A stretch of 64,000 bases of DNA from Pseudoflavonifractor sp. An184 (lineage in GTDB: Bacteria > Bacillota > Clostridia > Oscillospirales > Oscillospiraceae), in assembly GCF_002160305.1 (NCBI RefSeq), contig NZ_NFKI01000002.1:62001-126000 (forward strand), in the 5' to 3' direction. Positions within the stretch are counted from its first letter, which is position 1. The number at the start of each line of letters is the position of its first letter. Below are positions 1 through 64,000 of this stretch, piece after piece. A program made the translations under genes and the position numbers. The notes under the pieces were generated by a model. The model did no database searches. It saw only the letters and a program-made list of their open reading frames with translations, and was not told the origin of the DNA.

Positions 1-345
1 AAGGCAGCGCATTTCCTCCTGCCGGTATGCCGTCAGCAGGGGGCGTTTCGGCTTGGGCAGAGCAATGGCCGCCGGGGGCTTATCCGGGTCAATCCCGAAA
101 TCCTGTGCCAGCTTTTGTGCCGCCTCGAAGCTGCTCAAACCAAAGAGCCTTGCCACAAGGTCGATCACATCGCCGGTGGCCCCGCAGCCGAAGCAGTAAA
201 AATACTTCTCATTCAGCTTCATGCTGGGATGCCGGTCATCGTGGAATGGGCAGCGGCACATCCCACTGCGATTGACCTGCAAGCCGTAATGCTCCGCTGC
301 ATCCCGCACATGAATCGTTTGCTTCACCAGCTCAAACAGCGTCAT
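1..345 (-). CDS. CHC2 zinc-finger protein (DNA primase-like), N-terminal part, cut by window edge
   Basis: Reading the minus strand from the ATG at 345 gives 115 codons that run off the left edge. The start has a GGGAGGG ribosome site just upstream. Cys32-Pro-Phe-His35 and Cys51-Phe-Gly-Cys54 form the CHC2 zinc-binding pattern of DnaG-type primases, followed by the usual GATGDVIDLV stretch. In this family the zinc finger reads the template during primer synthesis. Stand-alone CHC2 proteins of this kind are common on conjugative and integrative elements, which fits the accessory setting. The catalytic TOPRIM part is not in the window, so whether this is a full primase cannot be told. Confidence 0.85.
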   Translation of the reverse strand, partial: MTLFELVKQTIHVRDAAEHYGLQVNRSGMCRCPFHDDRHPSMKLNEKYFYCFGCGATGDVIDLVARLFGLSSFEAAQKLAQDFGIDPDKPPAAIALPKPKRPLLTAYRQEEMRCL

Positions 346-406
346 TTTCGCTCCCTCCCCTCTGAAAAATGATCGGATGCCGTTTTTTCCATAGAGCCTC
401 TCTTTC

Positions 407-435
407 TTGCGCTTCCGGCGCAGCTGTTGTATAAT
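407..435 (+). promoter_or_regulatory. Sigma-A type promoter for the 561-2349 gene pair
   Basis: TTGCGC (407-412) and TATAAT (430-435) are separated by 17 bases and point to the plus-strand gene pair. Divergent from the CHC2 gene start at 345. Confidence 0.6.
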
Positions 436-456
436 GTTGATACGGTTCCGAAAAAA

Positions 457-476
457 GTAATCTGCTTTCAGATTAC
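457..476 (+). promoter_or_regulatory. Leader hairpin or operator upstream of the sigma-like gene
   Basis: Perfect inverted repeat GTAATCTG / CAGATTAC with a CTTT loop in the 5' leader, just after the promoter. It lies inside a wider imperfect pair, GGTTCCG (about 444-450) and CGGAACC (about 509-515). It could be a protein-binding operator or an RNA structure. There is no T-run, so it is not a clear terminator. Confidence 0.35.
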
Positions 477-560
477 CCTTTCACTAATAGGAGAAATCCC
501 GGGTGTAAAACGGAACCATTTTTTGAAAAATCATAAAAAATTTTTGAAGGGGGTGGAGTC

Positions 561-1406
561 ATGGCGTATCTCACAGATGATGAGCTTCTGGATACCGAAG
601 ATGGCTTCACCGAATGGGATGAGGACACAGCCGCCGGATCGACGGAGGAAACGCTGGAACAGGCCCTTGCGGGAGAACGCCTGGCAGAACTGGAAAGCGA
701 GCTGGAGCAGGATGAGCATCCCGTTGATTATGATACCGAGCTGGAGACCGAGGAAGAAGAAGCCGCCCCGGTCAGCGAAAAGCGACTGAAACAGGAGATT
801 CGGGCGGAAGCCATGCGCCGGCTGGAGGAAGCGGCCCGTACCGAAAGTGATTTTCGGGTGGTCGTGGACGAATGGAACAAGCTGGACCGGAACCGGGAGC
901 GCCGGGAGCGGGACCACGAAAACCTCCGTGGGGATGTGCCGCTGGAATACCAAGCAGTTCCGGAACCAAAGCTCATCCCCCTGTGGATGAACAACCCGGC
1001 ATACCGGCAGCTGATGGCCGGGAACTTTCTGGACATCCTGTTTGACTGCCCCTATGAGATGCACTATCTGAGCGCCGACCCATTTATCTCCGGCATGATC
1101 GAAAATCTCAGTGAGGAACACAAGGAAGTCCTGTATTTTCTCTCTTTGCGGCTGTACAGCATCACCCGGCTTGCTGCCATTCGTGGACAGTCTGACCGCA
1201 ATATCCGCAAGCTGCGGAAAACCATCCATAAAAAATTGCAGCGCCAGATGTATGACCATCTGTGCAGCAAGCCGGAAAACGGCCTGACCTTGCGGGAGCG
1301 CCGGTTTCTGGAGGAATACTCGAAAATCGCAAAGAAACAGGGCAAGGACGCCGTGATTCGGCGGGAGAACAAGACCAAGCGCAGAAAAAAGAAAAAACGC
1401 CCCTGA
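561..1406 (+). CDS. Sigma-70-like helix-turn-helix protein with acidic N-terminus
   Basis: 281 aa. Residues 1-75 are very acidic. The middle (about 80-130) is charged and probably coiled. Residues about 175-240 resemble sigma region 4: a helical segment with LSEEHKEVLYFLSLRLY followed by a second helix (RNIRKLRKTIHKKL) that could contact DNA. The C-terminus is a Lys/Arg tail. Such proteins occur on mobile elements of Firmicutes next to DUF6076 genes, as here (34 bases to the next gene, same strand). The start is supported by a purine-rich AAGGGGGTGGAG site. I infer a regulator of element genes; no target can be named. Confidence 0.55.
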   Translation: MAYLTDDELLDTEDGFTEWDEDTAAGSTEETLEQALAGERLAELESELEQDEHPVDYDTELETEEEEAAPVSEKRLKQEIRAEAMRRLEEAARTESDFRVVVDEWNKLDRNRERRERDHENLRGDVPLEYQAVPEPKLIPLWMNNPAYRQLMAGNFLDILFDCPYEMHYLSADPFISGMIENLSEEHKEVLYFLSLRLYSITRLAAIRGQSDRNIRKLRKTIHKKLQRQMYDHLCSKPENGLTLRERRFLEEYSKIAKKQGKDAVIRRENKTKRRKKKKRP

Positions 1407-1440
1407 TGGCAGGGGCGATGAAACAGAAAGGGCACGCATA

Positions 1441-2349
1441 ATGAAGAATCTATTTGAACAATCCCGTTCTCATTGGGTGCGCTACGATCATTATGAGCTG
1501 AAAACAGCGGAAGATGGCAAACGGTACATCACTCCCGGCAAAAACGCAAAGCCGGATGTCTACAATCCGCTGAAAGAGATCCCGAACATTGTGTTGGATG
1601 CACTAAATGTGGGGATGCTGCTGATGGGACGTAAACCGGAGGCAGAAGTGGAAAAGGCTGTGATGGAGTTTGTCACCCGGTACGGCCTACTGGGGCTGAT
1701 GACCGCTCTGCCCACGACGCCGACTTTTATGGACTACGAGGCGGTGTACCTGCCGAAAAACCACTTTATCAAGGAAGAATCTATGGCGACAGGCCAATAT
1801 CTGTCCCTTTTTTACCCCTTCGACCAGCTGGACGTGGTGAAAAAGGGCATTGAATCCACATGGAATGTGTCCAGAGACCGGACCATGATTGCCCTGACCA
1901 TGACTTTCATGGACGAGCCGATGGCAAAGAACATGAGCTTCCAGCGAGAGTATGCTGAACCCTACGACTGGGTTGCCCAGCAGTTCAAGGACTGGGCATT
2001 CACCCTATCTACCTCAATCCTGTACTACAATGATTATGACTCCATTGATGAGGACGCACGGGGCCTGTATCGCAAAGCTATGGCTGCGTTCGGCGGAATC
2101 GCCCCCAGCTACCACATTGAGCTTCTGGATAAGCCCACCATCTACTGGGATTTTCACTCTCTACTGCTGGGTATCCAGATGATGTTCAGTTTCATGCTGG
2201 TGGACGATGACCAGCCCCTGCGCCTGTGCAAGCACTGTCAGAAGGTGTTCCTGGGCAGCCGGTCCAACGCCGCTTTTTGTAGCCCACGGTGCAAGAACCA
2301 GTACAATGTCTATAAGAGTCGTGAGAAGTCCAAGGGAGAAGCAGACTAA
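1441..2349 (+). CDS. DUF6076 family protein with C-terminal zinc-binding motif
   Basis: 302 aa. The body is mixed alpha/beta with no recognised catalytic motif. The C-terminus has CKHC (from about residue 264) and, after a short spacer, FCSPRCKNQYN, a four-cysteine zinc-ribbon-like site. I recognise the layout as DUF6076, a family of unknown function found on accessory elements of Lachnospiraceae and Oscillospiraceae. It follows the sigma-like gene by 34 bases and probably shares its promoter. The zinc end suggests nucleic-acid or protein binding, but this is inference. Confidence 0.65.
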   Translation: MKNLFEQSRSHWVRYDHYELKTAEDGKRYITPGKNAKPDVYNPLKEIPNIVLDALNVGMLLMGRKPEAEVEKAVMEFVTRYGLLGLMTALPTTPTFMDYEAVYLPKNHFIKEESMATGQYLSLFYPFDQLDVVKKGIESTWNVSRDRTMIALTMTFMDEPMAKNMSFQREYAEPYDWVAQQFKDWAFTLSTSILYYNDYDSIDEDARGLYRKAMAAFGGIAPSYHIELLDKPTIYWDFHSLLLGIQMMFSFMLVDDDQPLRLCKHCQKVFLGSRSNAAFCSPRCKNQYNVYKSREKSKGEAD

Positions 2350-2470
2350 CGAGGGCACTGTTGCTTCTATTGGGCACCAATACGATTGCGATCTCCCGAC
2401 GCCAACAATTCAAATGGAAATTGTTTATAATGTGGGCTCTCATGACGTGTATAGTTCTCATCTCCAAATC

Positions 2471-2512
2471 AAAACAGCGCAGACCACCATTTTGGGCGGC
2501 CTGCGCTGTTTT
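2471..2512. terminator. Bidirectional intrinsic terminator between convergent genes
   Basis: Perfect 12-base arms (AAAACAGCGCAG / CTGCGCTGTTTT) with A/T ends on both sides, sitting between the end of the plus-strand DUF6076 gene and the end of the minus-strand restriction cluster. Confidence 0.8.
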
Positions 2513-2536
2513 GGTATTCAGAATGACTCTTGATAA

Positions 2537-3250
2537 TTATATCCCTATTACAAATTCATAATCAAGTTGTTGCTTGCGATATTGCCAATCGGGCATATGA
2601 ACGGTGATAAAATCGAAAAATTCCTTGTTGTGATATGGATAAAGGAAGTGAGCCAATTCGTGTAAAACTACGTACTCTATGCAGGGAACACTTGCTTTGT
2701 ATAAATAGAAGTTTAAATTGATTTTTTGATTAGTTCTACTGCAGCTACCCCATAATGTCCGCATTTTCTTCACGCATATATCCGGACGCTGAACTCCATG
2801 TTTCTCAACTATGGGATACAGTCTATTAAGAACATCTTGAAAATACTCCTTTGATGTTTTTTGCCACCAGTTGTTCACTTGCTTGTCGATAATTTGTTGA
2901 TCTGTTTCTGGTGTGTAAACATTGAGGACGCTGTCTTCCCTTATAATTTGTTTGCGCCGCGCCTGATAAACTTGGATTGTAAGTTGTCTGCCTAAGATAC
3001 GAGTAGAAGATCCAGACACAAAATGTTTCTCTTTCTCAATTGCTCGAGTTTGAATAAAAAACTCCAGTTTTTCTTCAATCCAACCGGCCTTATCATTCAG
3101 GTACTCAGCGATCCATTCCTCTGGTGTCCCTGTTGGTACAGATAGCTTAATTTCACCAGATGGGAATACCTTGAGGCGGACTTGCTTCATCTTCTTTAAG
3201 GAAACCGATACCGGCAATACTGATCCTTTTACAGTTACAAAATAGTCCAT
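2537..3250 (-). CDS. YgjP/DUF45-type zinc metallopeptidase of type I R-M cluster
   Basis: 237 aa. Contains HELAHFLYPYHNKEF near the C-terminus: HExxH plus the downstream His that complete a gluzincin-like zinc site, as in the YgjP (SprT/WLM-like) family. An upstream LWGSCS motif is also typical. It starts 3 bases after the hsdR stop, so it is co-transcribed and probably translationally coupled. YgjP-type genes commonly sit beside type I restriction genes. Their role there is not established; I infer possible processing or turnover of a restriction subunit or an SprT-like DNA-protein repair role. Confidence 0.85.
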   Translation of the reverse strand: MDYFVTVKGSVLPVSVSLKKMKQVRLKVFPSGEIKLSVPTGTPEEWIAEYLNDKAGWIEEKLEFFIQTRAIEKEKHFVSGSSTRILGRQLTIQVYQARRKQIIREDSVLNVYTPETDQQIIDKQVNNWWQKTSKEYFQDVLNRLYPIVEKHGVQRPDICVKKMRTLWGSCSRTNQKINLNFYLYKASVPCIEYVVLHELAHFLYPYHNKEFFDFITVHMPDWQYRKQQLDYEFVIGI

Positions 3251-3253
3251 ATA

Positions 3254-6200
3254 TCAGTACCTGCTCATTGCTGTCTTGATTGCATTTTCAATTAGGATAT
3301 CCATTTTGTCGATGGGTAAGTCCACGCCAAATTCATCACAGAAATCCCACAGTAAATCCTCCACAGCCTGGTTCATTTTCTTGTGGATAGGAGTACTTGT
3401 TCTCCAATCCACACGTGCAAGCGACTGTACTGCCTGTTTCATATCCAGTGCGAGCTTACCAATGGCATCATCAAATTCCAGGCTATCCTGGCCATGCTGC
3501 TTTAATATGTCGGAAACGACACCGTAAAACGCTTTGGCATCGCTATCATTCGAGATTGCAGTCGGATAGGAGTGGCCGGTGAAACCTTGTCTAAGATCTT
3601 CTGCCATTCTCTTCATGCTGGCAAGATAAATATTTTCATCTCTGGATCTCCGGTATTCTGCAATGGTCTCTCTGATTCTTTCAGAAAAGCGTTTGAACAG
3701 CATAGGATCTTCATATCTCCGAGATTCGAGTTCAGAGACAATACGAGTATGGATATATGCAGCTTTCGCTTTTTGACCCTCCACTTCTTCAAGTTGCTTA
3801 TCCATCGCAGCTTTGTCATGAATAGCGACAGGCTCAACAACGATTTCTACGGGCTCAGATGTAACAAAAGTGTTCAGCAGACTTCTGATTCCATCCTCGT
3901 ATTTGCTGAAATCAACTTTTTCCGCATAAACCATCATCAGGGCAGACCGCAGTTTCTGAAAGAACAAAAGATCTGCTTTATAGTTTTGCATTTGATCAAA
4001 ACCAATACTCTGGTACAAGGAGTAGTTTCCGACAGCCATGGTCATCATCTTAGAAAAGGCCGCTAACTTCTCATAGAATTCTTTTCTCAGCTTTTCACTT
4101 TCAGCGGCATCTTCTTTTTCAAAGAAAGCAACCCATGCTCTGGGATTATTCTGGTCAAAAGTAACATCACCAAAGAAATTCCACAGTGCCTTATGCGCTT
4201 CTTTTAATTTTTCCTGGCCTTCAGCCGCTGTTACTATCGATTCAGCAATGTCGGCGGGATCATAGCCAGACAAGCCAGACTGATCATCACTGTACATTTC
4301 CATGGCGTTGTTCAGATTTCCAAACAAACCCCAATAATCGACAATCAGACCGAAGTCTTTCCCCGCAGCGATCCGGTTGACACGTGCAATTGCCTGCAAA
4401 AGAGAGTGCTCTTTCATAGGCTTGTCAACATACAGCACGCCTAAAGATGGCGCATCAAAGCCTGTTAACAGCATACTTTGAACGATGACGATATCTACAT
4501 CCTCGCCACCAATAATATTGTTTTTTACGTATTCCTCGTAATCATCGTATTTTGTGCCAAAACGTGGCTCGACTTCATTCTTGAAGAAATCACGGATGAT
4601 AGCTTTATCGTTTTTGGTGACAGTTCCTTCGTCACCCTCTGAAGATACAGAATCATCGCAGATCAACGCAGCTGCTTTAACTCCTCCAAGTCCATTAATT
4701 GCATGCTCCAGTTGGACAGCAAGCGCACGGGTAGATACTGCCACCATGGCCTTAAATCCGCGAGGTTTGCAATAATTTAGGAAATGTTCGTGGATATCAA
4801 AAGCAATCATAGAAAGCCGCTGTTCCGTCTGTGCCAAGTGCATGAAGGAACTCCACTTCCTGCGCATATCCTCCTTCTGCGGCTCGGTCAGCGGTGCCAG
4901 AATGCTCTTTAGATAGTCATCAATTTTGTCGCTGGTAACTTTCTGCGGAATCACACGCCCATCGTAAACCAGCGGTACAATAACGCCGTCGCGAATACCA
5001 TCTTCAAACCGATAAGAATGTCCAATTTGTTTACCAAACTTCAGATAAGTATTGCTCTTATCCTTTCTAAGCAGAGGTGTTCCAGTAAAGCCGACCTTAA
5101 ATGCGTTTGGGAGAACCTCATTCATCATGTTGTGGAATTCACCGGTATGTGAGCGGTGGCTTTCGTCGATCAAAAGGAAGATATTTTCGTTCAGAATCTT
5201 GGTGCGGGATTTAGCTGCTGCTTCAAACTTATTAATTGTTGTGGCGATAATGGTATTTCCGTCGTCTTTCAGCAGAGATACCAGGCCACGGCCAGTCGTT
5301 GCTTCCACCGGATCCATGCCCGTATGAACGAAGTTATCCCGCAGCTGCTTGATCAGATTCAAACGATCGCAGACCAATACAAATCTTGGATTTGCCACAC
5401 GCTTGTCAGCGATAATACGCTTTACAAGCATAACCATTGTCAGGGATTTACCGCTTCCCTGTGTATGCCAAATGACACCGCCCCGGCTGAGGCAATCATC
5501 CTCACCGTGGATACGACGCATCGTATTTTCAACACCAAAGAACTGCTGATAGCGGGCAACTTTCTTAATGCCACTATCATACAGAATGTAAAAACGAATA
5601 ATATCAAGCAAGCGCCGTTTGCTGAGCATGGACACAATAGCTCGGTCTTGCTCTGTGATATGGCTGTCATCTACATAGCGTTTGGCAGTATCGGTCTGCC
5701 ACTGCACATCTTCTTCGTGCCACTTGCAGTAGAACTCCTGCTTTGTTCCGGCAGTTCCGTATTTCACGAATTCCGGATTCATAGCAATGGCCAACTGCGT
5801 AAACTTAAACAGTTGCGGAATATAATCGGGTTGCCAGTTGCGGACATTCTGCTTCACGCCCTCTTCCACATCTACACTGGACTTCTTACATTCGATCACA
5901 ACCAAAGGAATGCCATTGACGAGCAGAACAATATCAGGCCGGGCATATTTGCCATTATTTCTCTCTACAGAGAACTCGTCTGTAACTTGCCAGATGTTCT
6001 TATCCGGCTCATCCCAGTTAATATAGGAAATATCGAAGGACTGAGTGTTGCCGTCATACAAATGCACATCGCAGCTCTTACCATAAATCAACCTGTCATA
6101 GATCGCTTTGCTGGAAAACATTAAACCACGTTCCAGAGGAGCATCCAGTTCCCGAATCGCCTCGCCAATGGCGTCATCCGGGAATGGGGTCTGCTTTCCC

Positions 6201-6385
6201 CGGTAAATAAAAGACTGAGAGGCCAAAAATTCCCGCATAACATCAGGAAAAAGAACATGCGAAAGATGGCCGCGCTTCTGCTCGGCCTCCGCTCTGGGAA
6301 TATACTGGTAGCCCATGGCTTGTAGTTCTTTCAGCGCTCTGTCCTGGGACTCCGGGCGCTCATTAAAAATCTGATGATGCGGCAT
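3254..6385 (-). CDS. hsdR: Type I restriction enzyme R subunit (HsdR)
   Basis: 1043 aa, normal length. The nuclease domain shows D151 and E165-C-K167 of the PD-(D/E)xK fold. The motor follows with Walker A QGSGKS (about 309-314), DESH (407-410), GFTGTP (432-437) and the motif VI-like QAIARVNR. The C-terminal third is the helical domain that docks on the methylase core. Function in this family: ATP-driven DNA translocation and cleavage away from the recognition site when DNA is unmodified. No frame break is visible, so the subunit looks intact. A GGAGG site precedes the ATG. It follows the DUF2188 gene after a hairpin at 6420-6443. Confidence 0.97.
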   Translation of the reverse strand: MPHHQIFNERPESQDRALKELQAMGYQYIPRAEAEQKRGHLSHVLFPDVMREFLASQSFIYRGKQTPFPDDAIGEAIRELDAPLERGLMFSSKAIYDRLIYGKSCDVHLYDGNTQSFDISYINWDEPDKNIWQVTDEFSVERNNGKYARPDIVLLVNGIPLVVIECKKSSVDVEEGVKQNVRNWQPDYIPQLFKFTQLAIAMNPEFVKYGTAGTKQEFYCKWHEEDVQWQTDTAKRYVDDSHITEQDRAIVSMLSKRRLLDIIRFYILYDSGIKKVARYQQFFGVENTMRRIHGEDDCLSRGGVIWHTQGSGKSLTMVMLVKRIIADKRVANPRFVLVCDRLNLIKQLRDNFVHTGMDPVEATTGRGLVSLLKDDGNTIIATTINKFEAAAKSRTKILNENIFLLIDESHRSHTGEFHNMMNEVLPNAFKVGFTGTPLLRKDKSNTYLKFGKQIGHSYRFEDGIRDGVIVPLVYDGRVIPQKVTSDKIDDYLKSILAPLTEPQKEDMRRKWSSFMHLAQTEQRLSMIAFDIHEHFLNYCKPRGFKAMVAVSTRALAVQLEHAINGLGGVKAAALICDDSVSSEGDEGTVTKNDKAIIRDFFKNEVEPRFGTKYDDYEEYVKNNIIGGEDVDIVIVQSMLLTGFDAPSLGVLYVDKPMKEHSLLQAIARVNRIAAGKDFGLIVDYWGLFGNLNNAMEMYSDDQSGLSGYDPADIAESIVTAAEGQEKLKEAHKALWNFFGDVTFDQNNPRAWVAFFEKEDAAESEKLRKEFYEKLAAFSKMMTMAVGNYSLYQSIGFDQMQNYKADLLFFQKLRSALMMVYAEKVDFSKYEDGIRSLLNTFVTSEPVEIVVEPVAIHDKAAMDKQLEEVEGQKAKAAYIHTRIVSELESRRYEDPMLFKRFSERIRETIAEYRRSRDENIYLASMKRMAEDLRQGFTGHSYPTAISNDSDAKAFYGVVSDILKQHGQDSLEFDDAIGKLALDMKQAVQSLARVDWRTSTPIHKKMNQAVEDLLWDFCDEFGVDLPIDKMDILIENAIKTAMSRY

Positions 6386-6419
6386 AGTGAATACCTCCGA
6401 CCTGTATGATAAAGAGGCA

Positions 6420-6443
6420 CAGCAGGGCGCTAAGGCCCTGCTG
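6420..6443 (-). terminator. Hairpin between the DUF2188 gene and hsdR
   Basis: CAGCAGGGC / GCCCTGCTG arms with a 6-base loop, just after the DUF2188 stop on the minus strand, followed by a weak T-rich stretch (CTCTTT). It may partly separate the small-gene transcript from hsdR. Confidence 0.5.
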
Positions 6444-6454
6444 GCCTGTTTTGA

Positions 6455-6688
6455 TTACTTCTTGTCCCTCGGCGGACAGGGGTCATTGCCGTGACTGTTG
6501 GGGTTCTGAATGGTGCCATCCTTGCGGTGGGGAATCAGTTCCGTTCCCTGGTTGATGCTCATCCTCCTGCCAGCCTCCATAGCCTCTTTCTTAGTCTCGT
6601 AATGACCACTGCTGCGCTTTGCGTTTTCACGCTTCACATCCCAACCTCCGTTGGAATTAGGGACAATATGATGTTCTTTTCTTGCCAT
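6455..6688 (-). CDS. DUF2188 family small protein
   Basis: 77 aa from the ATG at 6688, which has AGGGGG upstream; a longer reading to 6760 would lack a site. The sequence (HHIVPNSNGGWDVKREN..., then HYETKKEAMEAGRR, then ELIPHRKDGTIQ) matches the DUF2188 pattern of a short beta-rich domain with a conserved HRKDGxIQ end. Function unknown. It starts 4 bases after the 70-aa gene, and the two travel together inside the restriction cluster. Confidence 0.8.
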   Translation of the reverse strand: MARKEHHIVPNSNGGWDVKRENAKRSSGHYETKKEAMEAGRRMSINQGTELIPHRKDGTIQNPNSHGNDPCPPRDKK

Positions 6689-6692
6689 GTGC

Positions 6693-6905
6693 TTACCCCC
6701 TATGAGCCTTGGGGCAGCACACTGCGCACCCGTCTGCATCAGAATAGTAGACCTTGGCATACCTTACGGCATCTGTCTCGCTGGCGTGCCAACCGAGGTC
6801 AATGGACTCTCTGATTTTCAGCGTATTGGCATGTTCGTGCGTATGAACCTCATGGTGTAACCCAGGGTTCAGTGTTTGGTTTTTATTTACACAATAGTAG
6901 GGCAT
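6693..6905 (-). CDS. 70-aa Cys/His-rich small protein of the R-M cluster
   Basis: The start at 6905 has AAAGGA upstream. The protein begins MPYYCVNKNQ, has HHEVHTHEH in the middle and ends DGCAVCCPKAH. I recognise a widespread, unnamed small family (VNKN...HEVH...DGCxxC) often found with type I restriction genes or stress loci. The Cys/His spacing suggests metal binding, but the usual Cys after HEVH is replaced here by His/Glu-rich sequence. No function is assigned. Confidence 0.65.
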   Translation of the reverse strand: MPYYCVNKNQTLNPGLHHEVHTHEHANTLKIRESIDLGWHASETDAVRYAKVYYSDADGCAVCCPKAHRG

Positions 6906-6919
6906 TTGAATCCTTTCTC

Positions 6920-6955
6920 TTGACGATAGTCAAGCCGGCGTGCTATAGTTAGCAC
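6920..6955 (-). promoter_or_regulatory. Two short palindromes upstream of the 70-aa gene
   Basis: TTGAC-GATA-GTCAA (6920-6933) and GTGCTA-TAGT-TAGCAC (6940-6955) lie one after the other in the leader of the 70-aa gene. They look like operator half-site pairs or small RNA hairpins controlling the second half of the restriction cluster. Confidence 0.4.
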
Positions 6956-6985
6956 ATAAGTTGATGTACGAGTCTGCTTATAATC

Positions 6986-7026
6986 GAGTGATTAAACTGT
7001 TGCCGCGGTTTAATCACTCATTTTTT
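6986..7026 (+). terminator. Strong intrinsic terminator facing the plus strand, no plus gene upstream
   Basis: GAGTGATTAAAC / GTTTAATCACTC (12-base perfect arms) followed by ATTTTTT on the plus strand. All genes here are on the minus strand, so it would stop antisense transcription coming from the hsdR side, or it is the end of an unannotated plus-strand RNA. Confidence 0.55.
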
Positions 7027-7079
7027 GTGCCCTCATAGGCCTCACCACCTTTCAAGAAATTCACCTATATTTAAGGGAT

Positions 7080-7105
7080 GCCGGTGTGGTTGACGCCACA
7101 CCGGC
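7080..7105 (-). terminator. Terminator-like hairpin after hsdS
   Basis: GCCGGTGTGG / CCACACCGGC with a 6-base loop directly after the hsdS stop codon. The T-tract on the minus strand is weak. Confidence 0.5.
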
Positions 7106-7113
7106 GTTTCAAA

Positions 7114-8400
7114 CTAAGCATTAACACGCGCAAGTCCTGTCAACAGTAGTTGCATAATGGCTTTTTTCTTTTGTTGCCATGCTTTAATTTCGGTCTCGAT
7201 TAGAGTGATTTCTCTATCAGAACTTTCCAGGACATTTGCAATAGTATCCTGTTCATCCCGGGCTGGCAATTCAATAACCATTGCCTTAATTTCTTTGGAT
7301 GCAATTCCTTTTATGGAAGTGCCTTGTGACATAGACAGAATACGTTGGATTTCCCGTTGCAGCTGGAGCGTGACAAAATACAGATTGCCCTTAACATCAA
7401 CAAGGTTTATAAAATCTTGGCTTGTACAAAGGGCTGTTGGCGCAATTGCAATTTTACCAACACCCACTCGAGAAACAATTAGTATAGAATTCTCGGGGCA
7501 AATTTTTGTTGCGGAATTATTTACCGCCTCTTCTGTAATATAGCGAGTAGCGTTAATGCAACGGATATTTCCTTCTTGCAGATCTGCCGATGAAATCCAC
7601 GGAATTGTTCCGTGCCAGTATTCATCATTTGAGGTGTCTGGCGTCCCACCTCCTACAAATTCACATAAATCCGACAGCGGTGTCTCAATCCATTCGGAGC
7701 GCTCAAACCCCGGCAGTCTTACGCCACTACTGGGATCCAGGAGCTTCTGCATCAGCCACTGCTTCTGACGGCGCTTTTCTTCTAACAGCTTTTTCTTCAG
7801 TTCAAGCGCTCGGTCGAACTGGGCAATAATCTCATTAATACGTTCCTGCTCCTGTAATGAAGGCAAAGGAATTCGTCCGAGCAAAACATCTTCATTATTG
7901 ACCTTCATGTCGTTCTTGGCACCACGTTTTACAAGCGGCTTCAAGTAGTTGTTCAAACAAGTATCAATGCTGAAGTAATTTTCGAGATACTGTCCAGTAA
8001 TGGGAGAATTACAATGGTAAACAGCATACAGCGTTGATACAATTCCGGGAACGCCATGATTCTGTTTGATGATGCCGTAAGGATTTTCTTTCAGCGGACT
8101 TTTGGTATAAACCACATCACCAGTTTCAACGATATGATATGCTGCCACAGACTCTCCAGCATAAGAACGCCCAAGAAGATCAATCTGGTTTATAATGCCT
8201 TGCTCACCAGACACGGAAAGAACATCTTCTTTTCCAAAATGTAAATCTTCGTTGCGATCCTTATTCTCGGTTAGTACTGTATTCAACGGCACAGGATCGC
8301 CCCATTCGTTCGGGAACAGCATGGCACGCTCCGTACGATATCCCTCCGGCACTTCACCGCGGCGAACGGCATCTATTCTGTTTTTGATTGATTCTCTCAT
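7114..8400 (-). CDS. hsdS: Type I restriction specificity subunit (HsdS), two target-recognition domains
   Basis: 428 aa. Two half-subunit repeats are visible. The first target domain (about 1-175) ends in LPSLQEQERINEIIAQFDRALELKKKL, the conserved spacer helix. The second domain (about 235-380) ends in a parallel helix, ELPARDEQDTIANVLESSDREITLIETEI. Each target domain reads one half of a bipartite DNA site, and the helices set the spacing. It starts 3 bases after the 45-aa gene. The cluster also has a separate half-length S gene upstream of hsdM, which is unusual. Confidence 0.95.
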   Translation of the reverse strand: MRESIKNRIDAVRRGEVPEGYRTERAMLFPNEWGDPVPLNTVLTENKDRNEDLHFGKEDVLSVSGEQGIINQIDLLGRSYAGESVAAYHIVETGDVVYTKSPLKENPYGIIKQNHGVPGIVSTLYAVYHCNSPITGQYLENYFSIDTCLNNYLKPLVKRGAKNDMKVNNEDVLLGRIPLPSLQEQERINEIIAQFDRALELKKKLLEEKRRQKQWLMQKLLDPSSGVRLPGFERSEWIETPLSDLCEFVGGGTPDTSNDEYWHGTIPWISSADLQEGNIRCINATRYITEEAVNNSATKICPENSILIVSRVGVGKIAIAPTALCTSQDFINLVDVKGNLYFVTLQLQREIQRILSMSQGTSIKGIASKEIKAMVIELPARDEQDTIANVLESSDREITLIETEIKAWQQKKKAIMQLLLTGLARVNA

Positions 8401-8403
8401 AAC

Positions 8404-8541
8404 TCAATCCTCTATCTGTAAATTGTGCAGCGCAGTAGCGAGGCTTGCATCGCCGGTAGAAAATAATGTGAAAGCGTATGCGGCAAATGATGCCGCCTTG
8501 GTAATCGCGGGGATACCGTGGGCATTAACAAACTGTGCCAT
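8404..8541 (-). CDS. 45-aa hypothetical protein between dinD and hsdS
   Basis: The best start is the ATG at 8541, about 9 bases after GGAG; earlier ATGs in the same frame are worse placed. The sequence (MAQFVNAHGIPAITKAASF...) has a small hydrophobic, Ala-rich middle that could be one membrane-seeking helix. No family recognised. Tight packing (3 bases to hsdS) supports a real gene, but it is small. Confidence 0.4.
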   Translation of the reverse strand: MAQFVNAHGIPAITKAASFAAYAFTLFSTGDASLATALHNLQIED

Positions 8542-8621
8542 TGGCATCATCTCCTTTGCTCTCATATAGGTCAGGGCGAGTGGGATGCAAGCTGCTACCG
8601 TCTCCACAAACATGTGGTAAA

Positions 8622-9467
8622 TTAATTGTTGTCGCCAGGCTTCAGCTTTCGCTTTTCCTGTTCACGCTCGATCTGAGCAATACTCTTTTCTGGTGTGGGC
8701 AGATCTTCTGGCATGGTGCCGCCCAGTTCCTTAATAGTCTGGCGAACCTTCTTTCCGACCTCATAATGAGTGTCATACGCGGCCTGCTTTCCCTGGATAT
8801 TCTCCCGACGAAGCTTTTCGTCCGTCTGGGTAGCACGGAAAAGGTTGGCTGCCAGCTCGGTGCTGCCCATATGATCCAGAATCTTCTGGCTCTTCTTCAG
8901 CCCCTTCCGGGCATGAATCTCCTTGGCACCAAGGCCACCATACAAGCCCTGATAGCCCTTATTCTGGAAAATGGCATAATCTCTGGGGTCCTCCACGCCG
9001 GCCATCTGAGCAGCTTCTGCCAGGGACTTGTTATGAGCAATCATTTCGTTGCGGATCGCCAGACGCTTCTGATCCTCAGAAAGCTGCTCGTAGTTATCGA
9101 TCAACTCCTGCTGGCGGGTCTTGACGGCAAAGTAGGTCTGGCCAATAGCGATAACTTCTTTATTTGGATCGCCATTCATTACGACCAGATAGCACGCATA
9201 GCGCGAAAGCATTACATCATCGATTTCACGCTCGGCTCCAGAACCCAACGGCACCATTTTCGTGACCTCACGAAAATGGTCTTCTACGTCAAAGCCAGTA
9301 TTCGTACAGGCCTTTTTTGCTCTTTCGATGGCTTTGTTGAAATTTTCCCATCTTGCGTATTCGAGAACACCCTGCAATTCACGGGCCAGCCAGTATTCTT
9401 CGCCATACTCGTTTACATGCTTGATGCTTTCAAATGTCTGCTCGCTGTATTTTACAAGTTCACTCAT
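8622..9467 (-). CDS. dinD: DNA damage-inducible protein D (DinD-like, BRO-N/antirepressor type)
   Basis: 281 aa. The N-terminal ~110 residues follow the BRO-N pattern (YWLARELQGVLEYARWENF, then LSRYACYLVVMNGDP). The C-terminal part is helical and charged with the DinD-type GYQGLYGGL and LKKSQKILDHMGSTELAANLFR segments. The start overlaps the hsdM stop by 4 bases (ATGA), so it is translationally coupled. DinD in E. coli is LexA-regulated and inhibits RecA filament activity. Its place inside a type I cluster suggests a link between restriction and the DNA damage response, which is inference. Confidence 0.9.
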   Translation of the reverse strand: MSELVKYSEQTFESIKHVNEYGEEYWLARELQGVLEYARWENFNKAIERAKKACTNTGFDVEDHFREVTKMVPLGSGAEREIDDVMLSRYACYLVVMNGDPNKEVIAIGQTYFAVKTRQQELIDNYEQLSEDQKRLAIRNEMIAHNKSLAEAAQMAGVEDPRDYAIFQNKGYQGLYGGLGAKEIHARKGLKKSQKILDHMGSTELAANLFRATQTDEKLRRENIQGKQAAYDTHYEVGKKVRQTIKELGGTMPEDLPTPEKSIAQIEREQEKRKLKPGDNN

Positions 9468-11050
9468 AAGCCAAGCTCCTTCAAATACTGTGCCATCTGG
9501 GCTTCAACCACTGCGATTTCAGCCTTAATGCGCTCGATATTACCCTGTACCTCCTCAATGTCGATCAATTCTTCCTCCTCGAAGGTGTCCACATAGCGGG
9601 GAATGTTCAAGTTAAACTCATTGGCCTGGATTTCCTCGAAAGATGCCACATGTGCAAAGCGCTCTACATCTACACGCTCGGTGTAGGCGCGGAAAATGTC
9701 ATCAATATGGCTCTTCTCCAGTTTGTTCTGGTTTTTGTCCTTGCGATATCTCGGGTTTCCGTTTGCATCCTTTCCGGAAGCGTCAATGAAGAGGACATCG
9801 CTGGTGGCCCGGTTCTTCTTAAACACCAGAATACAGGCAGGGATAGAGGTTCCGTAAAACAGGTTCGCAGGAAGACCAATTACAGCGTCCAGCAGATTTT
9901 TCTCAATGACCGTCTGACGGATACGACCCTCTGCAGAGCCACGGAACAAAACACCGTGAGGGACAACTGCTGCCATACGACCGTTGCTGCGCAGAGAGTG
10001 AAGCATATGCAGTAGGAATGCCCAGTCGCCTTTGCTGGCAGGAGGCACACCCCAATCGAAGCGATGGAACCGGTCGAGATTGGCAGTCATCTTGAACTTC
10101 TTTTCCTTGTCGCTGGAACCATCCTCTTGGCCGCCAGGGTTGAAGCCTTCCGCCCATTTATCCAGCGAGAAGGGCATGTTGGCGACAATTACGTCGAACT
10201 GCTTCAGATTTCCGTCGGAATCCAGATGCTGGGGATTGGCCAAGGTATCGCCCCAGGCAATGTCGTTAGGATTAACATGGATACCGTGGATAAAAAGGTT
10301 CATTCTGGCCATGGACCAAGAAGATCCATTCATTTCCTGACCGTAGATTGCAACCTGATCCAGATTGCCCGCCTGACGGGCGGTACGAATCAGCAGAGAA
10401 GCCGATCCGCAAGTGGGATCGTAGATGGAATCTCCTGCGCGCGGACCGGTTAACATGCCCATCAGTTCGGACACCATGCTCGGGGTGAAGAAGCTGCCCG
10501 CTTTCTTTCCAGCCTCGGCGGCAAATTCGCCTACCATGTATTCATAGGCGTCACCGATTACATATGCAGGATCTTCGCCGGGGCCTACCTCGATCTGAGA
10601 AGGTTCCAGGCACAGGGGCTTAAAGTCCTCCAACAATGTGCGGAGTTTTGTGACTTTCTGCTGAGGGTTGCCCAGCATGGACTCGCTGTTGAAGTTAATA
10701 CTGCGGAACACGCCGCGAAGTTCGGTGTTGCTGTCCTGGATGCCCTGCAGTGCGGTATTGATCATCTCGCCGATTTTGGGGTCGAAGCGATTATCATACA
10801 GGTAATCAAAGCGCTCTTTTTCACCAAGGACGAACGGAAGGTTCTTCTTAGCGCGGTCGATACGGATCTGATTTCCCTTGTATTTTTCCTCCAGTTCTCT
10901 CAAAAACTCCTTATAGGTATCATCCAGATACTTCAGAAACAGCATAGAGAGGACAAAGTCCTTATAGTTCGCAGCATCAATTGTGCCACGGAATGTGCCT
11001 GCTGCTTTCCACAGCGTCGCCTGAATATCCTGAGAAGTAGTCTTGCTCAT
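9464..11050 (-). CDS. hsdM: Type I DNA adenine methyltransferase subunit (HsdM)
   Basis: 528 aa, normal length. The N-terminal helical HsdM_N domain (FRGTIDAANYKDFVLSMLFLKYLDD) is followed by the methylase fold: motif I YDPTCGSASLLIR (AdoMet binding) and motif IV VIVANMPFSLDKW (catalysis). Motif IV reads NMPF rather than NPPF. The C-terminus has the helical region that grips HsdS. The product should methylate adenine at the host site and form the M2S core of the restriction complex. It overlaps the upstream half-hsdS and the downstream dinD by 4 bases each. Confidence 0.97.
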   Translation of the reverse strand: MSKTTSQDIQATLWKAAGTFRGTIDAANYKDFVLSMLFLKYLDDTYKEFLRELEEKYKGNQIRIDRAKKNLPFVLGEKERFDYLYDNRFDPKIGEMINTALQGIQDSNTELRGVFRSINFNSESMLGNPQQKVTKLRTLLEDFKPLCLEPSQIEVGPGEDPAYVIGDAYEYMVGEFAAEAGKKAGSFFTPSMVSELMGMLTGPRAGDSIYDPTCGSASLLIRTARQAGNLDQVAIYGQEMNGSSWSMARMNLFIHGIHVNPNDIAWGDTLANPQHLDSDGNLKQFDVIVANMPFSLDKWAEGFNPGGQEDGSSDKEKKFKMTANLDRFHRFDWGVPPASKGDWAFLLHMLHSLRSNGRMAAVVPHGVLFRGSAEGRIRQTVIEKNLLDAVIGLPANLFYGTSIPACILVFKKNRATSDVLFIDASGKDANGNPRYRKDKNQNKLEKSHIDDIFRAYTERVDVERFAHVASFEEIQANEFNLNIPRYVDTFEEEELIDIEEVQGNIERIKAEIAVVEAQMAQYLKELGL

Positions 11051-11628
11051 TTTTCTTTTCCTCCACCGCTTATTATTTTCGAAGCCAACATCGACACCAA
11101 GCGGTCGTTTTCGGCCATATACTTATTTAAAAGTTGTTTCCGCTGGCGGCTTAGTTTCCAGATTGCGCCAACCTTTTGTTGCTCGACTATTGGAATAATA
11201 GGAATCGTAATCCCGGCCAGCTTTTTTACGGACACTGCCTTAATTGCTGCTGCACTACCTGTTACATGTTCTACTTGGCCAAGGATTTCTTTCTGCTCCA
11301 GAAGATATCCGAGGTAGTGCGGGTCTACATCGCCACCCGGTCTTACGACAAGCAGATTTTGAGATGCTACCATACCGACGGTTTCAAGATCTACTACATG
11401 TACAAATGAGGGATTCAATCGCTTAACAAGAATATCGCCAACCATCAGTTTCTGCTTTTCGGAAACCTCGTCATTCCGCTTTTGCCATTCAACGGCACCA
11501 ATAGTGCCTGTATCGGAAAAACTGTTTGGCTGAACAACTCCATATCGATAGTTGCCGACATCCCCAAGCCCCGTCATGCCAGCCATAACTTCGGCTACTT
11601 CACCAAGGCGTCTTTCAATAGGGCGCAT
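11047..11628 (-). CDS. Half-length HsdS-like specificity protein (single target-recognition domain)
   Basis: 193 aa from the ATG at 11628 with GGAGGG seven bases upstream. It has one target-recognition domain (GEVAEVMAGMTGLGDVGNY..., then VGDILVKRLNP) and one conserved helix after ITIPIIPIVEQQKVGAIWKLSRQRKQLLNKYM. Natural and engineered half-S proteins can dimerise to form a palindromic specificity subunit. It is the first gene of the cluster and overlaps hsdM by 4 bases, whereas the full two-domain hsdS lies two genes downstream. It could be an alternative specificity, a recombination donor for the full hsdS, or a remnant of a second system. Confidence 0.85.
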   Translation of the reverse strand: MRPIERRLGEVAEVMAGMTGLGDVGNYRYGVVQPNSFSDTGTIGAVEWQKRNDEVSEKQKLMVGDILVKRLNPSFVHVVDLETVGMVASQNLLVVRPGGDVDPHYLGYLLEQKEILGQVEHVTGSAAAIKAVSVKKLAGITIPIIPIVEQQKVGAIWKLSRQRKQLLNKYMAENDRLVSMLASKIISGGGKEK

Positions 11629-11651
11629 CGGACATCCCTCCTTCCATAAAC

Positions 11652-11680
11652 AATATAGCATCTACCGCCAAAGAAGTCAA
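11652..11680 (-). promoter_or_regulatory. Strong sigma-A promoter of the restriction cluster
   Basis: On the minus strand TTGACT (11680-11675), 17-base spacer, TATATT (11657-11652), about 25 bases before the half-hsdS start. It is the only near-consensus promoter found for the whole cluster. Confidence 0.75.
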
Positions 11681-11778
11681 GAATATTTTTAGTTAAGCAC
11701 TAACTTCATGTATTTTGCTGTTGGGAGAATTAATGCAGCCGCTATTGACGTTTAATTCGTTGTTATCGCAAAACAAAA

Positions 11779-11810
11779 AGCGCCCATCAGTCATCTGGCC
11801 GATGAGCGCT
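11779..11810 (-). terminator. Intrinsic terminator of the DUF6061 gene
   Basis: AGCGCTCATC / GATGGGCGCT stem (one mismatch) followed on the minus strand by TTTTTGTTTT. Confidence 0.75.
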
Positions 11811-11848
11811 GCGGTATATGTTCAATTATTCTGCCATGGCTTCCACTA

Positions 11849-12100
11849 TCAATCGAGATCTAACTGTGGAGTCTCCGTTACGGTTCGCAGATATTCTTCC
11901 GGATCGCCATTCAAAATCAATTCTGTATAAGACAGCGGATCGTTGTAGATGAGCCAGTCCAGTTCAGACCGCTGAAAACAACTATTGGCCACCTCATCCT
12001 CAACAGCGGCACAGTTAATGGCAATCATGCTGCCGTCAGAATATTTCAGTTCCACACAGGCGGTGTCGATATTAAACTCACAGGAAATCAGTTGTTTCAT
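11849..12100 (-). CDS. DUF6061 family small protein
   Basis: 83 aa from the ATG at 12100, with GGAGG eight bases upstream. The pattern ISCEFNIDTACVELKYSDGS, then AAVEDE, then SELDWLIYNDPLSYTELILNGD is that of DUF6061, an acidic family of about 80 aa and unknown function in Clostridia. A terminator follows. It is the last complete gene before the island's right boundary. Confidence 0.75.
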   Translation of the reverse strand: MKQLISCEFNIDTACVELKYSDGSMIAINCAAVEDEVANSCFQRSELDWLIYNDPLSYTELILNGDPEEYLRTVTETPQLDLD

Positions 12101-12165
12101 GGGATGTACCTCCAAAATTTAATGTTCTGGAAGTAATGTAAGCGTGGGTTTGTGGTGTGGTATCC

Positions 12166-12294
12166 TTAACTATGGGAAACTTCGCTTTCCCACTTGTAAA
12201 CCGTCTGCCGGGATACCCCCAGCTTGTCCCCCAGAGCCTCCTGGGAGAGCTCCAGCTCTTTCCGCCTGGCGGCGATCTTTTGTCCGGTGGTCAT
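12166..12294 (-). pseudogene. Truncated XRE-family regulator (N-terminal helix-turn-helix only)
   Basis: Minus-strand reading from the ATG at 12294 (GGAGG upstream) gives 42 residues: MTTGQKIAARRKELELSQEA, then LGDKLGVSRQTVYKWES, then EVSHS and a stop. This is a textbook Cro/CI-type helix-turn-helix that breaks off where the conserved WExG...P continuation should follow. The intact 5' end and ribosome site with a missing 3' part suggest it was cut by insertion of the island to its left. It marks the junction between AT-rich island and GC-rich chromosome. Confidence 0.7.
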
Positions 12295-12955
12295 GGTATC
12301 ATCTCCTCCCCGTCAGCCTAGCAGACGGACGGGCCGCCCGCCACCATCCGGCGGTTTTGGTTTTGCTAACCGTGGGTTTACATGGGAGTGAAAGGGTTGG
12401 GAGACAAGGGATTGAAGTTGGTCTTGATCTGTGCGGGAGATTTCGCCGCCCTATGTTGCAGGGTTTCGCCCTGCGGGGCGAGGTACTTTCCCAGCGATGG
12501 GAAAGCACCCAAAGGATCGCCGGGGGACGGCTCAGGATGGACACTTCGTGTCCATATTCGCCTACCCTACCCCCTCTGTCGCTTCGCGACATCTCCCCCT
12601 GACAGGGGGAGTCGGCCCCCGGTCCCCCATTACGGGGGACGCGTACCTGCTGGATTTTGCAGCATTTCCGGCGCGCAAAATCTGAGTGGTTGGTCTCAAT
12701 TCCCGCCGGGCCACTGGGCCCTGGCCGGATGGAAAATTGCGTCGGCTGCAATTCCACGGCTGCGCCTAGCCTGGCCGAGCAGGTGATAGCTGGTCCGTCA
12801 TCGTCGGGCCGGTCTGGGACCGGCCCCTACGAAAGAAGGGACAGCTTCTGTATCCGCCGTAGGGGCGGGTGTCCTCACCCGCCCGTGCCTCCCCCTGAAA
12901 GGGACGGCTGGAAAAATCAGGCGGCGAAACGCAGTTTCGCACCAAGTTCTTTTGG
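12295..12955. repeat. Gene-free repeat block, 660 bp
   Basis: No gene seen. About 12450-12790 holds one copy of the large dispersed repeat here called family A: hairpin CTTTCCCAGCGATGGGAAAG, then GGATCGCCGGGGGACGGCTC, a GGACAC/GTGTCC pair, CCCCCATTACGGGGG, then TTCCGGCGCGCAAAATC and GGGCCACTGGGCCC. About 12560-12615 is a further palindrome with ATCTCCCCCTGACAGGGGGA. 12798-12890 has two family C copies (GTAGGGGCGGGT...CACCCGCCC type). A family E copy follows at 12924. Confidence 0.7.
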
Positions 12956-12980
12956 TTACTTTTCTTCTAAGAAAAGTAAC
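12924..12980. repeat. Family E palindromic repeat overlapping the rnmV 3' end
   Basis: GCGAAACGCAGTTTCGC followed by GTTCTTTTGGTTACTTTTCT and its complement AAGAAAAGTAAC. A second copy is at 25708-25764 over the ribBA 3' end. In both cases the terminal palindrome supplies the last codons and the stop codon of the gene. Confidence 0.7.
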
Positions 12981-13546
12981 GCCTCCTCCCGGGTGTAACA
13001 GGTGTTGAGCACCTCCAGCAGGGCGTTGGCGGTCATATGCTCGGGCAGCTCCAGCCGCTTCAAGAGGGCCAGCCGCCGCTGGGCGCTGTCCGGGCGGCCG
13101 GTGAGGCCGGCGGCGAACAGGTCCGCCTTGGTGAGGGGGGGCTCCTGCTCCCGCGCCTCCCCCTGGTCCAGGAAGGTGGCCCCCGCCCGGCGGAGCACCT
13201 GTTCCAGCACGGCGGGGGACATGCCCTCCACCCCCAGCTTGCCCTCTTTCCCCCGCTGGCGCTTGCGCTTCTCCTTGCCGTACACGTCGGGGATATAGGC
13301 GTGTTTCAGGTACTGCCCCGGAATGGCGCTCTTGATGCGGTTCCGGATGACGAAGCCCGCCCCGTCCGAGTCGGTGAGGACGATGAGCCCCCGCTTCTCC
13401 GCCGCCCGGCGGAGGAGTGCCATCCGCTCCGGGTCCTTGAAAATGCCAAAGCCGTGGGTCTCCAAAATCAGGGTGTCCACCACCTGGGAGAGGGTGTTTT
13501 TGTCGTACCGCCCCTCCACGGCGATGGCCTCTCGTATTTTCAGCAT
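12956..13546 (-). CDS. rnmV: Ribonuclease M5 (5S rRNA maturation)
   Basis: 196 aa. Opens with the TOPRIM pattern EAIAVEGRYDKN, then ETHGFGIFKD and LIVLTDSDGAGFVIRN, the acidic residues that bind metal. The C-terminal half is the DUF4093 region typical of the family. RNase M5 trims precursor 5S rRNA together with ribosomal protein L18. It lies 10 bases downstream of holA on the same strand. Its last residues (ALLFLEEK) and stop codon are read from the family E palindrome, so the native C-terminus was probably replaced. Confidence 0.92.
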   Translation of the reverse strand: MLKIREAIAVEGRYDKNTLSQVVDTLILETHGFGIFKDPERMALLRRAAEKRGLIVLTDSDGAGFVIRNRIKSAIPGQYLKHAYIPDVYGKEKRKRQRGKEGKLGVEGMSPAVLEQVLRRAGATFLDQGEAREQEPPLTKADLFAAGLTGRPDSAQRRLALLKRLELPEHMTANALLEVLNTCYTREEALLFLEEK

Positions 13547-13556
13547 GGGAACCCCC

Positions 13557-14618
13557 TCACCGCCGGGGCAGGGCGGGCTTCCGGGCGGGAGCGGACAGCT
13601 CCAGCAGCAGGCTGGTGAGCAGCTGCTGCCCGTCCTGGCCGGTGGACTTCATGGCCAGGTCCGCCTCACCGCACCGGACCACCGCCCGGCGGCACCAGGG
13701 CAGGGAAAACCGCCGGGCCGCGGTAAAAATCTTCTCCGCCTGGAAGGATCGCAGGCCCCACAGATCGGCCACGTAGGCGGCCCCTCTCCCCTTCTCCAGG
13801 GCCAGACGGGCGGAGTACAGCTGCCGCATGTTCCGCCCCAGGGACCACAGGATCTTGATGGGGGGTTCCTGCATCTGGAAGAGCTCCCCCAGCACCTGGG
13901 CCGCCTGGTCGAATTTTCCCGCTCCAATGGCGTCGGTCATGCGGAACACCACCGTGTCCAGCTGGGGGGTGGCCACCGCGTCGACGTCCGCCCGGGTGAT
14001 CTGCGTGCCCTTGGCGTAGGCCCCGATCTTCTCGATCTCCCCGATCAGGTTGGTCATCAGGTCCCCGCACAGGAAGATGAGCTCCGAGGCCAGATTGCCG
14101 TCGATGTCCTTGCCCAGGGCCCGGAACCGGCGGCGCACCCACTTCACCAGTTCCCCGGTCTCCTGGCGGGCGAAATTCACCACCACCCCGCTGCGCTTGA
14201 TGGCTCCCGCCAGCTTGGTGCGGGCGTCCCCCTTGTAGGGGATCAGGTCGTAGACAAACACCAGACACACGTAGTCGGGCAGCTCCTCGAAGAGCTTGGC
14301 GTAGGCCTCCCGGTCCTTCTCCCCCGCCTTGAACAGGTCGAAGTCGGTCACCTGGACCAGGGTGCGCTGGGCCATCATGGGCAGACAGTCCAGGGCCTCC
14401 TCCAGGCGGCGGGGGGACATCTCCTTGGCGGGGATCTCATGGAAATTGAAGGTCCCCATTCCCCCGGACAAAATCAGCTCCTTGAGCTGATTCAGGCAGT
14501 AGTCCCGCAGATAGGTCTCCTCCCCGTGGAGGATATAGAGTTTTCCCGGAGCCTGGGCGGACAGGTCCTTTTTCAGCTGCTGATAGCCGGCGGTATCGGC
14601 TTTTCCTTTGGGCGGCAT
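13557..14618 (-). CDS. holA: DNA polymerase III delta subunit (HolA)
   Basis: 353 aa, normal length. Pattern LYILHGEETYLRDY near the N-terminus, then FNFHEIPAKE, then DYVCLVFVYDLIPYKGDARTKL, and the collar-domain end with PPIKILWSLGRNMRQLY. The delta subunit opens the beta clamp within the clamp loader and resembles an AAA+ module without ATP hydrolysis. It is followed by rnmV and preceded, 24 bases away, by the pyridoxal kinase gene. Confidence 0.95.
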   Translation of the reverse strand: MPPKGKADTAGYQQLKKDLSAQAPGKLYILHGEETYLRDYCLNQLKELILSGGMGTFNFHEIPAKEMSPRRLEEALDCLPMMAQRTLVQVTDFDLFKAGEKDREAYAKLFEELPDYVCLVFVYDLIPYKGDARTKLAGAIKRSGVVVNFARQETGELVKWVRRRFRALGKDIDGNLASELIFLCGDLMTNLIGEIEKIGAYAKGTQITRADVDAVATPQLDTVVFRMTDAIGAGKFDQAAQVLGELFQMQEPPIKILWSLGRNMRQLYSARLALEKGRGAAYVADLWGLRSFQAEKIFTAARRFSLPWCRRAVVRCGEADLAMKSTGQDGQQLLTSLLLELSAPARKPALPRR

Positions 14619-14642
14619 GTCGTCTCCTCCTGCTCTCTTGGC

Positions 14643-15485
14643 TTACCGGTTCAATACGCTTAAATACTTCTCGATGCGGATGCCCTTGTTCTTCTCGCTC
14701 TCGTCCCGCTCCAGCAGGATCAGGGTCTCCAGCACGTCCATGGCCCGGCGCACCGCCGACTCCAGGGGCTTTCCATTCAGAAGCTCCCCCACCAGCACGG
14801 CGGAGAACATGTCCCCGGTGCCCGGGAAGTGGACCTTGATGAACTCATAGGGGATGGTGAAGTAGGAGCCGTTTTTGTGGTTGTAGCCCCACACCACGTG
14901 GCTGCCCGTCTCCGACTCCACGCCGCTGGTCACCACCACAGACCGGGGACCGAAGGACAGCAGGCCGTCCACCACCTCCTTGGCCTCCGCCTGGGTCAGG
15001 CTCTCCTGCCCCACATACCGGCCGGTGAGGAAGGTGGCCTCCGTGAGGTTGGGGACGATCACGTCGGCCACCCCGATGAGGCGGCGCATGTTGGCCACCG
15101 TCTCCTCCGTCACCCCGTTGTAGAGCTTGCCGTCGTCGGCCATGATGGGGTCGGTCATCACCAGCAGGTCCTCCTTCCGCTGGCTGTCGATAAACTCCCG
15201 GATGATGTCCACCTGCTCCGCCGAGGCCAGAAATCCGGTGGTGATGCAGTCGAAAGAGAAACTCAGGTCCTTCCACACGGCGATGGACCTCTTCATGTAT
15301 TCGGTGGTGTCCAAAATCGTGAACTTCCCGTAGTCCAGGGTGTTGGACACCAGGGCGGTGGGCAGGTTGTAGACGCTGTGGCCGAAGTTGGACAAAATGG
15401 GCAGCATGGCGGCCAGGGCCACCTTGCCGTAGCCGGGCATGTCGTTGATGATCAAAATATTTTTGCTGTTTTTGCTCTTTTCCAT
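14643..15485 (-). CDS. pdxY: Pyridoxamine/pyridoxal kinase (PdxY/PdxK-like)
   Basis: 280 aa from the ATG at 15485 with GAAGGG upstream. The sequence NILIINDMPGYGKVALAAM, then NLPTALVSNTLDYG, then FPGTGDMFSAVLVG (anion-hole GTGD with the catalytic Asp) places it in the ribokinase-like vitamin B6 kinase family, which phosphorylates pyridoxal or pyridoxamine to salvage the PLP cofactor. An upstream in-frame reading to 15698 lies in repeat DNA and is not part of the gene. Confidence 0.85.
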   Translation of the reverse strand: MEKSKNSKNILIINDMPGYGKVALAAMLPILSNFGHSVYNLPTALVSNTLDYGKFTILDTTEYMKRSIAVWKDLSFSFDCITTGFLASAEQVDIIREFIDSQRKEDLLVMTDPIMADDGKLYNGVTEETVANMRRLIGVADVIVPNLTEATFLTGRYVGQESLTQAEAKEVVDGLLSFGPRSVVVTSGVESETGSHVVWGYNHKNGSYFTIPYEFIKVHFPGTGDMFSAVLVGELLNGKPLESAVRRAMDVLETLILLERDESEKNKGIRIEKYLSVLNR

Positions 15486-16612
15486 TGGGTTACCCTTCTT
15501 TTTCTTTTTTTCACGTGGAGATTTCGCTGCCTGCGGGCAGCGAGTGACTTTGCCCGCGGCGGCTCGTCGTCGCAATGGCCCAGGCCACCTTCTCTTGGCC
15601 CTTCGGTCCAATTCACCTTGAGTCCACTCGACTCCGTTTCCGCCTGGTGGCGAAAACTGCGCTCGTTCCCTTGCTCCTCCTCTTCCCGGCGAACCCACTT
15701 CGTTGGGCTTCGCCGGGAGGTACGAGAGAGATTACCCAAAACGCCGCCGGGAACGCGGCCGATGGACTACGGCTCCGCTTCGCTCCGCCTAGGTCCATAG
15801 GACCGCTTTCCCCGGATCCCATTACGGGGGACGCGTACTTGCTGGATTTTCCTGCGCTTCCGGCGCGCAAAATCTGAGTGGCGGTCTAAATTCCTGCCGG
15901 GCCACTTCGTCGTCACGGATTCCGTATCCCTCGCTTCGCCCGGATCGGGCAAAGCTCGCTCACTCCATCGCTCCTCCTCTCCAACGCAAACCCGCTGCGC
16001 TGGGCTTTGCGTTGGGGGCCGCCTTCGGCGGCCTATTGGGTGGAAAATTACAGCCGGTGCGGGTTCACGGCTGCGCCTGGCTTCGCCGAGCTAACGGTAC
16101 CGGTGCGGTTTCCGCCGCAGGAGCGACCCTTGCGGCCGCCAGAAAGCCTTCCCCCTGTCAGGGGGAAGGTGCCCCCGAAGGGGGCGGATGAGGGTGACCT
16201 CTTGGCCCGCCCACCTACCGCAGAAGCCCTAAGGACCTCCCCTATCCAAAATCCGAACCGATTTCGTTCATGCCGCAGGGGAGGGACTTGCCCCTCCCGC
16301 CGTCCCCTTGAGCCGCACTTGAGCCTCACCGGCTCAAAAGGCGCGCTTCCAACCGGTAGGAGGACCACCCAAAGGTTACCGGAAACTCAGCGGCAGCGGT
16401 AATAGTACGGAAACTGTTCAGCTGAGCCGCCCGCGCCTTTGCGATTACGAGCCATGCCGCCTAATTGGCGGCCCCCGTAAAATGGGGTCCGGGGAAAGGC
16501 AACTATGAGCACGCAGTGCTCATCGGAGCCGTCCCCGGGGGCGTTTTGCCTACTTTGCCGCCATGGGCAAAGTAGATCGCCGCCCGCAGGCGGCGAAATT
16601 CCCCGCACAAAA
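15486..16612. repeat. Gene-free repeat block, about 1.1 kb
   Basis: No gene seen. Contents: family D hairpins at about 15675-15722 and 15975-16022 (CTCCTCTTCCCGGCGAACCC...GGGCTTCGCCGGGAGG type); family A pieces at about 15805-15905 and 16019-16110; family B at about 16143-16200 (CCTTCCCCCTGTCAGGGGGA type, then GGATGAGGG); a family C-like hairpin near 16275-16305; and an inverted, degraded family A copy at about 16450-16610. Several elements are nested or fused, suggesting repeated insertion at one safe site. Confidence 0.65.
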
Positions 16613-17290
16613 TCACTCCAAAAACTCCAGCACCACCGGATTGAACGCCTCCCAATTCCGCCGGGCCACAAAGTGGTCCCCCGGCAGGATGACCAGCTTA
16701 CTGTTGGGAAGGGAGGCGGCGATGAGCCGGGTATGCTTCTCGAGAATCATATCGTTCTCCCCTGCGATGACCAGAGTGGGTATGGTCAGCCTCCCCAGTT
16801 CCTGGGGCTTGATATGGGGCTGGGTCACCATGAGATTGAGCATCTCCCAGTTGGCCTTCGCCTGCCTGCTGAACAGGCCGCACACCCCGCAGGCGCACCA
16901 CCCCGCCACAATGGGGAGCTGGGTGGACAGCTTCACCCCCGAGGGGCGGAGATTGGCCCCGTTCAGCACCAGCTTCTCCACGTACTGGGGGTATTTCAGG
17001 GCAAACAGCAGGGCGATATTTCCCCCGTCGGAGAATCCCAGCAGGTGACACCTTGTAATTCCCTTCCGGTCCAGAAACTCCTTCAAATCCCCGGCAAACT
17101 GGTCCAGGGTAAAGGGCGCGCTCCCCCGGGGACTCCCCCCGTGGCCCCGGGTGTCCAGGGCAATCACCCGGTACCTCTGAGAAAATGGCTCCATCTGCCG
17201 CTTGAAATAGGTGTGATCCTCTCCGTTTCCGTGGAGGAGCACCAGGGGGAACCCCTCCCCGGTTTCGATATAGTTTAAGGCAATGTCCAT
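16613..17290 (-). CDS. Alpha/beta hydrolase
   Basis: 225 aa. Contains LVLLHGNGEDHTYF (oxyanion-hole region), LLGFSDGGNIALLFAL (nucleophile Ser in GxSxG), IPTLVIAGENDMI (acid) and LPGDHFV (catalytic His), a complete serine-hydrolase triad. A Cys-rich WCACGVCG stretch sits in the cap. Soluble, no signal peptide. Substrate unknown. It starts 2 bases after the NIF3-like gene stop. Confidence 0.85.
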   Translation of the reverse strand: MDIALNYIETGEGFPLVLLHGNGEDHTYFKRQMEPFSQRYRVIALDTRGHGGSPRGSAPFTLDQFAGDLKEFLDRKGITRCHLLGFSDGGNIALLFALKYPQYVEKLVLNGANLRPSGVKLSTQLPIVAGWCACGVCGLFSRQAKANWEMLNLMVTQPHIKPQELGRLTIPTLVIAGENDMILEKHTRLIAASLPNSKLVILPGDHFVARRNWEAFNPVVLEFLE

Positions 17291-17291
17291 G

Positions 17292-17627
17292 CTACTCCTC
17301 CAGTCCGGTGGCCGCCAGGGGGATCACGTTGATCACCGGCTCCTCATAGGGGTGGGCCGCCCGGACGGCGGCCAGGGTCTCCCGGAGCCGCTCCCCCCGG
17401 CAGCAGACCTCGATTTTCAGCTCCTCCGCCTGGCACACCTCCCCCGGCGTACCCAGGAAGGGGTCCGTCCCCTCCAGAGGCCGCCAGCAGCTGTGCACCC
17501 GGCTCCAGGACATACAGCGGTCGTAGGCCCCGATGTGCCCGGCGTCCACCGACCACAGGGCCTCCCGCACCGCGTCAAAGCAGCTCTCCGGGCGGAAAAT
17601 CTCCAGCTTATAGACTTCCTGTCTCAT
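17292..17627 (-). CDS. NIF3-like PII-fold domain protein
   Basis: 111 aa from the ATG at 17627, overlapping the addB stop by 4 bases (ATGA). The pattern YKLEIFRPESCFDAVREAL, then AGHIGAYDRC, then WRPLEGTDPF and AAHPYEEPVINVIPL is that of the PII/CutA-like insert domain of the NIF3 (YqfO) family, here standing alone. These domains bind small ligands or metal; the function of stand-alone versions is unknown. Confidence 0.8.
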   Translation of the reverse strand: MRQEVYKLEIFRPESCFDAVREALWSVDAGHIGAYDRCMSWSRVHSCWRPLEGTDPFLGTPGEVCQAEELKIEVCCRGERLRETLAAVRAAHPYEEPVINVIPLAATGLEE

Positions 17628-20600
17628 TTGCGCTCCTCCCGCTCCACGTTCTCCCAAAATTCCTCGCTCTTGACCTGGGGCAGCCAGCGGCGGCAGTCGC
17701 CCCCCCGCCCCTCCTCAAAGTGGCAGGCGGCGGCGTAGTCGCAGTAGCGGCAGGCGTTCTTCTCCGGCCCCCGCCAGAAGGGGTCGGCGGAGATGTTCCC
17801 CTCCGCGATCTCCCGGCAGATGTCCCGCAGGGTGGCCTGGATGTGCCCCCCCAGCTTGCCCAGCCGCTCCGCCGAGGCCAGGGCCTCCCCGGAGATGGCC
17901 CCGGTGGTCTTGGACACCTTCAGGGGCAGGAAGCGGTAGCCTTTCTCCCCCGGCGTCTCCATGGCGGCGAGCACCTCTGGGTCGTCCAGCACCAAACCGC
18001 TGCGGGTGAGCTCCTTGTCCAGCTGTTTGCGCCATGCCTCGTCGCTCATGGTGCGGCTCCCCCGGATCACCGCGTCCCGGGCGGGGAGGTAGAGCACCCC
18101 GGCCCCCTCCACCGGCCGGCCGTAGTACTTCTCGCCCCGGTCCTCCAGGGTGAACAGGTACAGGAGCATTTGCAGCCCCAGGCCGTTCCACACCTCGGTG
18201 AGGTCGAAGGATTTTTTGCCCGTCTTATAATCGACCACTCTCAAATAGAGTTTTCCGTCGTGGACCCAGCCGTCCACCCGGTCCACAAAGCCGGTGACGC
18301 TCAGGGTCACCCCGTCCACGGTGAACTCCACCGGGGGCAGCTCTCCCCGCTTGCCGAAGCCCAGTTCGAAGGAGATGGGCCGGAATTTGGAGGCGGCCAG
18401 CTCCTCGGCCACATTGTCCACCACCGCCTGGACCGACCGGAGCAGGCGGCGGAACAGGTACCGGAACCGCTCGGTCTGGTTCTCCAGCCCCCCCAGTTCC
18501 TCACGGACGTACCGCTCCACCGCCGCCTTTGTCAGCTCCCGCAGCCGCCGGCGGTTCTCCGCTCCCCCGATGGGGTCGTCCCAGCCGGGGAGGACGGTCT
18601 GCTGAAACATCTCGTCCTGGAGCACGTGCTCCAGCACGTCATGGACGAAGGTGCCGTACTCCGGCGCGGTAAAGCCGGCTGGCTTGCGGGGCTCCGCCTC
18701 CAGGCCGTAGCGCATGAAGTAGGAGAAGTGACAGGACTTGTATTTGTCCATCCGGGAGGCGGACATGGGCACCCGCTGGCCATAGAGCCGGTCCACCGCC
18801 GTGGGGGACAGGTGTCCCCGCTCCCAGCGGCCCGCCCGGTCCAGCCGCTCCACCGCCGGGGCGTACTGCGGCAGCCGGGCCAGGGCGTCGTGGGCCGCCC
18901 GGCTCCGCCCCGCCTGCTCCAGGGCGGGCAGCGGGGCCGCCAGGCGGAAGGCCCCCTGGAGGTCCTCCTCCCGCTGGACCTTCAAATCGGAGAACAGCAG
19001 CTTGAGCCGCTCCGCCAGAAAGCTGGGACGGCGCTCCTCCCCCGAGGGGCTCTGGCCGGACCAGCTGACGACGAGGCGCTTTGTGGGCCGGGCGCAGGTG
19101 AGGTAGACGGTGGTCATCTCCCGGTAGAGCAGCTCCTCCCCGGACTGGTTCAGCTCCAGGCCGTAGGAGGCCAGCAGAGAGCGGTCGTCGTCGGACAGCA
19201 GCCCCGGGGCCTGGGTCACCATGGGGATGGACTGGTCGTCCGCCCCCAGGAGAAAAAGGACCTGTACCGGGTGGCCCGTCTGGCGGGTGGTCTCCCCCGC
19301 CGTCACCCGGTCCAGGGAGACGGGGATGGTCCCCACGTCGTACTGGGAGAGGACCAGCCGGAACAGATCGGCGAACTCGTCCAGCTCCATGGGGGCGTCC
19401 TCCAACTGGGCGGCGCACTGCTCCAGGCCGCCGCACAGGATGGACCACAGCTGCCGGTACTCCTCCGCCAGGGCGGGCCGCCCCCGGCGGCGCAGCTCCT
19501 CCACCCGCTCCTCCAGGCGCTCGGGCAGGCCGATCTTCTCCAAAAAACTGTAAAGGGCAATGGCCTGTCCCCGTCCGGTGTGGTTGGTGTTTTTACGCAG
19601 CAGTTCCAGAGGCTCGGCCACCTGGCGGCGGGCCCGGTCCAACCGCTTCACCAGGGCCCGGTCCTCCTTCGTCCAGTCCGCCCCGTAGCCTCCGGGGTGC
19701 ATGGCCCAGTCCTTCTTCTGGGTCCATCGGCTCCCCCGCAGGTTCCATTTGATCACGTAGTTCTCCAGCAGGTCCTGATCCTCCTGGCTCAGGTCGGTGA
19801 GGCCGGTCTTTAAATACCGGAACACGTCGTCGTACCGGTAGCCGTTGGCCACCGTGTCCAGGGCCGCCGTCACCAGGGTGAGGATGGGCTTTTCCAGAAT
19901 GTCCGTCATGGCCGAGGAAAACACCGGGATCTCATACCGGGGGAACACCGACTCGACGAGAGGCTGATAGGCGGAAAAATCCCGGGCCACCACCCCCATG
20001 TCCCGGTAGCGGTACCCCTCCTTCCGCACCAGCTCCCGGATGCGGGCGGCGGTCCGCTCCACCTCGGCGCGGGGGGTGGAGGCCTGGAACAGCTCCACCG
20101 CGTCGCCGCATGAGACCGGCTCCGGCCGCTCCTGGGCGAAGAGCTGACGCTCCACTATCTGAAGCTCGGGGGCCTTTGCCGGGTCATGCCCATCAAGTAT
20201 TTCTACTTCACTTGGAATTCGCTCCTGTTTGGCCAGACGGAGCAGCTGGGCGGCGGTGCGCCGGGCGGGTGAGAAAATCCCCGCCCCCCCTTCGTCCTCC
20301 TCCAGATGGTCGCAGGTGAGGGTGACGGTGACCGTGTCCGCCTGTTTCAGCAGCTCCCGCAGCACCTCCTGCTGCTGGGGGGTGAAGTCGGTAAATCCGT
20401 CCAGCCACAGGCCGGCCCCCTGGGCCCAGGGGCAGTCCTTTAGCTTCTCCGCCGTCCGGGTGAGCCGGTCCCTGGGGTCCAGGGCGGTGCGGGCGGACAG
20501 GGCCTCGTAGGCGGTGCAGATAAGCCCCAGGTCGTGCAGCTTGTCCCCCTCCCCCGCTCCGGCCTCCTCCCCCGCCTGGAGCAGGAGCTCTGGCCGGACG

Positions 20601-20986
20601 CAGCAGCTTTTCAGCTCGTCCACTGTGGACAGCAGCTCCTCCAGAAAGGCGGGTCGGCGGGAGGGGCGGGCGTACACGGTGAGCCGGCTGGCCACGGACC
20701 GCACCGCCCGGTGCATCATCAAAATGCGGCCCCCCGCGTCCAGCTCGGGCTCCCCCATGCCCCCCGCCGCCAGGAACACCCGGTTGCTGAGACGGCTGAA
20801 GGAGAGCACCTCGGCGTAGAGTGAGACGCCGTCCCCCCCGAAGCGGCACAGGGCCCGCTCCGCCTCGTGGGACTGCTGCTCGGGCACCATCAGGATTTGG
20901 CGCTTGTCCGGCCCTCCCCGGCACAGCCGCTGGAGCACCTGGGTGGTCTTTCCGCTCCCGGCCCGGCCCAGAATCAGTCGCAGCAT
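17624..20986 (-). CDS. addB: ATP-dependent helicase/nuclease subunit AddB
   Basis: 1120 aa, usual length. Walker A GRAGSGKTT at residues 7-15. The C-terminal RecB-like nuclease domain has the RVVDYKTGKK motif (PD-(D/E)xK, Asp and Lys). The Fe-S cluster cysteines are present: one in YKSCHFSYF and three in CRYCDYAAACHF near the end. AddAB resects double-strand breaks for recombination. addA, usually the next gene, is not downstream: a NIF3-like gene and a hydrolase follow instead, and addA is nowhere else in this window. Confidence 0.95.
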   Translation of the reverse strand: MLRLILGRAGSGKTTQVLQRLCRGGPDKRQILMVPEQQSHEAERALCRFGGDGVSLYAEVLSFSRLSNRVFLAAGGMGEPELDAGGRILMMHRAVRSVASRLTVYARPSRRPAFLEELLSTVDELKSCCVRPELLLQAGEEAGAGEGDKLHDLGLICTAYEALSARTALDPRDRLTRTAEKLKDCPWAQGAGLWLDGFTDFTPQQQEVLRELLKQADTVTVTLTCDHLEEDEGGAGIFSPARRTAAQLLRLAKQERIPSEVEILDGHDPAKAPELQIVERQLFAQERPEPVSCGDAVELFQASTPRAEVERTAARIRELVRKEGYRYRDMGVVARDFSAYQPLVESVFPRYEIPVFSSAMTDILEKPILTLVTAALDTVANGYRYDDVFRYLKTGLTDLSQEDQDLLENYVIKWNLRGSRWTQKKDWAMHPGGYGADWTKEDRALVKRLDRARRQVAEPLELLRKNTNHTGRGQAIALYSFLEKIGLPERLEERVEELRRRGRPALAEEYRQLWSILCGGLEQCAAQLEDAPMELDEFADLFRLVLSQYDVGTIPVSLDRVTAGETTRQTGHPVQVLFLLGADDQSIPMVTQAPGLLSDDDRSLLASYGLELNQSGEELLYREMTTVYLTCARPTKRLVVSWSGQSPSGEERRPSFLAERLKLLFSDLKVQREEDLQGAFRLAAPLPALEQAGRSRAAHDALARLPQYAPAVERLDRAGRWERGHLSPTAVDRLYGQRVPMSASRMDKYKSCHFSYFMRYGLEAEPRKPAGFTAPEYGTFVHDVLEHVLQDEMFQQTVLPGWDDPIGGAENRRRLRELTKAAVERYVREELGGLENQTERFRYLFRRLLRSVQAVVDNVAEELAASKFRPISFELGFGKRGELPPVEFTVDGVTLSVTGFVDRVDGWVHDGKLYLRVVDYKTGKKSFDLTEVWNGLGLQMLLYLFTLEDRGEKYYGRPVEGAGVLYLPARDAVIRGSRTMSDEAWRKQLDKELTRSGLVLDDPEVLAAMETPGEKGYRFLPLKVSKTTGAISGEALASAERLGKLGGHIQATLRDICREIAEGNISADPFWRGPEKNACRYCDYAAACHFEEGRGGDCRRWLPQVKSEEFWENVEREERK

Positions 20987-21320
20987 ACGGCACTCCCCCT
21001 TTCATGTTTGGTCAGTGCTCTCATCATACCACACTTGGATGTTCAAAAAAAGCCCTTCTTCTCAGAAGAAGGTTTCTCTCTCCATTCCACGCAAGCCCTA
21101 TGCGGCCCCTGCAAGGCGTTCCTTTTTCACGAACAACGGTGGACCGCCCGCTATACTACCTCCGGCAATCACACCCGCCTCCGGCTCAAAGCCGGAGAGG
21201 CGCCGCTGCTGCGGCGCCTCTCCATCAAATCCTCTATATTCTTTCAGTGGCTTTCTGTACCTTCCGCGCGGCCCAGGCAGCTCCGCTCCGATGGACCGCG
21301 TCTTCGGATGTCGTGTTCGG
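20987..21320. other. Intergenic region with hairpins, no gene seen
   Basis: 334 bp between addB and the Gly/Cys-rich gene. It contains a CCGGCTCAAAGCCGG hairpin (21181-21195) directly followed by a larger one (21195-21222). No convincing gene. Confidence 0.5.
21195..21222 (-). terminator. Terminator-like hairpin after the Gly/Cys-rich gene
   Basis: GAGAGGCGCCGC / GCGGCGCCTCTC with a 4-base loop. GC-rich, no clear T-tract, so termination is likely but not certain. Confidence 0.45.
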
Positions 21321-21476
21321 TCAGCAGCAGCCGCCGCAGCCGTTGTTGCCGCCGCAGCCATTGCCGCAGCCGTTTCCGCCCCAGCTGTTCCCGCCGCAGC
21401 AGCAGCACAGAATGATGATCAGGACGATGATCCACAGGCAGCCTCCGCCGCCAAAACCGTTATTGCAGCACCCCAT
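21321..21476 (-). CDS. 51-aa Gly/Cys-rich membrane mini-protein
   Basis: Minus-strand reading from the ATG at 21476, with GGGAGGT nine bases upstream. It starts MGCCNNGFGGGG, then has one strongly hydrophobic helix (CLWIIVLIIILCCCC), then a Gly/Asn/Cys tail rich in GCG and NGC repeats, ending GGCC. Fourteen of 51 residues are Cys. The layout recalls small sporulation or spore-coat peptides with a membrane helix and a Cys-rich tail. The clear ribosome site and non-random composition support it. Role unknown; coat or membrane cross-linking is a guess. Confidence 0.7.
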   Translation of the reverse strand: MGCCNNGFGGGGCLWIIVLIIILCCCCGGNSWGGNGCGNGCGGNNGCGGCC

Positions 21477-21556
21477 TGATGAAGTACCTCCCGTTATGAA
21501 GTCTGAGACGGCTCTCCGCCGCGCTCAGTCCATCCTATGTACCGGGAGAAAAAGGG

Positions 21557-22651
21557 TTACAGATAGAGGCTGTCAAATTTCATCAGAATGGCAGCTACCT
21601 CTGCCCGGCTGGCCGGGTCCTCCGGCCGGATGGTCCCGTCGCCGGAGGGGACGATGAGCTGGTTGGCCGCCGCCCAGGACACCGCCTCCCGGGCCCAGGA
21701 GGCCGTCTGTCCTCCGTCGCTGTATTGGGACAGATCCGCCCCGCCGGTGAGGCTCAGCCCCAGGTACTGCCGGGCGAAGCTGTGGAGCATCACCAGAAGC
21801 TGCTGGCGGGTGATACTCTGCTCCGGGCCGAAGGAGCCCTCTCCGGTGCCGGCGGTGACTCCCTGGACATAGCCCCAGCGCACATAAGGGGCGTACCAGC
21901 TGTCCGCGGCCACATCCCAGAAGCTGGCCTGGGCGCTGTTCAGCTCCTCCTCCGGCGAGCCCGCCAGGCGGTACAGCACTGTCACCAGCATGGCCCGGTT
22001 CATCGTCAGGTTCGGTGAGAAGGCGTCGGCGCTGGTGCCGGAGAACAGGCCGTTGGTATAGGCGTACTCCACCGCGCTCTCATACCAGTCCCCCTGTGCC
22101 ACGTCCACAAAGGGCAGGGACTGGGTCCCGGAGTCTGTAAAGGTGTAGCTCCCCTGGAGCCCCAGGTACATCACGCCGGAGCGCACCGCCAGGGCGGCGG
22201 AGGTGTCCTCCCCCACCAGGTAGCGGTGTCCCGCCGTGAGCTTCGTCCCGGAGGGGACTGCCGTCCCGTCGGTCACGTCGATGACCGCACCGTTGTGGGC
22301 CAGCTCCCCGGTCCCCCCATAGATCATCAGGCCGGAGCCGGTGGGCAGGGTGATGATGTCTCCCTGAGAGAGGGTGCGGCTCTGAAAGTCGGCGCTGTAC
22401 AGCCCGCTTCCCGTTCCCGCTCCGCTCTGGATCTGGGCAGCGGCCTGGTCATAGGCCTCCTGCATGGCGTCGTTCTGAATCTCCTCCAGCTGGCTCTGGG
22501 CGCTGGGGAGAAATGTATCGGTGAGATAGCTCAGGGAGATCAGGCTGTCCCCGTTTCCCAGGGCCAGCGCTCCCCCGGCCAGCGCTCCCCCGGCCAGCGC
22601 CGCCGCCAGCCCGGCCGCGCACAGGGCCAGGCGGAATTTGGGCCGTCTCAT
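21557..22651 (-). CDS. Secreted protein with three S-layer homology (SLH) domains
   Basis: 364 aa. Signal peptide 1-30 with an Ala/Gly-rich core that includes a short tandem repeat. Residues about 36-190 form an N-terminal domain starting SLISLSYLTDTFLPSAQ. Three SLH repeats follow, from about residue 185 to the end (FVDVAQGDWYESAVEYAYTN, then FWDVAADSWYAPYVRWGYVQ, then TASWAREAVSWAAANQ, each with a following R-M/Q/A-E helix). SLH domains anchor proteins to pyruvylated wall polymer. The N-terminal domain is shared with the gene at 63077. It overlaps the rex stop by 4 bases, so surface display may follow redox state. Confidence 0.88.
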   Translation of the reverse strand: MRRPKFRLALCAAGLAAALAGGALAGGALALGNGDSLISLSYLTDTFLPSAQSQLEEIQNDAMQEAYDQAAAQIQSGAGTGSGLYSADFQSRTLSQGDIITLPTGSGLMIYGGTGELAHNGAVIDVTDGTAVPSGTKLTAGHRYLVGEDTSAALAVRSGVMYLGLQGSYTFTDSGTQSLPFVDVAQGDWYESAVEYAYTNGLFSGTSADAFSPNLTMNRAMLVTVLYRLAGSPEEELNSAQASFWDVAADSWYAPYVRWGYVQGVTAGTGEGSFGPEQSITRQQLLVMLHSFARQYLGLSLTGGADLSQYSDGGQTASWAREAVSWAAANQLIVPSGDGTIRPEDPASRAEVAAILMKFDSLYL

Positions 22652-23310
22652 GTGGCGTCTCCCCCCTCTTCCTCGTCCTCCCGCTGGGAGATCATATAGC
22701 TCAGCGCCAGCAGGCTGTCGGAGAAGTGGACGCTCTCCACCACCACGTCAGAGCCGGGAAAGGACACCTCGTAGTTGGTAAAGTTCCAGATGCCCCGGAC
22801 TCCGGCGGCCACCAGCCGCTCCCCCATACACTGGGCGGCGGATTTGGGCACCGTCAGCAGGCCCACATTGACCGGGTGCTCCGCGAGAAAGGCCTCCAGC
22901 GTGTCGGCGTGGTACACCGGCACGCCGGCAATCTGGGTGCCCACGGTGCGCTCCTGCACGTCAAAGGCGGCCAGCAGCTGAAAGCCGTTGCTGGAAAATT
23001 TGAAGTTTTCAATGAGGGCCCGGCCCAGGTTGCCCGCGCCCAACACCACGATGGTGTGGCCCCGGTTGATCCCCAGGATCTCCCCGATCTGCTCCTTGAG
23101 CCCGTCCACCTTATAGCCGTAGCCCTGCTGGCCAAACCCGCCGAAGCAGAACAGGTCCTGCCGGATCTGGGAGGCGGTCAGCCCCATGGATTTGCCCAGG
23201 GCGCTGGAGGAGATGCGGACCACCCCCTTGCGCTGCAGCTCGGACAGCTGGCGGTAATAGCGGGGCAGTCGGCGGATGACCGCTGTGGATACCTTGGAAT
23301 TCCGCTTCAT
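22648..23310 (-). CDS. rex: Redox-sensing transcriptional repressor Rex
   Basis: 220 aa from the ATG at 23310 with GGGGGGAG upstream. Winged-helix N-terminus (VIRRLPRYYRQLSELQRKG, then SSSALGKSMGLTASQIRQDL) and a Rossmann domain (HTIVVLGAGNLGRAL), the NAD(H)-binding layout of Rex. Rex represses fermentation and electron-transfer genes until NADH/NAD+ rises. It is co-transcribed with the SLH protein gene. Possible targets in the window include the rnf operon, but no Rex box was confirmed. Confidence 0.96.
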   Translation of the reverse strand: MKRNSKVSTAVIRRLPRYYRQLSELQRKGVVRISSSALGKSMGLTASQIRQDLFCFGGFGQQGYGYKVDGLKEQIGEILGINRGHTIVVLGAGNLGRALIENFKFSSNGFQLLAAFDVQERTVGTQIAGVPVYHADTLEAFLAEHPVNVGLLTVPKSAAQCMGERLVAAGVRGIWNFTNYEVSFPGSDVVVESVHFSDSLLALSYMISQREDEEEGGDAT

Positions 23311-23416
23311 AGGCTCCCCCCTTCTTTCTGATGTATTTTCCATAACAGTAGTTTACTCGAACTCGCCCTCCCTGTCAAACCCCGGATTTTTGGGGGCGGG
23401 CCCTGGGGCAATGAGA

Positions 23417-23455
23417 GGACCGCCGCGGCTGATCCCGTCCGCGGCGGTCCTTTTT
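23417..23455. terminator. Strong hairpin between the IMPase gene end and rex
   Basis: GGACCGCCGCGG / CCGCGGCGGTCC with a 10-base loop and TTTTT on the plus side. It follows the stop of the minus-strand phosphatase gene. The T-run faces the plus strand, so efficiency toward the minus strand is uncertain. Confidence 0.6.
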
Positions 23456-23469
23456 CCGATGCCAGTGGT

Positions 23470-24258
23470 TTATTCCGCTGCGCCCAGATACCGCTCCCGC
23501 ACCAGGCGCAGCGTCTCCGGGGCGTTGGCCGCCAGGACGGGGGTGCGCCGGTCCAGGGGGAGGAATTCCCCCTCCAGATCGCACAGGCTTCCCCCGGCCT
23601 CGGCCAGGATGATCCGGCCGGCGTTGTGATCCCAGGGGCAGGACCGCAGGGTCACGAACAGATCGGCCTCCCCCGCGGCCAGGGCGCACAGCTCCAGAGC
23701 CACCGAGCCCAGGCTCCGCACTCCCCGGACCTCCCGGGCCAGCCGGAGCAGGCCCTCCTGCCGGGGGTGGGGATTCAGCAGGGTGCGGGGCACTCCGGGG
23801 ACGGTCAGCAGCAGTTCCTGCACCTCCCGCCGGCGGGAGGTATGGAGGGGCGTGCCGTCCCGGAAGGCCCCGCTCCCCGCCTGGGCCCAGTAGAGGGCGG
23901 GCCGCTCCACGTCCAGCACCAGGCCGAACAGGGGCTCCTCCCCCCTCCAGCACCCCACGGACACGGCGTAGTTCCGGTGCTGGCTGACAAAGTTGGTGGT
24001 GCCGTCGATGGGGTCCAGGTACCAGGTGCAGCCCTCCGCCCCCTCGTTGGCGGCGGGGTACTCCTCCCCCACGATAATATCCTGGGGGAACGCCTCTGAA
24101 ATTCCCCGGCGGAGGAACTGCTCCGTCTCCTTGTCCCACCGGGTCACCAGATCCTGATACCCGCTCTTGTGCTGGATCTCATCCTCCCGCAGGCGGCTCT
24201 CCCGCAATGCGGCGCCGGCCTGCAAGACCAGCTCCCGCGCTAAGGCAAATCGCTCCAT
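23470..24258 (-). CDS. Inositol monophosphatase family protein
   Basis: 262 aa from the ATG at 24258 with GGAGGAAGGA upstream. Metal-site motifs are complete: GEEYP, WYLDPIDGTTNF and PWDHNAGRIILAEAGG. Family members hydrolyse phosphomonoesters such as inositol-1-phosphate or adenosine 3',5'-bisphosphate with Mg2+. It follows the HAD phosphatase gene after a terminator, so it is likely a separate unit. Substrate cannot be assigned. Confidence 0.9.
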   Translation of the reverse strand: MERFALARELVLQAGAALRESRLREDEIQHKSGYQDLVTRWDKETEQFLRRGISEAFPQDIIVGEEYPAANEGAEGCTWYLDPIDGTTNFVSQHRNYAVSVGCWRGEEPLFGLVLDVERPALYWAQAGSGAFRDGTPLHTSRRREVQELLLTVPGVPRTLLNPHPRQEGLLRLAREVRGVRSLGSVALELCALAAGEADLFVTLRSCPWDHNAGRIILAEAGGSLCDLEGEFLPLDRRTPVLAANAPETLRLVRERYLGAAE

Positions 24259-24369
24259 AACTTGTCCTTCCTCCTCGTTTCGTCCCTCCAGCAAACCACA
24301 TTTTGGACCGTCTGTCAAGTTTTTTCTCCGTTTTTGCATCATTGTTTCCGCCGCAGAAGCCGAAAAATA

Positions 24370-24414
24370 AAACCGCAGCCCGCCATTCCTGTTGAGAACG
24401 GCGGGCTGCGGTTT
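24370..24414 (-). terminator. Intrinsic terminator of the riboflavin operon
   Basis: AAACCGCAGCCCGCC / GGCGGGCTGCGGTTT (15-base arms) followed on the minus strand by TATTTTTC, just after the HAD gene. Confidence 0.85.
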
Positions 24415-24425
24415 CTTTCCTCTCG

Positions 24426-25115
24426 TTATTCTCTATGTGGGACAGGCGTCTCTCTCCGCGCCGGAGCGATGGAACGCAGCGCCCGCTCCAACTCCTCCGG
24501 CCTCTGAATCCGCACCGAGGCCCCGGCCATTTCCTCCCGGCCGCCGTAGCCGTACGCGCATCCCACGCTGGGCAGATGATGCCGCCGGGCAATCTCCAGA
24601 TCGGAGGAACGGTCCCCCACAACAATGTACTCCCCTGGAAACTCCCGCCGGATGGCGGGAAAGAGCTCCCACTTGGCGGGCCAGCCATAGTCCTCCGTAC
24701 AATAGAACCCATCGAAGTGCCGGTCCAGGGAAAACCGCCGCCGGTGGACCTCCAGGTAGCGGCGCTGGCAGTTGCTCAGGAGAATGAGAGAGTATCCCTC
24801 ATTTTTGAGCCGTTCCAGCAGGGCGGGAACACCTGGGTAGAGCTCCGCCCCTCCCTCGGCGGTCCGCCGGAGCATCTCCTGAAAAATGATCTGGCTGCAC
24901 TGCTCCCGCAGCTTTTCCGGCAGGTCGGGGGCGAATTCCGCCCACATGTCTTTGGGGGACATCCCCAGCCAGCCTGCAAGCTCCTGGGGCCGCCAGTCTT
25001 TTGGGGGCCGGAAGCCCCCATCCACCAGGGTCTGATAGGCTCTCTGAAAGGCGGGAGCGTAGATTTTCAGGCAGTCATGGAGAGTACCGTCGTAGTCCAG
25101 CAGGACCCGGACCAC
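24426..25115 (-). CDS. HAD-family phosphatase, last gene of the riboflavin operon
   Basis: 229 aa. Motif I LLDYDGTLHD (nucleophile Asp), motif II LILLSNCQ, motif III/IV VVGDRSSDLEIARRHHLPSVGCAYGYG. It is a class I HAD with a helical cap. It begins one base after the ribH stop, so it belongs to the rib operon. Riboflavin synthesis needs a phosphatase for 5-amino-6-ribitylamino-uracil phosphate that is often unassigned, and its position makes this a candidate. General phosphatase activity is the safe call. Confidence 0.85.
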   Translation of the reverse strand: MVRVLLDYDGTLHDCLKIYAPAFQRAYQTLVDGGFRPPKDWRPQELAGWLGMSPKDMWAEFAPDLPEKLREQCSQIIFQEMLRRTAEGGAELYPGVPALLERLKNEGYSLILLSNCQRRYLEVHRRRFSLDRHFDGFYCTEDYGWPAKWELFPAIRREFPGEYIVVGDRSSDLEIARRHHLPSVGCAYGYGGREEMAGASVRIQRPEELERALRSIAPARRETPVPHRE

Positions 25116-25116
25116 C

Positions 25117-25584
25117 TTACGCCTCCAGAGAGCGGATCAAATTCACCATCTCCACCGCTCCCTCGGCACACTCGGAGCCCTTGTTGCCCGCCTTGCTGCC
25201 GGAGCGCTCGATGGCCTGCTCGATGTTCTCGGTGGTGATCACCCCGAACATCACCGGCACGCCGGTCTCCAGAGAGACGGCGGCAATGCCCTTGGACACC
25301 TCGTTGCACACATAGTCGTAGTGGCTGGTGCTCCCCCGGATCACCGCCCCCAGACAGATGACCGCATCGTATTTCCCGCTCTTTGCCATTTTGGAGGCGA
25401 TCAGGGGGATCTCAAAGGCCCCGGGCACCCAGGCGGTCTGGATATCCTCCTCCCGCACGCCCCGGCGCTTCAGGCCGTCCAGGGCCCCGCCCAGCAGGCG
25501 GGAGGTGATGAACTCGTTGAACCGGGACACGACAATGCCGATTCTGATGTTTTCCGCAACCAAATTTCCCTCAAATGTTTTCAT
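25117..25584 (-). CDS. ribH: 6,7-dimethyl-8-ribityllumazine synthase
   Basis: 155 aa. Contains [13 protein letters not shown], then [12 protein letters not shown], then [21 protein letters not shown] with the catalytic His, then [15 protein letters not shown] and NKGSECA. It condenses the ribitylamino-uracil with dihydroxybutanone phosphate and forms icosahedral or pentameric cages. Fourth gene of the rib operon; about 155 bases of mostly repeat DNA separate it from ribBA. Confidence 0.97.
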
Positions 25585-25707
25585 AATTCTCTCTTCCTTT
25601 CCGACGTTTCATCTGATTCTTTGAGCTCTGTCTGAGCGGCCTTCTTGCTTCGGCCTGCATTTCCCTCCGCCCTTATTATCCTGCATGGCTCCTCGCTCCA
25701 CCCAGAG

Positions 25708-25764
25708 GCGAAACGCAGTTTCGCACAGCGTTCTTTTGCTTACATTTCTTTCAAGAAAAGTAAG
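25708..25764. repeat. Family E palindromic repeat overlapping the ribBA 3' end
   Basis: GCGAAACGCAGTTTCGCAC, then GTTCTTTTGCTTAC, then TTTCAAGAAAAGTAAG. Second copy of the element seen at 12924-12980. It supplies the last codons (LLFLKEM) and stop codon of ribBA. Confidence 0.7.
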
Positions 25765-26948
25765 TGGCCCATTTTCTCCCGCTTGGTGCGCAGGTACTTC
25801 CGGTCGTACTGGGTGGCCTCCATCTGGATGGGGACCCGCTCCACGATCTCCAGGCCGAAGTCGGCAAGCTGATACACCTTGTCCGGGTTGTTGGTCAGAA
25901 GGCGCATGGTCCTGACCCCCAGGTCCCGGAGGATCTGTGCCCCGATGTAGTACTCCCGCAGGTCCCCGGCAAAGCCCAGGGCCAGGTTGGCCTCCAGGGT
26001 GTCCAGCCCCTGCTCCTGGAGCTCATAGGCCCTCAGCTTGTTGATGAGGCCGATGCCCCGGCCCTCCTGGCGCATGTACAGCAGGACGCCCCGGCCCTCC
26101 GCCTCGATCTGCCGCAGGGCGGAGGCCAGCTGCTCCCCGCAGTCGCACCGGAGGGAGCCGAAGGTGTCCCCGGTGAGGCACTCGGAGTGGACCCGGCACA
26201 GCAGGTTCTCTCCGTCTCCGATCTCCCCCTTCACCAGGGCCACATGGTGCTCCCCGTTGAGGCGGTTCACATAGCCGAAGGCCCGGAAGTCCCCGTATTT
26301 GGTGGGCAGGCGGGTCGCCGCCACCTGGTCCACCAGCTTCTCGTGGCGCTTGCGGTACCGCTGCAGGTCCTGGATGGTGATGATCTTCAGCCCCCAGGTC
26401 CTGGCCAGCTCCACCAGCTCCCCGGTGCGCATCATGGTGCCGTCCTCCCGCATGATCTCACAGCACAGCCCGCACTCCTTCAGCCCCGCCAGCCGCAGCA
26501 GGTCCACGGTGGCCTCCGTGTGACCGTTTCGCTCCAGCACCCCGTTTTTCCTGGCCAGCAGGGGGAACATGTGCCCCGGACGGCGGAAGTCCTCGGGCCG
26601 CACCCCCTCCTCCACACACTTCATGGCGGTGATGGACCGCTCGGCGGCGGAGATTCCGGTGGTGGTGGACACGTGGTCAATGGAGACGGTAAAGGCCGTC
26701 TCGTGGTTGTCGGTGTTCTGGGCCACCATCTGGGGTAGCCGGAGCCGCTGGACGTACTCCAGGGACATGGGCATGCAGATAAGCCCCTTGCCGTGGGTGG
26801 CCATGAAATTGACGTTCTCGGTGGTGGCAAACTGGGCCGCGCAGATGAAGTCCCCCTCGTTCTCCCGGTCCGGGTCGTCGGTGGCCAAGATCAGCCTGCC
26901 CGCCCGCAGATCGTCCAGCGCTTCTTCAATGGTGTTAAAAGAATACAT
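25740..26948 (-). CDS. ribBA: Bifunctional GTP cyclohydrolase II / DHBP synthase
   Basis: 402 aa from the ATG at 26948. The N-terminal RibB half has [18 protein letters not shown] and the catalytic [13 protein letters not shown]; the C-terminal RibA half has [20 protein letters not shown] (zinc cysteines) and [11 protein letters not shown]. It makes 3,4-dihydroxybutanone phosphate and opens GTP, the two entry steps to riboflavin. It starts 21 bases after ribE. The extreme C-terminus (HLLFLKEM) comes from the family E repeat and replaces the usual tail. Confidence 0.96.
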
Positions 26949-26968
26949 GTCACTCTCGCTCCTCGCTG

Positions 26969-27622
26969 TTATAAGATTCCGTTTTGGGCCAGAAATTCCA
27001 GGGTAATCCCCTCTCCCTCCGGCGACTGGCCCTGAGCGGGCCGGAGGAGCTTCTCCACATATTTCCCGATGATATCGCACTCCAGATTCACCCGGTCCCC
27101 CGCCCGGCGCTGTCCCAGGACGGTGGCCGAGGCCGTGTGGGGGATGACGGAGACGGAAAACCAGTCCTGCCCCACCTGGGCCACCGTCAGGCTGATGCCG
27201 TCCACGGCGACAGACCCTTTCTCCACCACATAGCGCAGCACCTCCGGCCCCGCCTGGAGGGTGTACCACACGGCGTTGTCGTCCCGCCGGAGCCGGGTGA
27301 TCCTCCCGGTTCCGTCCACATGGCCGGCCACGATGTGCCCCCCGAAGCGGCCGTTGGCCGCCATGGCCCGCTCCAGATTGACGGCGCTCCCAGGCCTCAG
27401 CTCCGACAGGGCGGAGCGGTCCAGGGTCTCGTGCATCACGTCGGCAGAGAAGCCTCCGGGCCGGAGGGCCGTCACGGTCAGGCACACCCCATTCACCGCC
27501 ACGCTGTCCCCCAGCTTCAGGTCCTCCAGCACAGTCCGGGCCCTCAGGTGGAGGACGGCCGAGCGGGCCCCCCGCTGAATGCGCTCCACAGTCCCTATTT
27601 CCTCAATGATTCCCGTAAACAC
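26969..27622 (-). CDS. ribE: Riboflavin synthase alpha chain
   Basis: 217 aa. The GTG start at 27622 has GAGGTGG upstream and overlaps the ribD end by 20 bases. Two lumazine-binding repeats are visible: [12 protein letters not shown]...[13 protein letters not shown] and [13 protein letters not shown]...[12 protein letters not shown]. It dismutates two lumazines to riboflavin and feeds lumazine-derived product back to RibH. Confidence 0.96.
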
Positions 27623-28709
27623 CCGGGACCACCTCACTCTCCAGCAATAAATCACCGCCCAGCCGGGTGACCTCCCAGGCGCCCAGCCGGACAGCCTGGG
27701 CGGGGGCCGGGAAGCCCTTCCCCTCCACCGGGGTCTTCGCCCCGGCGCCCCCCAGCAGCATGGGGGCCACATAGGCGTACACCCGCTGGACCAGCCCCTG
27801 CTCCAGGGCGGACCAGGCCAGGGCGCCGCCCCCCTCGATCAGGAGGCCGTCCACCTCCCGCCTCCCCAGTTCGTCCAGGAGGGCCCCCAGGTCCACATGT
27901 CCCTCCCGCTCCGGGAGGCGCAGGATCTCGCACCCCGCCGCCTGATAGGGAACCCACCGCTCCTCCTCCCCGCAGCAGGTGGCCAGGAGGGTGGGGACCT
28001 CGCCCGCCGTGCGGACCACCTGGGCGGTGACCGGGGTGCGCAGTCGGGTGTCACAGACCACTCGCACCGGGCTGCGCCCCTCGGGCAGGCGGCAGGTGAG
28101 CTGCGGGTCGTCGGCCAGCACCGTCCCCACCCCCGCCAGGATGCCCCGGTACTGGTGCCGGAGCTGGTGGACATGAGCCCGGGCCGCCTCCCCGGTGATC
28201 CACCGGGAGACCCCCGTGCAGGCGGCAATCTTGCCGTCCAGAGTCATGGCATATTTCAGGGCCACATAGGGCCGCTTTTTGGGAATGTAGTGGAAGAAGA
28301 TGAAATTCAGCCGCCGGCACTCCTCTTCCAGTACGTGCTCAGTCACTTCCACCCCATTTTCCCGAAGCTGGGCAATCCCCTTCCCCGCCACCAGGGGATT
28401 GGGGTCCCCGGAGCCCACCACCACCCGGGCGATCCCCGCCTCCAGGATAGCCCGGGTGCAGGGGGGCTGCCGCCCCTGGTGGCAGCAGGGCTCCAGGGTG
28501 ACATACAGGGTGGCCCCCGCCGGGGACTCGGTACAGCCGGCCAGAGCCTCCCGCTCCGCGTGGGCCTGGCCGCACCGGTGGTGCCACCCCCGGCCGATCA
28601 CCCGTCCCTCCTTCACGATCACCGCCCCCACCATGGGGTTGGGAGAGGTCCATCCCCTCCCCCGCTCCGCCAGCGCCAGGGCCAGTTTCATGTAGTCTAA
28701 ATCGTTCAA
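27603..28709 (-). CDS. ribD: Bifunctional riboflavin deaminase/reductase RibD
   Basis: 368 aa from a TTG at 28709, chosen because GGAGG lies seven bases upstream and the length then fits the family; no ATG is as well placed. The deaminase zinc site is HAE (in AHAEREAL) plus PCCHQGRQPPC. The reductase half has RPYVALKYAMTLDGKIA and DGLLIEGGG. First gene of the operon, directly downstream of the FMN riboswitch and the second terminator. Confidence 0.95.
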   Translation of the reverse strand: MNDLDYMKLALALAERGRGWTSPNPMVGAVIVKEGRVIGRGWHHRCGQAHAEREALAGCTESPAGATLYVTLEPCCHQGRQPPCTRAILEAGIARVVVGSGDPNPLVAGKGIAQLRENGVEVTEHVLEEECRRLNFIFFHYIPKKRPYVALKYAMTLDGKIAACTGVSRWITGEAARAHVHQLRHQYRGILAGVGTVLADDPQLTCRLPEGRSPVRVVCDTRLRTPVTAQVVRTAGEVPTLLATCCGEEERWVPYQAAGCEILRLPEREGHVDLGALLDELGRREVDGLLIEGGGALAWSALEQGLVQRVYAYVAPMLLGGAGAKTPVEGKGFPAPAQAVRLGAWEVTRLGGDLLLESEVVPGVYGNH

Positions 28710-28725
28710 ATACTCGCCTCCCAAC

Positions 28726-28759
28726 AAAAAAGCGCCTGGAAGGAAAACCTTCAAGGCGC
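28726..28759 (-). terminator. Second leader terminator before ribD
   Basis: GCGCCTTGAAGG / CCTTCCAGGCGC hairpin with a 4-base TTTT loop and TTTTTTG after it on the minus strand. It ends a few bases before the ribD ribosome site. Confidence 0.75.
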
Positions 28760-28798
28760 AGTATGGCAGGACGGAGGGGCAATCGAATCTCCCGTGAA

Positions 28799-28831
28799 AC
28801 AAAAAACTCTGAAACGGCGTACCATTTCAGA
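28799..28831 (-). terminator. First leader terminator after the FMN riboswitch
   Basis: CTCTGAAA / TTTCAGAG with a 10-base loop, followed on the minus strand by TTTTTTG. CCCGTGA upstream and TCACGGG downstream flank it and could pair with each other. Probable expression platform of the riboswitch. Confidence 0.75.
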
Positions 28832-28871
28832 GCATACACGAATCACGGGGCATGCAATCTCCCCCGAAACT

Positions 28872-28987
28872 CAAATCTTCTTCCATCCAGACTATACTGT
28901 CGGTTTTGGAATTGCACCAAATCCTGCGCCGGAGCGCTCGCGGACTATACCGCCGATCGGGAATTTCACCCTGCCCTGAAGATCCTC
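28872..28987 (-). ncRNA. FMN riboswitch (RFN element)
   Basis: The minus strand carries the conserved RFN blocks in order: ATCTTC (P1), GGGCAGGGTGAAATTCCCGA, CGGCGGTATAGTCCGCGAGC, ACCGACAGTATAGTC and TGGATGGAAGAAGAT (closing P1). FMN binding normally promotes termination or hides the ribosome site of riboflavin genes; here two terminators follow. Confidence 0.97.
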
Positions 28988-29003
28988 ATTCAGTTGTGGC
29001 TTT

Positions 29004-29033
29004 ATTATAGTCACACAGCCGTTTGCTTGTCAA
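29004..29033 (-). promoter_or_regulatory. Consensus sigma-A promoter of the riboflavin operon
   Basis: TTGACA (29033-29028) and TATAAT (29009-29004) on the minus strand, 18-base spacer, starting transcription just before the RFN element. Confidence 0.85.
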
Positions 29034-29115
29034 CCCCTTTATTCCAGGCTTGAGACGCCCCTGTCCCAGTCCGCTGAATCCGCCTGGGGGACAGCTTTGG
29101 AAGGGCGCAGGCGAA

Positions 29116-29144
29116 TTGACATCATCAGTGAAATAAGATATGAT
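29116..29144 (+). promoter_or_regulatory. Sigma-A promoter of the NSS transporter gene
   Basis: TTGACA (29116-29121), 17-base spacer, TATGAT (29139-29144) on the plus strand. Confidence 0.8.
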
Positions 29145-29235
29145 ATGATTCACTGGATTTTTCCGGCAGGCGGACCGGCCGGCCCGCTCTGCCCCGAATC
29201 CGGTATGTTTGTAAAAGAGGGAAGGAGTTCTCATC

Positions 29236-30627
29236 GTGAAAGAACGAGAAACATTTGCCTCCCGCCTGGGATTCGTGCTCATCTCCGCCGGATGCGCCAT
29301 CGGCCTGGGCAACGTATGGAGGTTCCCCTACATCGTAGGGCAGTATGGCGGCGCCGCTTTTGTGGTCATCTACATCATGTTCCTGCTCATCATGGGTCTG
29401 CCCATCATGTCCATGGAGTTCTCCGTGGGCCGGGCCAGCCGCAAGAGCATCACCATGTCCTTTCAGGAGCTGGAGCCCAAAGGGACCAAGTGGCACTGGT
29501 ACGGCTGGTTCGGCATGGCGGGAAACTATCTTCTGATGATGTTTTACACCACCATCGCCGGATGGCTGCTCCTCTACTTCTTCAAAGTGGCCTCCGGCCA
29601 GTTTGAGGGGATGACCACCGCCCAGGTCAGCGAGGCCTTTACCGCCATGCAGACCCAGGACGTGGGAATCCAGCTGCTGTTTATGGCCCTGGTGGTGGTC
29701 CTGGGCATGGTGGTGTGCAGCCGCGGCCTGAAAAACGGCGTGGAGAAGGCCAACAAGGCCATGATGCTCTGCCTGCTGGCCCTGCTGGTGGTGCTGGCGG
29801 TGCGGGCGCTGAGCCTGCCCGGCGCGGTGGAGGGACTGAAGTTCTACCTGGTCCCCAATTTCCACAATCTGATGTACGACGCCGAGGGAAATTTCCGCCT
29901 GTTCCGGGCGGTCTATGACGCCATGGGCCAGGCCTTCTTCACCCTGAGCCTGGGTATCGGCGCCATGGCCATCTTCGGAAGCTACATCGGCCGGGAGCGG
30001 AGACTGTTCGGCGAGGCCATCAACGTGGGCATTCTGGACACCTTCGTGGCCTTCACCTCCGGCCTGATCATCTTCCCCGCCGCCTTCGCCTTCGGGGTCA
30101 ACCCGGACTCCGGCCCCAACCTGATCTTCGTCACCCTGCCCAATGTGTTCAACTCCATGCCCGGCGGGCGGCTGTGGGGGGCGCTGTTCTTCGTGTTCCT
30201 GTTTTTTGCCGCCCTGTCCACGGTCACCGCGGTGTTTGAGAACATCCTGGCCTGCTGGATGGACCGGTGGAACATCTCCCGGAACAAGGCGGTGGCCGCC
30301 AATCTGGTGCTCATCCTCCTGCTGAGCCTGCCCTGCCTGCTGGGCAACAACCTGTGGAGCGGCGTGCAGGTTCTGGGCATGAGCATCATGGACTTTGAGG
30401 ACTTCCTGGTGAGCAACAACCTGCTGCCCATCGGTTCGGTAATCTACCTGCTGTTCTGCTGCACCTCCTCCAAGTACGGCTGGGGCTTCGACCGTTTCCT
30501 GGCGGAGGTGGACCAGGGCCAGGGCATCCGCTTCCCCGCCCGGTTCCGGATCTACTTTACATATATCCTGCCGGTGATCGTCCTGGTCATCTTTGTTATG
30601 GGCTACTGGGACAAGTTCGGCGGCTGA
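29236..30627 (+). CDS. Neurotransmitter:sodium symporter (NSS) family transporter
   Basis: 463 aa from a GTG at 29236, with AAGGAG eight bases upstream. TM1 carries GCAIGLGNVWRFPYIVGQYGG, the unwound substrate/sodium site of LeuT-type carriers; 11 to 12 membrane helices follow. Bacterial NSS proteins import amino acids or related amines with Na+. Monocistronic: own promoter and terminator. Substrate unknown. Confidence 0.93.
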   Translation: MKERETFASRLGFVLISAGCAIGLGNVWRFPYIVGQYGGAAFVVIYIMFLLIMGLPIMSMEFSVGRASRKSITMSFQELEPKGTKWHWYGWFGMAGNYLLMMFYTTIAGWLLLYFFKVASGQFEGMTTAQVSEAFTAMQTQDVGIQLLFMALVVVLGMVVCSRGLKNGVEKANKAMMLCLLALLVVLAVRALSLPGAVEGLKFYLVPNFHNLMYDAEGNFRLFRAVYDAMGQAFFTLSLGIGAMAIFGSYIGRERRLFGEAINVGILDTFVAFTSGLIIFPAAFAFGVNPDSGPNLIFVTLPNVFNSMPGGRLWGALFFVFLFFAALSTVTAVFENILACWMDRWNISRNKAVAANLVLILLLSLPCLLGNNLWSGVQVLGMSIMDFEDFLVSNNLLPIGSVIYLLFCCTSSKYGWGFDRFLAEVDQGQGIRFPARFRIYFTYILPVIVLVIFVMGYWDKFGG

Positions 30628-30660
30628 GACGCCTTGCTGCACGCCAGTACGGTGTCATAA

Positions 30661-30708
30661 AAACGCTCCCCGGGTTCTTCGGTCAAACCGAAGCCCCGGG
30701 GAGCGTTT
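30661..30708. terminator. Bidirectional intrinsic terminator
   Basis: AACGCTCCCCGGG / CCCGGGGAGCGTT with an inner CTTCGGT...ACCGAAG pair, A-run before and T-run after. It serves the NSS gene (plus) and the gene ending at 30710 (minus). Confidence 0.85.
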
Positions 30709-30709
30709 T

Positions 30710-31141
30710 TCATTCCCGCAGCAGATAGCAGAAGTCGCCGCCGTAGGAAAACTCCAGTTGTATTTCAAAGCACTTTGACCCGTAATTCAGAAATCCGCTG
30801 AGCCAGGCCTGATTGTATCCGTACATCTCGTCCATCACGTCCACCGTCCCGCCGGGATAGCGTTCCAAAAACTCCGGGATGGACATTTTCCGCCCGGTGA
30901 AGCTGCCGAAGTTGCCGCAGAGGACGTCCTGGTACTCCAGAACATAGGCACGGCAGAACTTCCAGTCCACCCCGGTGATCCGGACGTCGCCGTCCACCTG
31001 GCAGGCATCCTCCACCCGCAGGTAGCCCCCCTGAAACCGGAGCCGGACAGAGTCCCCCTCCGGCACAAGCTCCATCAGATACGCGTCGTGCAGGCTGTAC
31101 GGCGGCTCCGCTGTCCGCTCCTTTCGGACTATGGTCTCCAT
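30710..31141 (-). CDS. Hypothetical protein, 143 aa
   Basis: GGGGAGAGG lies just upstream of the ATG at 31141. Soluble, mixed alpha/beta with many aromatic residues. Visible pattern: SLHDAYLMELVPEGDSVRL, then GDVRITGVDWKFCRAYVLEY, then GYNQAWLSGFL and a C-terminal QLEFSYGGDFCYL. No signal, no membrane helix, no family recognised. It stands alone between two terminators. Possibly an immunity- or SUKH-like small protein, but this is only a feel from composition. Confidence 0.6.
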   Translation of the reverse strand: METIVRKERTAEPPYSLHDAYLMELVPEGDSVRLRFQGGYLRVEDACQVDGDVRITGVDWKFCRAYVLEYQDVLCGNFGSFTGRKMSIPEFLERYPGGTVDVMDEMYGYNQAWLSGFLNYGSKCFEIQLEFSYGGDFCYLLRE

Positions 31142-31243
31142 GGCCCTCTCCCCTTTCCGCGGCTGCGCCGCCCCAATCTTCTGTCCTCAGCATACCGCAT
31201 TTCCACCGGTATTGCAAGCAGACCACCTATGTCCAAAACATAG

Positions 31244-31276
31244 AAAAACCCAGACCCAATATGGGTCTGGGTTTTT
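31244..31276. terminator. Intrinsic terminator of the rnf operon
   Basis: AAAAACCCAGACCCA / TGGGTCTGGGTTTTT, 15-base perfect arms, 3-base loop, T-runs on both strands, 18 bases after the rnfB stop. Confidence 0.9.
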
Positions 31277-31294
31277 GTAATCTCTGAGAGAATC

Positions 31295-32101
31295 TTACAT
31301 GGCAGCAGGCACATGGATGACCCCCACGGGGCACTCCTTCACGCACAGCTGGCAGCCCACACACTTCTCCTGGTCGATGTAGGCCACGTTGTTCTCCACG
31401 GTGATGGCCTCTCTGGGGCAGGCCTTGGCGCACTTCATACAGCCGATGCAGCCCGCGGTACAGGCCTTCCGGGTCTGGGCGCCCTTGTCCTTGTTCTGGC
31501 AGAGGACCACAGGCTTGCGCTTGTGCTCGGGCACCACCTCGATGACGTGGTTGGGGCACACGGCGGCGCAGGCGCCGCAGCCGGTGCACTTCTCCCGGTC
31601 CACCTTGGCGATGCCGTTCTCAATGTGGATGGCGTCGAAGGCGCAGGCCCGGGTGCAGTCCCCGTAGCCCAGGCAGCCGTAGGCGCAGGCCCCGTCGCCG
31701 CCGTACAGGCCCTTGACGGCCTGGCAGCTGGAGATACCCTCGAAGGTGTAGCGCTTGGAGGTCTTCTCACAGGTGCCGGAGCAGGCCACAACGGCCTTCA
31801 TCGGCACCATGCTTCCCGCTTCCACACCCATGATCTCAGCGATGGCCGCGGCGGTTTTCGCGCCGCCGGGGATGCACTTGTTGATGCCGTTCCCCTCTTC
31901 CACGATGCTCTTGGCGTAGTCGGCGCAGCCCGCGCAGCCGCAGGCGCCGCAGTTGGCCCCGGCCAGCACGCCGGTGATCTGCTCCACCCGCTCATCCACA
32001 GGGACGTACATGACGATGGAGGCAACCACCAGAATGACCGCACCGATCAGGCCAATCACCGTAACCAGCACCACCGCCATCAGAATCATCTGCATATCCA
32101 T
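31295..32101 (-). CDS. rnfB: Rnf complex subunit B (ferredoxin-type)
   Basis: 268 aa. One N-terminal membrane helix, then the GANCGACGCAGCADYA motif for a [4Fe-4S] cluster, then several CxxCxxCxxxCP ferredoxin motifs (CTGCGACAAVCP, CIGCMKCAKACP, CVGCQLCVKECP). RnfB accepts electrons from ferredoxin and passes them into the membrane complex. Last gene of rnfCDGEAB. Confidence 0.96.
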   Translation of the reverse strand: MDMQMILMAVVLVTVIGLIGAVILVVASIVMYVPVDERVEQITGVLAGANCGACGCAGCADYAKSIVEEGNGINKCIPGGAKTAAAIAEIMGVEAGSMVPMKAVVACSGTCEKTSKRYTFEGISSCQAVKGLYGGDGACAYGCLGYGDCTRACAFDAIHIENGIAKVDREKCTGCGACAAVCPNHVIEVVPEHKRKPVVLCQNKDKGAQTRKACTAGCIGCMKCAKACPREAITVENNVAYIDQEKCVGCQLCVKECPVGVIHVPAAM

Positions 32102-32120
32102 ACTCTATCTCCCCCTCCTA

Positions 32121-32729
32121 TCAGACGCCGAAGATGTTCTCGACGATACCGCCGAAGCCCATGAAGGACAGGGAGACCATCGCCGCGGCAACCAGGGTGA
32201 TGGGCAGGTCCTTGAAGCACTTGGGAGGCATAGCCTCTTCCACCCGGCGGCGCACGCCGGAGAACAGCACCATGGCCACCAGATAGCCGATGCCGGCGCC
32301 GGCGGCGCAGACGATGCTCTCCAGGAAGTCATAGCCGTTGTCGATGTTCAGCACGGTCACACCCAGGATGGTGCAGTTGGTGGTGATCAGAGGCAGATAC
32401 ACGCCCAGAGACTTGTACAGGGCGGGGATGTACTTCTTCAGGATGCTCTCCAGCAGCTGCACCAGCACGGCGATGATCAGGATGAACACGATGGTCTGGA
32501 GGTAGCCCATATCCCACGCGCCGCTCTCCGGGGTCAGCAGGAACATCTGAATGGGCCAGGTGGCCGCGGTGGCCAGCACCATGACGAAGGTGACGGCCAG
32601 GGACATGCCTACCGCGCTGTCCAGCCGCTTGGACACGCCCAGGAAGGGGCAGATGCCCAGGAACTGGACCAGCACGTAGTTGTCCACCAGGATCATGGAG
32701 AAAAAGATAACAGCAAGCTCAACAGCCAT
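32121..32729 (-). CDS. rnfA: Rnf complex subunit A
   Basis: 202 aa, about six membrane helices, with VQFLGICPFLGVSKRLDSAVGM near the N-terminus and TTNCTILGV in the second half. These two inverted Cys-bearing segments hold the membrane-embedded Fe-S site shared with RnfE. Its ATG overlaps the rnfE stop by one base (TAATG). Confidence 0.95.
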   Translation of the reverse strand: MAVELAVIFFSMILVDNYVLVQFLGICPFLGVSKRLDSAVGMSLAVTFVMVLATAATWPIQMFLLTPESGAWDMGYLQTIVFILIIAVLVQLLESILKKYIPALYKSLGVYLPLITTNCTILGVTVLNIDNGYDFLESIVCAAGAGIGYLVAMVLFSGVRRRVEEAMPPKCFKDLPITLVAAAMVSLSFMGFGGIVENIFGV

Positions 32730-33421
32730 TATGCATTCCCTCCTTCCGCAGCCTCAGCGGGGGCGGAGGCCTTCTCCTTCTTGGGGCGGGTGGTCAGCCA
32801 GGTGGCCGCCGCCATCATCACGCCGAAGATAAAGAAGCCGCCGGGGGCGCTGGTCATAATGGTGAAGGGGTCGATGGACTCAGGCAGAACCTGAATGGCA
32901 AAGCCCTCGGGCAGGAAGGGGAACAGGCCGTCCAAACCGGACATCCAGGTGCCGGAGCCCAGGATCTCACGGATGGTGCCCATGATGGTCAGGGTGAGCA
33001 TGAAGCCAAGGCCCATGCCCAGTCCGTCCAGAGCGGAGTCCACGATGCCGTTCTTGGAGGCGAACATCTCGGCGCGGCCCAGAATGATGCAGTTCACCAC
33101 GATCAGGGGCAGGTACACGCCCAGGGCCGTATCCAGTGCGGGCACAAAGGCCTTGACCAGCATCTGCACCACCGACACGAAGCCGGCGATGACGGTGATG
33201 TAGCAGGGGATACGCACCTGATTGGGGATGATCTTCCGCAGAGCGGAGATGACGATGTTGGAACACACCAGCACGAAGGTGGCCGCCAGGCCCATGCCGA
33301 TGCCGTTGGAGGCCATGGTAGACGTGGCCAGAGTGGGACAGGTGCCCAGGACGAGCACCAATACGGGGTTTTCTTTCAGAAAACCGTTGGTAAATACTTT
33401 CAGCTTATTGTTGCTGCTCAT
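32729..33421 (-). CDS. rnfE: Rnf complex subunit E
   Basis: 230 aa, about six membrane helices, with PVLVLVLGTCPTLATSTMASNGIGMG near the N-terminus and VNCIILGRAEMFASKNG later, the same Cys-bearing inverted pair as RnfA. The C-terminal tail is basic and Ala-rich. It starts 16 bases after rnfG. Confidence 0.95.
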   Translation of the reverse strand: MSSNNKLKVFTNGFLKENPVLVLVLGTCPTLATSTMASNGIGMGLAATFVLVCSNIVISALRKIIPNQVRIPCYITVIAGFVSVVQMLVKAFVPALDTALGVYLPLIVVNCIILGRAEMFASKNGIVDSALDGLGMGLGFMLTLTIMGTIREILGSGTWMSGLDGLFPFLPEGFAIQVLPESIDPFTIMTSAPGGFFIFGVMMAAATWLTTRPKKEKASAPAEAAEGGNA

Positions 33422-33437
33422 CTCAACTCACCGCCTT

Positions 33438-33971
33438 TCAAGGAATCTGATTGTAGGCCTCAATGGCGGCGTTCACCGCATTGATGACCGCAGTGCTGGA
33501 GACGGTGGCGCTGGTACGGGCGTCCACGTCCTCGTTGAGCACCAGAGGCTCGGCGGCGGACAGGCCGCTGTACTGGGCCAGATACTCGGGGTTGTCCACC
33601 ACGTTGCTGCCGATACCCTTGGTCTCGGTCTGCTGGGTGACGGTGATGCCCTCGATGTTGCCGTCGGCGTTGATGCCCACCATGATCACCACGTCGCCGC
33701 CGTAGCCCTTGGCGGAGGCGGTGATGGCGGCGCCGGCGCCGTTGTCGGCGGTGTAGACGGCGGACACGCCCTCCACAGTGATGCCCTCCACGGGGCTGAA
33801 GCTGTCAGCCTCAGGGAGCACCTCGGCACGGGCGGCGTTCTCCGCGGCGATGGTCGCCTCTTCAATAATAGGAGCGGTCACCTCATTGGTGGCAGCCAGA
33901 GCACCGGTCACCACCACGCAGATCAAAGAAAGCACCACGATGGGTTTCCAAATACGATTCCAGTTGTTCAT
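33438..33971 (-). CDS. rnfG: Rnf complex subunit G (flavoprotein)
   Basis: 177 aa. One N-terminal membrane helix, then an FMN-binding domain with DARTSATVSSTAVINAV. The Thr in SAT is the expected site of covalent FMN attachment, although the usual SGAT reads TSAT. Overlaps the rnfD stop by 4 bases. Confidence 0.93.
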   Translation of the reverse strand: MNNWNRIWKPIVVLSLICVVVTGALAATNEVTAPIIEEATIAAENAARAEVLPEADSFSPVEGITVEGVSAVYTADNGAGAAITASAKGYGGDVVIMVGINADGNIEGITVTQQTETKGIGSNVVDNPEYLAQYSGLSAAEPLVLNEDVDARTSATVSSTAVINAVNAAIEAYNQIP

Positions 33972-34924
33972 TTCCCGGCACCCTCCTTGTTCTTCTTGAC
34001 TTTGGCGATGCCCAGGCGGTCCTGACGGGTGAGAACCTCAATGTAGGGGACGGTCAGGTTCATCAGCAGGATGGAGAAGGACACGCCCTCCGCCATGGTG
34101 CCCAGGAACCGGATGCCGCAGGTGATGATGCCCAGACCCAGGCCGAAGATCAGCTTGCCCTTGGTGGTGGTGGGCGAGGTCACATAGTCGGTGGCCATGA
34201 AGAAGGCGCCCAGCAGCAGGCCGCCGGAGAGCAGCTGATAGATGGGGTCCTCTCCCGCTACCAGGGACAGCACCGCCACGGTGGCCAGATAGGTCACGGG
34301 GATGGTGGGGCTGATGACCTTGGTGGCAATGAGGAAGATGCCGCCGATGAGAATGGTGATGGCGCAGGTCTCGCCCAGCACGCCGCCGTGGGTGCCCAGC
34401 AGCAGGGTCATGTAGCTCTCAGAGCCCACCTGCCCGGCCACAGCCAGGGGAGTGGCGGAGGCGAAGGCGTCAATGTTATTCACCGGATGGGGGTAGCTGG
34501 ACATGGCCCCGGCAAAGCCCATGGCCATGGCGATACGGCCCACGATGGCGGGGTTGGCGAAGTTGTAGCCCAGGCCGCCGAAGAGCTGCTTGACCACCAC
34601 GATGGCGATGAAGGCGCCCACAATGGCCATCCACCAGGGGAGGGTGGCGGGCATATTGAAGGCCAGCAGCATGCCGGTGACCACGGCGGAGAAGTCGCCG
34701 GTGGGGTTCTCCCGGTGCATGAGCTTGCAGTAGCCCCACTCAAAGAAGACGCAGGCCACCACGGTCACAGCCACCAGGATCAGGGCGTTGATGCCGAAGA
34801 TGATCACCGAGGCGATCAGGGTGGGGAGCAGCGCCAGGCACACCCGCTGCATGATCTTCTGGGTGGTGTCGGTGCTGGTGATATGGGGGGCCGCAGTTAC
34901 GATCAGCTTATTGTTGTCCATCAC
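33968..34924 (-). CDS. rnfD: Rnf complex subunit D
   Basis: 318 aa, about nine to ten membrane helices, with DAFASATPLAVAG, the covalent FMN-Thr motif of RnfD/NqrB. Forms the ion-translocating core. Overlaps rnfC by 4 bases (ATGA). Confidence 0.95.
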   Translation of the reverse strand: MMDNNKLIVTAAPHITSTDTTQKIMQRVCLALLPTLIASVIIFGINALILVAVTVVACVFFEWGYCKLMHRENPTGDFSAVVTGMLLAFNMPATLPWWMAIVGAFIAIVVVKQLFGGLGYNFANPAIVGRIAMAMGFAGAMSSYPHPVNNIDAFASATPLAVAGQVGSESYMTLLLGTHGGVLGETCAITILIGGIFLIATKVISPTIPVTYLATVAVLSLVAGEDPIYQLLSGGLLLGAFFMATDYVTSPTTTKGKLIFGLGLGIITCGIRFLGTMAEGVSFSILLMNLTVPYIEVLTRQDRLGIAKVKKNKEGAGK

Positions 34925-36231
34925 TTCTTACCTCCATTCTTCATGAGGATCTTTGCCAGGGCAATGGAGGGGGCCAGAGGCCGCTTGGCGGGACAGACGA
35001 AGGAGCAGGTGCCGCAGCTCATACACAGGTCCGCGTTGAGCTCCTGGAGCAGCTCCACATCGCCCTTCTCATAGGCCTTGACAATGTCCTTGGCCGCCAG
35101 GCCCAGGGGACAGGCGTTGACGCACCGGCCGCAGTGGATGCAGTTGGTCTTCTTGGGCAGATGGGCCCACGCCTCGGAAAAGGCCAGAACAGCGTTGTTG
35201 TTCTTCAGAATGGGCTGGTCCAGACTGGCCACACAGGTGCCCATCATGGGGCCGCCGTACAGCACCTTGCCCGGCTGGGCGGTGAGGCCGCCGCAGAAGT
35301 CCAGCAACTCCTGGATGGGGGTGCCGATGATGACCTCCACGTTCTTGGGCTCCTTGACAATGTCGCCGTCCACGGTGAGGCGCTTGGTGGTCAGGGGCAT
35401 GCCGGTCTCTAAGTACTTGCCCACGAAGGCGGTGGAGGTGACGTTCATCACGATCACGCCCACGTCGGAGGGCAGGCCGGGGAAGGGAACCTCCCGGCCG
35501 GTGCAGGTCTCAATGAGCACCTTCTCAGCGCCCTGGGGGTAGCGGCAGGGCAGCTGCTTGACCTCGATGCCGGCCACGTCGATGGCGGACTGCATCTTGG
35601 CGATGGCGTCGGGCTTGTTGCCCTCGATGCCGATGATGCACTTGGGGATGTTCAGATACTTCATCACGGCCTTGATGCCGCTGAGGATGAAGTGGGTGTC
35701 CTCCAGCATGCACCGGTGGTCCGAGGTGATATAGGGCTCACACTCGGCGCCGTTGATGAGAAGGGTGTCGATCTCATCCAGGTTCTTGGGGGACAGCTTC
35801 ACCGCCGTGGGGAAGCCGGCGCCGCCCAGGCCCACCAGGCCGCTGGCCCGGATGGCGTCCGTGAAGGACTTGAAGTCTGTGACCTGGGGGGGAGCGATGG
35901 AGGGGTCCACCTTCTGCTCCCCGTCCGGGGTGATGACCACGGTGGTCTGGGTCGACCCGTTGGACCCCACCATGGTGGAGATCTCAGCAACGGTACCCGA
36001 CACGCCGGAGTGGATGTCGGAGGACACAAAGCCCCCCGCCTTGCCCACCACGGTACCTACGTACACCTGATCGCCCTTCGCCACCACAGGGGCCGCCGGA
36101 GCGCCGATGTGCTGGTTCATAGACAGGACGATCTTTGACGGAAGCGGCATGGCCACCGTCTCAAGGCCGGCGGTCCGCTTCTCATGCGGCACGCCCGCGC
36201 CCTGCGCAGAGCGTTTGAGAAATTTGCTCAT
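34921..36231 (-). CDS. rnfC: Rnf complex subunit C (NAD+-reducing)
   Basis: 436 aa from the ATG at 36231 with GGGAGGT upstream. It has the NADH/FMN-binding Rossmann region (GLGGAGFPTAVKLSP) and two [4Fe-4S] motifs near the C-terminus (CIHCGRCVNACPLGL, CMSCGTCSFVCPAKR). First gene of the operon: RnfC exchanges electrons with NAD(H) while the complex pumps Na+ or H+ during ferredoxin oxidation. A long leader precedes it. Confidence 0.95.
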   Translation of the reverse strand: MSKFLKRSAQGAGVPHEKRTAGLETVAMPLPSKIVLSMNQHIGAPAAPVVAKGDQVYVGTVVGKAGGFVSSDIHSGVSGTVAEISTMVGSNGSTQTTVVITPDGEQKVDPSIAPPQVTDFKSFTDAIRASGLVGLGGAGFPTAVKLSPKNLDEIDTLLINGAECEPYITSDHRCMLEDTHFILSGIKAVMKYLNIPKCIIGIEGNKPDAIAKMQSAIDVAGIEVKQLPCRYPQGAEKVLIETCTGREVPFPGLPSDVGVIVMNVTSTAFVGKYLETGMPLTTKRLTVDGDIVKEPKNVEVIIGTPIQELLDFCGGLTAQPGKVLYGGPMMGTCVASLDQPILKNNNAVLAFSEAWAHLPKKTNCIHCGRCVNACPLGLAAKDIVKAYEKGDVELLQELNADLCMSCGTCSFVCPAKRPLAPSIALAKILMKNGGKK

Positions 36232-36535
36232 TCGGATTTCAACCTCCCTATACTGCAATCGCTGGGGAAAAATAGTCGTATCTCTCCTGCCGGCGCTCCA
36301 CTCTCCCACGGGAGCTCGGTCCGGCCCTTCTTTTCAGCCCTCCCTAGATCCGTTCTCTGCAATTTTGGGCCCCTCCACGGCACAGCAAAACCCGCCGGTC
36401 TCTCCCCTTGTGTGAAAAACCGTCGGTTTTCCTGGCGCGCCCCGCCGGTCCTCCCGGAGCGGAGCGCCCTCCAGCCGTCTCGGAGCTGTGCGGCCGCTGA
36501 CCGCGGATTGCCCCACAGGCGGGGGCAATCATTGG
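36232..36535 (-). promoter_or_regulatory. Long structured 5' leader of the rnf operon
   Basis: About 300 nt lie between the promoter and rnfC. Hairpins include GATTGCCCC / GGGGCAATC near 36512-36535, plus several GC-rich pairs. No known riboswitch pattern recognised. Confidence 0.4.
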
Positions 36536-36540
36536 CTTTT

Positions 36541-36569
36541 ATCATACACCCTTTTTGCCGAAAATGCAA
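36541..36569 (-). promoter_or_regulatory. Sigma-A promoter of rnfCDGEAB
   Basis: On the minus strand TTGCAT (36569-36564), 17-base spacer, TATGAT (36546-36541). Confidence 0.7.
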
Positions 36570-36670
36570 TCGTTCTTTTCCCAGATTGCATCCTTTTGCT
36601 CCAAAAAATTCTCACATTTTTTGAAGAAATTTCAGCGGTTTTCCTCCCGGTTCCGCCGTCCGCAGACAGA

Positions 36671-36705
36671 CGGACCGGCACAGAGGGCGCCTCTGTGCCG
36701 GTCCG
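36671..36705 (-). terminator. Strong hairpin after the coiled-coil gene
   Basis: CGGACCGGCACAGAGG / CCTCTGTGCCGGTCCG, 16-base perfect arms with a 3-base loop. No T-tract on the minus strand. Confidence 0.6.
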
Positions 36706-36748
36706 CATTCTCAACCGTATCCTATCATAATGTCTGACGGAGATTCTC

Positions 36749-37273
36749 TCAGTCCTCGTCCGCCGCCGCGTCGTACATGGGACGGCCGCCGGAGGGGGCC
36801 TGTCCGCCCGCAGTGGAGCTGGCCGCCGCCCGGAACCGGGCCCGGGACTGCTTGATCTCGTTGTAGGCCTCGGCCACCGCCTCCTCGGTGCGGCGCAGGG
36901 CGTCCTCACAGTACTCGTTGGCCGAGCGCTTCAGCTCCCGGCTGCGGTCCTCCGCCTGCTGCATGAGCTCGTTGGCCCGCTGTTTGGCCTGGAGGAGGAT
37001 GGTCTCCTCCGAGAGCACCTGCTTGGCCTTCTCCTCCGCCTGACGGCGGATGGCCTCGGCCTCCCGCTTGGCGGAGGCGATCAGGTCCGCCCGGCTGGCC
37101 ATCACCTTCTTGGCCTCGGACAGTTCCACCGGGAACTGAGCCCGGATGTCGTCGATCAGGTCCAGGGCACGGTCCCGCTCGATCATGCAGCGGTCGCTGG
37201 ACAAAGGCACGTTCTTGGCCTCGTCCACCATATCAAATAACATGTCCAGCAGCTCTTCCACTCCGCTTGCCAT
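36749..37273 (-). CDS. Coiled-coil protein (ATP-synthase-B / DivIVA-like), 174 aa
   Basis: Start at the ATG at 37273 with GGAAGGA upstream, just past the coaD stop. A long charged helix covers residues about 50-150 (SAKREAEAIRRQAEEKAKQV, then LLQAKQRANELMQQAEDRSREL), a coiled coil. The C-terminus is flexible and acidic. No membrane segment. Proteins of this type sit after coaD in many Clostridia; a cell-division or scaffold role is suspected, not shown. Confidence 0.75.
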   Translation of the reverse strand: MASGVEELLDMLFDMVDEAKNVPLSSDRCMIERDRALDLIDDIRAQFPVELSEAKKVMASRADLIASAKREAEAIRRQAEEKAKQVLSEETILLQAKQRANELMQQAEDRSRELKRSANEYCEDALRRTEEAVAEAYNEIKQSRARFRAAASSTAGGQAPSGGRPMYDAAADED

Positions 37274-37275
37274 GG

Positions 37276-37773
37276 TCAATCCTTCCTTTCCTGCAATTCC
37301 TGCATCCGCCGGTTCACATCGTCCACGATCTCCCGGGGCAAAAACTCTCCCAGGTCGGCCCCGTACCGGGCCATCTCCTTGACGATGGTGGAGCTCAGGT
37401 ATGTATATTTCTCGCTGGAGGCCAGGAACATGGTCTCCAGACCGGGGTTCAGCTTCCGGTTGATGACCGCCATCTGGACCTCCTGCTCAAAGTCGGACAC
37501 GGCCCGCAGGCCCTTGACCACCACATGGGCCCGGCGGCGCTTGGCGTAGGCGGCCAGCAGCCCCTCGGAGTAGTCCACCTCCACGTTGGGGAACCGGGCA
37601 GTGGCCTTTTTCAGCAGCTCCACCCGCTCCTCCGGGGTAAACATCCCCTGCTTTTTGGAGTTGATCATCACACAGACGATCAGGCGGTCAAAGCAGGCGG
37701 CGGCCCGCTTGATGATGTTCAGATGACCCAGGGTCACCGGGTCAAAGCTTCCAGGGTAAATGGCAGTCTTCAT
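37276..37773 (-). CDS. coaD: Phosphopantetheine adenylyltransferase
   Basis: 165 aa. AIYPGSFDPVTLGHLNII (HxGH-type nucleotidyltransferase motif), then RGLRAVSDFEQEVQMA, then YTYLSSTIVKEMARYG. Catalyses the fourth step of coenzyme A synthesis. It overlaps the rsmD stop by 4 bases. Confidence 0.97.
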   Translation of the reverse strand: MKTAIYPGSFDPVTLGHLNIIKRAAACFDRLIVCVMINSKKQGMFTPEERVELLKKATARFPNVEVDYSEGLLAAYAKRRRAHVVVKGLRAVSDFEQEVQMAVINRKLNPGLETMFLASSEKYTYLSSTIVKEMARYGADLGEFLPREIVDDVNRRMQELQERKD

Positions 37774-38330
37774 GGACGGCGCTCCCCTCCGTTTCTCCGG
37801 TACACCGTCAGCTTGATCTTTCCGTACCGGTAGTCTTTTCCACGCTCATAGGGCTGAGATAAGTCGGGCAGCACCTGTTCCAGCGGACTTTCGCAAATCA
37901 TTATACCATGTTCCCGGAGAATGTCAAATGCCGCGATGGTCTCCATGGCCCGCTCCAGAAGGCCGCTCTGATAGGGCGGGTCCAGGAAGATCACATGGAA
38001 TTTTTCCCGGCAGGACATGAGGTAGGAGATGGAGTCCCCCTGGACCACCTTCCCCTGCCCGGTCAGGCCGGTGAGCTTCAGGTTCTCCCGGACCAGGGCG
38101 GCCGCGTCCTTCCGCTGGTCCACAAAGGTGCACCGGGCCGCCCCCCGGGACAGGGCCTCGATGCCCAACTGCCCGGTGCCGGCAAACAGGTCCAGAATGT
38201 CCCGGCCGGGGACCTCAAACTGTACGATATTGAACAGGGCCTCTTTCACCCGGTCGGTGGTGGGGCGGGTCTCCATCCCCTGCAATTCGTTCAACCGCCG
38301 CCCGCGGGCGGAACCGGAAATCACGCGCAT
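37770..38330 (-). CDS. rsmD: 16S rRNA (guanine(966)-N2)-methyltransferase
   Basis: 186 aa from the ATG at 38330 (MRVISGSARGRRL). AdoMet motif ILDLFAGTGQLGIEALSRGA and catalytic motif IFLDPPY. Methylates G966 of 16S rRNA. rsmD-coaD is a conserved pair. Confidence 0.95.
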   Translation of the reverse strand: MRVISGSARGRRLNELQGMETRPTTDRVKEALFNIVQFEVPGRDILDLFAGTGQLGIEALSRGAARCTFVDQRKDAAALVRENLKLTGLTGQGKVVQGDSISYLMSCREKFHVIFLDPPYQSGLLERAMETIAAFDILREHGIMICESPLEQVLPDLSQPYERGKDYRYGKIKLTVYRRNGGERRP

Positions 38331-38358
38331 GTCTGATCTTCCTTTCGTGGCATGAATT

Positions 38359-38976
38359 TCACTCGAGTCTGGTCTCCCAGTGCTCCGCCCCGCGGGCCTC
38401 AAAGCACATCCGGAGCTGCTCCGGGGTGGTCTTTTCCAGGTCCAGCTCCGGAAGCTCATTTAAAGAGAACCAGCCGCTCTCGCTGGTCTCCAGGTTCTCC
38501 CGGAACTCCCCGCCCAGAAGGGTGCACAGAACGAACACGATGCACACCTTCCAGGGGTAGAGGGTCTCGTGGTGGTTCTCCCCGTCCTGGAGGGCGATGA
38601 CCCGGTCAGGCCGCACCTCCAGGCCGGCCTCCTCCCGGACTTCTTTTATGACATTTTCTCTCACTGAGACGTCCACGTCCACCCAGCCTCCGGGCAGAGC
38701 CCACCCTTTGGGCTCCCGCACCAGCAGGACGTGCTCTCCCTGAAAGACGGCGGCCCTGGTGGCCAGCTTGGGGGTCTGGTAGCCCGTCTCATTGCAGAAC
38801 CACCCCTTGACCTGCTCCAGGGGCAGGTCCGTCTGCCGGGCCACCATTTCCGCGGCGATCTCCCGGATGCGGGCGTACCGCTCCCGGTCAAACTTGTCCT
38901 TTCCATAGTACAGCCCCGCCTGGGCCAGGCTCTGGAGCTCACTGGCCCACTTCAGCCACGGTTCTCCCTGTTTCAC
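38359..38976 (-). CDS. NUDIX hydrolase with N-terminal helical domain
   Basis: 205 aa. Residues 1-65 form the helical N-terminal domain of this subfamily (LKWASELQSLAQAGLYYGKDKFDRERY). The NUDIX box reads GGWVDVDVSVRENVIKEVREEAGL: the second half (EVREEAGL) is canonical, the first half lacks the usual ExGE. Family members of this kind act on nucleoside diphosphate sugars such as ADP-ribose. The gene lies between uvrC and rsmD. Confidence 0.88.
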   Translation of the reverse strand: MKQGEPWLKWASELQSLAQAGLYYGKDKFDRERYARIREIAAEMVARQTDLPLEQVKGWFCNETGYQTPKLATRAAVFQGEHVLLVREPKGWALPGGWVDVDVSVRENVIKEVREEAGLEVRPDRVIALQDGENHHETLYPWKVCIVFVLCTLLGGEFRENLETSESGWFSLNELPELDLEKTTPEQLRMCFEARGAEHWETRLE

Positions 38977-38995
38977 GTGCCGCCCATCTCCATTC

Positions 38996-40834
38996 CTAAT
39001 TTCTAATTCCTGACCCCTGATCCTCCCGGAAGTAGTGGTACACCGCCTGGGCGGTGTTCTTGGGCACCACCTGTTCCAGCTCCTCCAGGGGGGCCTCCCG
39101 CACCGCCTTGACGCTCTTGAAGTGCTTCAAGAGCTGGGCCCGGCGCACCTCCCCCACCCCGGGGATCTTGTCCAGGGTGGAGCCCTGGACCCGGCCCTTC
39201 CGCTGCTGGCGGTTGAACTCGATGGCGAAGCGGTGGGTCTCCTCCTGGATCTGCCCGATGAGGGCGAACACCGCCGGGATGGCCTGAATGCCGATCTCCC
39301 GGCCGTCGGGGGCCACCAGGGCCCGGGTGCGGTGGCGGTCGTCCTTCACCATACCGAAGGCGGGGATGTCCAGGTTCATGGCCTCCAGCACCCGCTGGGC
39401 CACCCGCACGTGGTTTTCACCGCCGTCGATCAACAGCAGATCCGGTTTTGTATTGAACTTCTCGTCTCCGTCCAGGTACCGGCGGAACCGCCGGGTGAGC
39501 ACCTGCTCCATGGAGGCGTAGTCGTCCGGGCCGTTCATATCCTTGAGCTTGAAGTGCCGGTAATCCCGCTTCAGGGGGCGGCCGTTCTCAAAGACCACCA
39601 TGGAGGCCACGATGTCGTCGGAGCCGGTGTTGGAGATGTCGTAGGACTCCATCCGGCGGGGCGTCTCGCCGAGGCCCAGCATCTTCCCCAGCGCCTCCAG
39701 CAGCTTGTTCTGCCGCTCCTCCCGGGTGGTGGCCCGCTCCACCTCCTCCACGGCGTTCTGGTTGGCCAGCTTGATCAGGTCCATCTTGGCCCCCCGCTGG
39801 GGGGTGACCAGCTCCACCCGGTACCCCACCTGCTCGGAGAGCATCCGGGTAAGGGGCACCTGGTCGGACAACTCGCAGGGCAGCAGAATCTGCTTGGGCA
39901 GGCGGGTGCGCCCCCCGTAGTACTCCCGGATGAGGGAGGACAGGACCTCCTCCTCGTCCTCCTCCATGGGGGTCTCCAGCAGCTCCATGTCCTTGGCCGC
40001 CAGGTCCCCGTCCACATAGTGGAGGACCACAAAGCAGCTCTTGGCCGTTCCCCGGAAGAAGCCCGTCACGTCGGTGTCCGCCAGGGAGCCGGCCACCACC
40101 TTCTGCCGGGCCCCCAGCAGTTCGATGGCCCGCAGCCGGTCCCGGATCTCCGCCGCCTTTTCAAAGCGCAGCTCCTCCGCCGCCGTTTCCATCTCGGCGG
40201 TGAGGTCCGCCTTCACCTCTTTGAAGCGGCCCTCCAGCAGGGAGACCGCCTGGGCGACGGCCTCGTCGTGCTGCTCCTTCAGATTTTCCGAGCGGCAGTA
40301 GCCGTCGCACTTGCCCATGTGGAAGTTGAGGCAGGGCCGCTCCTTACCGATGTCCCGGGGGAACTTCTTCCGGCAGGAGGGCAGGCGCAGGGCGGTGCGC
40401 AGAGCGTCCAAAATGTTCTGGGTGCTGTGCCGGCTGGCGTAGGGGCCGAAGTACCGGGCCCCGTCCTCCGCCACCCGGCTGGCCAGGGAAAATCTTGGGT
40501 ACTCCTCCCTGGACAGGCGGATATAGGGGTAGCCCTTGTCGTCCTTTAAGAGGATGTTGTACCGGGGCTGGTGGCGCTTGATGAGGGAGTTCTCCAGCAC
40601 CAGGGCCTCAAACTCGCTGTCGGCGATGATGACGTCAAAGTGGTCGATCTGGGATACCATGGCCCGGGTCTTCTCCGTGTGGGAGGCCAGATTGGCAAAA
40701 TACTGGCTCACCCGGTTTTTCAGGGCCTTGGCCTTGCCCACGTAGATGACCTTGCTCTGGGCGTCCTGCATGATGTATACGCCCGGCTTGAGAGGCAGGC
40801 TATGGGCTTTTTCTTTTAATTCGTCAAAGGTCAT
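38996..40834 (-). CDS. uvrC: Excinuclease ABC subunit C
   Basis: 612 aa from the ATG at 40834 (MTFDELKEKA) with AGGAGG upstream. GIY-YIG nuclease (PGVYIMQDAQSKVIYVGKAKALKNRVSQYF), UVR motif (EMETAAEELRFEKAAEIRDRL), the C-terminal nuclease (DLLLIDGGENHVRVA) and helix-hairpin-helix (LDKIPGVGEVRRAQLLKHF). Makes both cuts in nucleotide excision repair. The last residues (EDQGSGIRN) run into a simple A/T-rich repeat and may be an added tail. Confidence 0.97.
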   Translation of the reverse strand: MTFDELKEKAHSLPLKPGVYIMQDAQSKVIYVGKAKALKNRVSQYFANLASHTEKTRAMVSQIDHFDVIIADSEFEALVLENSLIKRHQPRYNILLKDDKGYPYIRLSREEYPRFSLASRVAEDGARYFGPYASRHSTQNILDALRTALRLPSCRKKFPRDIGKERPCLNFHMGKCDGYCRSENLKEQHDEAVAQAVSLLEGRFKEVKADLTAEMETAAEELRFEKAAEIRDRLRAIELLGARQKVVAGSLADTDVTGFFRGTAKSCFVVLHYVDGDLAAKDMELLETPMEEDEEEVLSSLIREYYGGRTRLPKQILLPCELSDQVPLTRMLSEQVGYRVELVTPQRGAKMDLIKLANQNAVEEVERATTREERQNKLLEALGKMLGLGETPRRMESYDISNTGSDDIVASMVVFENGRPLKRDYRHFKLKDMNGPDDYASMEQVLTRRFRRYLDGDEKFNTKPDLLLIDGGENHVRVAQRVLEAMNLDIPAFGMVKDDRHRTRALVAPDGREIGIQAIPAVFALIGQIQEETHRFAIEFNRQQRKGRVQGSTLDKIPGVGEVRRAQLLKHFKSVKAVREAPLEELEQVVPKNTAQAVYHYFREDQGSGIRN

Positions 40835-41715
40835 AGTTGCTTTTCCTGCCTCCTTTTTATGTACTCGCGGGAACTTCGCCCTCTGCTCCATCTAAGCCTT
40901 CCCCCTGGGGGAAGGTGGCCCCGAAGGGGCCGAATGAGGGGGCGATGATTGAGCTCCTTCGTCCGTTGCGGAGGAATTTCGCCGCCTGCTCCCTCCCAAG
41001 CCTTCCCCCTGGGGGAAGGTGGCACGGCGAAGCCGTGACGGATGAGGGGGCGATGACAGCGCCGTTTCGTTTCTTGCAGGGGGGATTTCGCCGCCTGCGG
41101 GCGGCGAGTTTCTTTCCCAGCGATGGGAAAGAAACCAAAGGATCGCCGGGGGACGGCTCAGGATGAGCGCTCCGCGCTCATATTCGCCTTACCCCCAGAC
41201 CCCCATTACGAGGGACGCGTACCTGTGAGATAGAAAAAATTTTCCGGCGCGCAAAATCTAAGCGGCTTTCCTCAATTCCCTCCGGGCCACTGGGCCCTGG
41301 GTTTGCAAAAATGGCAACTGGTGCGGTTCCACTTCTGCGCCTAGGTTTACTGAGCCAGCGGTACTGGTGCTGGATACGCCGTAGGGGCGGCTCAATGTGG
41401 CCGCCCGCTTACCCAATCCCGAAAGAGTTTCTTAAGAACCGTAGGGGAGGGGCTGAAGGTGAATCGGCCGAAGGCCGAGAGAAGCCACCCTGGGGTGTGC
41501 CCCTCCCGCGGGCCGGTCTGGGACCGGCCCCTACGGCGTGGCCGGACAGTGATAGCCCTCCGTAGGGCACGGCCTCCTGGACGCGCCGCCCCGGCCGCCT
41601 GTAACGCCCGTAGGGGCGGCACACCGGGCCGCCCGCTTTTTATCCTGTCCTGCCCAGGCCGAGAAAGAGCATGGAAAAATACCGGATCAAACGTCCCCCC
41701 GCCTCCGCTTCTAGT
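40835..41715. repeat. Gene-free repeat block, about 0.9 kb
   Basis: No gene seen. Two family B copies at about 40893-40945 and 40998-41056 (CCTTCCCCCTGGGGGAAGGT, then GGATGAGG or GAATGAGG). A family A copy at about 41090-41330, with the same hairpin order as at 12450-12790. Family C copies near 41378-41406, 41500-41545 and 41600-41640 (GTAGGGGCGG type). Confidence 0.65.
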
Positions 41716-41720
41716 ATCAA

Positions 41721-41747
41721 AAAAGGCGCCGCATGGCGGCGCCTTTT
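41721..41747. terminator. Intrinsic terminator of the HPr gene
   Basis: AAAAGGCGCCGC / GCGGCGCCTTTT with a 3-base loop, TTTTTT continuing on the minus strand. Confidence 0.85.
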
Positions 41748-41763
41748 CATGGTGCTTGGGAAA

Positions 41764-42027
41764 TTACTCGGAAAAGTCGGAGGAGATCATCTTGTACAGG
41801 GCCTCCACCGCTTCCTTCTCATCGGGGCCATCCGCAATCAGCTTGATGGGGGTGCCCTTCACGATACCCAGGGACAGAACGCCCAACAGGCTCTTTGCAT
41901 TCACCTTCCGCTCATCCTTCTCCACCCAGATGGCGCTCTTGAACTCGTTGGCCTTCTGGATAAAGAACGTGGCCGGTCTGGCATGCAGCCCAACCTGATT
42001 GTTAACGACCGCTTCCTGACTATACAT
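41764..42027 (-). CDS. ptsH: HPr-family phosphocarrier protein
   Basis: 87 aa from the ATG at 42027 with GGAGGT upstream. The active His lies in VGLHARPATFF (His15 site) and the regulatory Ser in NAKSLLGVLSLG (Ser46 site), so both phosphorylation sites of HPr are present, unlike Crh, which lacks the His. It carries phosphate from enzyme I to sugar transporters and, via Ser-P, takes part in CcpA carbon control. Monocistronic; ptsI is not adjacent. Confidence 0.93.
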   Translation of the reverse strand: MYSQEAVVNNQVGLHARPATFFIQKANEFKSAIWVEKDERKVNAKSLLGVLSLGIVKGTPIKLIADGPDEKEAVEALYKMISSDFSE

Positions 42028-42063
42028 ACAACCGTACCTCCGCACTCGTCATATTGTGTCTTT

Positions 42064-42093
42064 AGCATACCAGATTTATCCCGTTCCCGTCAA
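42064..42093 (-). promoter_or_regulatory. Sigma-A promoter of the HPr gene
   Basis: On the minus strand TTGACG (42093-42088), 18-base spacer, TATGCT (42069-42064). Confidence 0.65.
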
Positions 42094-42307
42094 TGACATT
42101 TTTCACAAATCTATGCTTTTCCGCTGCAAAAAATTACAAGCAGAATGGATATTCGTTTTTTTATACGATATACCTGTTTTTATCCCGGTGTTTTACAGTC
42201 AAAATGACGGATTATTTTAGGCGCTGAACGGTTTTTCATGCGGAGGCCGCATCTGAATTTAACGCCGCTCCGGTCAGGCCGTTCCAGCTCATCACATACG
42301 CCTCACA

Positions 42308-44671
42308 TTATTTCAGTTCCACCACGGTCACGCCGTCCTCACCCTCGCCGTAGCGGCCGGGGCGGAAGGACTTCACATAGCGGCTGCGCTTCAAATAGGT
42401 GCGCACCGCATTGCGCACCGCGCCGGTGCCCTTGCCGTGGATGACGGTGACCGTCTCCAGCTTGCCCAGCATGGCGGTGTCCAGGAAGTTCTCCAGGGTC
42501 ACCAGGGCCTCGTCGGTGGTCATCCCCCGCAGGTCCACCTCCCGGGGGGCGGCGGAGCGGAGGGTGCGCTCGGCCCGCTGGATGATCTTCCGCACATCCT
42601 TCTGGCTCTGGGTCTCCCCCTCCACCACCCGGACCTCGCTCTGCTTGGCGGAGATCTTCAGAATACCGGCCTGGAGCTGCAGGCTGCCGTCCTTGTTCAC
42701 CGACAGCACGGTGGCCTTCGTGCCCATGGACACCAGCTCCACCGTGTCCCCCGCCTTGGCGTCCCGGGTGGGGGGCGGCGCCTCCGGCTCCTGGACCGGG
42801 CCGCCGATGTTCTTCTCCGCCTCGTTGAGCAGATGCCTCGCCTGGGCGCGGCCGTCGTTCACCTGCTGCCAGTCCAGGTCCTTCCGCTTCTGGAGCTCCT
42901 TGAGCTCGGAAATGGCCAGGTCGCTGGCCGCCCGGGCCTCCTCAATGATGGACCGGGCCTCCGCCTGGGCCTTCTCCACCACCTTGGCCCGCTCGGCCTC
43001 CAGCTTGTCCCGGTACTCCTTGGCCTTGGCGGCGGACTGCTCCATCTCCAGTTTCAGCCGTTTGGCCTCGGTGCGCTCCTTCTCCATCTCCTGGCGCTGC
43101 TGGTCCAGCTTGGTGAGCACATCCTCAAAGCGCACGTTCTCCGCGTCCAGCCGGGCGGCGGCTTTTTCGATGATATACTCCGGCAGCCCCAGCCGCCGGG
43201 AGATGGCGAAGGCGTTGGACTTGCCGGGGATGCCCAGAATCAGCCGGTAGGTGGGGGCCAGGGTCTCCACGTTGAACTCGCAGGAGGCGTTCTCCACCCC
43301 GGGGGTGGTCATGGCGTACACCTTCAGCTCGGCGTAGTGGGTGGTGGCCGCCACCAGGGCCCCCAGGTTCCGGGCGCTGTCGATGATGGAAGCGGCCAGA
43401 GCGGCGCCCTCCACCGGGTCGGTGCCCGCCCCCAGCTCGTCCAGCAGGATGAGGGAGTGGTCGTCCGCCTCGTTCAGGATGCCCACGATGGTAGTCATGT
43501 GGGAGGAGAAGGTGGACAGGGACTGGGCGATGGACTGCTCGTCTCCGATGTCGGCCAGCACCCGGTCAAACACCCGGACGGTGGAGTCCGCCCCGGCGGG
43601 GATGTGCAGGCCGCACTGGGCCATAAGGGTCAGCAGACCGATGGTCTTTAACGTCACCGTCTTGCCGCCGGTGTTGGGGCCGGTGATCATCAGGGTGTCG
43701 AACTTGTCCCCCAGCTCCAGGTCGTTGGCCACCGCCGTCTTCTTGTCCAGCAGGGGGTGCCGGGCCTTTTGCAGGCGTAAATACTTCTCCGACAGCCGGG
43801 GCTGGCTGGCCTCCATGTTCAGGGACAGCCTGCCCCGGGCAAAGATGGTGTCCAGCCAGATGAGCAGGTCGTAGTCCTCGGAGATATCCTCCTTGTGGGC
43901 GGCACACTGGGCGGACAGCTCGGCCAGGATGCGCTCGATCTCCTTCTTCTCCCGGGCAGCCAGCTCCCGCAGCTCGTTATTGGCCTTCACCACCCCCATG
44001 GGCTCGATGAAGAAGGTGGAGCCCGAGGAGGACACGTCGTGGACCAGGCCGGGGATGGAGTTCTTGAACTCCGACTTCACCGGCACCACGTACCGGTCGG
44101 AGCGGATGGTGATGATGGACTCCTGGAGGTACTTGGACTGGTTGGAGGAGATGATCTTCTGCAAAATCTCCCGCACCTTGGCCTCGGTGGAGCGCATGTG
44201 CCGGCGGATGGAGGCCAGTTCGCTGCTGGCGGAGTCGGCCAGCTCGTCCTCCCCCACGATGGAGTTGGTGATGGTGTCCTCCAAAAAGCGGTTGGGGGTG
44301 AGGGCCCGGAACAGGTGGGAGATGGGGGTCTTCTCCTCGGTGTCCCCGTACTCCTTGGCGGTGCGGGCGCACCGGAGGACGGCGGCGATCTCCAGCAGCT
44401 CCCGGGTGTTCAGGCTGCCCCCCATGTCCGCCCGGTGGAGGCTAGCCCCCACCGGCTTCACCCCGGAGAAGCCGGGGCTCCCACGCTGGATGAGCATGTT
44501 CACTGCCGCCGTGGTCTCGTCCAGGGCCCGCTGCACGTCGTCCGGGTCGGTCATAGGCCGCAGGGCCAGGGAGCGCTCCTTCCCCTCCTGAGTGGCGGCG
44601 CAGGCGGCGAGCTGCTCCAGAACCCGGGGCAGCTCCAGTGTGACGATGGATTTTTCAAACAGGTCCGTCAT
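42308..44671 (-). CDS. mutS2: Endonuclease MutS2
   Basis: 787 aa. Walker A ITGPNTGGKTVTLKTIG, Walker B LILLDELGAGTDP, a long coiled coil (about 510-620), and a C-terminal Smr nuclease domain (VDLRGMTTDEALVTLENFLD, then IHGKGTGAVR). MutS2 (RqcU) suppresses recombination and splits collided ribosomes in Bacillus. Intact. The 280 bp after its stop hold only the HPr promoter and no other gene. Confidence 0.96.
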   Translation of the reverse strand: MTDLFEKSIVTLELPRVLEQLAACAATQEGKERSLALRPMTDPDDVQRALDETTAAVNMLIQRGSPGFSGVKPVGASLHRADMGGSLNTRELLEIAAVLRCARTAKEYGDTEEKTPISHLFRALTPNRFLEDTITNSIVGEDELADSASSELASIRRHMRSTEAKVREILQKIISSNQSKYLQESIITIRSDRYVVPVKSEFKNSIPGLVHDVSSSGSTFFIEPMGVVKANNELRELAAREKKEIERILAELSAQCAAHKEDISEDYDLLIWLDTIFARGRLSLNMEASQPRLSEKYLRLQKARHPLLDKKTAVANDLELGDKFDTLMITGPNTGGKTVTLKTIGLLTLMAQCGLHIPAGADSTVRVFDRVLADIGDEQSIAQSLSTFSSHMTTIVGILNEADDHSLILLDELGAGTDPVEGAALAASIIDSARNLGALVAATTHYAELKVYAMTTPGVENASCEFNVETLAPTYRLILGIPGKSNAFAISRRLGLPEYIIEKAAARLDAENVRFEDVLTKLDQQRQEMEKERTEAKRLKLEMEQSAAKAKEYRDKLEAERAKVVEKAQAEARSIIEEARAASDLAISELKELQKRKDLDWQQVNDGRAQARHLLNEAEKNIGGPVQEPEAPPPTRDAKAGDTVELVSMGTKATVLSVNKDGSLQLQAGILKISAKQSEVRVVEGETQSQKDVRKIIQRAERTLRSAAPREVDLRGMTTDEALVTLENFLDTAMLGKLETVTVIHGKGTGAVRNAVRTYLKRSRYVKSFRPGRYGEGEDGVTVVELK

Positions 44672-44740
44672 AGCTTGCCTATCTCCTGTCTTTCCTATAT
44701 AAGGTTCATTTCCCGGTTATTTTCTCACACTTTTGCCGTT

Positions 44741-44769
44741 TTGACAAGGGGCGGGGCTTATGGTATGCT
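44741..44769 (+). promoter_or_regulatory. Sigma-A promoter of the acetyltransferase gene
   Basis: TTGACA (44741-44746), 17-base spacer, TATGCT (44764-44769). Confidence 0.75.
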
Positions 44770-44809
44770 GAGGCCGAGAACCCCATTTTGCTTGAGAGGA
44801 GGCGCGCCC

Positions 44810-45451
44810 TTGTTTACTCCCATCGATCTGGAGACCTGGCCCCGCCGGGCGGTCTTTGAAAATTTTTTGGAGCTGGACTGCAGTTATAGTCTCACCGTCC
44901 CCCTGTCCATCGCCCCTCTGCTCCGGTATGTGCGGGGACGCGGCCTGCGCCTCTACCCCGCCCTCACCTGGGCGGTGACCACCGCCGTCAACCGGCACAA
45001 GGAGTTCCGCATGGCCTATGACCGGGAGGGGCGGCTGGGGTACTACGGCCTGGTGCACCCGGAGTACACGGTGCTGGACCCGGCCACCCACAATATGGAC
45101 AGCCTGAACACCGCCTATACCCCCTCCTTTCCGGACTTTTATCGGGCCATGACGGAGGACCTGGACCGCTTCCAGCAGGACGGGACCCGCACGGTCAGCC
45201 GGGAGAACTCCATCCTCCTCTCCTGCGTGCCCTGGTTCTCCTACACCGGCGTGTCCTTCCACCCCAAGTCCAGCCTGATGTTCCTGCGCCCCATGTTCGT
45301 GTGGGGCAGGTACCAGGAGCAGGGGGAGGACGTCACCCTCCCCTTCACCCTCCAGGTCCACCACGCGGCTGCGGACGGGTACCACTGCCACCTGCTGCTG
45401 GAGGAGCTGCGCGGCCTGCTGGAGCGGCCGGAGGAGTCATTTGCCCTTTGA
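44810..45451 (+). CDS. Chloramphenicol acetyltransferase-like protein
   Basis: 213 aa from a TTG at 44810 with GAGGAGG about seven bases upstream. The CAT fold is evident: FTPIDLETWPRRAVFENFL at the start, SCVPWFSYTGVSFH in the middle, and the catalytic motif HHAAADGYHCHLLLEEL near the C-terminus (HHxxxDG with the general-base His). Length fits type A CAT trimers. Many chromosomal members of this family acetylate other or unknown substrates, so drug resistance is not proven. Own promoter, with a terminator downstream. Confidence 0.88.
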   Translation: MFTPIDLETWPRRAVFENFLELDCSYSLTVPLSIAPLLRYVRGRGLRLYPALTWAVTTAVNRHKEFRMAYDREGRLGYYGLVHPEYTVLDPATHNMDSLNTAYTPSFPDFYRAMTEDLDRFQQDGTRTVSRENSILLSCVPWFSYTGVSFHPKSSLMFLRPMFVWGRYQEQGEDVTLPFTLQVHHAAADGYHCHLLLEELRGLLERPEESFAL

Positions 45452-45466
45452 TTTTCGTCTTTTCTC

Positions 45467-45494
45467 TTGCTTTTTGGGGAGAAATCGGTATAAT
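45467..45494 (+). promoter_or_regulatory. Sigma-A promoter of the AGCS symporter gene
   Basis: TTGCTT (45467-45472), 16-base spacer, TATAAT (45489-45494). It fires toward a terminator hairpin 40 bases downstream. Confidence 0.6.
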
Positions 45495-45534
45495 AAAGAA
45501 TATCTACGCCTTCCATTGGCGGGGGCGCGGCATA

Positions 45535-45565
45535 CGGGCGGACTCCGGTGGTCCGCCCGTTTTTT
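45535..45565 (+). terminator. Intrinsic terminator after the cat-like gene and inside the AGCS leader
   Basis: CGGGCGGAC / GTCCGCCCG with a 7-base loop and TTTTTT. It ends cat-like transcripts and would also attenuate transcripts from the promoter at 45467. Confidence 0.8.
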
Positions 45566-45613
45566 ACTCCGCCGCCCCGGGAGGCGGCATCAATCGAGAG
45601 GGAGGAATTTTGT

Positions 45614-46981
45614 TTGGAATTGATTTTACAGATCAACAGTTTCATCAACGGGATCGTCTGGGGTCCTATCATGCTGTTCCTGCTGGTGGGTACGGGAGTC
45701 TATCTCACCGTCCGCTGCGGGTGCCTTCAGGCCCGCAAATTCGGCTTTATGCTGCGCAGCACCCTGGGCTCCCTGTTCCGCAAGACGGACAAGGCTTCCG
45801 GCGGGCAGAACCTCACCCCCTTCCAGGCGGTGTCCACTGCCCTGGCCGGGACCGTGGGGACGGGCAACATCGCCGGCGTCACCGGGGCCATCTTCGCCGG
45901 AGGACCGGGGGCGGTCTTCTGGATGTGGGTGTCCGCCTTCTTCGGCATGATGACCAAGTACGCCGAGATCGTCCTGGCGGTGAAGTACCGCCAGGTGGAC
46001 GGGGACGGCACCCACTTCGGCGGCCCCATGTACTACATTGAAAAGGGCACCGGCCAAAAGTGGCTGGCGGTACTGTTCGCCCTGCTGGGCGGCGTCGCCT
46101 GCTTCGGCATCGGCAACATCGCCCAGTCCACCGAGATCGCCGGGGCCATGCAGTCTCTGGTGGGCCTGCCCCCGCTGTACACCGGCATCCTTCTGGCCAT
46201 CCTCACCGCCTTTGTGGTCATCGGCGGTGTGAAGCGCATCGGGCAGGTGGCCTCCTACCTGGTCCCCTTTATGGCCATCTTCTACATCGTGGCGGGCGTG
46301 GCCGTCATCCTGCTGCGCATCACCGACGTCCCCGCCGTCCTGGCCTCCATCTTCACCGAGGCGTTCAGCTTCCGGGCGGTGGGCGGCGGCGTGTTCGGCT
46401 ACGCCATTCTGGTGGCTATGCGCCAGGGCTTCGCCCGGGGCGTGTTCTCCAACGAGGCGGGCCTGGGCTCGGCCCCCATGGCCCACGCCGCCTCCAACAC
46501 CAAGGAGCCGGTGGAGCAGGGCCTGTGGGGCATCTTCGAGGTCTTTGTGGACACCATCATCATCTGCACCCTCACCTCCATGGCGGTGCTCCTGTCCGGG
46601 GTGCTGGAGAACGACGTCAACTCCTACGGCTCCAACGGCGCGGCTGCCGCCGCCGCGTTCAACGCCATTCTCCCCGGCACCATCGGCGGCACGGTGCTCC
46701 AGATCAGCCTGCTGTTCTTCGCCCTGTCCACCATCCTGGGCTGGAGCTACTACGGGGAGCGGTGCTGGGGCTACCTCACCCACAACAGCAAGATTGCCAA
46801 CCTGATTTTCAAGGTGGCCTTCGTGCTGGTGTGCGTGGTGGGCGCTGTGGGCTCCGGCAGCCTGATGTGGGACATCTCCGACACCCTCAACGGCATGATG
46901 GCCATTCCCAACCTGATCGGACTGCTCCTGCTCTCGGGCACGGTGGTCCAGCTGACCCGCACCTACTTCAAAGACAAATAG
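45614..46981 (+). CDS. Sodium:alanine symporter (AGCS family)
   Basis: 455 aa from a TTG at 45614 with GGAGG eight bases upstream. AGCS signatures: GGQNLTPFQAVSTALAGTVGTGNIAGV and RGVFSNEAGLGSAPMAHAAS, among about 11 membrane helices. Imports alanine or glycine with Na+. Monocistronic. Nucleotide composition matches the chromosome. Confidence 0.95.
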   Translation: MELILQINSFINGIVWGPIMLFLLVGTGVYLTVRCGCLQARKFGFMLRSTLGSLFRKTDKASGGQNLTPFQAVSTALAGTVGTGNIAGVTGAIFAGGPGAVFWMWVSAFFGMMTKYAEIVLAVKYRQVDGDGTHFGGPMYYIEKGTGQKWLAVLFALLGGVACFGIGNIAQSTEIAGAMQSLVGLPPLYTGILLAILTAFVVIGGVKRIGQVASYLVPFMAIFYIVAGVAVILLRITDVPAVLASIFTEAFSFRAVGGGVFGYAILVAMRQGFARGVFSNEAGLGSAPMAHAASNTKEPVEQGLWGIFEVFVDTIIICTLTSMAVLLSGVLENDVNSYGSNGAAAAAAFNAILPGTIGGTVLQISLLFFALSTILGWSYYGERCWGYLTHNSKIANLIFKVAFVLVCVVGAVGSGSLMWDISDTLNGMMAIPNLIGLLLLSGTVVQLTRTYFKDK

Positions 46982-47161
46982 CCTTCGTGTAAAACAAGCC
47001 CGGCGGACCGTCTCCCCCCTGAGGCGGCCCGCTGTCGTTTTACTCCCGCCCCATAAAGGAAAAAACGGGGAAACGCTCTGTCTCCCCTTGCCATCCGCCC
47101 AGAGCTGTGGTAATAATATTACTATAATAATGTATAAAACGAAGCAGGGAGGCAGAAAATC

Positions 47162-47866
47162 ATGGACAGAAGCCGATTTTCCACCCATAAGTGTTTGGCG
47201 TTTCTTCTGGCCGGGGTCCTGCTGGTCCTTCTGGGCATTTTGGGGGGCTGGCATGTCCTCTCCCGTCAGGCCCAGTGGACGGTCCTGGACCAGGCCGCGC
47301 TGGAGAACGCCGGGGACGTGCACCTGCGCTCCCTCTCCCAGCGGGCGGAGCAGTGCGCCGGCGCCCACGACTTTCTCTGGATCGGAGAGCCGGTGGAGCT
47401 CACCAACCGCCTCTCCTCTGAGGCCCACGCCTTCCTGCCGGTGTGCGCCATCGCCCCCGCCGACGTCCCCAAGTACGGCGACGCCGCCTGGGAGGTCGAG
47501 TTCTCTCTGCTCACCACCTGGGACGGGGAGGAGCCCCCGGCCTGGGTCCCAAAGCTCTCTGTCTCCCAGTGGGAGCTGGAGCTGGACCCGGGAATCAACA
47601 CCGGCCTGGCCGCCCCCGACTGGCGCCCCGCCAGCGGGGCGCGGTGGTACTCCCTCACCCAGGCGGACGCCTCCCTCTGGAATGAGGCCCGGAACGGGAC
47701 CCCCCACATCCGGTACAGCCTCCAGGCCGCCGCCCTGGACTCCGACGGCCCGGACAATGCGCCCGCCTCCGGCGCCCTGTCTCTCTCCTTCACCCTGGAG
47801 GGCGGCGGACAGGCCCAGTCCTACCAGTGCCGTCTCCCCTTCGACTATCTCTCCAGCGCCGCGTGA
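47162..47866 (+). CDS. Membrane-anchored hypothetical protein, 234 aa
   Basis: Residues about 10-32 form one hydrophobic helix (CLAFLLAGVLLVLLGILGGW); the rest is extracellular-type, rich in Trp, Ser and Pro, beta in character. No family recognised. It ends in FDYLSSAA. It lies between the AGCS gene and the rimP promoter and is followed by a GC-rich hairpin (47873-47904). Probably exported and anchored. Confidence 0.65.
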   Translation: MDRSRFSTHKCLAFLLAGVLLVLLGILGGWHVLSRQAQWTVLDQAALENAGDVHLRSLSQRAEQCAGAHDFLWIGEPVELTNRLSSEAHAFLPVCAIAPADVPKYGDAAWEVEFSLLTTWDGEEPPAWVPKLSVSQWELELDPGINTGLAAPDWRPASGARWYSLTQADASLWNEARNGTPHIRYSLQAAALDSDGPDNAPASGALSLSFTLEGGGQAQSYQCRLPFDYLSSAA

Positions 47867-47927
47867 CGCCCAGGGCCCGGACGGGTTCTCCCCTGTCCGG
47901 GCCCGGAAAAAATATCTGGAAAACCCC

Positions 47928-47956
47928 TTGCAATCCGGTTTCGGCTATGGTATAGT
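47928..47956 (+). promoter_or_regulatory. Sigma-A promoter of the rimP-nusA-infB cluster
   Basis: TTGCAA (47928-47933), 17-base spacer, TATAGT (47951-47956), about 95 bases before rimP. Confidence 0.75.
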
Positions 47957-47984
47957 AGGAAAGTAAATTATGGTAGTATTGGCT

Positions 47985-48012
47985 AGAGTGGGGTTTCGGC
48001 TCCGCTCTTTTT
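47985..48012 (+). terminator. Leader attenuator before rimP-nusA
   Basis: AGAGTGGGG / CTCCGCTCT stem of nine pairs, two of them G-U, with a 6-base loop, then TTTTT. A weak terminator of this kind in the rimP leader is the site of NusA autoregulation in Bacillus subtilis. Confidence 0.65.
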
Positions 48013-48050
48013 CCTTGACTAAAGGGCCGGGACCGGCACAGGAGGCATGT

Positions 48051-48506
48051 ATGGCAAAGGTAACCGACGCGGTGGCCCAGCTGGCCCTCCCCTATGTGGA
48101 GGCGGCGGGCTGCACCCTCTGGGATGTGGAGTATGTAAAGGAGGCCGGGGAGTGGTTCCTGCGGGTCTATATCGACAAGGCGGACGGGGTGTCCATTGAG
48201 GACTGCGAGGCGGTCTCCCGCCCCCTGTCCGACAAGCTGGACGAGGCCGACCCCATCGAGGGGAGCTACACCTTCGAGGTGTCCTCCGCCGGGGCCGACC
48301 GGGCGCTGAAAAAGCCCGAGCACTTCGCCCAGTTCCAGGGGGCAGAGGTGGAGGTCCGCCTGTACCGCGCCAAGGACGGCCGGAAGGACTTTATCGGGCT
48401 GCTCCAGTCCTGGCAGGACGGGGACGTGACCCTGGAAGTGGGCGGCGCGCCCATGGTCTTTACCAAGCAAGAAGTAGCCCAGGTGCGGCTGTACCCCCGC
48501 TTCTGA
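48051..48506 (+). CDS. rimP: Ribosome maturation factor RimP
   Basis: 151 aa from the ATG at 48051 with AGGAGG upstream. TLWDVEYVKEAGEWFLRVYIDK, then DCEAVSRPLSDKLD, then YTFEVSSAGADRALKKPEHF (the SSPG-like turn reads SSAG). Helps 30S assembly. First gene of the translation cluster. Confidence 0.95.
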   Translation: MAKVTDAVAQLALPYVEAAGCTLWDVEYVKEAGEWFLRVYIDKADGVSIEDCEAVSRPLSDKLDEADPIEGSYTFEVSSAGADRALKKPEHFAQFQGAEVEVRLYRAKDGRKDFIGLLQSWQDGDVTLEVGGAPMVFTKQEVAQVRLYPRF

Positions 48507-48528
48507 GGCAGTTTAGGAGGAAACATTC

Positions 48529-49743
48529 GTGGCTAAGAAGACGACCAAGAAAGTCAACAACAACGAGCTGGACGGTCCCGAGTTTTTCGCCGCCATCGCT
48601 CAGATCGAGCAGGAGAAGGGGATCAAGCCCGGCTATATGATGGAGAAGATCACCCAGGCCCTGGTCTCCGCCTACCGCCGGGACCATGAGGGCGTGGGCG
48701 ACAACCTGGTGGTGGACGCCAATCCGGAGACCAACACCGTGCGCATGTTCCTGAAAAAGGACGTGGTGGAGGAGGTAGACAACCCCGCCACCGAGATCAG
48801 CCTGGCCGAGGCCCAGGCCGCCCTCCCCCGGGCCCAGCTTGGGGACGTGGTCCGCATTGAGATCAAGCCCAAGAGCTTCGGCCGCATCGCCGCCCAGACC
48901 GCCCGTCAGGTCATCATCCAGGGCATTCGGGAGGCGGAGCAGGGCATGGTGTACGACGAGTTCTCCTCCAAGGAGCACGAGCTGCTCACCGGCGAGGTCA
49001 CCCGCATCGACCCCCGCACCGGGGCGGCCACCCTGCGCATCCGGTCCGGCTCTGAGTTCACCGACGCCTATCTGGGCCCCAACGAGCAGGTGAAGGGCGA
49101 GCACTATGTGGAGGGCCAGCGGCTGAAGGTGTACATGGTGGAGGTCCGCAAGGCCACCAAGGGCCCCCAGGTCCTCATCTCCCGCACCCACCCCGGCCTG
49201 GTGAAGCGCCTCTTCGAGCTGGAGGTGCCCGAGATCTTCGACGGCACCGTGGAGATCAAGTCGGTGGCCCGTGAGGCGGGCTCCCGCACCAAGCTGGCGG
49301 TGTGGTCCGCCGACCCCAACGTGGACCCCATCGGCGCCTGCGTGGGTCCCCGGGGCCAGCGTGTGAACACCATCGTGGAGGAGCTCAAGGGCGAGAAGAT
49401 GGACATTATCAAGTACTCCGAGGACCCCGCCGAGTACATCGCCGCCGCCCTCTCCCCCGCCGACGTGATCAGCGTGGACCCCCTCCCCGACGGCAAGAGC
49501 TGCCGGGTGGTGGTCCCTGACGACCAGCTCTCCCTGGCCATCGGCAAGGAGGGCCAGAACGCCCGGCTGGCCGCCAAGCTCACCGGCTTCAAGATCGACA
49601 TCAAGCCCGCCTCCGCCCCCCTGGAGCCCATCGAGGAGCCCGAGGAGGACCTGTTCGCGGAGGAGGCCCCGGCTGAGGAGGCGGAAGCGCCCGCCCAGGA
49701 AGTTGCGGAGACCGAAAACACGGAAGCTCCGGAAGAAGCCTAA
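48529..49743 (+). CDS. nusA: Transcription termination/antitermination factor NusA
   Basis: 404 aa from a GTG at 48529 with AGGAGG upstream. N-terminal RNA polymerase-binding domain, S1 domain (about 135-200), KH1 and KH2 (GACVGPRGQRVNTIVEEL, then LAIGKEGQNARLAAKLTG) and an acidic C-terminal tail (EEPEEDLFAEEAPAEEAEAP). Controls pausing and termination; probably acts on its own leader at 47985. Confidence 0.96.
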   Translation: MAKKTTKKVNNNELDGPEFFAAIAQIEQEKGIKPGYMMEKITQALVSAYRRDHEGVGDNLVVDANPETNTVRMFLKKDVVEEVDNPATEISLAEAQAALPRAQLGDVVRIEIKPKSFGRIAAQTARQVIIQGIREAEQGMVYDEFSSKEHELLTGEVTRIDPRTGAATLRIRSGSEFTDAYLGPNEQVKGEHYVEGQRLKVYMVEVRKATKGPQVLISRTHPGLVKRLFELEVPEIFDGTVEIKSVAREAGSRTKLAVWSADPNVDPIGACVGPRGQRVNTIVEELKGEKMDIIKYSEDPAEYIAAALSPADVISVDPLPDGKSCRVVVPDDQLSLAIGKEGQNARLAAKLTGFKIDIKPASAPLEPIEEPEEDLFAEEAPAEEAEAPAQEVAETENTEAPEEA

Positions 49744-49762
49744 TCTTTCACAGATATATAGA

Positions 49763-49845
49763 GTAGAGTTGAGAGTGGAGAGTGAAGATATCTCCTATCT
49801 CCTATCTCCTATCTCAACTCTCTACTCTTCACTCTCAACTCTAAC
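49763..49845. repeat. Simple-sequence inverted repeat between nusA and rnpM
   Basis: Arms GAGTTGAGAGTGGAGAG (from 49766) and ACTCTTCACTCTCAACTC (ending about 49841) are near-complements; the loop holds TATCTCC three times in a row. Low-complexity, AT-leaning compared with its surroundings. Confidence 0.7.
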
Positions 49846-49864
49846 CAAAAGGGTGGTGCGGAAC

Positions 49865-50143
49865 GTGCCTAAGAAAATACCCATGCGCCAGTGCGTCGGC
49901 TGCCGGGAGATGAAGCCCAAAAAGGAGCTGATTCGGGTGGTCAAGTCTCCGGAGGGGCAGGTCTCCCTGGACTTCCGGGGCAAGCTGCCCGGCCGGGGGG
50001 CCTATGTGTGCCCCGATCCGGCCTGTCTGGCCAAGGCGCGAAAGTCCAGAGCCCTGGAGCGCGCTTTCTCCGCCCCCCTCCCCCCTGAGGTGTGGGAGGC
50101 CCTGGAGGAGCAGATGAAGGAGGTGCCCACGGATGCCCAATGA
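49865..50143 (+). CDS. rnpM: RNase P modulator RnpM (YlxR)
   Basis: 92 aa. A GTG at 49865 is the likely start (MPKKIPMRQCVGCREMKPKKEL), since sequence upstream is repeat DNA. The CVGCRE...RGAYVCPDPACLAKA pattern is the YlxR family. Binds RNase P RNA in Bacillus. It overlaps the next gene by 11 bases. Confidence 0.9.
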   Translation: MPKKIPMRQCVGCREMKPKKELIRVVKSPEGQVSLDFRGKLPGRGAYVCPDPACLAKARKSRALERAFSAPLPPEVWEALEEQMKEVPTDAQ

Positions 50144-50759
50144 CCCCATTCTTCACATGCTGGGACTGGCCCGCAAGGCCGGCCGCCTGGAGATCGGCGA
50201 GGAGCCGGTGGGGGCCGTCTGCCGCGCCAGGCAGGCCAAGCTGGTACTGCTGGCCTGTGACGCGGCCTCCAACACCTTCCGCCGGGCCGCCCACTTCGGC
50301 GAAGCGGGCAACGTGCTCTGGCTGGAGGTCCCCTTTACCAAGGCGGAGCTGGGCTTCGCCCTGGGCCGGGGCAGCTGCGCTATGCTGGCCCTGACGGACG
50401 TGGGCTTTGCCTCCTCCCTGGTGCAGAAGCTCTCCGCCCGGGACCCGGAGAAGTACGGCCCCGCCGCCCAGCAGCTGAAGGCGAAGGCAGACAAGACCCT
50501 CCAGCGGCAGAGAGAGAAGCGCCAGCACGAGAAGAACCTGCGGGAGGGCAAACGGAAACCCTGGGCGGTCCCTCCGACGGAGCAGAAGAACCCCTCCGCC
50601 CCCAAAAAGCCCAAGGCCGCCCGGAAGTCCTCCGGCCCGGCCCGGGGTACTCCCGGCAAGCGGGAGGAAGGTCCCAAACGCTCTGCCCGCCCCGGCGGTC
50701 TTTCCAAGGCCGGTCCCGGCGGCCGTAAGCTGTCCGGCAAGTTCCGGCATCATCCCTAA
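50133..50759 (+). CDS. L7Ae-family RNA-binding protein (YlxQ-like) with basic tail
   Basis: 208 aa. Residues 1-100 follow the L7Ae/eL8 pattern ([20 protein letters not shown], then [16 protein letters not shown]). Residues about 105-208 are an unusual Lys/Arg/Pro/Gly-rich tail, about as long as the domain itself; YlxQ in Bacillus ends after the domain. Probably binds K-turn RNA or the ribosome. The tail may be an unstructured RNA-binding extension. Confidence 0.88.
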
Positions 50760-50779
50760 GAAACGAGGTGGCTCCCCAT

Positions 50780-53179
50780 ATGATGATAAAATATCCCATT
50801 CACAAGGTTGCCAAGGATTTCAAGCGGGGGTCCAAAGAGCTCCCTTCCAAGGAGATCATGGACATTCTGACCCAGTACGGCCATCCCCCCAAGAACCATA
50901 TGCAGCCCCTGACCGACCAGGAGCTGTCCATCGTGTTTGAATATCTGACCCAGCACAACCAGGTGGACTCCATCGAGTCCATCTACGCCGACGTGTACCA
51001 CGAGCCGGCCGCCGCCAAAAGCGCCGCTCCCGCCCCCAAGCAGCCCGCCCAGGGCCAGCAGCAGGCCAAGAGCGCCAACAGCCAGCCGGCCAAGCAGCCC
51101 GCTCAGAACCAGAGCGCCGCCAAGCCCGCCGCCCAGGGCGCCAAGCCGCAGGGCCAGACCCAGGCCCCCGCCTCCAACAAGCCCGCCTCCCGCACCCCCG
51201 CCAAGAAGGTGGTGGACACCCGGGGCGGCCAGGCGGTGAACCTGGAGAAGTACGACGAGCGTCTGGAGAACTTCACCACCGAGCGCCAGCAGCAGGGCGG
51301 CGGCAAGCAGAAGTTCCAGGGCCGCAACGCCCAGCGCCAGCGGGGCCGTCAGCAGGGCCCCGGCAACAAGCGCCGCCAGGAGGAGGCCGAGAAGATGCGC
51401 CGCCTCCAGCTGGAGATTGCCAAGAAGGCCCCGGTGAAGGTGATGATCCCCGACGAGATCGGCGTTGGCGAGCTGGCCTCCCGCATGAAGAAGACCGGCG
51501 CCGAGGTGGTCAAGACCCTGATGAAGATGGGCGTCATGGCCTCCCTCAGCGAGATCATTGACTACGACACCGCCGCCCTGGTGGCCATGGAGCTGGGCTG
51601 CAAGGTGGAGAAGGAAGTGGTAGTCACCATCGAGGAGAAGCTCATCGACACCACCGAGGACAAGGAGGAGGATCTGATCCCCCGCGCCCCCGTGGTGGTG
51701 GTCATGGGCCACGTGGACCACGGCAAGACCTCCCTGCTGGACTATATCCGCCACGCCAACGTGGTCTCCGGTGAGGCCGGCGGCATCACCCAGCACATCG
51801 GCGCCTATCAGGTGGACGTGAACGGCAAGCCCGTCACCTTCCTGGACACCCCCGGCCACGAGGCCTTTACCGCCATGCGCGCCCGAGGCGCCATGGTCAC
51901 CGACATCGCCATCCTGGTGGTGGCAGCCGACGACGGCATCATGCCCCAGACCGTGGAGTCCATCAACCACGCCAAGGCCGCCGAGATCCCCATCATCGTG
52001 GCCATCAACAAGATGGATAAACCCACCGCCAACCCCGACCGCATCATGCAGCAGCTCACCGAGTACGAGCTGGTGCCCGAGGAGTGGGGCGGCGAGACCA
52101 TTATCTGCCCCATCTCCGCCAAAACCGGCATGGGCATCGACAACCTGCTGGACATGGTGGTCCTCACCGCCGAGATGCGGGAGCTGAAGGCCAACCCCAA
52201 CCGCTCCGCTCACGGCGCAGTCATCGAGGCCCGGCTGGACAAGGGCCGCGGCCCCGTGGCCACCCTGCTGGTGCAGAACGGCACCCTGAAGCAGGGCGAC
52301 GTGATCATCGCCGGCACCGCCGTGGGCCGTGTCCGCGCTATGACCAACGACAAGGGCCAGAAGGTCACCGAGGCCGGCCCCTCCGTCCCCGTGGAGATCA
52401 TCGGCATGGGCGAGGTGCCCGAGGCGGGCGACGACTTCCACGCCGTGGCCGACGAGCGCATGGCCCGGGAGCTGGCCGAGCAGCGCAAGTCCGAGCAGAA
52501 GAACGCCCTGAACAGCAATGTGGGCAAGGTCACCCTGGAGGACCTGTTCAGCCAGATTCAGGCCGGCGAGATGAAGAACCTGAACGTCATCGTCAAGGCC
52601 GACGTCCAGGGTTCCGCCGAGGCGGTGAAATCCTCCCTGGAGAAGCTGTCCAACGAGGAGGTTCGGGTGCGGGTCATCCACTGCGCCGTGGGCGCCATCA
52701 ACGAGTCCGACGTGATGCTGGCCACCACCTCCGGCGCCATCATCGTGGGCTTCAACGTGCGGCCCGACGCCAACGCCAAGGAGAGCGCCGCCCGCAGCCA
52801 CGTGGATATGCGCATGTACCGGGTCATCTACGACGCCATCAACGAGATCGAGGCGGCCATGAAGGGCATGCTCACCCCCAAATTCAAGGAGGTGGACCTG
52901 GGCCGGGCCGAGGTGCGCAACGTGTTCCGCATCACCGGCGTGGGCATGGTGGCCGGCTGCTATGTGCTGGACGGCAAGATGCAGCGGGGCGCCCAGATGC
53001 GCCTGCTCCGGGACAACATCGTCATCTACGACGGCGCCATCGCCTCCCTCCAGCGGTTCAAGGACTCCGTCAAGGAGGTCGCCGCCGGCTACGAGTGCGG
53101 CATTACCTTTGAGAAGTTCCAGGACATCAAGGAAGGCGATATCGTGGAGGCCTACCTCATGGAGGAAGTAGAGCGGTAA
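50780..53179 (+). CDS. infB: Translation initiation factor IF-2
   Basis: 799 aa from the ATG at 50780 (GAGGTGG upstream). N-terminal IF2_N domain, a Gln/Ala/Lys-rich linker (about 70-205), G domain with [16 protein letters not shown] (G1), DTPGHEAF (G3) and NKMDKP (G4), then the IF-2 C domains. The last residues read [11 protein letters not shown] second copy of the 3' end 165 bp downstream ends EAYLMEQIEV, probably the original C-terminus. Confidence 0.97.
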
Positions 53180-53398
53180 TGCCGCACGAGTCCCTCGCGC
53201 AGCGAGGGCGCGCCTTTTGGCGCGTAAAATCGCAGCCGCAGGCGAAGATTTGCGCAGGGCGAATTCATTTCGCCCGAGCATTTTAAAAGTCAAAGGGGCC
53301 CCCGCGGAATGGAACATTCCGTGGGGAAGTGCGGCATTACCTTTGAGAAGTTCCAGGACATCAAGGAAGGCGATATCGTGGAGGCCTACCTCATGGAG
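53096..53398 (+). repeat. 69-bp direct repeat of the infB 3' end around a 165-bp insert
   Basis: 53096-53164 and 53330-53398 are identical by eye over 69 bases. The 165-bp insert between them holds palindromic repeat DNA: CTCGCGCAGCGAG, GCGCGCCTTTTGGCGCG, GGGCGAATTCATTTCGCCC and CCGCGGAATGGAACATTCCG. This gives the structure of a target-site-like duplication, but far longer than usual for a transposon. Confidence 0.85.
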
Positions 53399-53413
53399 CA
53401 GATCGAGGTCTGA
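53327..53413 (+). pseudogene. Orphan 3' fragment of infB
   Basis: Reads [15 protein letters not shown], then [13 protein letters not shown] and TGA at 53413. No start codon or ribosome site; it is a leftover copy of the infB C-terminus created by the duplication. Confidence 0.85.
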
Positions 53414-53471
53414 TTCTAATGCAGAAGGCAGAATGTCCTTCGCCAGACCCCATTTTGATGTTCAATAACCC

Positions 53472-53510
53472 CAACAGCAGGGCGGGCGGTTTCGCCCGTC
53501 CTGTTGTTTT
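53472..53510 (+). terminator. Terminator after the infB region
   Basis: CAACAGCAGGGCGGGC / GCCCGTCCTGTTG with a bulge, then TTTTA. It may separate infB from rbfA transcription. Confidence 0.65.
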
Positions 53511-53700
53511 ATGATTGTATTTTTGAGAGCCTTTCGGCGTCCAATGAGAGAAACACCAGCGAGACAGCCAGTTTAAATCCTTCCTCAAATGCATATTGAC
53601 CATAGGCTCGAACCGGGTCTCCACGCATATAATCTGGAAACCGTTCTGGATCAAACGGGCTGCACCAAGCGTTATAAAGCAATTCAAACAGTACAGTCAT
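53509..53700 (-). CDS. Hypothetical 63-aa protein, divergent from an XRE regulator
   Basis: ATG at 53700 with GGAGGT eight bases upstream. Sequence MTVLFELLYNAWCSPFDPER, then GQYAFEEGFKLAVSLVFLSLDAERL: two helices, the second amphipathic or weakly hydrophobic. Family not recognised by name. The gene pair with the divergent regulator looks like a small regulatory or toxin-antitoxin-type module inserted in the translation cluster. Confidence 0.6.
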   Translation of the reverse strand: MTVLFELLYNAWCSPFDPERFPDYMRGDPVRAYGQYAFEEGFKLAVSLVFLSLDAERLSKIQS

Positions 53701-53719
53701 CAGAGACACCTCCAAATAA

Positions 53720-53736
53720 TTTTACTTATAGTAAAA
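53720..53736. promoter_or_regulatory. Operator palindrome between the divergent genes
   Basis: TTTTACT-TAT-AGTAAAA is a perfect 7-3-7 inverted repeat. Related half-sites follow (AGTTTACT, about 53741-53748). Likely binding site of the XRE protein controlling both genes. Confidence 0.7.
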
Positions 53737-53775
53737 TTATAGTTTACTGAAAGTTAAATGTCAAGGGGGTATTCT

Positions 53776-54003
53776 ATGTTCAGCAAAGAAGAATTTGGGC
53801 AGCGGTTGAAAAAACTGCGTTTGGAGCGCCAGGAAAACCAGTCAGTCCTGGCAGAGGTTCTCGGCGTCAGCGTCGCCCAGATCAGCGAGATCGAAAACGG
53901 GAATAAAGCTACCACGCTGGAGAAGTTTGCCCTGATTTGTGAACACTATCAAGTGTCTGCCGATTATCTGCTGGGGTTTCAACCCGGTCCGCGGGAGGAG
54001 TAG
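53776..54003 (+). CDS. XRE-family transcriptional regulator
   Basis: 75 aa from the ATG at 53776 with AAGGGGG upstream. Helix-turn-helix FGQRLKKLRLERQENQSVLAEVLGVSVAQISEIENGNKATTLEKFALICEHYQVSADYLLG, complete Cro/CI fold. Single-domain regulator, probably autoregulated through the palindrome at 53720. It sits between infB and rbfA, which are normally adjacent. Confidence 0.92.
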   Translation: MFSKEEFGQRLKKLRLERQENQSVLAEVLGVSVAQISEIENGNKATTLEKFALICEHYQVSADYLLGFQPGPREE

Positions 54004-54656
54004 CCCCCTCCCCTGCGGCTGTGCCGCTTCCTTCCTGGTAATGCGAGGTCTGGGACGGGTGTCCACATGGGGCCGCCCCTACAAGAGGTCCGACCCCTGC
54101 CCCCTCATCCGTCACGGCTTCGCCGTGCCACCTTCCCCCCAAGGGGAAGGTTTAGGAGGCGCAGAATTCGCACCGGGAGCGTTGGCTCGGCAAAGCCAGG
54201 CGCAGTAGTGAAACCGCACCAGCGGCAATTTTTGCAAACCCAGGGCCCAGTGGCCCGGGAGGAATCGCGGAAAGCCACTCCATTTTTGCGCGCCGGAAAT
54301 GACGCACAGTCTCTCAGGAGCGCGTCCTCCGTAACGGGGGACCGGGGGTAAGGCGAATATGGACACGGAGTGTCCATCCTGAGCCGTCCCCCGGCGATTC
54401 TTTGGTGACTTTCTCATCGCTGAGAAAGTCACTCGCCGCCGGAGCGGCGAAATTCTCCCCTCATTCCCTGAAAGGGAACGAAAAGAGGCGGCGGGGGCAA
54501 GTCCCCGCCCTACCGCGGATCTGCGCCTTAACCTATCCCCTCATCCGCCCCCTTCGGGGGCACCTTCCCCTCAGGGGGGGAGGCTATCAATATTCGTACG
54601 ACCATCACCATATAACAAAACCGACTCTCTGACCACAAAGGAAAGGAGAAACCACT
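54004..54656. repeat. Gene-free repeat block, 650 bp
   Basis: No gene seen. A family C copy at about 54052-54090, an inverted family B at about 54103-54152, an inverted family A at about 54185-54460 (TTTGCGCGCCGGAAA, then CCGTAACGGGGG, then GAGCCGTCCCCCGGCG, then CTTTCTCATCGCTGAGAAAG), a C-like hairpin at about 54490-54525, and an inverted family B at about 54530-54590. The order mirrors the block at 12.3-12.9 kb. Confidence 0.65.
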
Positions 54657-55052
54657 ATGGCAAGCAATCGCATCGGCCGCATCAACGAGGAGATCCAGCG
54701 TGAGCTGTCCTCCCTCATTCCCACGGTGAAGGACCCCCGGGTCACCGGCATGATCTCGGTGACGTCGGTGAACACCACGCCGGACCTGAAATACGCCAAG
54801 ATCTACGTGAGCGTCCTGGACAAGAGCCAGGAGACTCAGGTGCTCAAGGGCCTGAAGTCCGCCGGAGGCTATCTGCGCCGGGAGCTGGGCCGCACCCTCA
54901 ACCTGCGCAACACCCCGGAGCTCTCCTTTGTCCCCGACGACTCCATCGACCACGGGGCCCGCATCCTGTCCATGCTCCGGGACCCGGAGGTGGTCAAGCC
55001 GGTCAACCCGGACAACCACTACGGCGAGGACCAGGAGGAGGACGAGGAATGA
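54657..55052 (+). CDS. rbfA: Ribosome-binding factor A
   Basis: 131 aa. SNRIGRINEEIQRELSSLI, then VTGMISVTSVNTTPDLKYAKIYVSV, then LNLRNTPELSFVPDDSIDHG. KH-fold 30S maturation factor. Good ribosome site (AAAGGAG). It overlaps nrnA by 4 bases. Confidence 0.95.
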   Translation: MASNRIGRINEEIQRELSSLIPTVKDPRVTGMISVTSVNTTPDLKYAKIYVSVLDKSQETQVLKGLKSAGGYLRRELGRTLNLRNTPELSFVPDDSIDHGARILSMLRDPEVVKPVNPDNHYGEDQEEDEE

Positions 55053-56011
55053 ACTTCACCATCGAGCAGACCGGAGAATTTCTCAAAGACCACGACGGCT
55101 ATCTGATCCTCACCCACGTGCGCCCGGACGGAGACACAGTGGGCTGCGCCGCCGCCCTGTGCCGGGGTCTGCGGGACCTGGGCAAGACCGCCCATGTGCT
55201 CCCCAACCCGGAGACCACCTCCCTGTTCTCCCCCTATCTGGAGGGCCTGCTGGCCCCGGAGGATTTTCGTCCGGAGACCGTGGTGTCGGTGGATATGGCC
55301 GCCCGGGGGCTCTTCCCGGACAACGCCCAGCAGTATCTGGAGCGTGTGGATCTGGCCATTGACCACCACCCCTCCCAGGAGTTTTTCGCCCAAAACACCT
55401 GCCTGGATGCGGAGCGGGCCGCCTGCGGCGAGCTGATGTACGATATTCTCCGGGGAATCACCCCTATCACCCGGGGCATCGCCCTCCCCCTCTATGTGGC
55501 TGTGTCCACCGACTGCGGCTGCTTCGTGTACGGGAACACCTCCGCCGGCACCCACCGGGTGGCCGCCGCCCTCATGGACACCGGCATCCCCACGGCGGAG
55601 CTGAACAAGCGCCACTTCCGCACCAAGAGCTTCAAGCGGCTGCGGCTGGAGAGCATGCTCACCGAGTCCCTGGAGTTCCACGACGGCGGTGAAATCGCCA
55701 TCGCCGCCATCAGTCTCCATATGATGGACACCCTCCAGGCGGACGAGCGGGACGCGGAGGACATCGCCGCCTTTGTGGGCCAGGTGGAGGGGGTCAAGAC
55801 CGGAGTCACCATCCGGGAGCGGAAGGACGGCTCCTGCAAGATCTCCCTGCGCACCGACCCGGACGATCTAAACGCCAGCTCGGTCTGCGCCCTTCTGGGG
55901 GGCGGCGGCCACGCCGCCGCCGCCGGGGCCACGGTGGAGGGGGACATCCCTCACACCAAGCAGGTCCTGATGGAGGCCATCCGGACGGTACAGGGCCGGA
56001 AGGGCCAATAA
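55049..56011 (+). CDS. nrnA: DHH-family phosphoesterase NrnA-like (nanoRNase / pAp phosphatase)
   Basis: 320 aa. Motifs LTHVRPDGDTVGCA, VSVDMA, LAIDHHPS, and DHHA1 end GGGGHAAAAGATV. Degrades short RNAs and 3',5'-bisphosphates. Normal place after rbfA. Confidence 0.93.
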   Translation: MNFTIEQTGEFLKDHDGYLILTHVRPDGDTVGCAAALCRGLRDLGKTAHVLPNPETTSLFSPYLEGLLAPEDFRPETVVSVDMAARGLFPDNAQQYLERVDLAIDHHPSQEFFAQNTCLDAERAACGELMYDILRGITPITRGIALPLYVAVSTDCGCFVYGNTSAGTHRVAAALMDTGIPTAELNKRHFRTKSFKRLRLESMLTESLEFHDGGEIAIAAISLHMMDTLQADERDAEDIAAFVGQVEGVKTGVTIRERKDGSCKISLRTDPDDLNASSVCALLGGGGHAAAAGATVEGDIPHTKQVLMEAIRTVQGRKGQ

Positions 56012-56023
56012 CCGGGGGGTTTT

Positions 56024-56203
56024 ATGGCAAACGGAATTTTAATCATCGACAAGCCCCAGGACTGGACCTCGTCGGGGCTCGACCTTATGGAACGCGGAAC
56101 CGCTGGCGCGATTCCGCTTATCCCGGCGGCCGGCCCCTCCTCTTCGCGGCAAACCCGCTGCGCTGGGCTTTGCCGCGAGAAACGGGGGTGTCTCAGTGCC
56201 TAA
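56024..56203 (+). pseudogene. Duplicated truB 5' end (59-codon remnant)
   Basis: The native-looking start (ATG at 56024 after GGGGGG) reads MANGILIIDKPQDWT, then runs into insert sequence and stops at TAA 56201-56203. The stop overlaps the GTG start of the intact truB (56196), so ribosomes ending here could re-initiate on truB. Confidence 0.8.
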
Positions 56204-56240
56204 CGGAATTTTAATCATCGACAAGCCCCAGGACTGGACC
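56030..56240 (+). repeat. 39-bp direct repeat of the truB 5' end around a 133-bp insert
   Basis: 56030-56068 and 56202-56240 are identical over 39 bases. The 133-bp insert contains GGAACGCGGAACC, then GCGCGATTCCGC, then a family D hairpin (CTCCTCTTCGCGGCAAACCC...GGGCTTTGCCGCGAG), the same kind as at 15675 and 15975. Confidence 0.85.
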
Positions 56241-57065
56241 AGTATGGATGTGTGCGCAAAGCTGCGGCGGGTGCTGGGCGAGCGGCGCATCGGCCATGCG
56301 GGCACTCTGGACCCCATGGCCACCGGGGTGCTCCCGGTGTTTGTGGGCCGGGCCACCCGGGCGGTGGAGTTCGCCAGCGAGGGGGAGAAGGAGTACCTGG
56401 CCGGCCTGCGCCTGGGCCAGGTCACCGACACCCAGGACACCACCGGCACGGTGCTGGAGACCCACCCAGTGGACGTCACCCCGGAGGCGCTGGAGGCCGC
56501 TCTGGAGCCCTTCCGGGGGGACATTCAGCAGATCCCCCCCATGTACTCCGCCATCAAGATCCAGGGCAAAAAGCTCTATGAGCTGGCCCGGAAGGGCAGG
56601 GAGGTGGAGCGGCCCCCCCGGAACATCACCATCCACTCCCTGACGGTGGAGGAGCAGGTGAGCGGCACCGACTTTCTTCTGCGGGCGCGGTGCTCCAAGG
56701 GCACCTATGTGCGCACTCTGTGCCACGACATCGGCCGGGCCCTGGGCTGCGGCGGGACCATGTTCTCCCTGCGCCGGACCATGGCCGCCGGGTTTACTCT
56801 GGCGCAGTCCCATCCCCTGCCGGAGGTTCTGGAGCACCCGGACCCGGCCTCCCTGCTCATTCCTGTGGACGCCTACTTTTCCGGGCGGCCAGAGCTGCGC
56901 CTCCGCCCTGAGGCGGAAAAAAAGGTGCGCAACGGCGTGTCCTTCCCCCTGCCCGGCACAGAGGACGGGGAGTACCGGGTATACGGCGCCACAGGGGAAT
57001 TTCTGTCCCTGAGCCGGGTGGAGCGGGGAACCCTGCGGACCATCAAGAGCTTTTTCGAGGTATAA
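56196..57065 (+). CDS. truB: tRNA pseudouridine(55) synthase
   Basis: 289 aa from a GTG at 56196. GILIIDKPQDWTSMDVC, then RIGHAGTLDPMATGVLPVFVGRAT with the catalytic Asp, then SAIKIQGKKLYELARKG, PUA-like C-terminus. Makes Psi55 in the T-loop of tRNA. Its start is a second copy of the N-terminus and lacks the stronger ribosome site of the first copy. Confidence 0.95.
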   Translation: MPNGILIIDKPQDWTSMDVCAKLRRVLGERRIGHAGTLDPMATGVLPVFVGRATRAVEFASEGEKEYLAGLRLGQVTDTQDTTGTVLETHPVDVTPEALEAALEPFRGDIQQIPPMYSAIKIQGKKLYELARKGREVERPPRNITIHSLTVEEQVSGTDFLLRARCSKGTYVRTLCHDIGRALGCGGTMFSLRRTMAAGFTLAQSHPLPEVLEHPDPASLLIPVDAYFSGRPELRLRPEAEKKVRNGVSFPLPGTEDGEYRVYGATGEFLSLSRVERGTLRTIKSFFEV

Positions 57066-57095
57066 GACCCTGTACGGGCCTGTAAAGGAGAGTAA

Positions 57096-58022
57096 TTGGT
57101 TTTGAATAAAAGCAAACGCGTCATTGCTCTGGGCTTCTTCGACGGGGTCCACCGGGGCCACGGGGCCCTGCTGAAGCGGGTCGTGGAGACGTCCAGAGAA
57201 CTGGGGGCGGTGGCCTCCGCCTTCACCTTCGACCGCAGCCCCACCGCCGCCATCACCGGCCAGGTGGTCCCCCTGCTCAGCTCGGTGGAGGACCGGGCGT
57301 GGCTCATGCGCACCTGCTATGGCATTCAGGAGGTCATCGTCTCCAGCTTTGACGGCATGATGCGCATGGACTGGCGGGATTTTATCACCCAGTACCTGGT
57401 GAAGGAGCTGGGCGTGGTCCATGTGGTGGCGGGACACGACTTCCACTTCGGCTACATGGGCAAGGGAAATCCTCAGCGGCTCCAGGAGACCTGCGCCCAG
57501 CTGGGGATCGGCTGTGACATCATCGGCAAGGTGGAGCTGGAGGACATCACCATCTCCTCCACCTATATCCGAACCCTCATTGCCCAGGGGGAGATGGACC
57601 GGGCGGTGGAGTTCTTGGGCCACCCCCACGTGCTCACCAACCGGGTCACCCACGGGAAGAAGATCGGCAGCTCCTCCCTGGGCTTCCCCACGGTGAATCT
57701 CCAGATTCCCTCCCCGGTGATCGTCCCCGCCTTCGGGGTGTACGCCACCCAGGTCTCGGTGGCCGGACAGCGCTATACCGCCGTCACCAATGTGGGGGTG
57801 CGGCCCACCGTGGAGGATAACGACGGCCGGGTGACCGTGGAGGGATTTATTCTGGACTTCTCCGGAGACCTGTACGGCCAGGAGCTGCGGATGGAGTTCT
57901 ACCACCGCATCCGGGAGGAGCGCAAATTCTCCTCCTTCCAGGCCCTCTCCGACGAGATCCGCCGCAACGCCCAGCAGACCCGGGACTACTTCCAGGCGGT
58001 CCCCCCGCTCCCCATCCCCTGA
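57096..58022 (+). CDS. ribF: Bifunctional riboflavin kinase / FMN adenylyltransferase
   Basis: 308 aa from a TTG at 57096 or 57102 (AAAGGAG upstream; two TTGs fit). IALGFFDGVHRGHGALL (adenylyltransferase), VAGHDFHFGYMGKG, then the kinase domain GKKIGSSSLGFPTVNLQIP and RPTVEDNDGRVTVEGFILDF. Converts riboflavin to FMN and FAD, needed by RnfC, RnfD and RnfG. Conserved after truB. Confidence 0.95.
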   Translation: MVLNKSKRVIALGFFDGVHRGHGALLKRVVETSRELGAVASAFTFDRSPTAAITGQVVPLLSSVEDRAWLMRTCYGIQEVIVSSFDGMMRMDWRDFITQYLVKELGVVHVVAGHDFHFGYMGKGNPQRLQETCAQLGIGCDIIGKVELEDITISSTYIRTLIAQGEMDRAVEFLGHPHVLTNRVTHGKKIGSSSLGFPTVNLQIPSPVIVPAFGVYATQVSVAGQRYTAVTNVGVRPTVEDNDGRVTVEGFILDFSGDLYGQELRMEFYHRIREERKFSSFQALSDEIRRNAQQTRDYFQAVPPLPIP

Positions 58023-58045
58023 CACAGCGGAAAGGAGACTCCTCT

Positions 58046-59401
58046 ATGCGCCACCATGCGGACTCCATGCGGTATGACCGGATGTATGCACTGCTTTGGA
58101 TCTACACCGCCGCCCTGGCCCTGTTCGGCCTTTTTCTGGGCCCTCTGGATCAGATCCTCCCCGGTCTGGCGACCATTGTTCTCACCGAGGACGCGCTGAT
58201 CACCGACTATGTGCTCATCGCCGGACCCGGGGCCGCCCTGATCAACTCCGCCCTGGTGACCGCCGTCACCCTGGTGATGCTGCGCCTCTCCCACGAGCCG
58301 TTCAACGGCTTCTCCCTTGTGGTGGTGGGGCTCATGTCCGGCTTCTCCCTGTTTGGCAAAAATCTTGTCAACATCTGGCCCATCCTGCTGGGGGCCTGGC
58401 TCTACGCCAAGCTCCGCCGGGAGCCCTTCGGAAAGTATGTCCCCACCGGCCTGCTCTCCACCGCTCTGGCTCCGGTCATCAGCTACATCGCCCTGGACAA
58501 CGGCTGGGGCACCCCCCTGCTGGGCGGCTTGGCGGGGGTGCTGATCGGCTTTATCCTTCCCCCGCTCTCCGCCTACACCTATAAGATTCAAAACGGCATG
58601 AACCTATATAACATGGGTTTTGCCTGCGGCCTGCTGGCTTTTATTCTGATCCCACTGATCAGTTCTATGGGGGCCACTCCAACCACCCGCTATCACTGGG
58701 CTGAGGGGTATAACTTGCTCTTCGGTCTTGCCTTGGGCTTCTTCTGCGCCGCGCTTTTTCTCCTGGGACTGCTGTGCTCCGGCAGGCCGGCCTGGGCCTC
58801 CTGGGCCGGATACCGCCGCCTGCTGCTCACCAGCGGGCGGGCCCCCAGCGACTATCTGCGCATGTTCGGCGCCGGCCCGGTGCTGATCAACATGGGAATC
58901 AACGGCCTCATCGGCATCGCCTTTATCCTGGGCGGAGGCGGCGACCTGAACGGCCCCACGGTGGGGGGCATCCTCACCATCATGGGCTTTTCCGCCTTTG
59001 GCAAGCACGCCCGGAATATCATCCCTGTGATGGCCGGAGTCTTTCTGGGGGGCGTGGTGATGCACTGGTCCCTGAGCGACTCTGCTGTCCAGCTGGCCTG
59101 TCTGTTCTGCACCACCCTGGCCCCCATCTCGGGCTACTTCGGCTGGCCCTTTGGGGTGCTGGCCGGCTTTCTCCACTCCTCAGTGGTGCTCTATACCGGC
59201 ACGCCGGTGGCGGGAATGAACCTCTACAACAACGGCTTTTCCGGGGGGCTGGTGGCCATTGTCCTCTACCCCCTGATCATTGACATCTTCCGGCACCGCA
59301 GGCCCACCCTCACCGACCGGGACTACTTCGACCCGGTGGAGCACGACGAGCCCCTTCCGCCCCCGGACCGCCAGGAGATGACCGAGGAGCGGGATCACTG
59401 A
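58046..59401 (+). CDS. DUF1576 integral membrane protein
   Basis: 451 aa, about 10 to 12 membrane helices. Two homologous halves are visible: FNGFSLVVVGLMSGFSLFGKN and LNGPTVGGILTIMGFSAFGKH; MNLYNMGFACGLLAFIL and MNLYNNGFSGGLVAIVL. This internal repeat and the NLYN motifs match DUF1576, an uncharacterised, transporter-like family. The C-terminus is polar and acidic. GGAAAGGAG upstream. Confidence 0.88.
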   Translation: MRHHADSMRYDRMYALLWIYTAALALFGLFLGPLDQILPGLATIVLTEDALITDYVLIAGPGAALINSALVTAVTLVMLRLSHEPFNGFSLVVVGLMSGFSLFGKNLVNIWPILLGAWLYAKLRREPFGKYVPTGLLSTALAPVISYIALDNGWGTPLLGGLAGVLIGFILPPLSAYTYKIQNGMNLYNMGFACGLLAFILIPLISSMGATPTTRYHWAEGYNLLFGLALGFFCAALFLLGLLCSGRPAWASWAGYRRLLLTSGRAPSDYLRMFGAGPVLINMGINGLIGIAFILGGGGDLNGPTVGGILTIMGFSAFGKHARNIIPVMAGVFLGGVVMHWSLSDSAVQLACLFCTTLAPISGYFGWPFGVLAGFLHSSVVLYTGTPVAGMNLYNNGFSGGLVAIVLYPLIIDIFRHRRPTLTDRDYFDPVEHDEPLPPPDRQEMTEERDH

Positions 59402-59482
59402 CCCCAGTGTCCCCGCTCCCGAATTCTTAACGTTACTTTAGCGTTTCCCTCTCCTTCATTTATACCTGTTTAATCTTTCCGC

Positions 59483-59491
59483 TGTTATAAT
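59483..59491 (+). promoter_or_regulatory. Extended -10 promoter
   Basis: TGTTATAAT, an extended -10 (TGN plus TATAAT) without a clear -35, in the gap after DUF1576. Confidence 0.5.
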
Positions 59492-59494
59492 AGG

Positions 59495-59660
59495 AACTGT
59501 AAAGAGGATTTCTTACGGGTCCTGGACAGATTTGAGGTTTGTCCCGGGCGCCATTCTCTCCCGCGGCGTGCTGATCACGGTCCTCTCTCTCCTGACCGTA
59601 TTCAAGTCCTCCACGCCCGGTTTACCGCCTCCCCTCCGCCAAGGGGAGGCGGTTTTTTCT
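59495..59660 (+). ncRNA. Candidate small transcript, about 160 nt, in the gap 59402-59728
   Basis: A promoter (59483) and an intrinsic terminator (59625) bracket a stretch with no well-placed ribosome site. Could be a small RNA or a tiny peptide gene. The rest of the 327-bp gap shows nothing else. Confidence 0.35.
59625..59658 (+). terminator. Intrinsic terminator, plus strand
   Basis: CCGCCTCCCCT / AGGGGAGGCGG with a 6-base loop and TTTTTT. Confidence 0.8.
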
Positions 59661-59728
59661 ATGCAAAAAACATTAAGATGCGCCGCTGCTCTTGTCTCTG
59701 ATCCCGGTGCGCCAAGGCCCATGAAGTT

Positions 59729-60451
59729 TTATTCCGGCGGGTCCAGCATCTGCCGCAGCCGGTCCACCGCCCGCCGCTCCAGCCGGGAGACCTGCACCTG
59801 AGACACCCCCAGCACCTTGGCCGACTGGGTCTGGGTCAGTCCCTTGTAGTACCGCAGCAGCAGCACCTGGCGCTCCCGCTCCGGCAGCTCCTCCAGGGCG
59901 GAGCGCAGGGAGAGCCGCTCGATGAGCCCCTCCTCCATGCCGCCGCTGGTGAGCATCCCCTCCAGGGTCAGTCCCCCCTCCCCCGTCTCCGTCTGGAGGG
60001 AGATCACCGGCTCGGCGGCGGTCTCCGCCGCGGCGATCTCCTCGGGGGTCAGGCCGGTGGCCTCCGCCAGCTCGGACAGGGCGGGCTCCCGCCCCAGCTC
60101 TCCGCACAGCCGGGCCCGGACCCCCCGGAGGGAGATGCTCCGCTCCTTCAGCCCCCGGCTCACCTTCACCGCCCCGTCGTCCCGAAGGAATCGGCGGATC
60201 TCCCCGGCGATCTTGGGCACCGCGTAGGTGGAGAACTGGGTGCCGAAGGCGGGGTCAAAGCCCCGCACTGCCTTGAGAAAACCCAGGCAGCCCAGCTGGT
60301 ACAGGTCGTCCGGCTCCACCCCCCGGCCATAGTACCTGCGCACCACGGACCAAATGAGGCCGTTGTTCTCCTCCAGCACCTGCTCACAGGCCCGGTTGTC
60401 CCCGTTCCGGGCGGCCTCCAGCAGCTCCGGGGCGGTGGGCGTCCCATTCAT
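59729..60451 (-). CDS. sigF: Sporulation sigma factor SigF
   Basis: 240 aa. Region 2: DDLYQLGCLGFLKAVRGFDPAFGTQFSTYAVPKIAGEIRRFLRDDG; region 3; region 4 LPERERQVLLLRYYKGLTQTQSAKVLGVSQVQVSRLERRAV. First forespore sigma factor, held by SpoIIAB. Start ATG 60451 overlaps the spoIIAB stop by 4 bases. Confidence 0.97.
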   Translation of the reverse strand: MNGTPTAPELLEAARNGDNRACEQVLEENNGLIWSVVRRYYGRGVEPDDLYQLGCLGFLKAVRGFDPAFGTQFSTYAVPKIAGEIRRFLRDDGAVKVSRGLKERSISLRGVRARLCGELGREPALSELAEATGLTPEEIAAAETAAEPVISLQTETGEGGLTLEGMLTSGGMEEGLIERLSLRSALEELPERERQVLLLRYYKGLTQTQSAKVLGVSQVQVSRLERRAVDRLRQMLDPPE

Positions 60452-60885
60452 CCCGACACCCGGCGGGCGATCTGCCGCCGCATGGTCACCGTGGTCCCCT
60501 TTCCCGGGGCGGAGCGCACCTTCAGGGAGTCCATGAAGCTCTCCATAATGGTGAAGCCCATGCCGGAGCGCTCCTCGCTGCCGGTGGTAAACAGGGGGGT
60601 GCGGGCCTGCTCCACATCGGCGATGCCCACCCCCCAGTCCCGCACCACGATCTCCAGCACCTGGTTCTCCCGCCGGCGCAGCTTCATCACCACCCGGCCG
60701 ATGCGGTCGGGATAGGCGTGGACAATGGCGTTGGTCACCGCCTCGCTGACAGCGGTCTTGATGTCGTTGATCTCCTCCAGGGTGGGGTCCAGCTGGGCGG
60801 CGAAGCAGGCCGCCGCCGCCCGGGCGAACCCCTCGTTGGCGGAGCGGCTGGGGAACTCCAGGGTGACATAATTTTCCGCGTTCAT
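60448..60885 (-). CDS. spoIIAB: Anti-sigma F factor / serine kinase SpoIIAB
   Basis: 145 aa from the ATG at 60885 with AAGGAGG eight bases upstream. GHKL ATPase motifs: EAVTNAIVHAYP (N box), VVRDWGVGI (G1), RSGMGFTIMESFMD (G2). Binds SigF and phosphorylates SpoIIAA. Separated from spoIIAA by a MITE-like element. Confidence 0.96.
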   Translation of the reverse strand: MNAENYVTLEFPSRSANEGFARAAAACFAAQLDPTLEEINDIKTAVSEAVTNAIVHAYPDRIGRVVMKLRRRENQVLEIVVRDWGVGIADVEQARTPLFTTGSEERSGMGFTIMESFMDSLKVRSAPGKGTTVTMRRQIARRVSG

Positions 60886-60920
60886 ATGTAAAACCTCCTT
60901 GTCTGGGGCACAGCTCTCCA

Positions 60921-61081
60921 GGCCTTGCTTGAAACATGTCAACATACCCAAACGTGGGTCTTTTCCCGCCATACTGCGTTGATTTTTCTTGCAATCCACC
61001 TAAGGATTGCCGCGCCAAACCGCCTTGTCTGGCGAAAAAATCCCTCGCCGTCGGGCACATTTCCATGCTTCAAACAGGACC
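60921..61081. mobile_element. MITE-like element, copy 1, inside the spoIIA operon
   Basis: About 161 bp. Its ends are imperfect inverted repeats (GGCCTTGCTTGAAA and TTCAAACAGGACC). Interior marks: ACATACCCAAACGTGGG, CGCCATACTGCGTTGAT, GCAATCC...GGATTGC, GGCGAAAAAATCCCTCGCCG. Copy 2 lies inverted at 63658-63817, about nine of ten bases the same by eye. Confidence 0.75.
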
Positions 61082-61413
61082 TAACCGCCAGGGTTTGATT
61101 TGACATCGGGCTCAAACGGGACCAGCTTGTCCAGGCCGGCGGCCTGAAACACCCGTCTGGCCTGCTCCGGGGCGTTGACCACCGCCATGCTCCCCTGGAG
61201 CTGCCGCATCCTCCGGAAGGTGCGCAGCACCACGGCGATGCCGGAGCTGTCGGTAAAGGTCAGCCCGGCCAGATCCAGGGTCAGCTTCCGGGGCAGGGCG
61301 GCGTCGATCTGCCGGTCCAGCTCCTCCATCACCTCCCGGGCCCGGTGGTGGTCCAGCTCCCCGGACAGGGACGCGGTGAGGCAGCGGTTTTCCTCCATAC
61401 AGGTCACGGACAT
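61081..61413 (-). CDS. spoIIAA: Anti-anti-sigma factor SpoIIAA
   Basis: 110 aa from the ATG at 61413 with AGGGAG upstream. STAS fold: LTLDLAGLTFTDSSGIAVVLRTFRRM with the phospho-acceptor Ser in DSSG. Dephosphorylated SpoIIAA frees SigF from SpoIIAB. The last base of its TAG stop is the first base of the MITE-like element. Confidence 0.94.
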   Translation of the reverse strand: MSVTCMEENRCLTASLSGELDHHRAREVMEELDRQIDAALPRKLTLDLAGLTFTDSSGIAVVLRTFRRMRQLQGSMAVVNAPEQARRVFQAAGLDKLVPFEPDVKSNPGG

Positions 61414-61583
61414 ACGCGCTCTCCCTTCCAGGCGCCTCTCCAGACGGAGGGCGCCCAAATTCTGGATGGACTCATTATAGGACAGGCCCTCCGTCAGATT
61501 CGGCTGTTTCCTGTCGGGGCCCCGGATTTCTGTCCCGGGCCACCTATTCCTTTTTGTTTATGAGAAACCGCCGGATCATGCAT

Positions 61584-61612
61584 TTTACAAATGCTGCTTT
61601 TTCGGGTATGAT
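61584..61612 (+). promoter_or_regulatory. Sigma-A promoter of the MATE gene
   Basis: TTTACA (61584-61589), 17-base spacer, TATGAT (61607-61612). Confidence 0.7.
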
Positions 61613-61670
61613 AGTAGCATCCGGTCGTTTTTTCCCGCTTCCGGAGCTCAATCCCGAGGAGGTCCTGCCT

Positions 61671-63026
61671 GTGTCCAAACAAATTCATCTCACCTCCGGC
61701 CCCATCACCGGACAGCTGATCCGGCTGTGCCTCCCCCTACTGGCGGCCAACGTGCTCCAGCAGCTGTACAACATCATCAACTCTCTGGTGGTCACCTACT
61801 ACATCGGCGGGGACGCCTTCGCCGCCCTGGGGGTTGCGGAGAGCGTGATGAATCTGTTTATCTATGTGATCACCGGAGCCTGTATGGGCTCCTCCGTGCT
61901 GGTGGCCCGGTTTTTCGGGGAGGAGAACTTCCCCCGCCTGCGCCAGCAGCTCTTTGTCTCCGGCGTGCTCATCGGCGGAACCGTGCTGGCGGCGGTGAGT
62001 CTGACCCTTCTGTTTTTAAACCCTCTGCTGGTTTTGATCCAGACTCCCCCCGAGCTGATGGACTATGTCACCGACTACCTGCGGATCATCCTGGTGGGGA
62101 TGGTCTTTACCTTCGCCTATAACTACCTGGCCGCCACCCTGCGAGCCATCGGCAACACCCAGGCGGCCCTGTTCTTCCTGCTCATCTCCCTGGGGTACAA
62201 CCTGGGGGCGGCCTGGGTGCTGGTGGCCCAGCTGGGACTGGGCATCCAGGGGACCGCCCTGGCCACCTCCAGCGCCCAGCTCCTATCCGCCCTGCTGTGC
62301 CTGGTGTATATCCGAAAAAAGCAGCCCTTCCTGATGATCCAGCGCTCCGACATGCGCATGGACCCGATGCTGATGCGCCTCACCGCCAGCTATGGGGCGG
62401 TGGCCGCCCTCCAGCAGTCCAGCCTCTATCTGGGCAAGCTCATCGTCCAGAGCGCCGTCAACGGCATCAGCACCGCCGCCATCTCCGCCTTCACCGCCAC
62501 CACCCGCGTGGAGAACTTCAGTCAGGCCTTCGGCATCAGCGGCTGCGAGGCCATCGCCATCTTTGTGGCCCAGAACCAGGGGGCCAAAAAACATCGCCGG
62601 GCCCTGGACGGCTTCCGGAACGGAGCCGCCATGGTGGTGGGGATCGGCGTGGTGTTCTCCCTCCTGCTGACCTTCGGAGGACACGCCCTGGTGACCCCCT
62701 TCCTGGACGGGGACGGGGAGAGCATCGCCCTGGGCGCCTCGTATCTGCTCTGGATGGGCCCCTTCTACTTCCTGTCCTTCATCGGCCACTCCTATGTGGG
62801 CCACTACCGGGGTATCGGCCGGATGAACGTCACCTTCATCGGTACCACCCTCCAGATCGCCGTCCGGGTCATCGGGACCTACGCCCTGGTGGGCCTGCTG
62901 GGCCTGAACGCGGTGGCCCTGGCTACCGGCCTGGGCTGGGTGGTCATCGTCCTGTTCCACTCCACCGTCTTTATCCTGGAACTCAAAGGGATCGGCTACC
63001 GCCTCCCCACCCGGGACGAAGCATAA
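61671..63026 (+). CDS. MATE family efflux transporter
   Basis: 451 aa from a GTG at 61671 with GAGGAGG eight bases upstream. 12 membrane helices in two halves; GPITGQLIRLCLPLLAANVLQQLYNIINSLVV at the start and the matching second half SYGAVAALQQSSLYLGKLIVQSAVNG. Family members export drugs or metabolites in exchange for Na+ or H+. Terminator follows. Confidence 0.94.
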   Translation: MSKQIHLTSGPITGQLIRLCLPLLAANVLQQLYNIINSLVVTYYIGGDAFAALGVAESVMNLFIYVITGACMGSSVLVARFFGEENFPRLRQQLFVSGVLIGGTVLAAVSLTLLFLNPLLVLIQTPPELMDYVTDYLRIILVGMVFTFAYNYLAATLRAIGNTQAALFFLLISLGYNLGAAWVLVAQLGLGIQGTALATSSAQLLSALLCLVYIRKKQPFLMIQRSDMRMDPMLMRLTASYGAVAALQQSSLYLGKLIVQSAVNGISTAAISAFTATTRVENFSQAFGISGCEAIAIFVAQNQGAKKHRRALDGFRNGAAMVVGIGVVFSLLLTFGGHALVTPFLDGDGESIALGASYLLWMGPFYFLSFIGHSYVGHYRGIGRMNVTFIGTTLQIAVRVIGTYALVGLLGLNAVALATGLGWVVIVLFHSTVFILELKGIGYRLPTRDEA

Positions 63027-63027
63027 A

Positions 63028-63064
63028 AATACGGCTCGGACCTTTTGGGTCCGAGCCGTATTTG
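63028..63064. terminator. Bidirectional intrinsic terminator
   Basis: AAATACGGCTCGGACC / GGTCCGAGCCGTATTT with a 5-base TTTTG loop, between the MATE gene and the minus-strand gene. Confidence 0.85.
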
Positions 63065-63076
63065 CATTTGATTTTG

Positions 63077-63589
63077 TTATGAAAGGCTGTATCCGCCCCG
63101 GACCAGCACCTTTACCGTGCTGCCCCCGGCGGTGATGTAGTGGTCGGTCATGGTAGCCATGTACAGATGGTTCTGCACCAGCCCCTCGCCGCTGTTCAGG
63201 TTCCCGCCGGTGGTCACGTCCACCAGAGCCGGGTTCACCGCCGCCCCCGCGGCGGCGCTGCCCACCCGGAGCATCACCTCGGCCCCCAGGTCCAGATTCA
63301 TCCTCTGTCCCGGGTTGAGGGTGACCACCGTGTAGGAGGCGCTGGTCCCCCCTCCGCCCTGGGCGGCGATCTGATTGAACTGAGTGGTGAGCTCCGCCTG
63401 ACGGGTCTCGGCGCTGGCCTCCACGTCCTGCTTCAGCTTGGGGAGCACCGTATCGTTGAGATAGCTCAGGGTCACCAGGGGGTCGCTCTCGCTCCCCGCC
63501 CCCGCCGCCAAGGCCACCCCGGTGCCCAGGCACAGGGCGGTCAGGCAGAAGGCCCCCACGCGGATCTTCCAGTTGTGTGTTTGTTTCAT
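63077..63589 (-). CDS. Secreted protein related to the N-terminus of the SLH protein
   Basis: 170 aa from the ATG at 63589 with AAGGAG eight bases upstream. Signal peptide 1-29 (KIRVGAFCLTALCLGTGVALAAG), then DPLVTLSYLNDTVLPKLKQD, matching SLISLSYLTDTFLPSAQSQ of the SLH protein at 21557, then a beta-rich part with MNLDLGAEVMLRVGSA and a VQNHLYMATMTDHYI segment parallel to TAGHRYLVGEDTSA of the SLH protein. No SLH domains, so it is not wall-anchored by that route. Function unknown. Confidence 0.75.
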   Translation of the reverse strand: MKQTHNWKIRVGAFCLTALCLGTGVALAAGAGSESDPLVTLSYLNDTVLPKLKQDVEASAETRQAELTTQFNQIAAQGGGGTSASYTVVTLNPGQRMNLDLGAEVMLRVGSAAAGAAVNPALVDVTTGGNLNSGEGLVQNHLYMATMTDHYITAGGSTVKVLVRGGYSLS

Positions 63590-63657
63590 CCTCTGTACTC
63601 CTTCGGGCCGCGCCCCTTTATCGTTATGTAAACCGCCCCAAAAGAGGCGGCCGCCCA

Positions 63658-63817
63658 GGCCCTGTTTGAAAATGGAAATGTACCCAGCGGCGAGGGATTT
63701 TTTCGCCAGACAAGGCGATTTGACGCAGCAATCCTTTGTGGATTGCAAGGAAAATCAACGCAGTATGGCGGAAAAAGACCCGCCGTTTGGGTATATTGAC
63801 ATGTTTCAAACATGGCC
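63658..63817. mobile_element. MITE-like element, copy 2, inverted
   Basis: About 160 bp, reverse complement of the element at 60921. Ends GGCCCTGTTTGAAAA and TTTCAAACATGGCC. It lies between the mazF-like gene and the secreted-protein gene. Confidence 0.75.
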
Positions 63818-63821
63818 TATG

Positions 63822-64000
63822 TCACACCATGGTCTCCGGGTGGAGGCCAAAGCTGACCGCGATGGCGTTGTCTACTTTTTTCATGACCGCGTCGTCCAGC
63901 TTGCCCATGTGCTCCCGCAGGCGGCGCTTATCCAGGGTGCGGATCTGCTCCAGAAGGATGATGGAGTCCTTGGGCAGCCCGCAGCTCAGGGCCGAGAGGG
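63822..64000 (-). CDS. MazF/PemK-type endoribonuclease toxin, C-terminal part, cut by window edge
   Basis: The minus-strand frame from the right edge to TGA at 63822 reads [24 protein letters not shown], then [32 protein letters not shown] is a MazF signature (second RNA-binding/catalytic motif). Chromosomal MazF cuts RNA at short sites and is neutralised by MazE, which would lie outside the window. Confidence 0.8.

Follow-up and report, generated by a model that had tools for sequence, protein, structure and literature searches.

Small folded repeats bordered by duplicated gene ends in Pseudoflavonifractor sp. An184 and its relatives

Two families of small repeats, D and E1, are probably non-autonomous mobile elements that leave long duplications and an inverted copy of the junction, followed by later gene conversion. 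The elements are approximately 125-150 nt in length, strongly folded and apparently non-coding, and their nearest named records belong to Pseudoflavonifractor capillosus and other Oscillospiraceae. The layout of an insert consists of a flank (U), the outer copy of a duplicated gene segment (X_L), the element, often a short complement of the junction termed SNAP (8-15 nt), a short spacer, the inner copy (X_R) and the rest of the gene (V). This layout recurs in many genes and genomes, with its target genes, its complement and matched empty sites. Inserts with gene-end duplication are a family-wide phenomenon involving two element families and no local accident.

The truB and infB inserts

The window, a stretch of 64,000 nucleotides from Pseudoflavonifractor sp. 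An184, contains an insert of each family in one operon (Table 1). Comparison of the window sequence with itself confirms exactly what the original prediction had claimed for the start of truB, namely that 39 nt occur twice without a difference (56030-56068 and 56202-56240), 133 bp apart. Over the 44 nt of 56025-56068 and 56197-56240 the identity is 95%. The direct repeat second in length within 55500-57000 is merely 32 nt at 75%, so chance is no reasonable account of the truB duplication. Element D of the window scores 139.8 bits against covariance model R1, the sequence itself being among those from which R1 was built.

Table 1. Positions of the inserts and associated features, counted from the first nucleotide of the window.
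Feature	Position	Strand	Remarks
Family D match, more divergent	15615-15735	+	48 bits; lacks the CGTC start of most copies; fragment at 15977-16021
infB, whole (putative; named by position)	50768-53179	+	3′ end supplied by the insert
infB tail, inner copy X_R	53094-53164	+	71/71 identical to 53328-53398
SNAP (13 nt), inverted copy of the duplicated segment's inner end	53175-53187	+	GGTAATGCCGCAC; supplies the infB stop codon
Element E1	53189-53326	-	138 nt; 107.8 bits against model R2, this sequence being among those building R2
infB tail, outer copy X_L	53328-53398	+	Native 3′ flank after it resembles the empty-site flank of L009
truB start, outer copy X_L	56024-56068	+	Contains the native ATG and ribosome site; on its upstream side agrees with the empty site of L009
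Upstream ORF	56024-56203	+	ATG, 59 codons, TAA; ends inside truB codons 2-3
Element D	56069-56195	+	127 nt in two hairpin domains (approximately 56074-56137 and 56138-56186)
truB start, inner copy X_R	56196-56240	+	First codons of intact truB
truB, intact	56196-57065	+	GTG start; TruB_N, E 1.6e-54

The upstream copy of the truB start had been described as a remnant of 59 codons whose stop overlaps the GTG of truB. The length is correct and the two frames do overlap, by 8 nt, but the TAA (56201-56203) does not touch the GTG itself. Nor is the ORF clearly a dead remnant, since its stop is found at position +5 of truB in 10 of the 13 D-bearing loci; judged from these sequences, a role in translational coupling is possible. 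The 59-aa product is without a Pfam match.

At infB, the second part of the earlier claim, that two events of the same form occurred in one operon, stands insofar as both genes carry a duplication. It fails as to the repeat family: the infB insert is E1 and not D, and lies in the opposite orientation to the D of truB. The C-terminus of infB reads EEVER before the stop in the window and EQIEV in L009 and L010. A duplicated infB tail is present in the window and in 11 of 68 relatives, at two insertion points, with two units in tandem in L037. No duplication is found in L009 and L010; L011 has a possible scar and L013 an E1-like sequence without duplication. Between the infB insert and the next gene of the operon there is an 81-aa ORF (53758-54003), which by eye resembles a small helix-turn-helix regulator.

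Other repeats are also present in the window. Large composite intergenic blocks of mosaic repeats, direct and inverted and of approximately 75-93% identity, are located at 54096-54590, 12461-12979, 15818-16604 and 40870-41535. An inverted repeat pair (60920-61082 and 63657-63818; 164 aligned bases, 89% identical) is separated by approximately 2.6 kb.

Among the relatives, 111 truB loci were collected, of which 106 were kept after five identical ones (L089-L092, L117) had been dropped. The truB start is duplicated within 600 bp upstream in 14 of the 106, with inserts at one of two sites. Thirteen of these loci carry D, which sits directly after codon 15 in all of them, and two carry E1 (L052, at a spacing of 205, and L022, where D and E1 follow in succession). 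A tandem state without an insert was noticed in none of the 14. The nearest relative found, L009 (97% TruB identity), has an empty truB site, whose upstream side resembles the flank of the outer copy in the window and whose downstream side resembles that of the inner copy. This supports the predicted insertion of a repeat with flanking duplication in which one whole gene is kept. In any one genome X_L and X_R of truB show 77-100% identity over 39 nt; comparisons between species mostly give lower values.

The truB insert may be read differently, as an old, vertically inherited translational leader whose copies are kept alike by gene conversion and whose insert is often lost by recombination. 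Translation of the 59-codon ORF would then run through hairpin 2, which contains some of the truB ribosome site, and truB would be expressed through coupled re-initiation. Copies in D loci are spaced by exactly 172 in 12 of 13 cases (176 in L105) though the truB bodies of D-bearing loci are 64-94% alike (without L070, whose gene is cut by a contig end), and such spacing fits conserved inheritance better than repeated insertion. The recurrent ORF stop at +5 points in the same direction, as do the D helices, since 13 of 37 predicted pairs in an alignment of the 13 truB copies have changes on both sides, and in most copies the predicted fold of hairpin 2 pairs a UCC with the GGA/GGG of the truB ribosome site. 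In L093, L099 and L103, D is 94-98% alike against 72-85% for the truB bodies. Against a leader, 92 of 106 loci are without an insert, a small number of them being distant outgroups. A truB tree was made from 88 loci selected for identity and length, 13 of them with an insert and L070 left out; it requires at least 11 state changes for the 13 inserts, 9 of them forced by starred branches. The histories of D and truB also conflict. L040 and L105 form a group in the D tree, an arrangement that is rejected by truB (p 1.4e-6), while the reverse test on D gives p 0.067; the groups compared were picked after pairwise identities had been seen, and the D tree is poorly supported inside (1 of 10 inner branches starred). 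Further counter-evidence is the shifted reading frame of D in L037, L038 and L051, the early stop of the upstream ORF in L040, and the occurrence of family D matches at many unrelated places. An inherited leader is a possible but rather unlikely origin of the truB insert; a translational leader could still be a use acquired after insertion. The presence of inserts is not significantly clustered on the truB tree, with 61 of 500 shuffles as low, a result that either gains or losses would fit.

Distribution of elements D and E1

Family D is represented in 78 of 150 family genomes by model matches at E 0.001, with 14 in the home genome, although E-values of the covariance model come from a short calibration and are rough. 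The truB copies score 125-140 bits and copies elsewhere up to 68. A purely truB-specific element was considered and rejected, as full-length model matches occur at many other places. BLAST matches of D outside truB in the home genome cover the hairpin 2 part only, and the covariance model was needed for the full length. The original prediction that D is found elsewhere in the window holds for the divergent match and fragment given in Table 1, at which no flanking repeat was found.

From 106 matches, five were dropped (one at the same place as a window match and four below 34 bits), which gave 101 copies, all at or above 36 bits; four with a repeated left flank were then removed to leave 97 non-redundant copies. 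The sequence NCGTC is located at the start of 96 of the 101. A requirement for CC before D had been suspected and was dismissed, as it holds in only 33 of 101. Of the 97 copies, 13, including that of the window, are bordered by direct repeats of 22-110 bp with the left copy ending at D or within 3 nt of it, against 1 of 291 controls; the outcome that would have refuted the original prediction, a lack of flanking duplications at all other family D copies, was thus not obtained. The remaining 84 of 97 copies are without an anchored repeat of score 14 or more, which counts against a mobile origin with long duplications. One of the 13 repeat-flanked copies (L130) is a tandem of elements without a gene end. 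By eye, the gene ends at such copies presumably include those of pgk, tpiA, groEL, rpoD, fliC, typA and truB. Two of these names were tested, truB through TruB_N and typA through its GTPase domain. A tpiA-like tail had no Pfam match in a small-protein check.

D is also associated with tRNA genes. Of the 101 copies, 13 (L125, L135, L138-L141, L143, L187, L194, L198, L199, L203, L206) begin at most 4 nt from the 3′ end of a same-strand tRNA gene, and six at most 4 nt from the 5′ end of an opposite-strand tRNA gene. In several tRNA-adjoining copies a T-run comes after the first hairpin, which by eye resembles the terminator of the tRNA. In L146 (1004-1630) a 141-bp segment with part of the 3′ half of a tRNA-Thr is repeated with two tandem D elements, and the tRNA copy contains a further hairpin. 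The tandem in L130 consists of three D elements with 149-bp spacing.

The E1 model was built from 15 copies from infB, truB and typA, leaving out L053, which has an internal insertion. E1 is present in 63 of 150 family genomes; in a class-wide sample of 291 genomes only two genomes matched at 1e-6 under strict filters, both of the same family. Of 90 matches, seven were dropped (two cut by the locus end, four representing the place of L264 and one of 38.7 bits), and a further seven with short or repeated flanks were removed from the 83 to leave 76 copies in 66 loci. A direct repeat ends within 6 nt of the left end of E1 in 57 of the 76 against 5 of 304 controls. Counted by locus, the left-anchored repeat is found in 50 of 66, and in 43 of the 57 single-unit loci.

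The length of X in these 57 E1 copies is 14-115 bp. A longest-open-frame rule with frames of at least 80 codons places 44 of them at the end of a gene and 10 at the start; the rule mistook at least one truB start, that of L239, for a gene end. The open frame is usually left whole. In 24 of the 44 gene-end copies no more than 3 nt separate the outer edge of X from the called stop codon. NCBIfam gave names to ten target fragments (efp, aspS, ftsY, lepA, pheT, argG, rsmH, glmS, gdhA and formate-THF ligase), and by eye some target genes are struck in more than one genome. In L304 of genome G183, four E1 units are in tandem at 558-1347 with approximately 218-bp spacing, at what by eye is the end of lepA.

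The typA series across genomes comprises E1, D and empty states. Three of 30 loci have a duplicated start: the home genome, G010 (98%) and G017 (71%). By eye, E1 is complete in G010, D is accompanied by an apparent right end of E1 in the home genome, and in G017 E1 is present while the outer copy has decayed. Also by eye, G011, G020 and G207 are scar-like, and G015, G012, G001 and G003 are apparently empty.

No partner enzyme was found among the two candidates considered. Neither the presence of Y1 transposase (59 of 150 genomes) nor that of the reverse transcriptase RVT_1 (47 of 150) appears to follow E1 abundance. Among the nine genomes with at least 21 E1 matches, Y1 is absent from G103, G127, G132, G147 and G190 and RVT_1 from G103, G127, G145 and G190; three of those five and three of those four are less than 90% complete, and absence of an enzyme from an incomplete genome is weak evidence.

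The junction complement and the proposed mechanism

The SNAP is the reverse complement of the X_R|V junction and lies between the right end of the element and X_R. A complement of at least 8 nt is found in 28 of the 57 repeat-flanked E1 copies against 38 of 670 controls. For D, at least 9 nt are present in 8 of 12 copies, the tandem L130 being excluded; controls at 8 nt or more gave 6 of 132 for junctions of other copies and 3 of 73 for shifted windows. A 12-nt complement seen by eye in L190 is not in this count because the interval was cut short. The 13 truB copies of D have no SNAP, the longest complement being 4-6 nt. In 22 of 24 copies with at least 9 nt, the SNAP pairing is retained when the E-sense transcript is folded by prediction; as the set was pre-chosen for complementarity, this means only that no stronger fold displaces it.

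In the proposed mechanism, D and E1 would have moved within and between genomes of the family. The left end of the element would be joined at a point J inside a gene, and a duplication, now detected at 14-115 bp, would run from J to or past the gene start or stop to give one complete gene. The strand leaving the right end of the element would copy the junction backwards and then restart upstream of X, which would produce the SNAP; backward copying might occur through a hairpin-capped end or a template switch. Insertions would survive where the duplication restores an intact gene. Gene conversion, together with purifying selection on the functional copy, would preserve the similarity of the coding part of X as the sequence past the stop codon decays, and recombination between the copies would remove or multiply inserts.

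The hardest fact for the mobile-element reading is that X often ends at the stop codon even where the copies of X are identical, which is unexpected for a duplication blind to genes. Gene conversion confined to the coding sequence under constraint could account for it.

The complement also invites a reading in which the element RNA is a scaffold and the SNAP a guide to J, so that the element would insert into an empty gene and the gene end would be rebuilt or brought along as a rescue. Consistent with a guide, 25 of the 28 E1 complements cross J, and the match to X_R|V is better than that to X_L|element in 22 of 26 copies and worse in 1. The SNAP follows its own gene where genes differ: between the typA loci of G010 and G017 one synonymous base differs in the gene and the matching base differs in the SNAP, and the E1 of truB in L022 and L052 shows the same agreement. 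Orthologous sites are used repeatedly. The SNAP also persists while X decays, occurring in 15 of 25 copies where X has diverged and 11 of 19 where it has not, and this equal frequency means that it may be functional rather than a scar. Several points argue against guidance. The rebuilt neighbouring gene would itself be a target of the SNAP, a nuclease or integrase was not found, 29 of the 57 repeat-flanked E1 copies are without a SNAP of 8 nt, and the truB copies of D lack one. By eye, the SNAP in L037 and L032 is no longer perfect for the infB of those loci, and quasi-palindrome correction could keep a SNAP matched in any case. RNA-guided homing is given little credence, and the same low standing applies to the wider proposal that D and E1 are RNAs that pick one essential-gene site through an 8-15 nt guide and rebuild the gene end, as a natural form of homing and rescue, which is improbable.

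Replication slippage or template switching might instead have created tandem duplications with filler DNA and no mobile element. Inverted junction copies are a usual trace of template switching and fit this origin, and tandem units do occur. The filler, on the other hand, consists of the same two folded families across genera and mostly has one left end, as in the NCGTC start of D and likewise in the left ends of E1, which makes a slippage origin very doubtful. An assembly artefact, for which the 162 contigs of the home genome and the many metagenome bins among the relatives could be cited, is hardly credible, as duplications accompany E1 in the one-contig genomes G012 (4 of 6 copies) and G136 (5 of 6), compared with 12 of 18 in the home genome, and are also present in the named strains P. 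capillosus An827 and O. valericigenes An860.

Relation to known repeats and biological meaning

Family D resembles the CGTC-tagged REPs, as far as the available text of their description goes, in its NCGTC start, often followed by a palindrome, and in its many copies. Those REPs are 20-40 bp in length, with one stem of 8-9 bp, a loop of 4-5 and mostly a CCA tail, and they were reported from five phyla, Firmicutes not among them, without a dedicated transposase (Di Nocera et al. 2013, PMC3733652). The same paper mentions REPs inside truB and nowhere uses the word ‘duplication’. In contrast, D is approximately 127 nt with two hairpin domains and 37 pairs, its right ends vary and it has no common CCA tail. 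On the size and tail given there, D is not classed with the CGTC-tagged REPs. In some tRNA-type copies of D, the CGTC tag itself is inside the palindrome.

The target duplications of MITEs are of a few bases. As described in a review (PMC10969869), MITEs are like D and E1 in being short, non-coding and present in many copies with direct repeats alongside, whereas E1 differs in the length of X, the rebuilt gene ends and the junction complement. The one inverted relation noticed at D and E1 comes from the SNAP, which derives from the target.

Integrative elements in the 3′ ends of tRNA or protein genes restore the gene. D and E1 are similar in that a target end is duplicated and one full gene kept, with D often abutting tRNA genes, and dissimilar in that many unrelated genes are struck per genome, the inserts are of approximately 125-150 nt and no integrase was seen. 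IS200/IS605 elements are not known to cause duplications on insertion. Their ends, and the REPs moved by RAYT, share with D and E1 the hairpins towards the ends; the duplications set D and E1 apart, and the presence of Y1 transposase does not appear to follow that of E1.

A search of Rfam with 19 distinct sources, including copies of D and E1, matched neither family, returning only tRNA and two miRNA hits far below gathering scores. The available text of the open-licence literature yielded no account of similar repeats bordered by long duplications of a gene end. To our knowledge, duplications this long with an inverted junction copy match no known transposition mechanism.

Short palindromic repeats are common in bacteria. 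For D and E1, the target can often be recognised from a duplicated gene end, which shows where the element was joined and how old each event may be, at many genes per genome. The leader ORFs made by inserts and the altered C-termini matter for gene annotation and for start-site calls. The keeping of a whole gene would explain how repeats settle in operons such as that of infB and truB.
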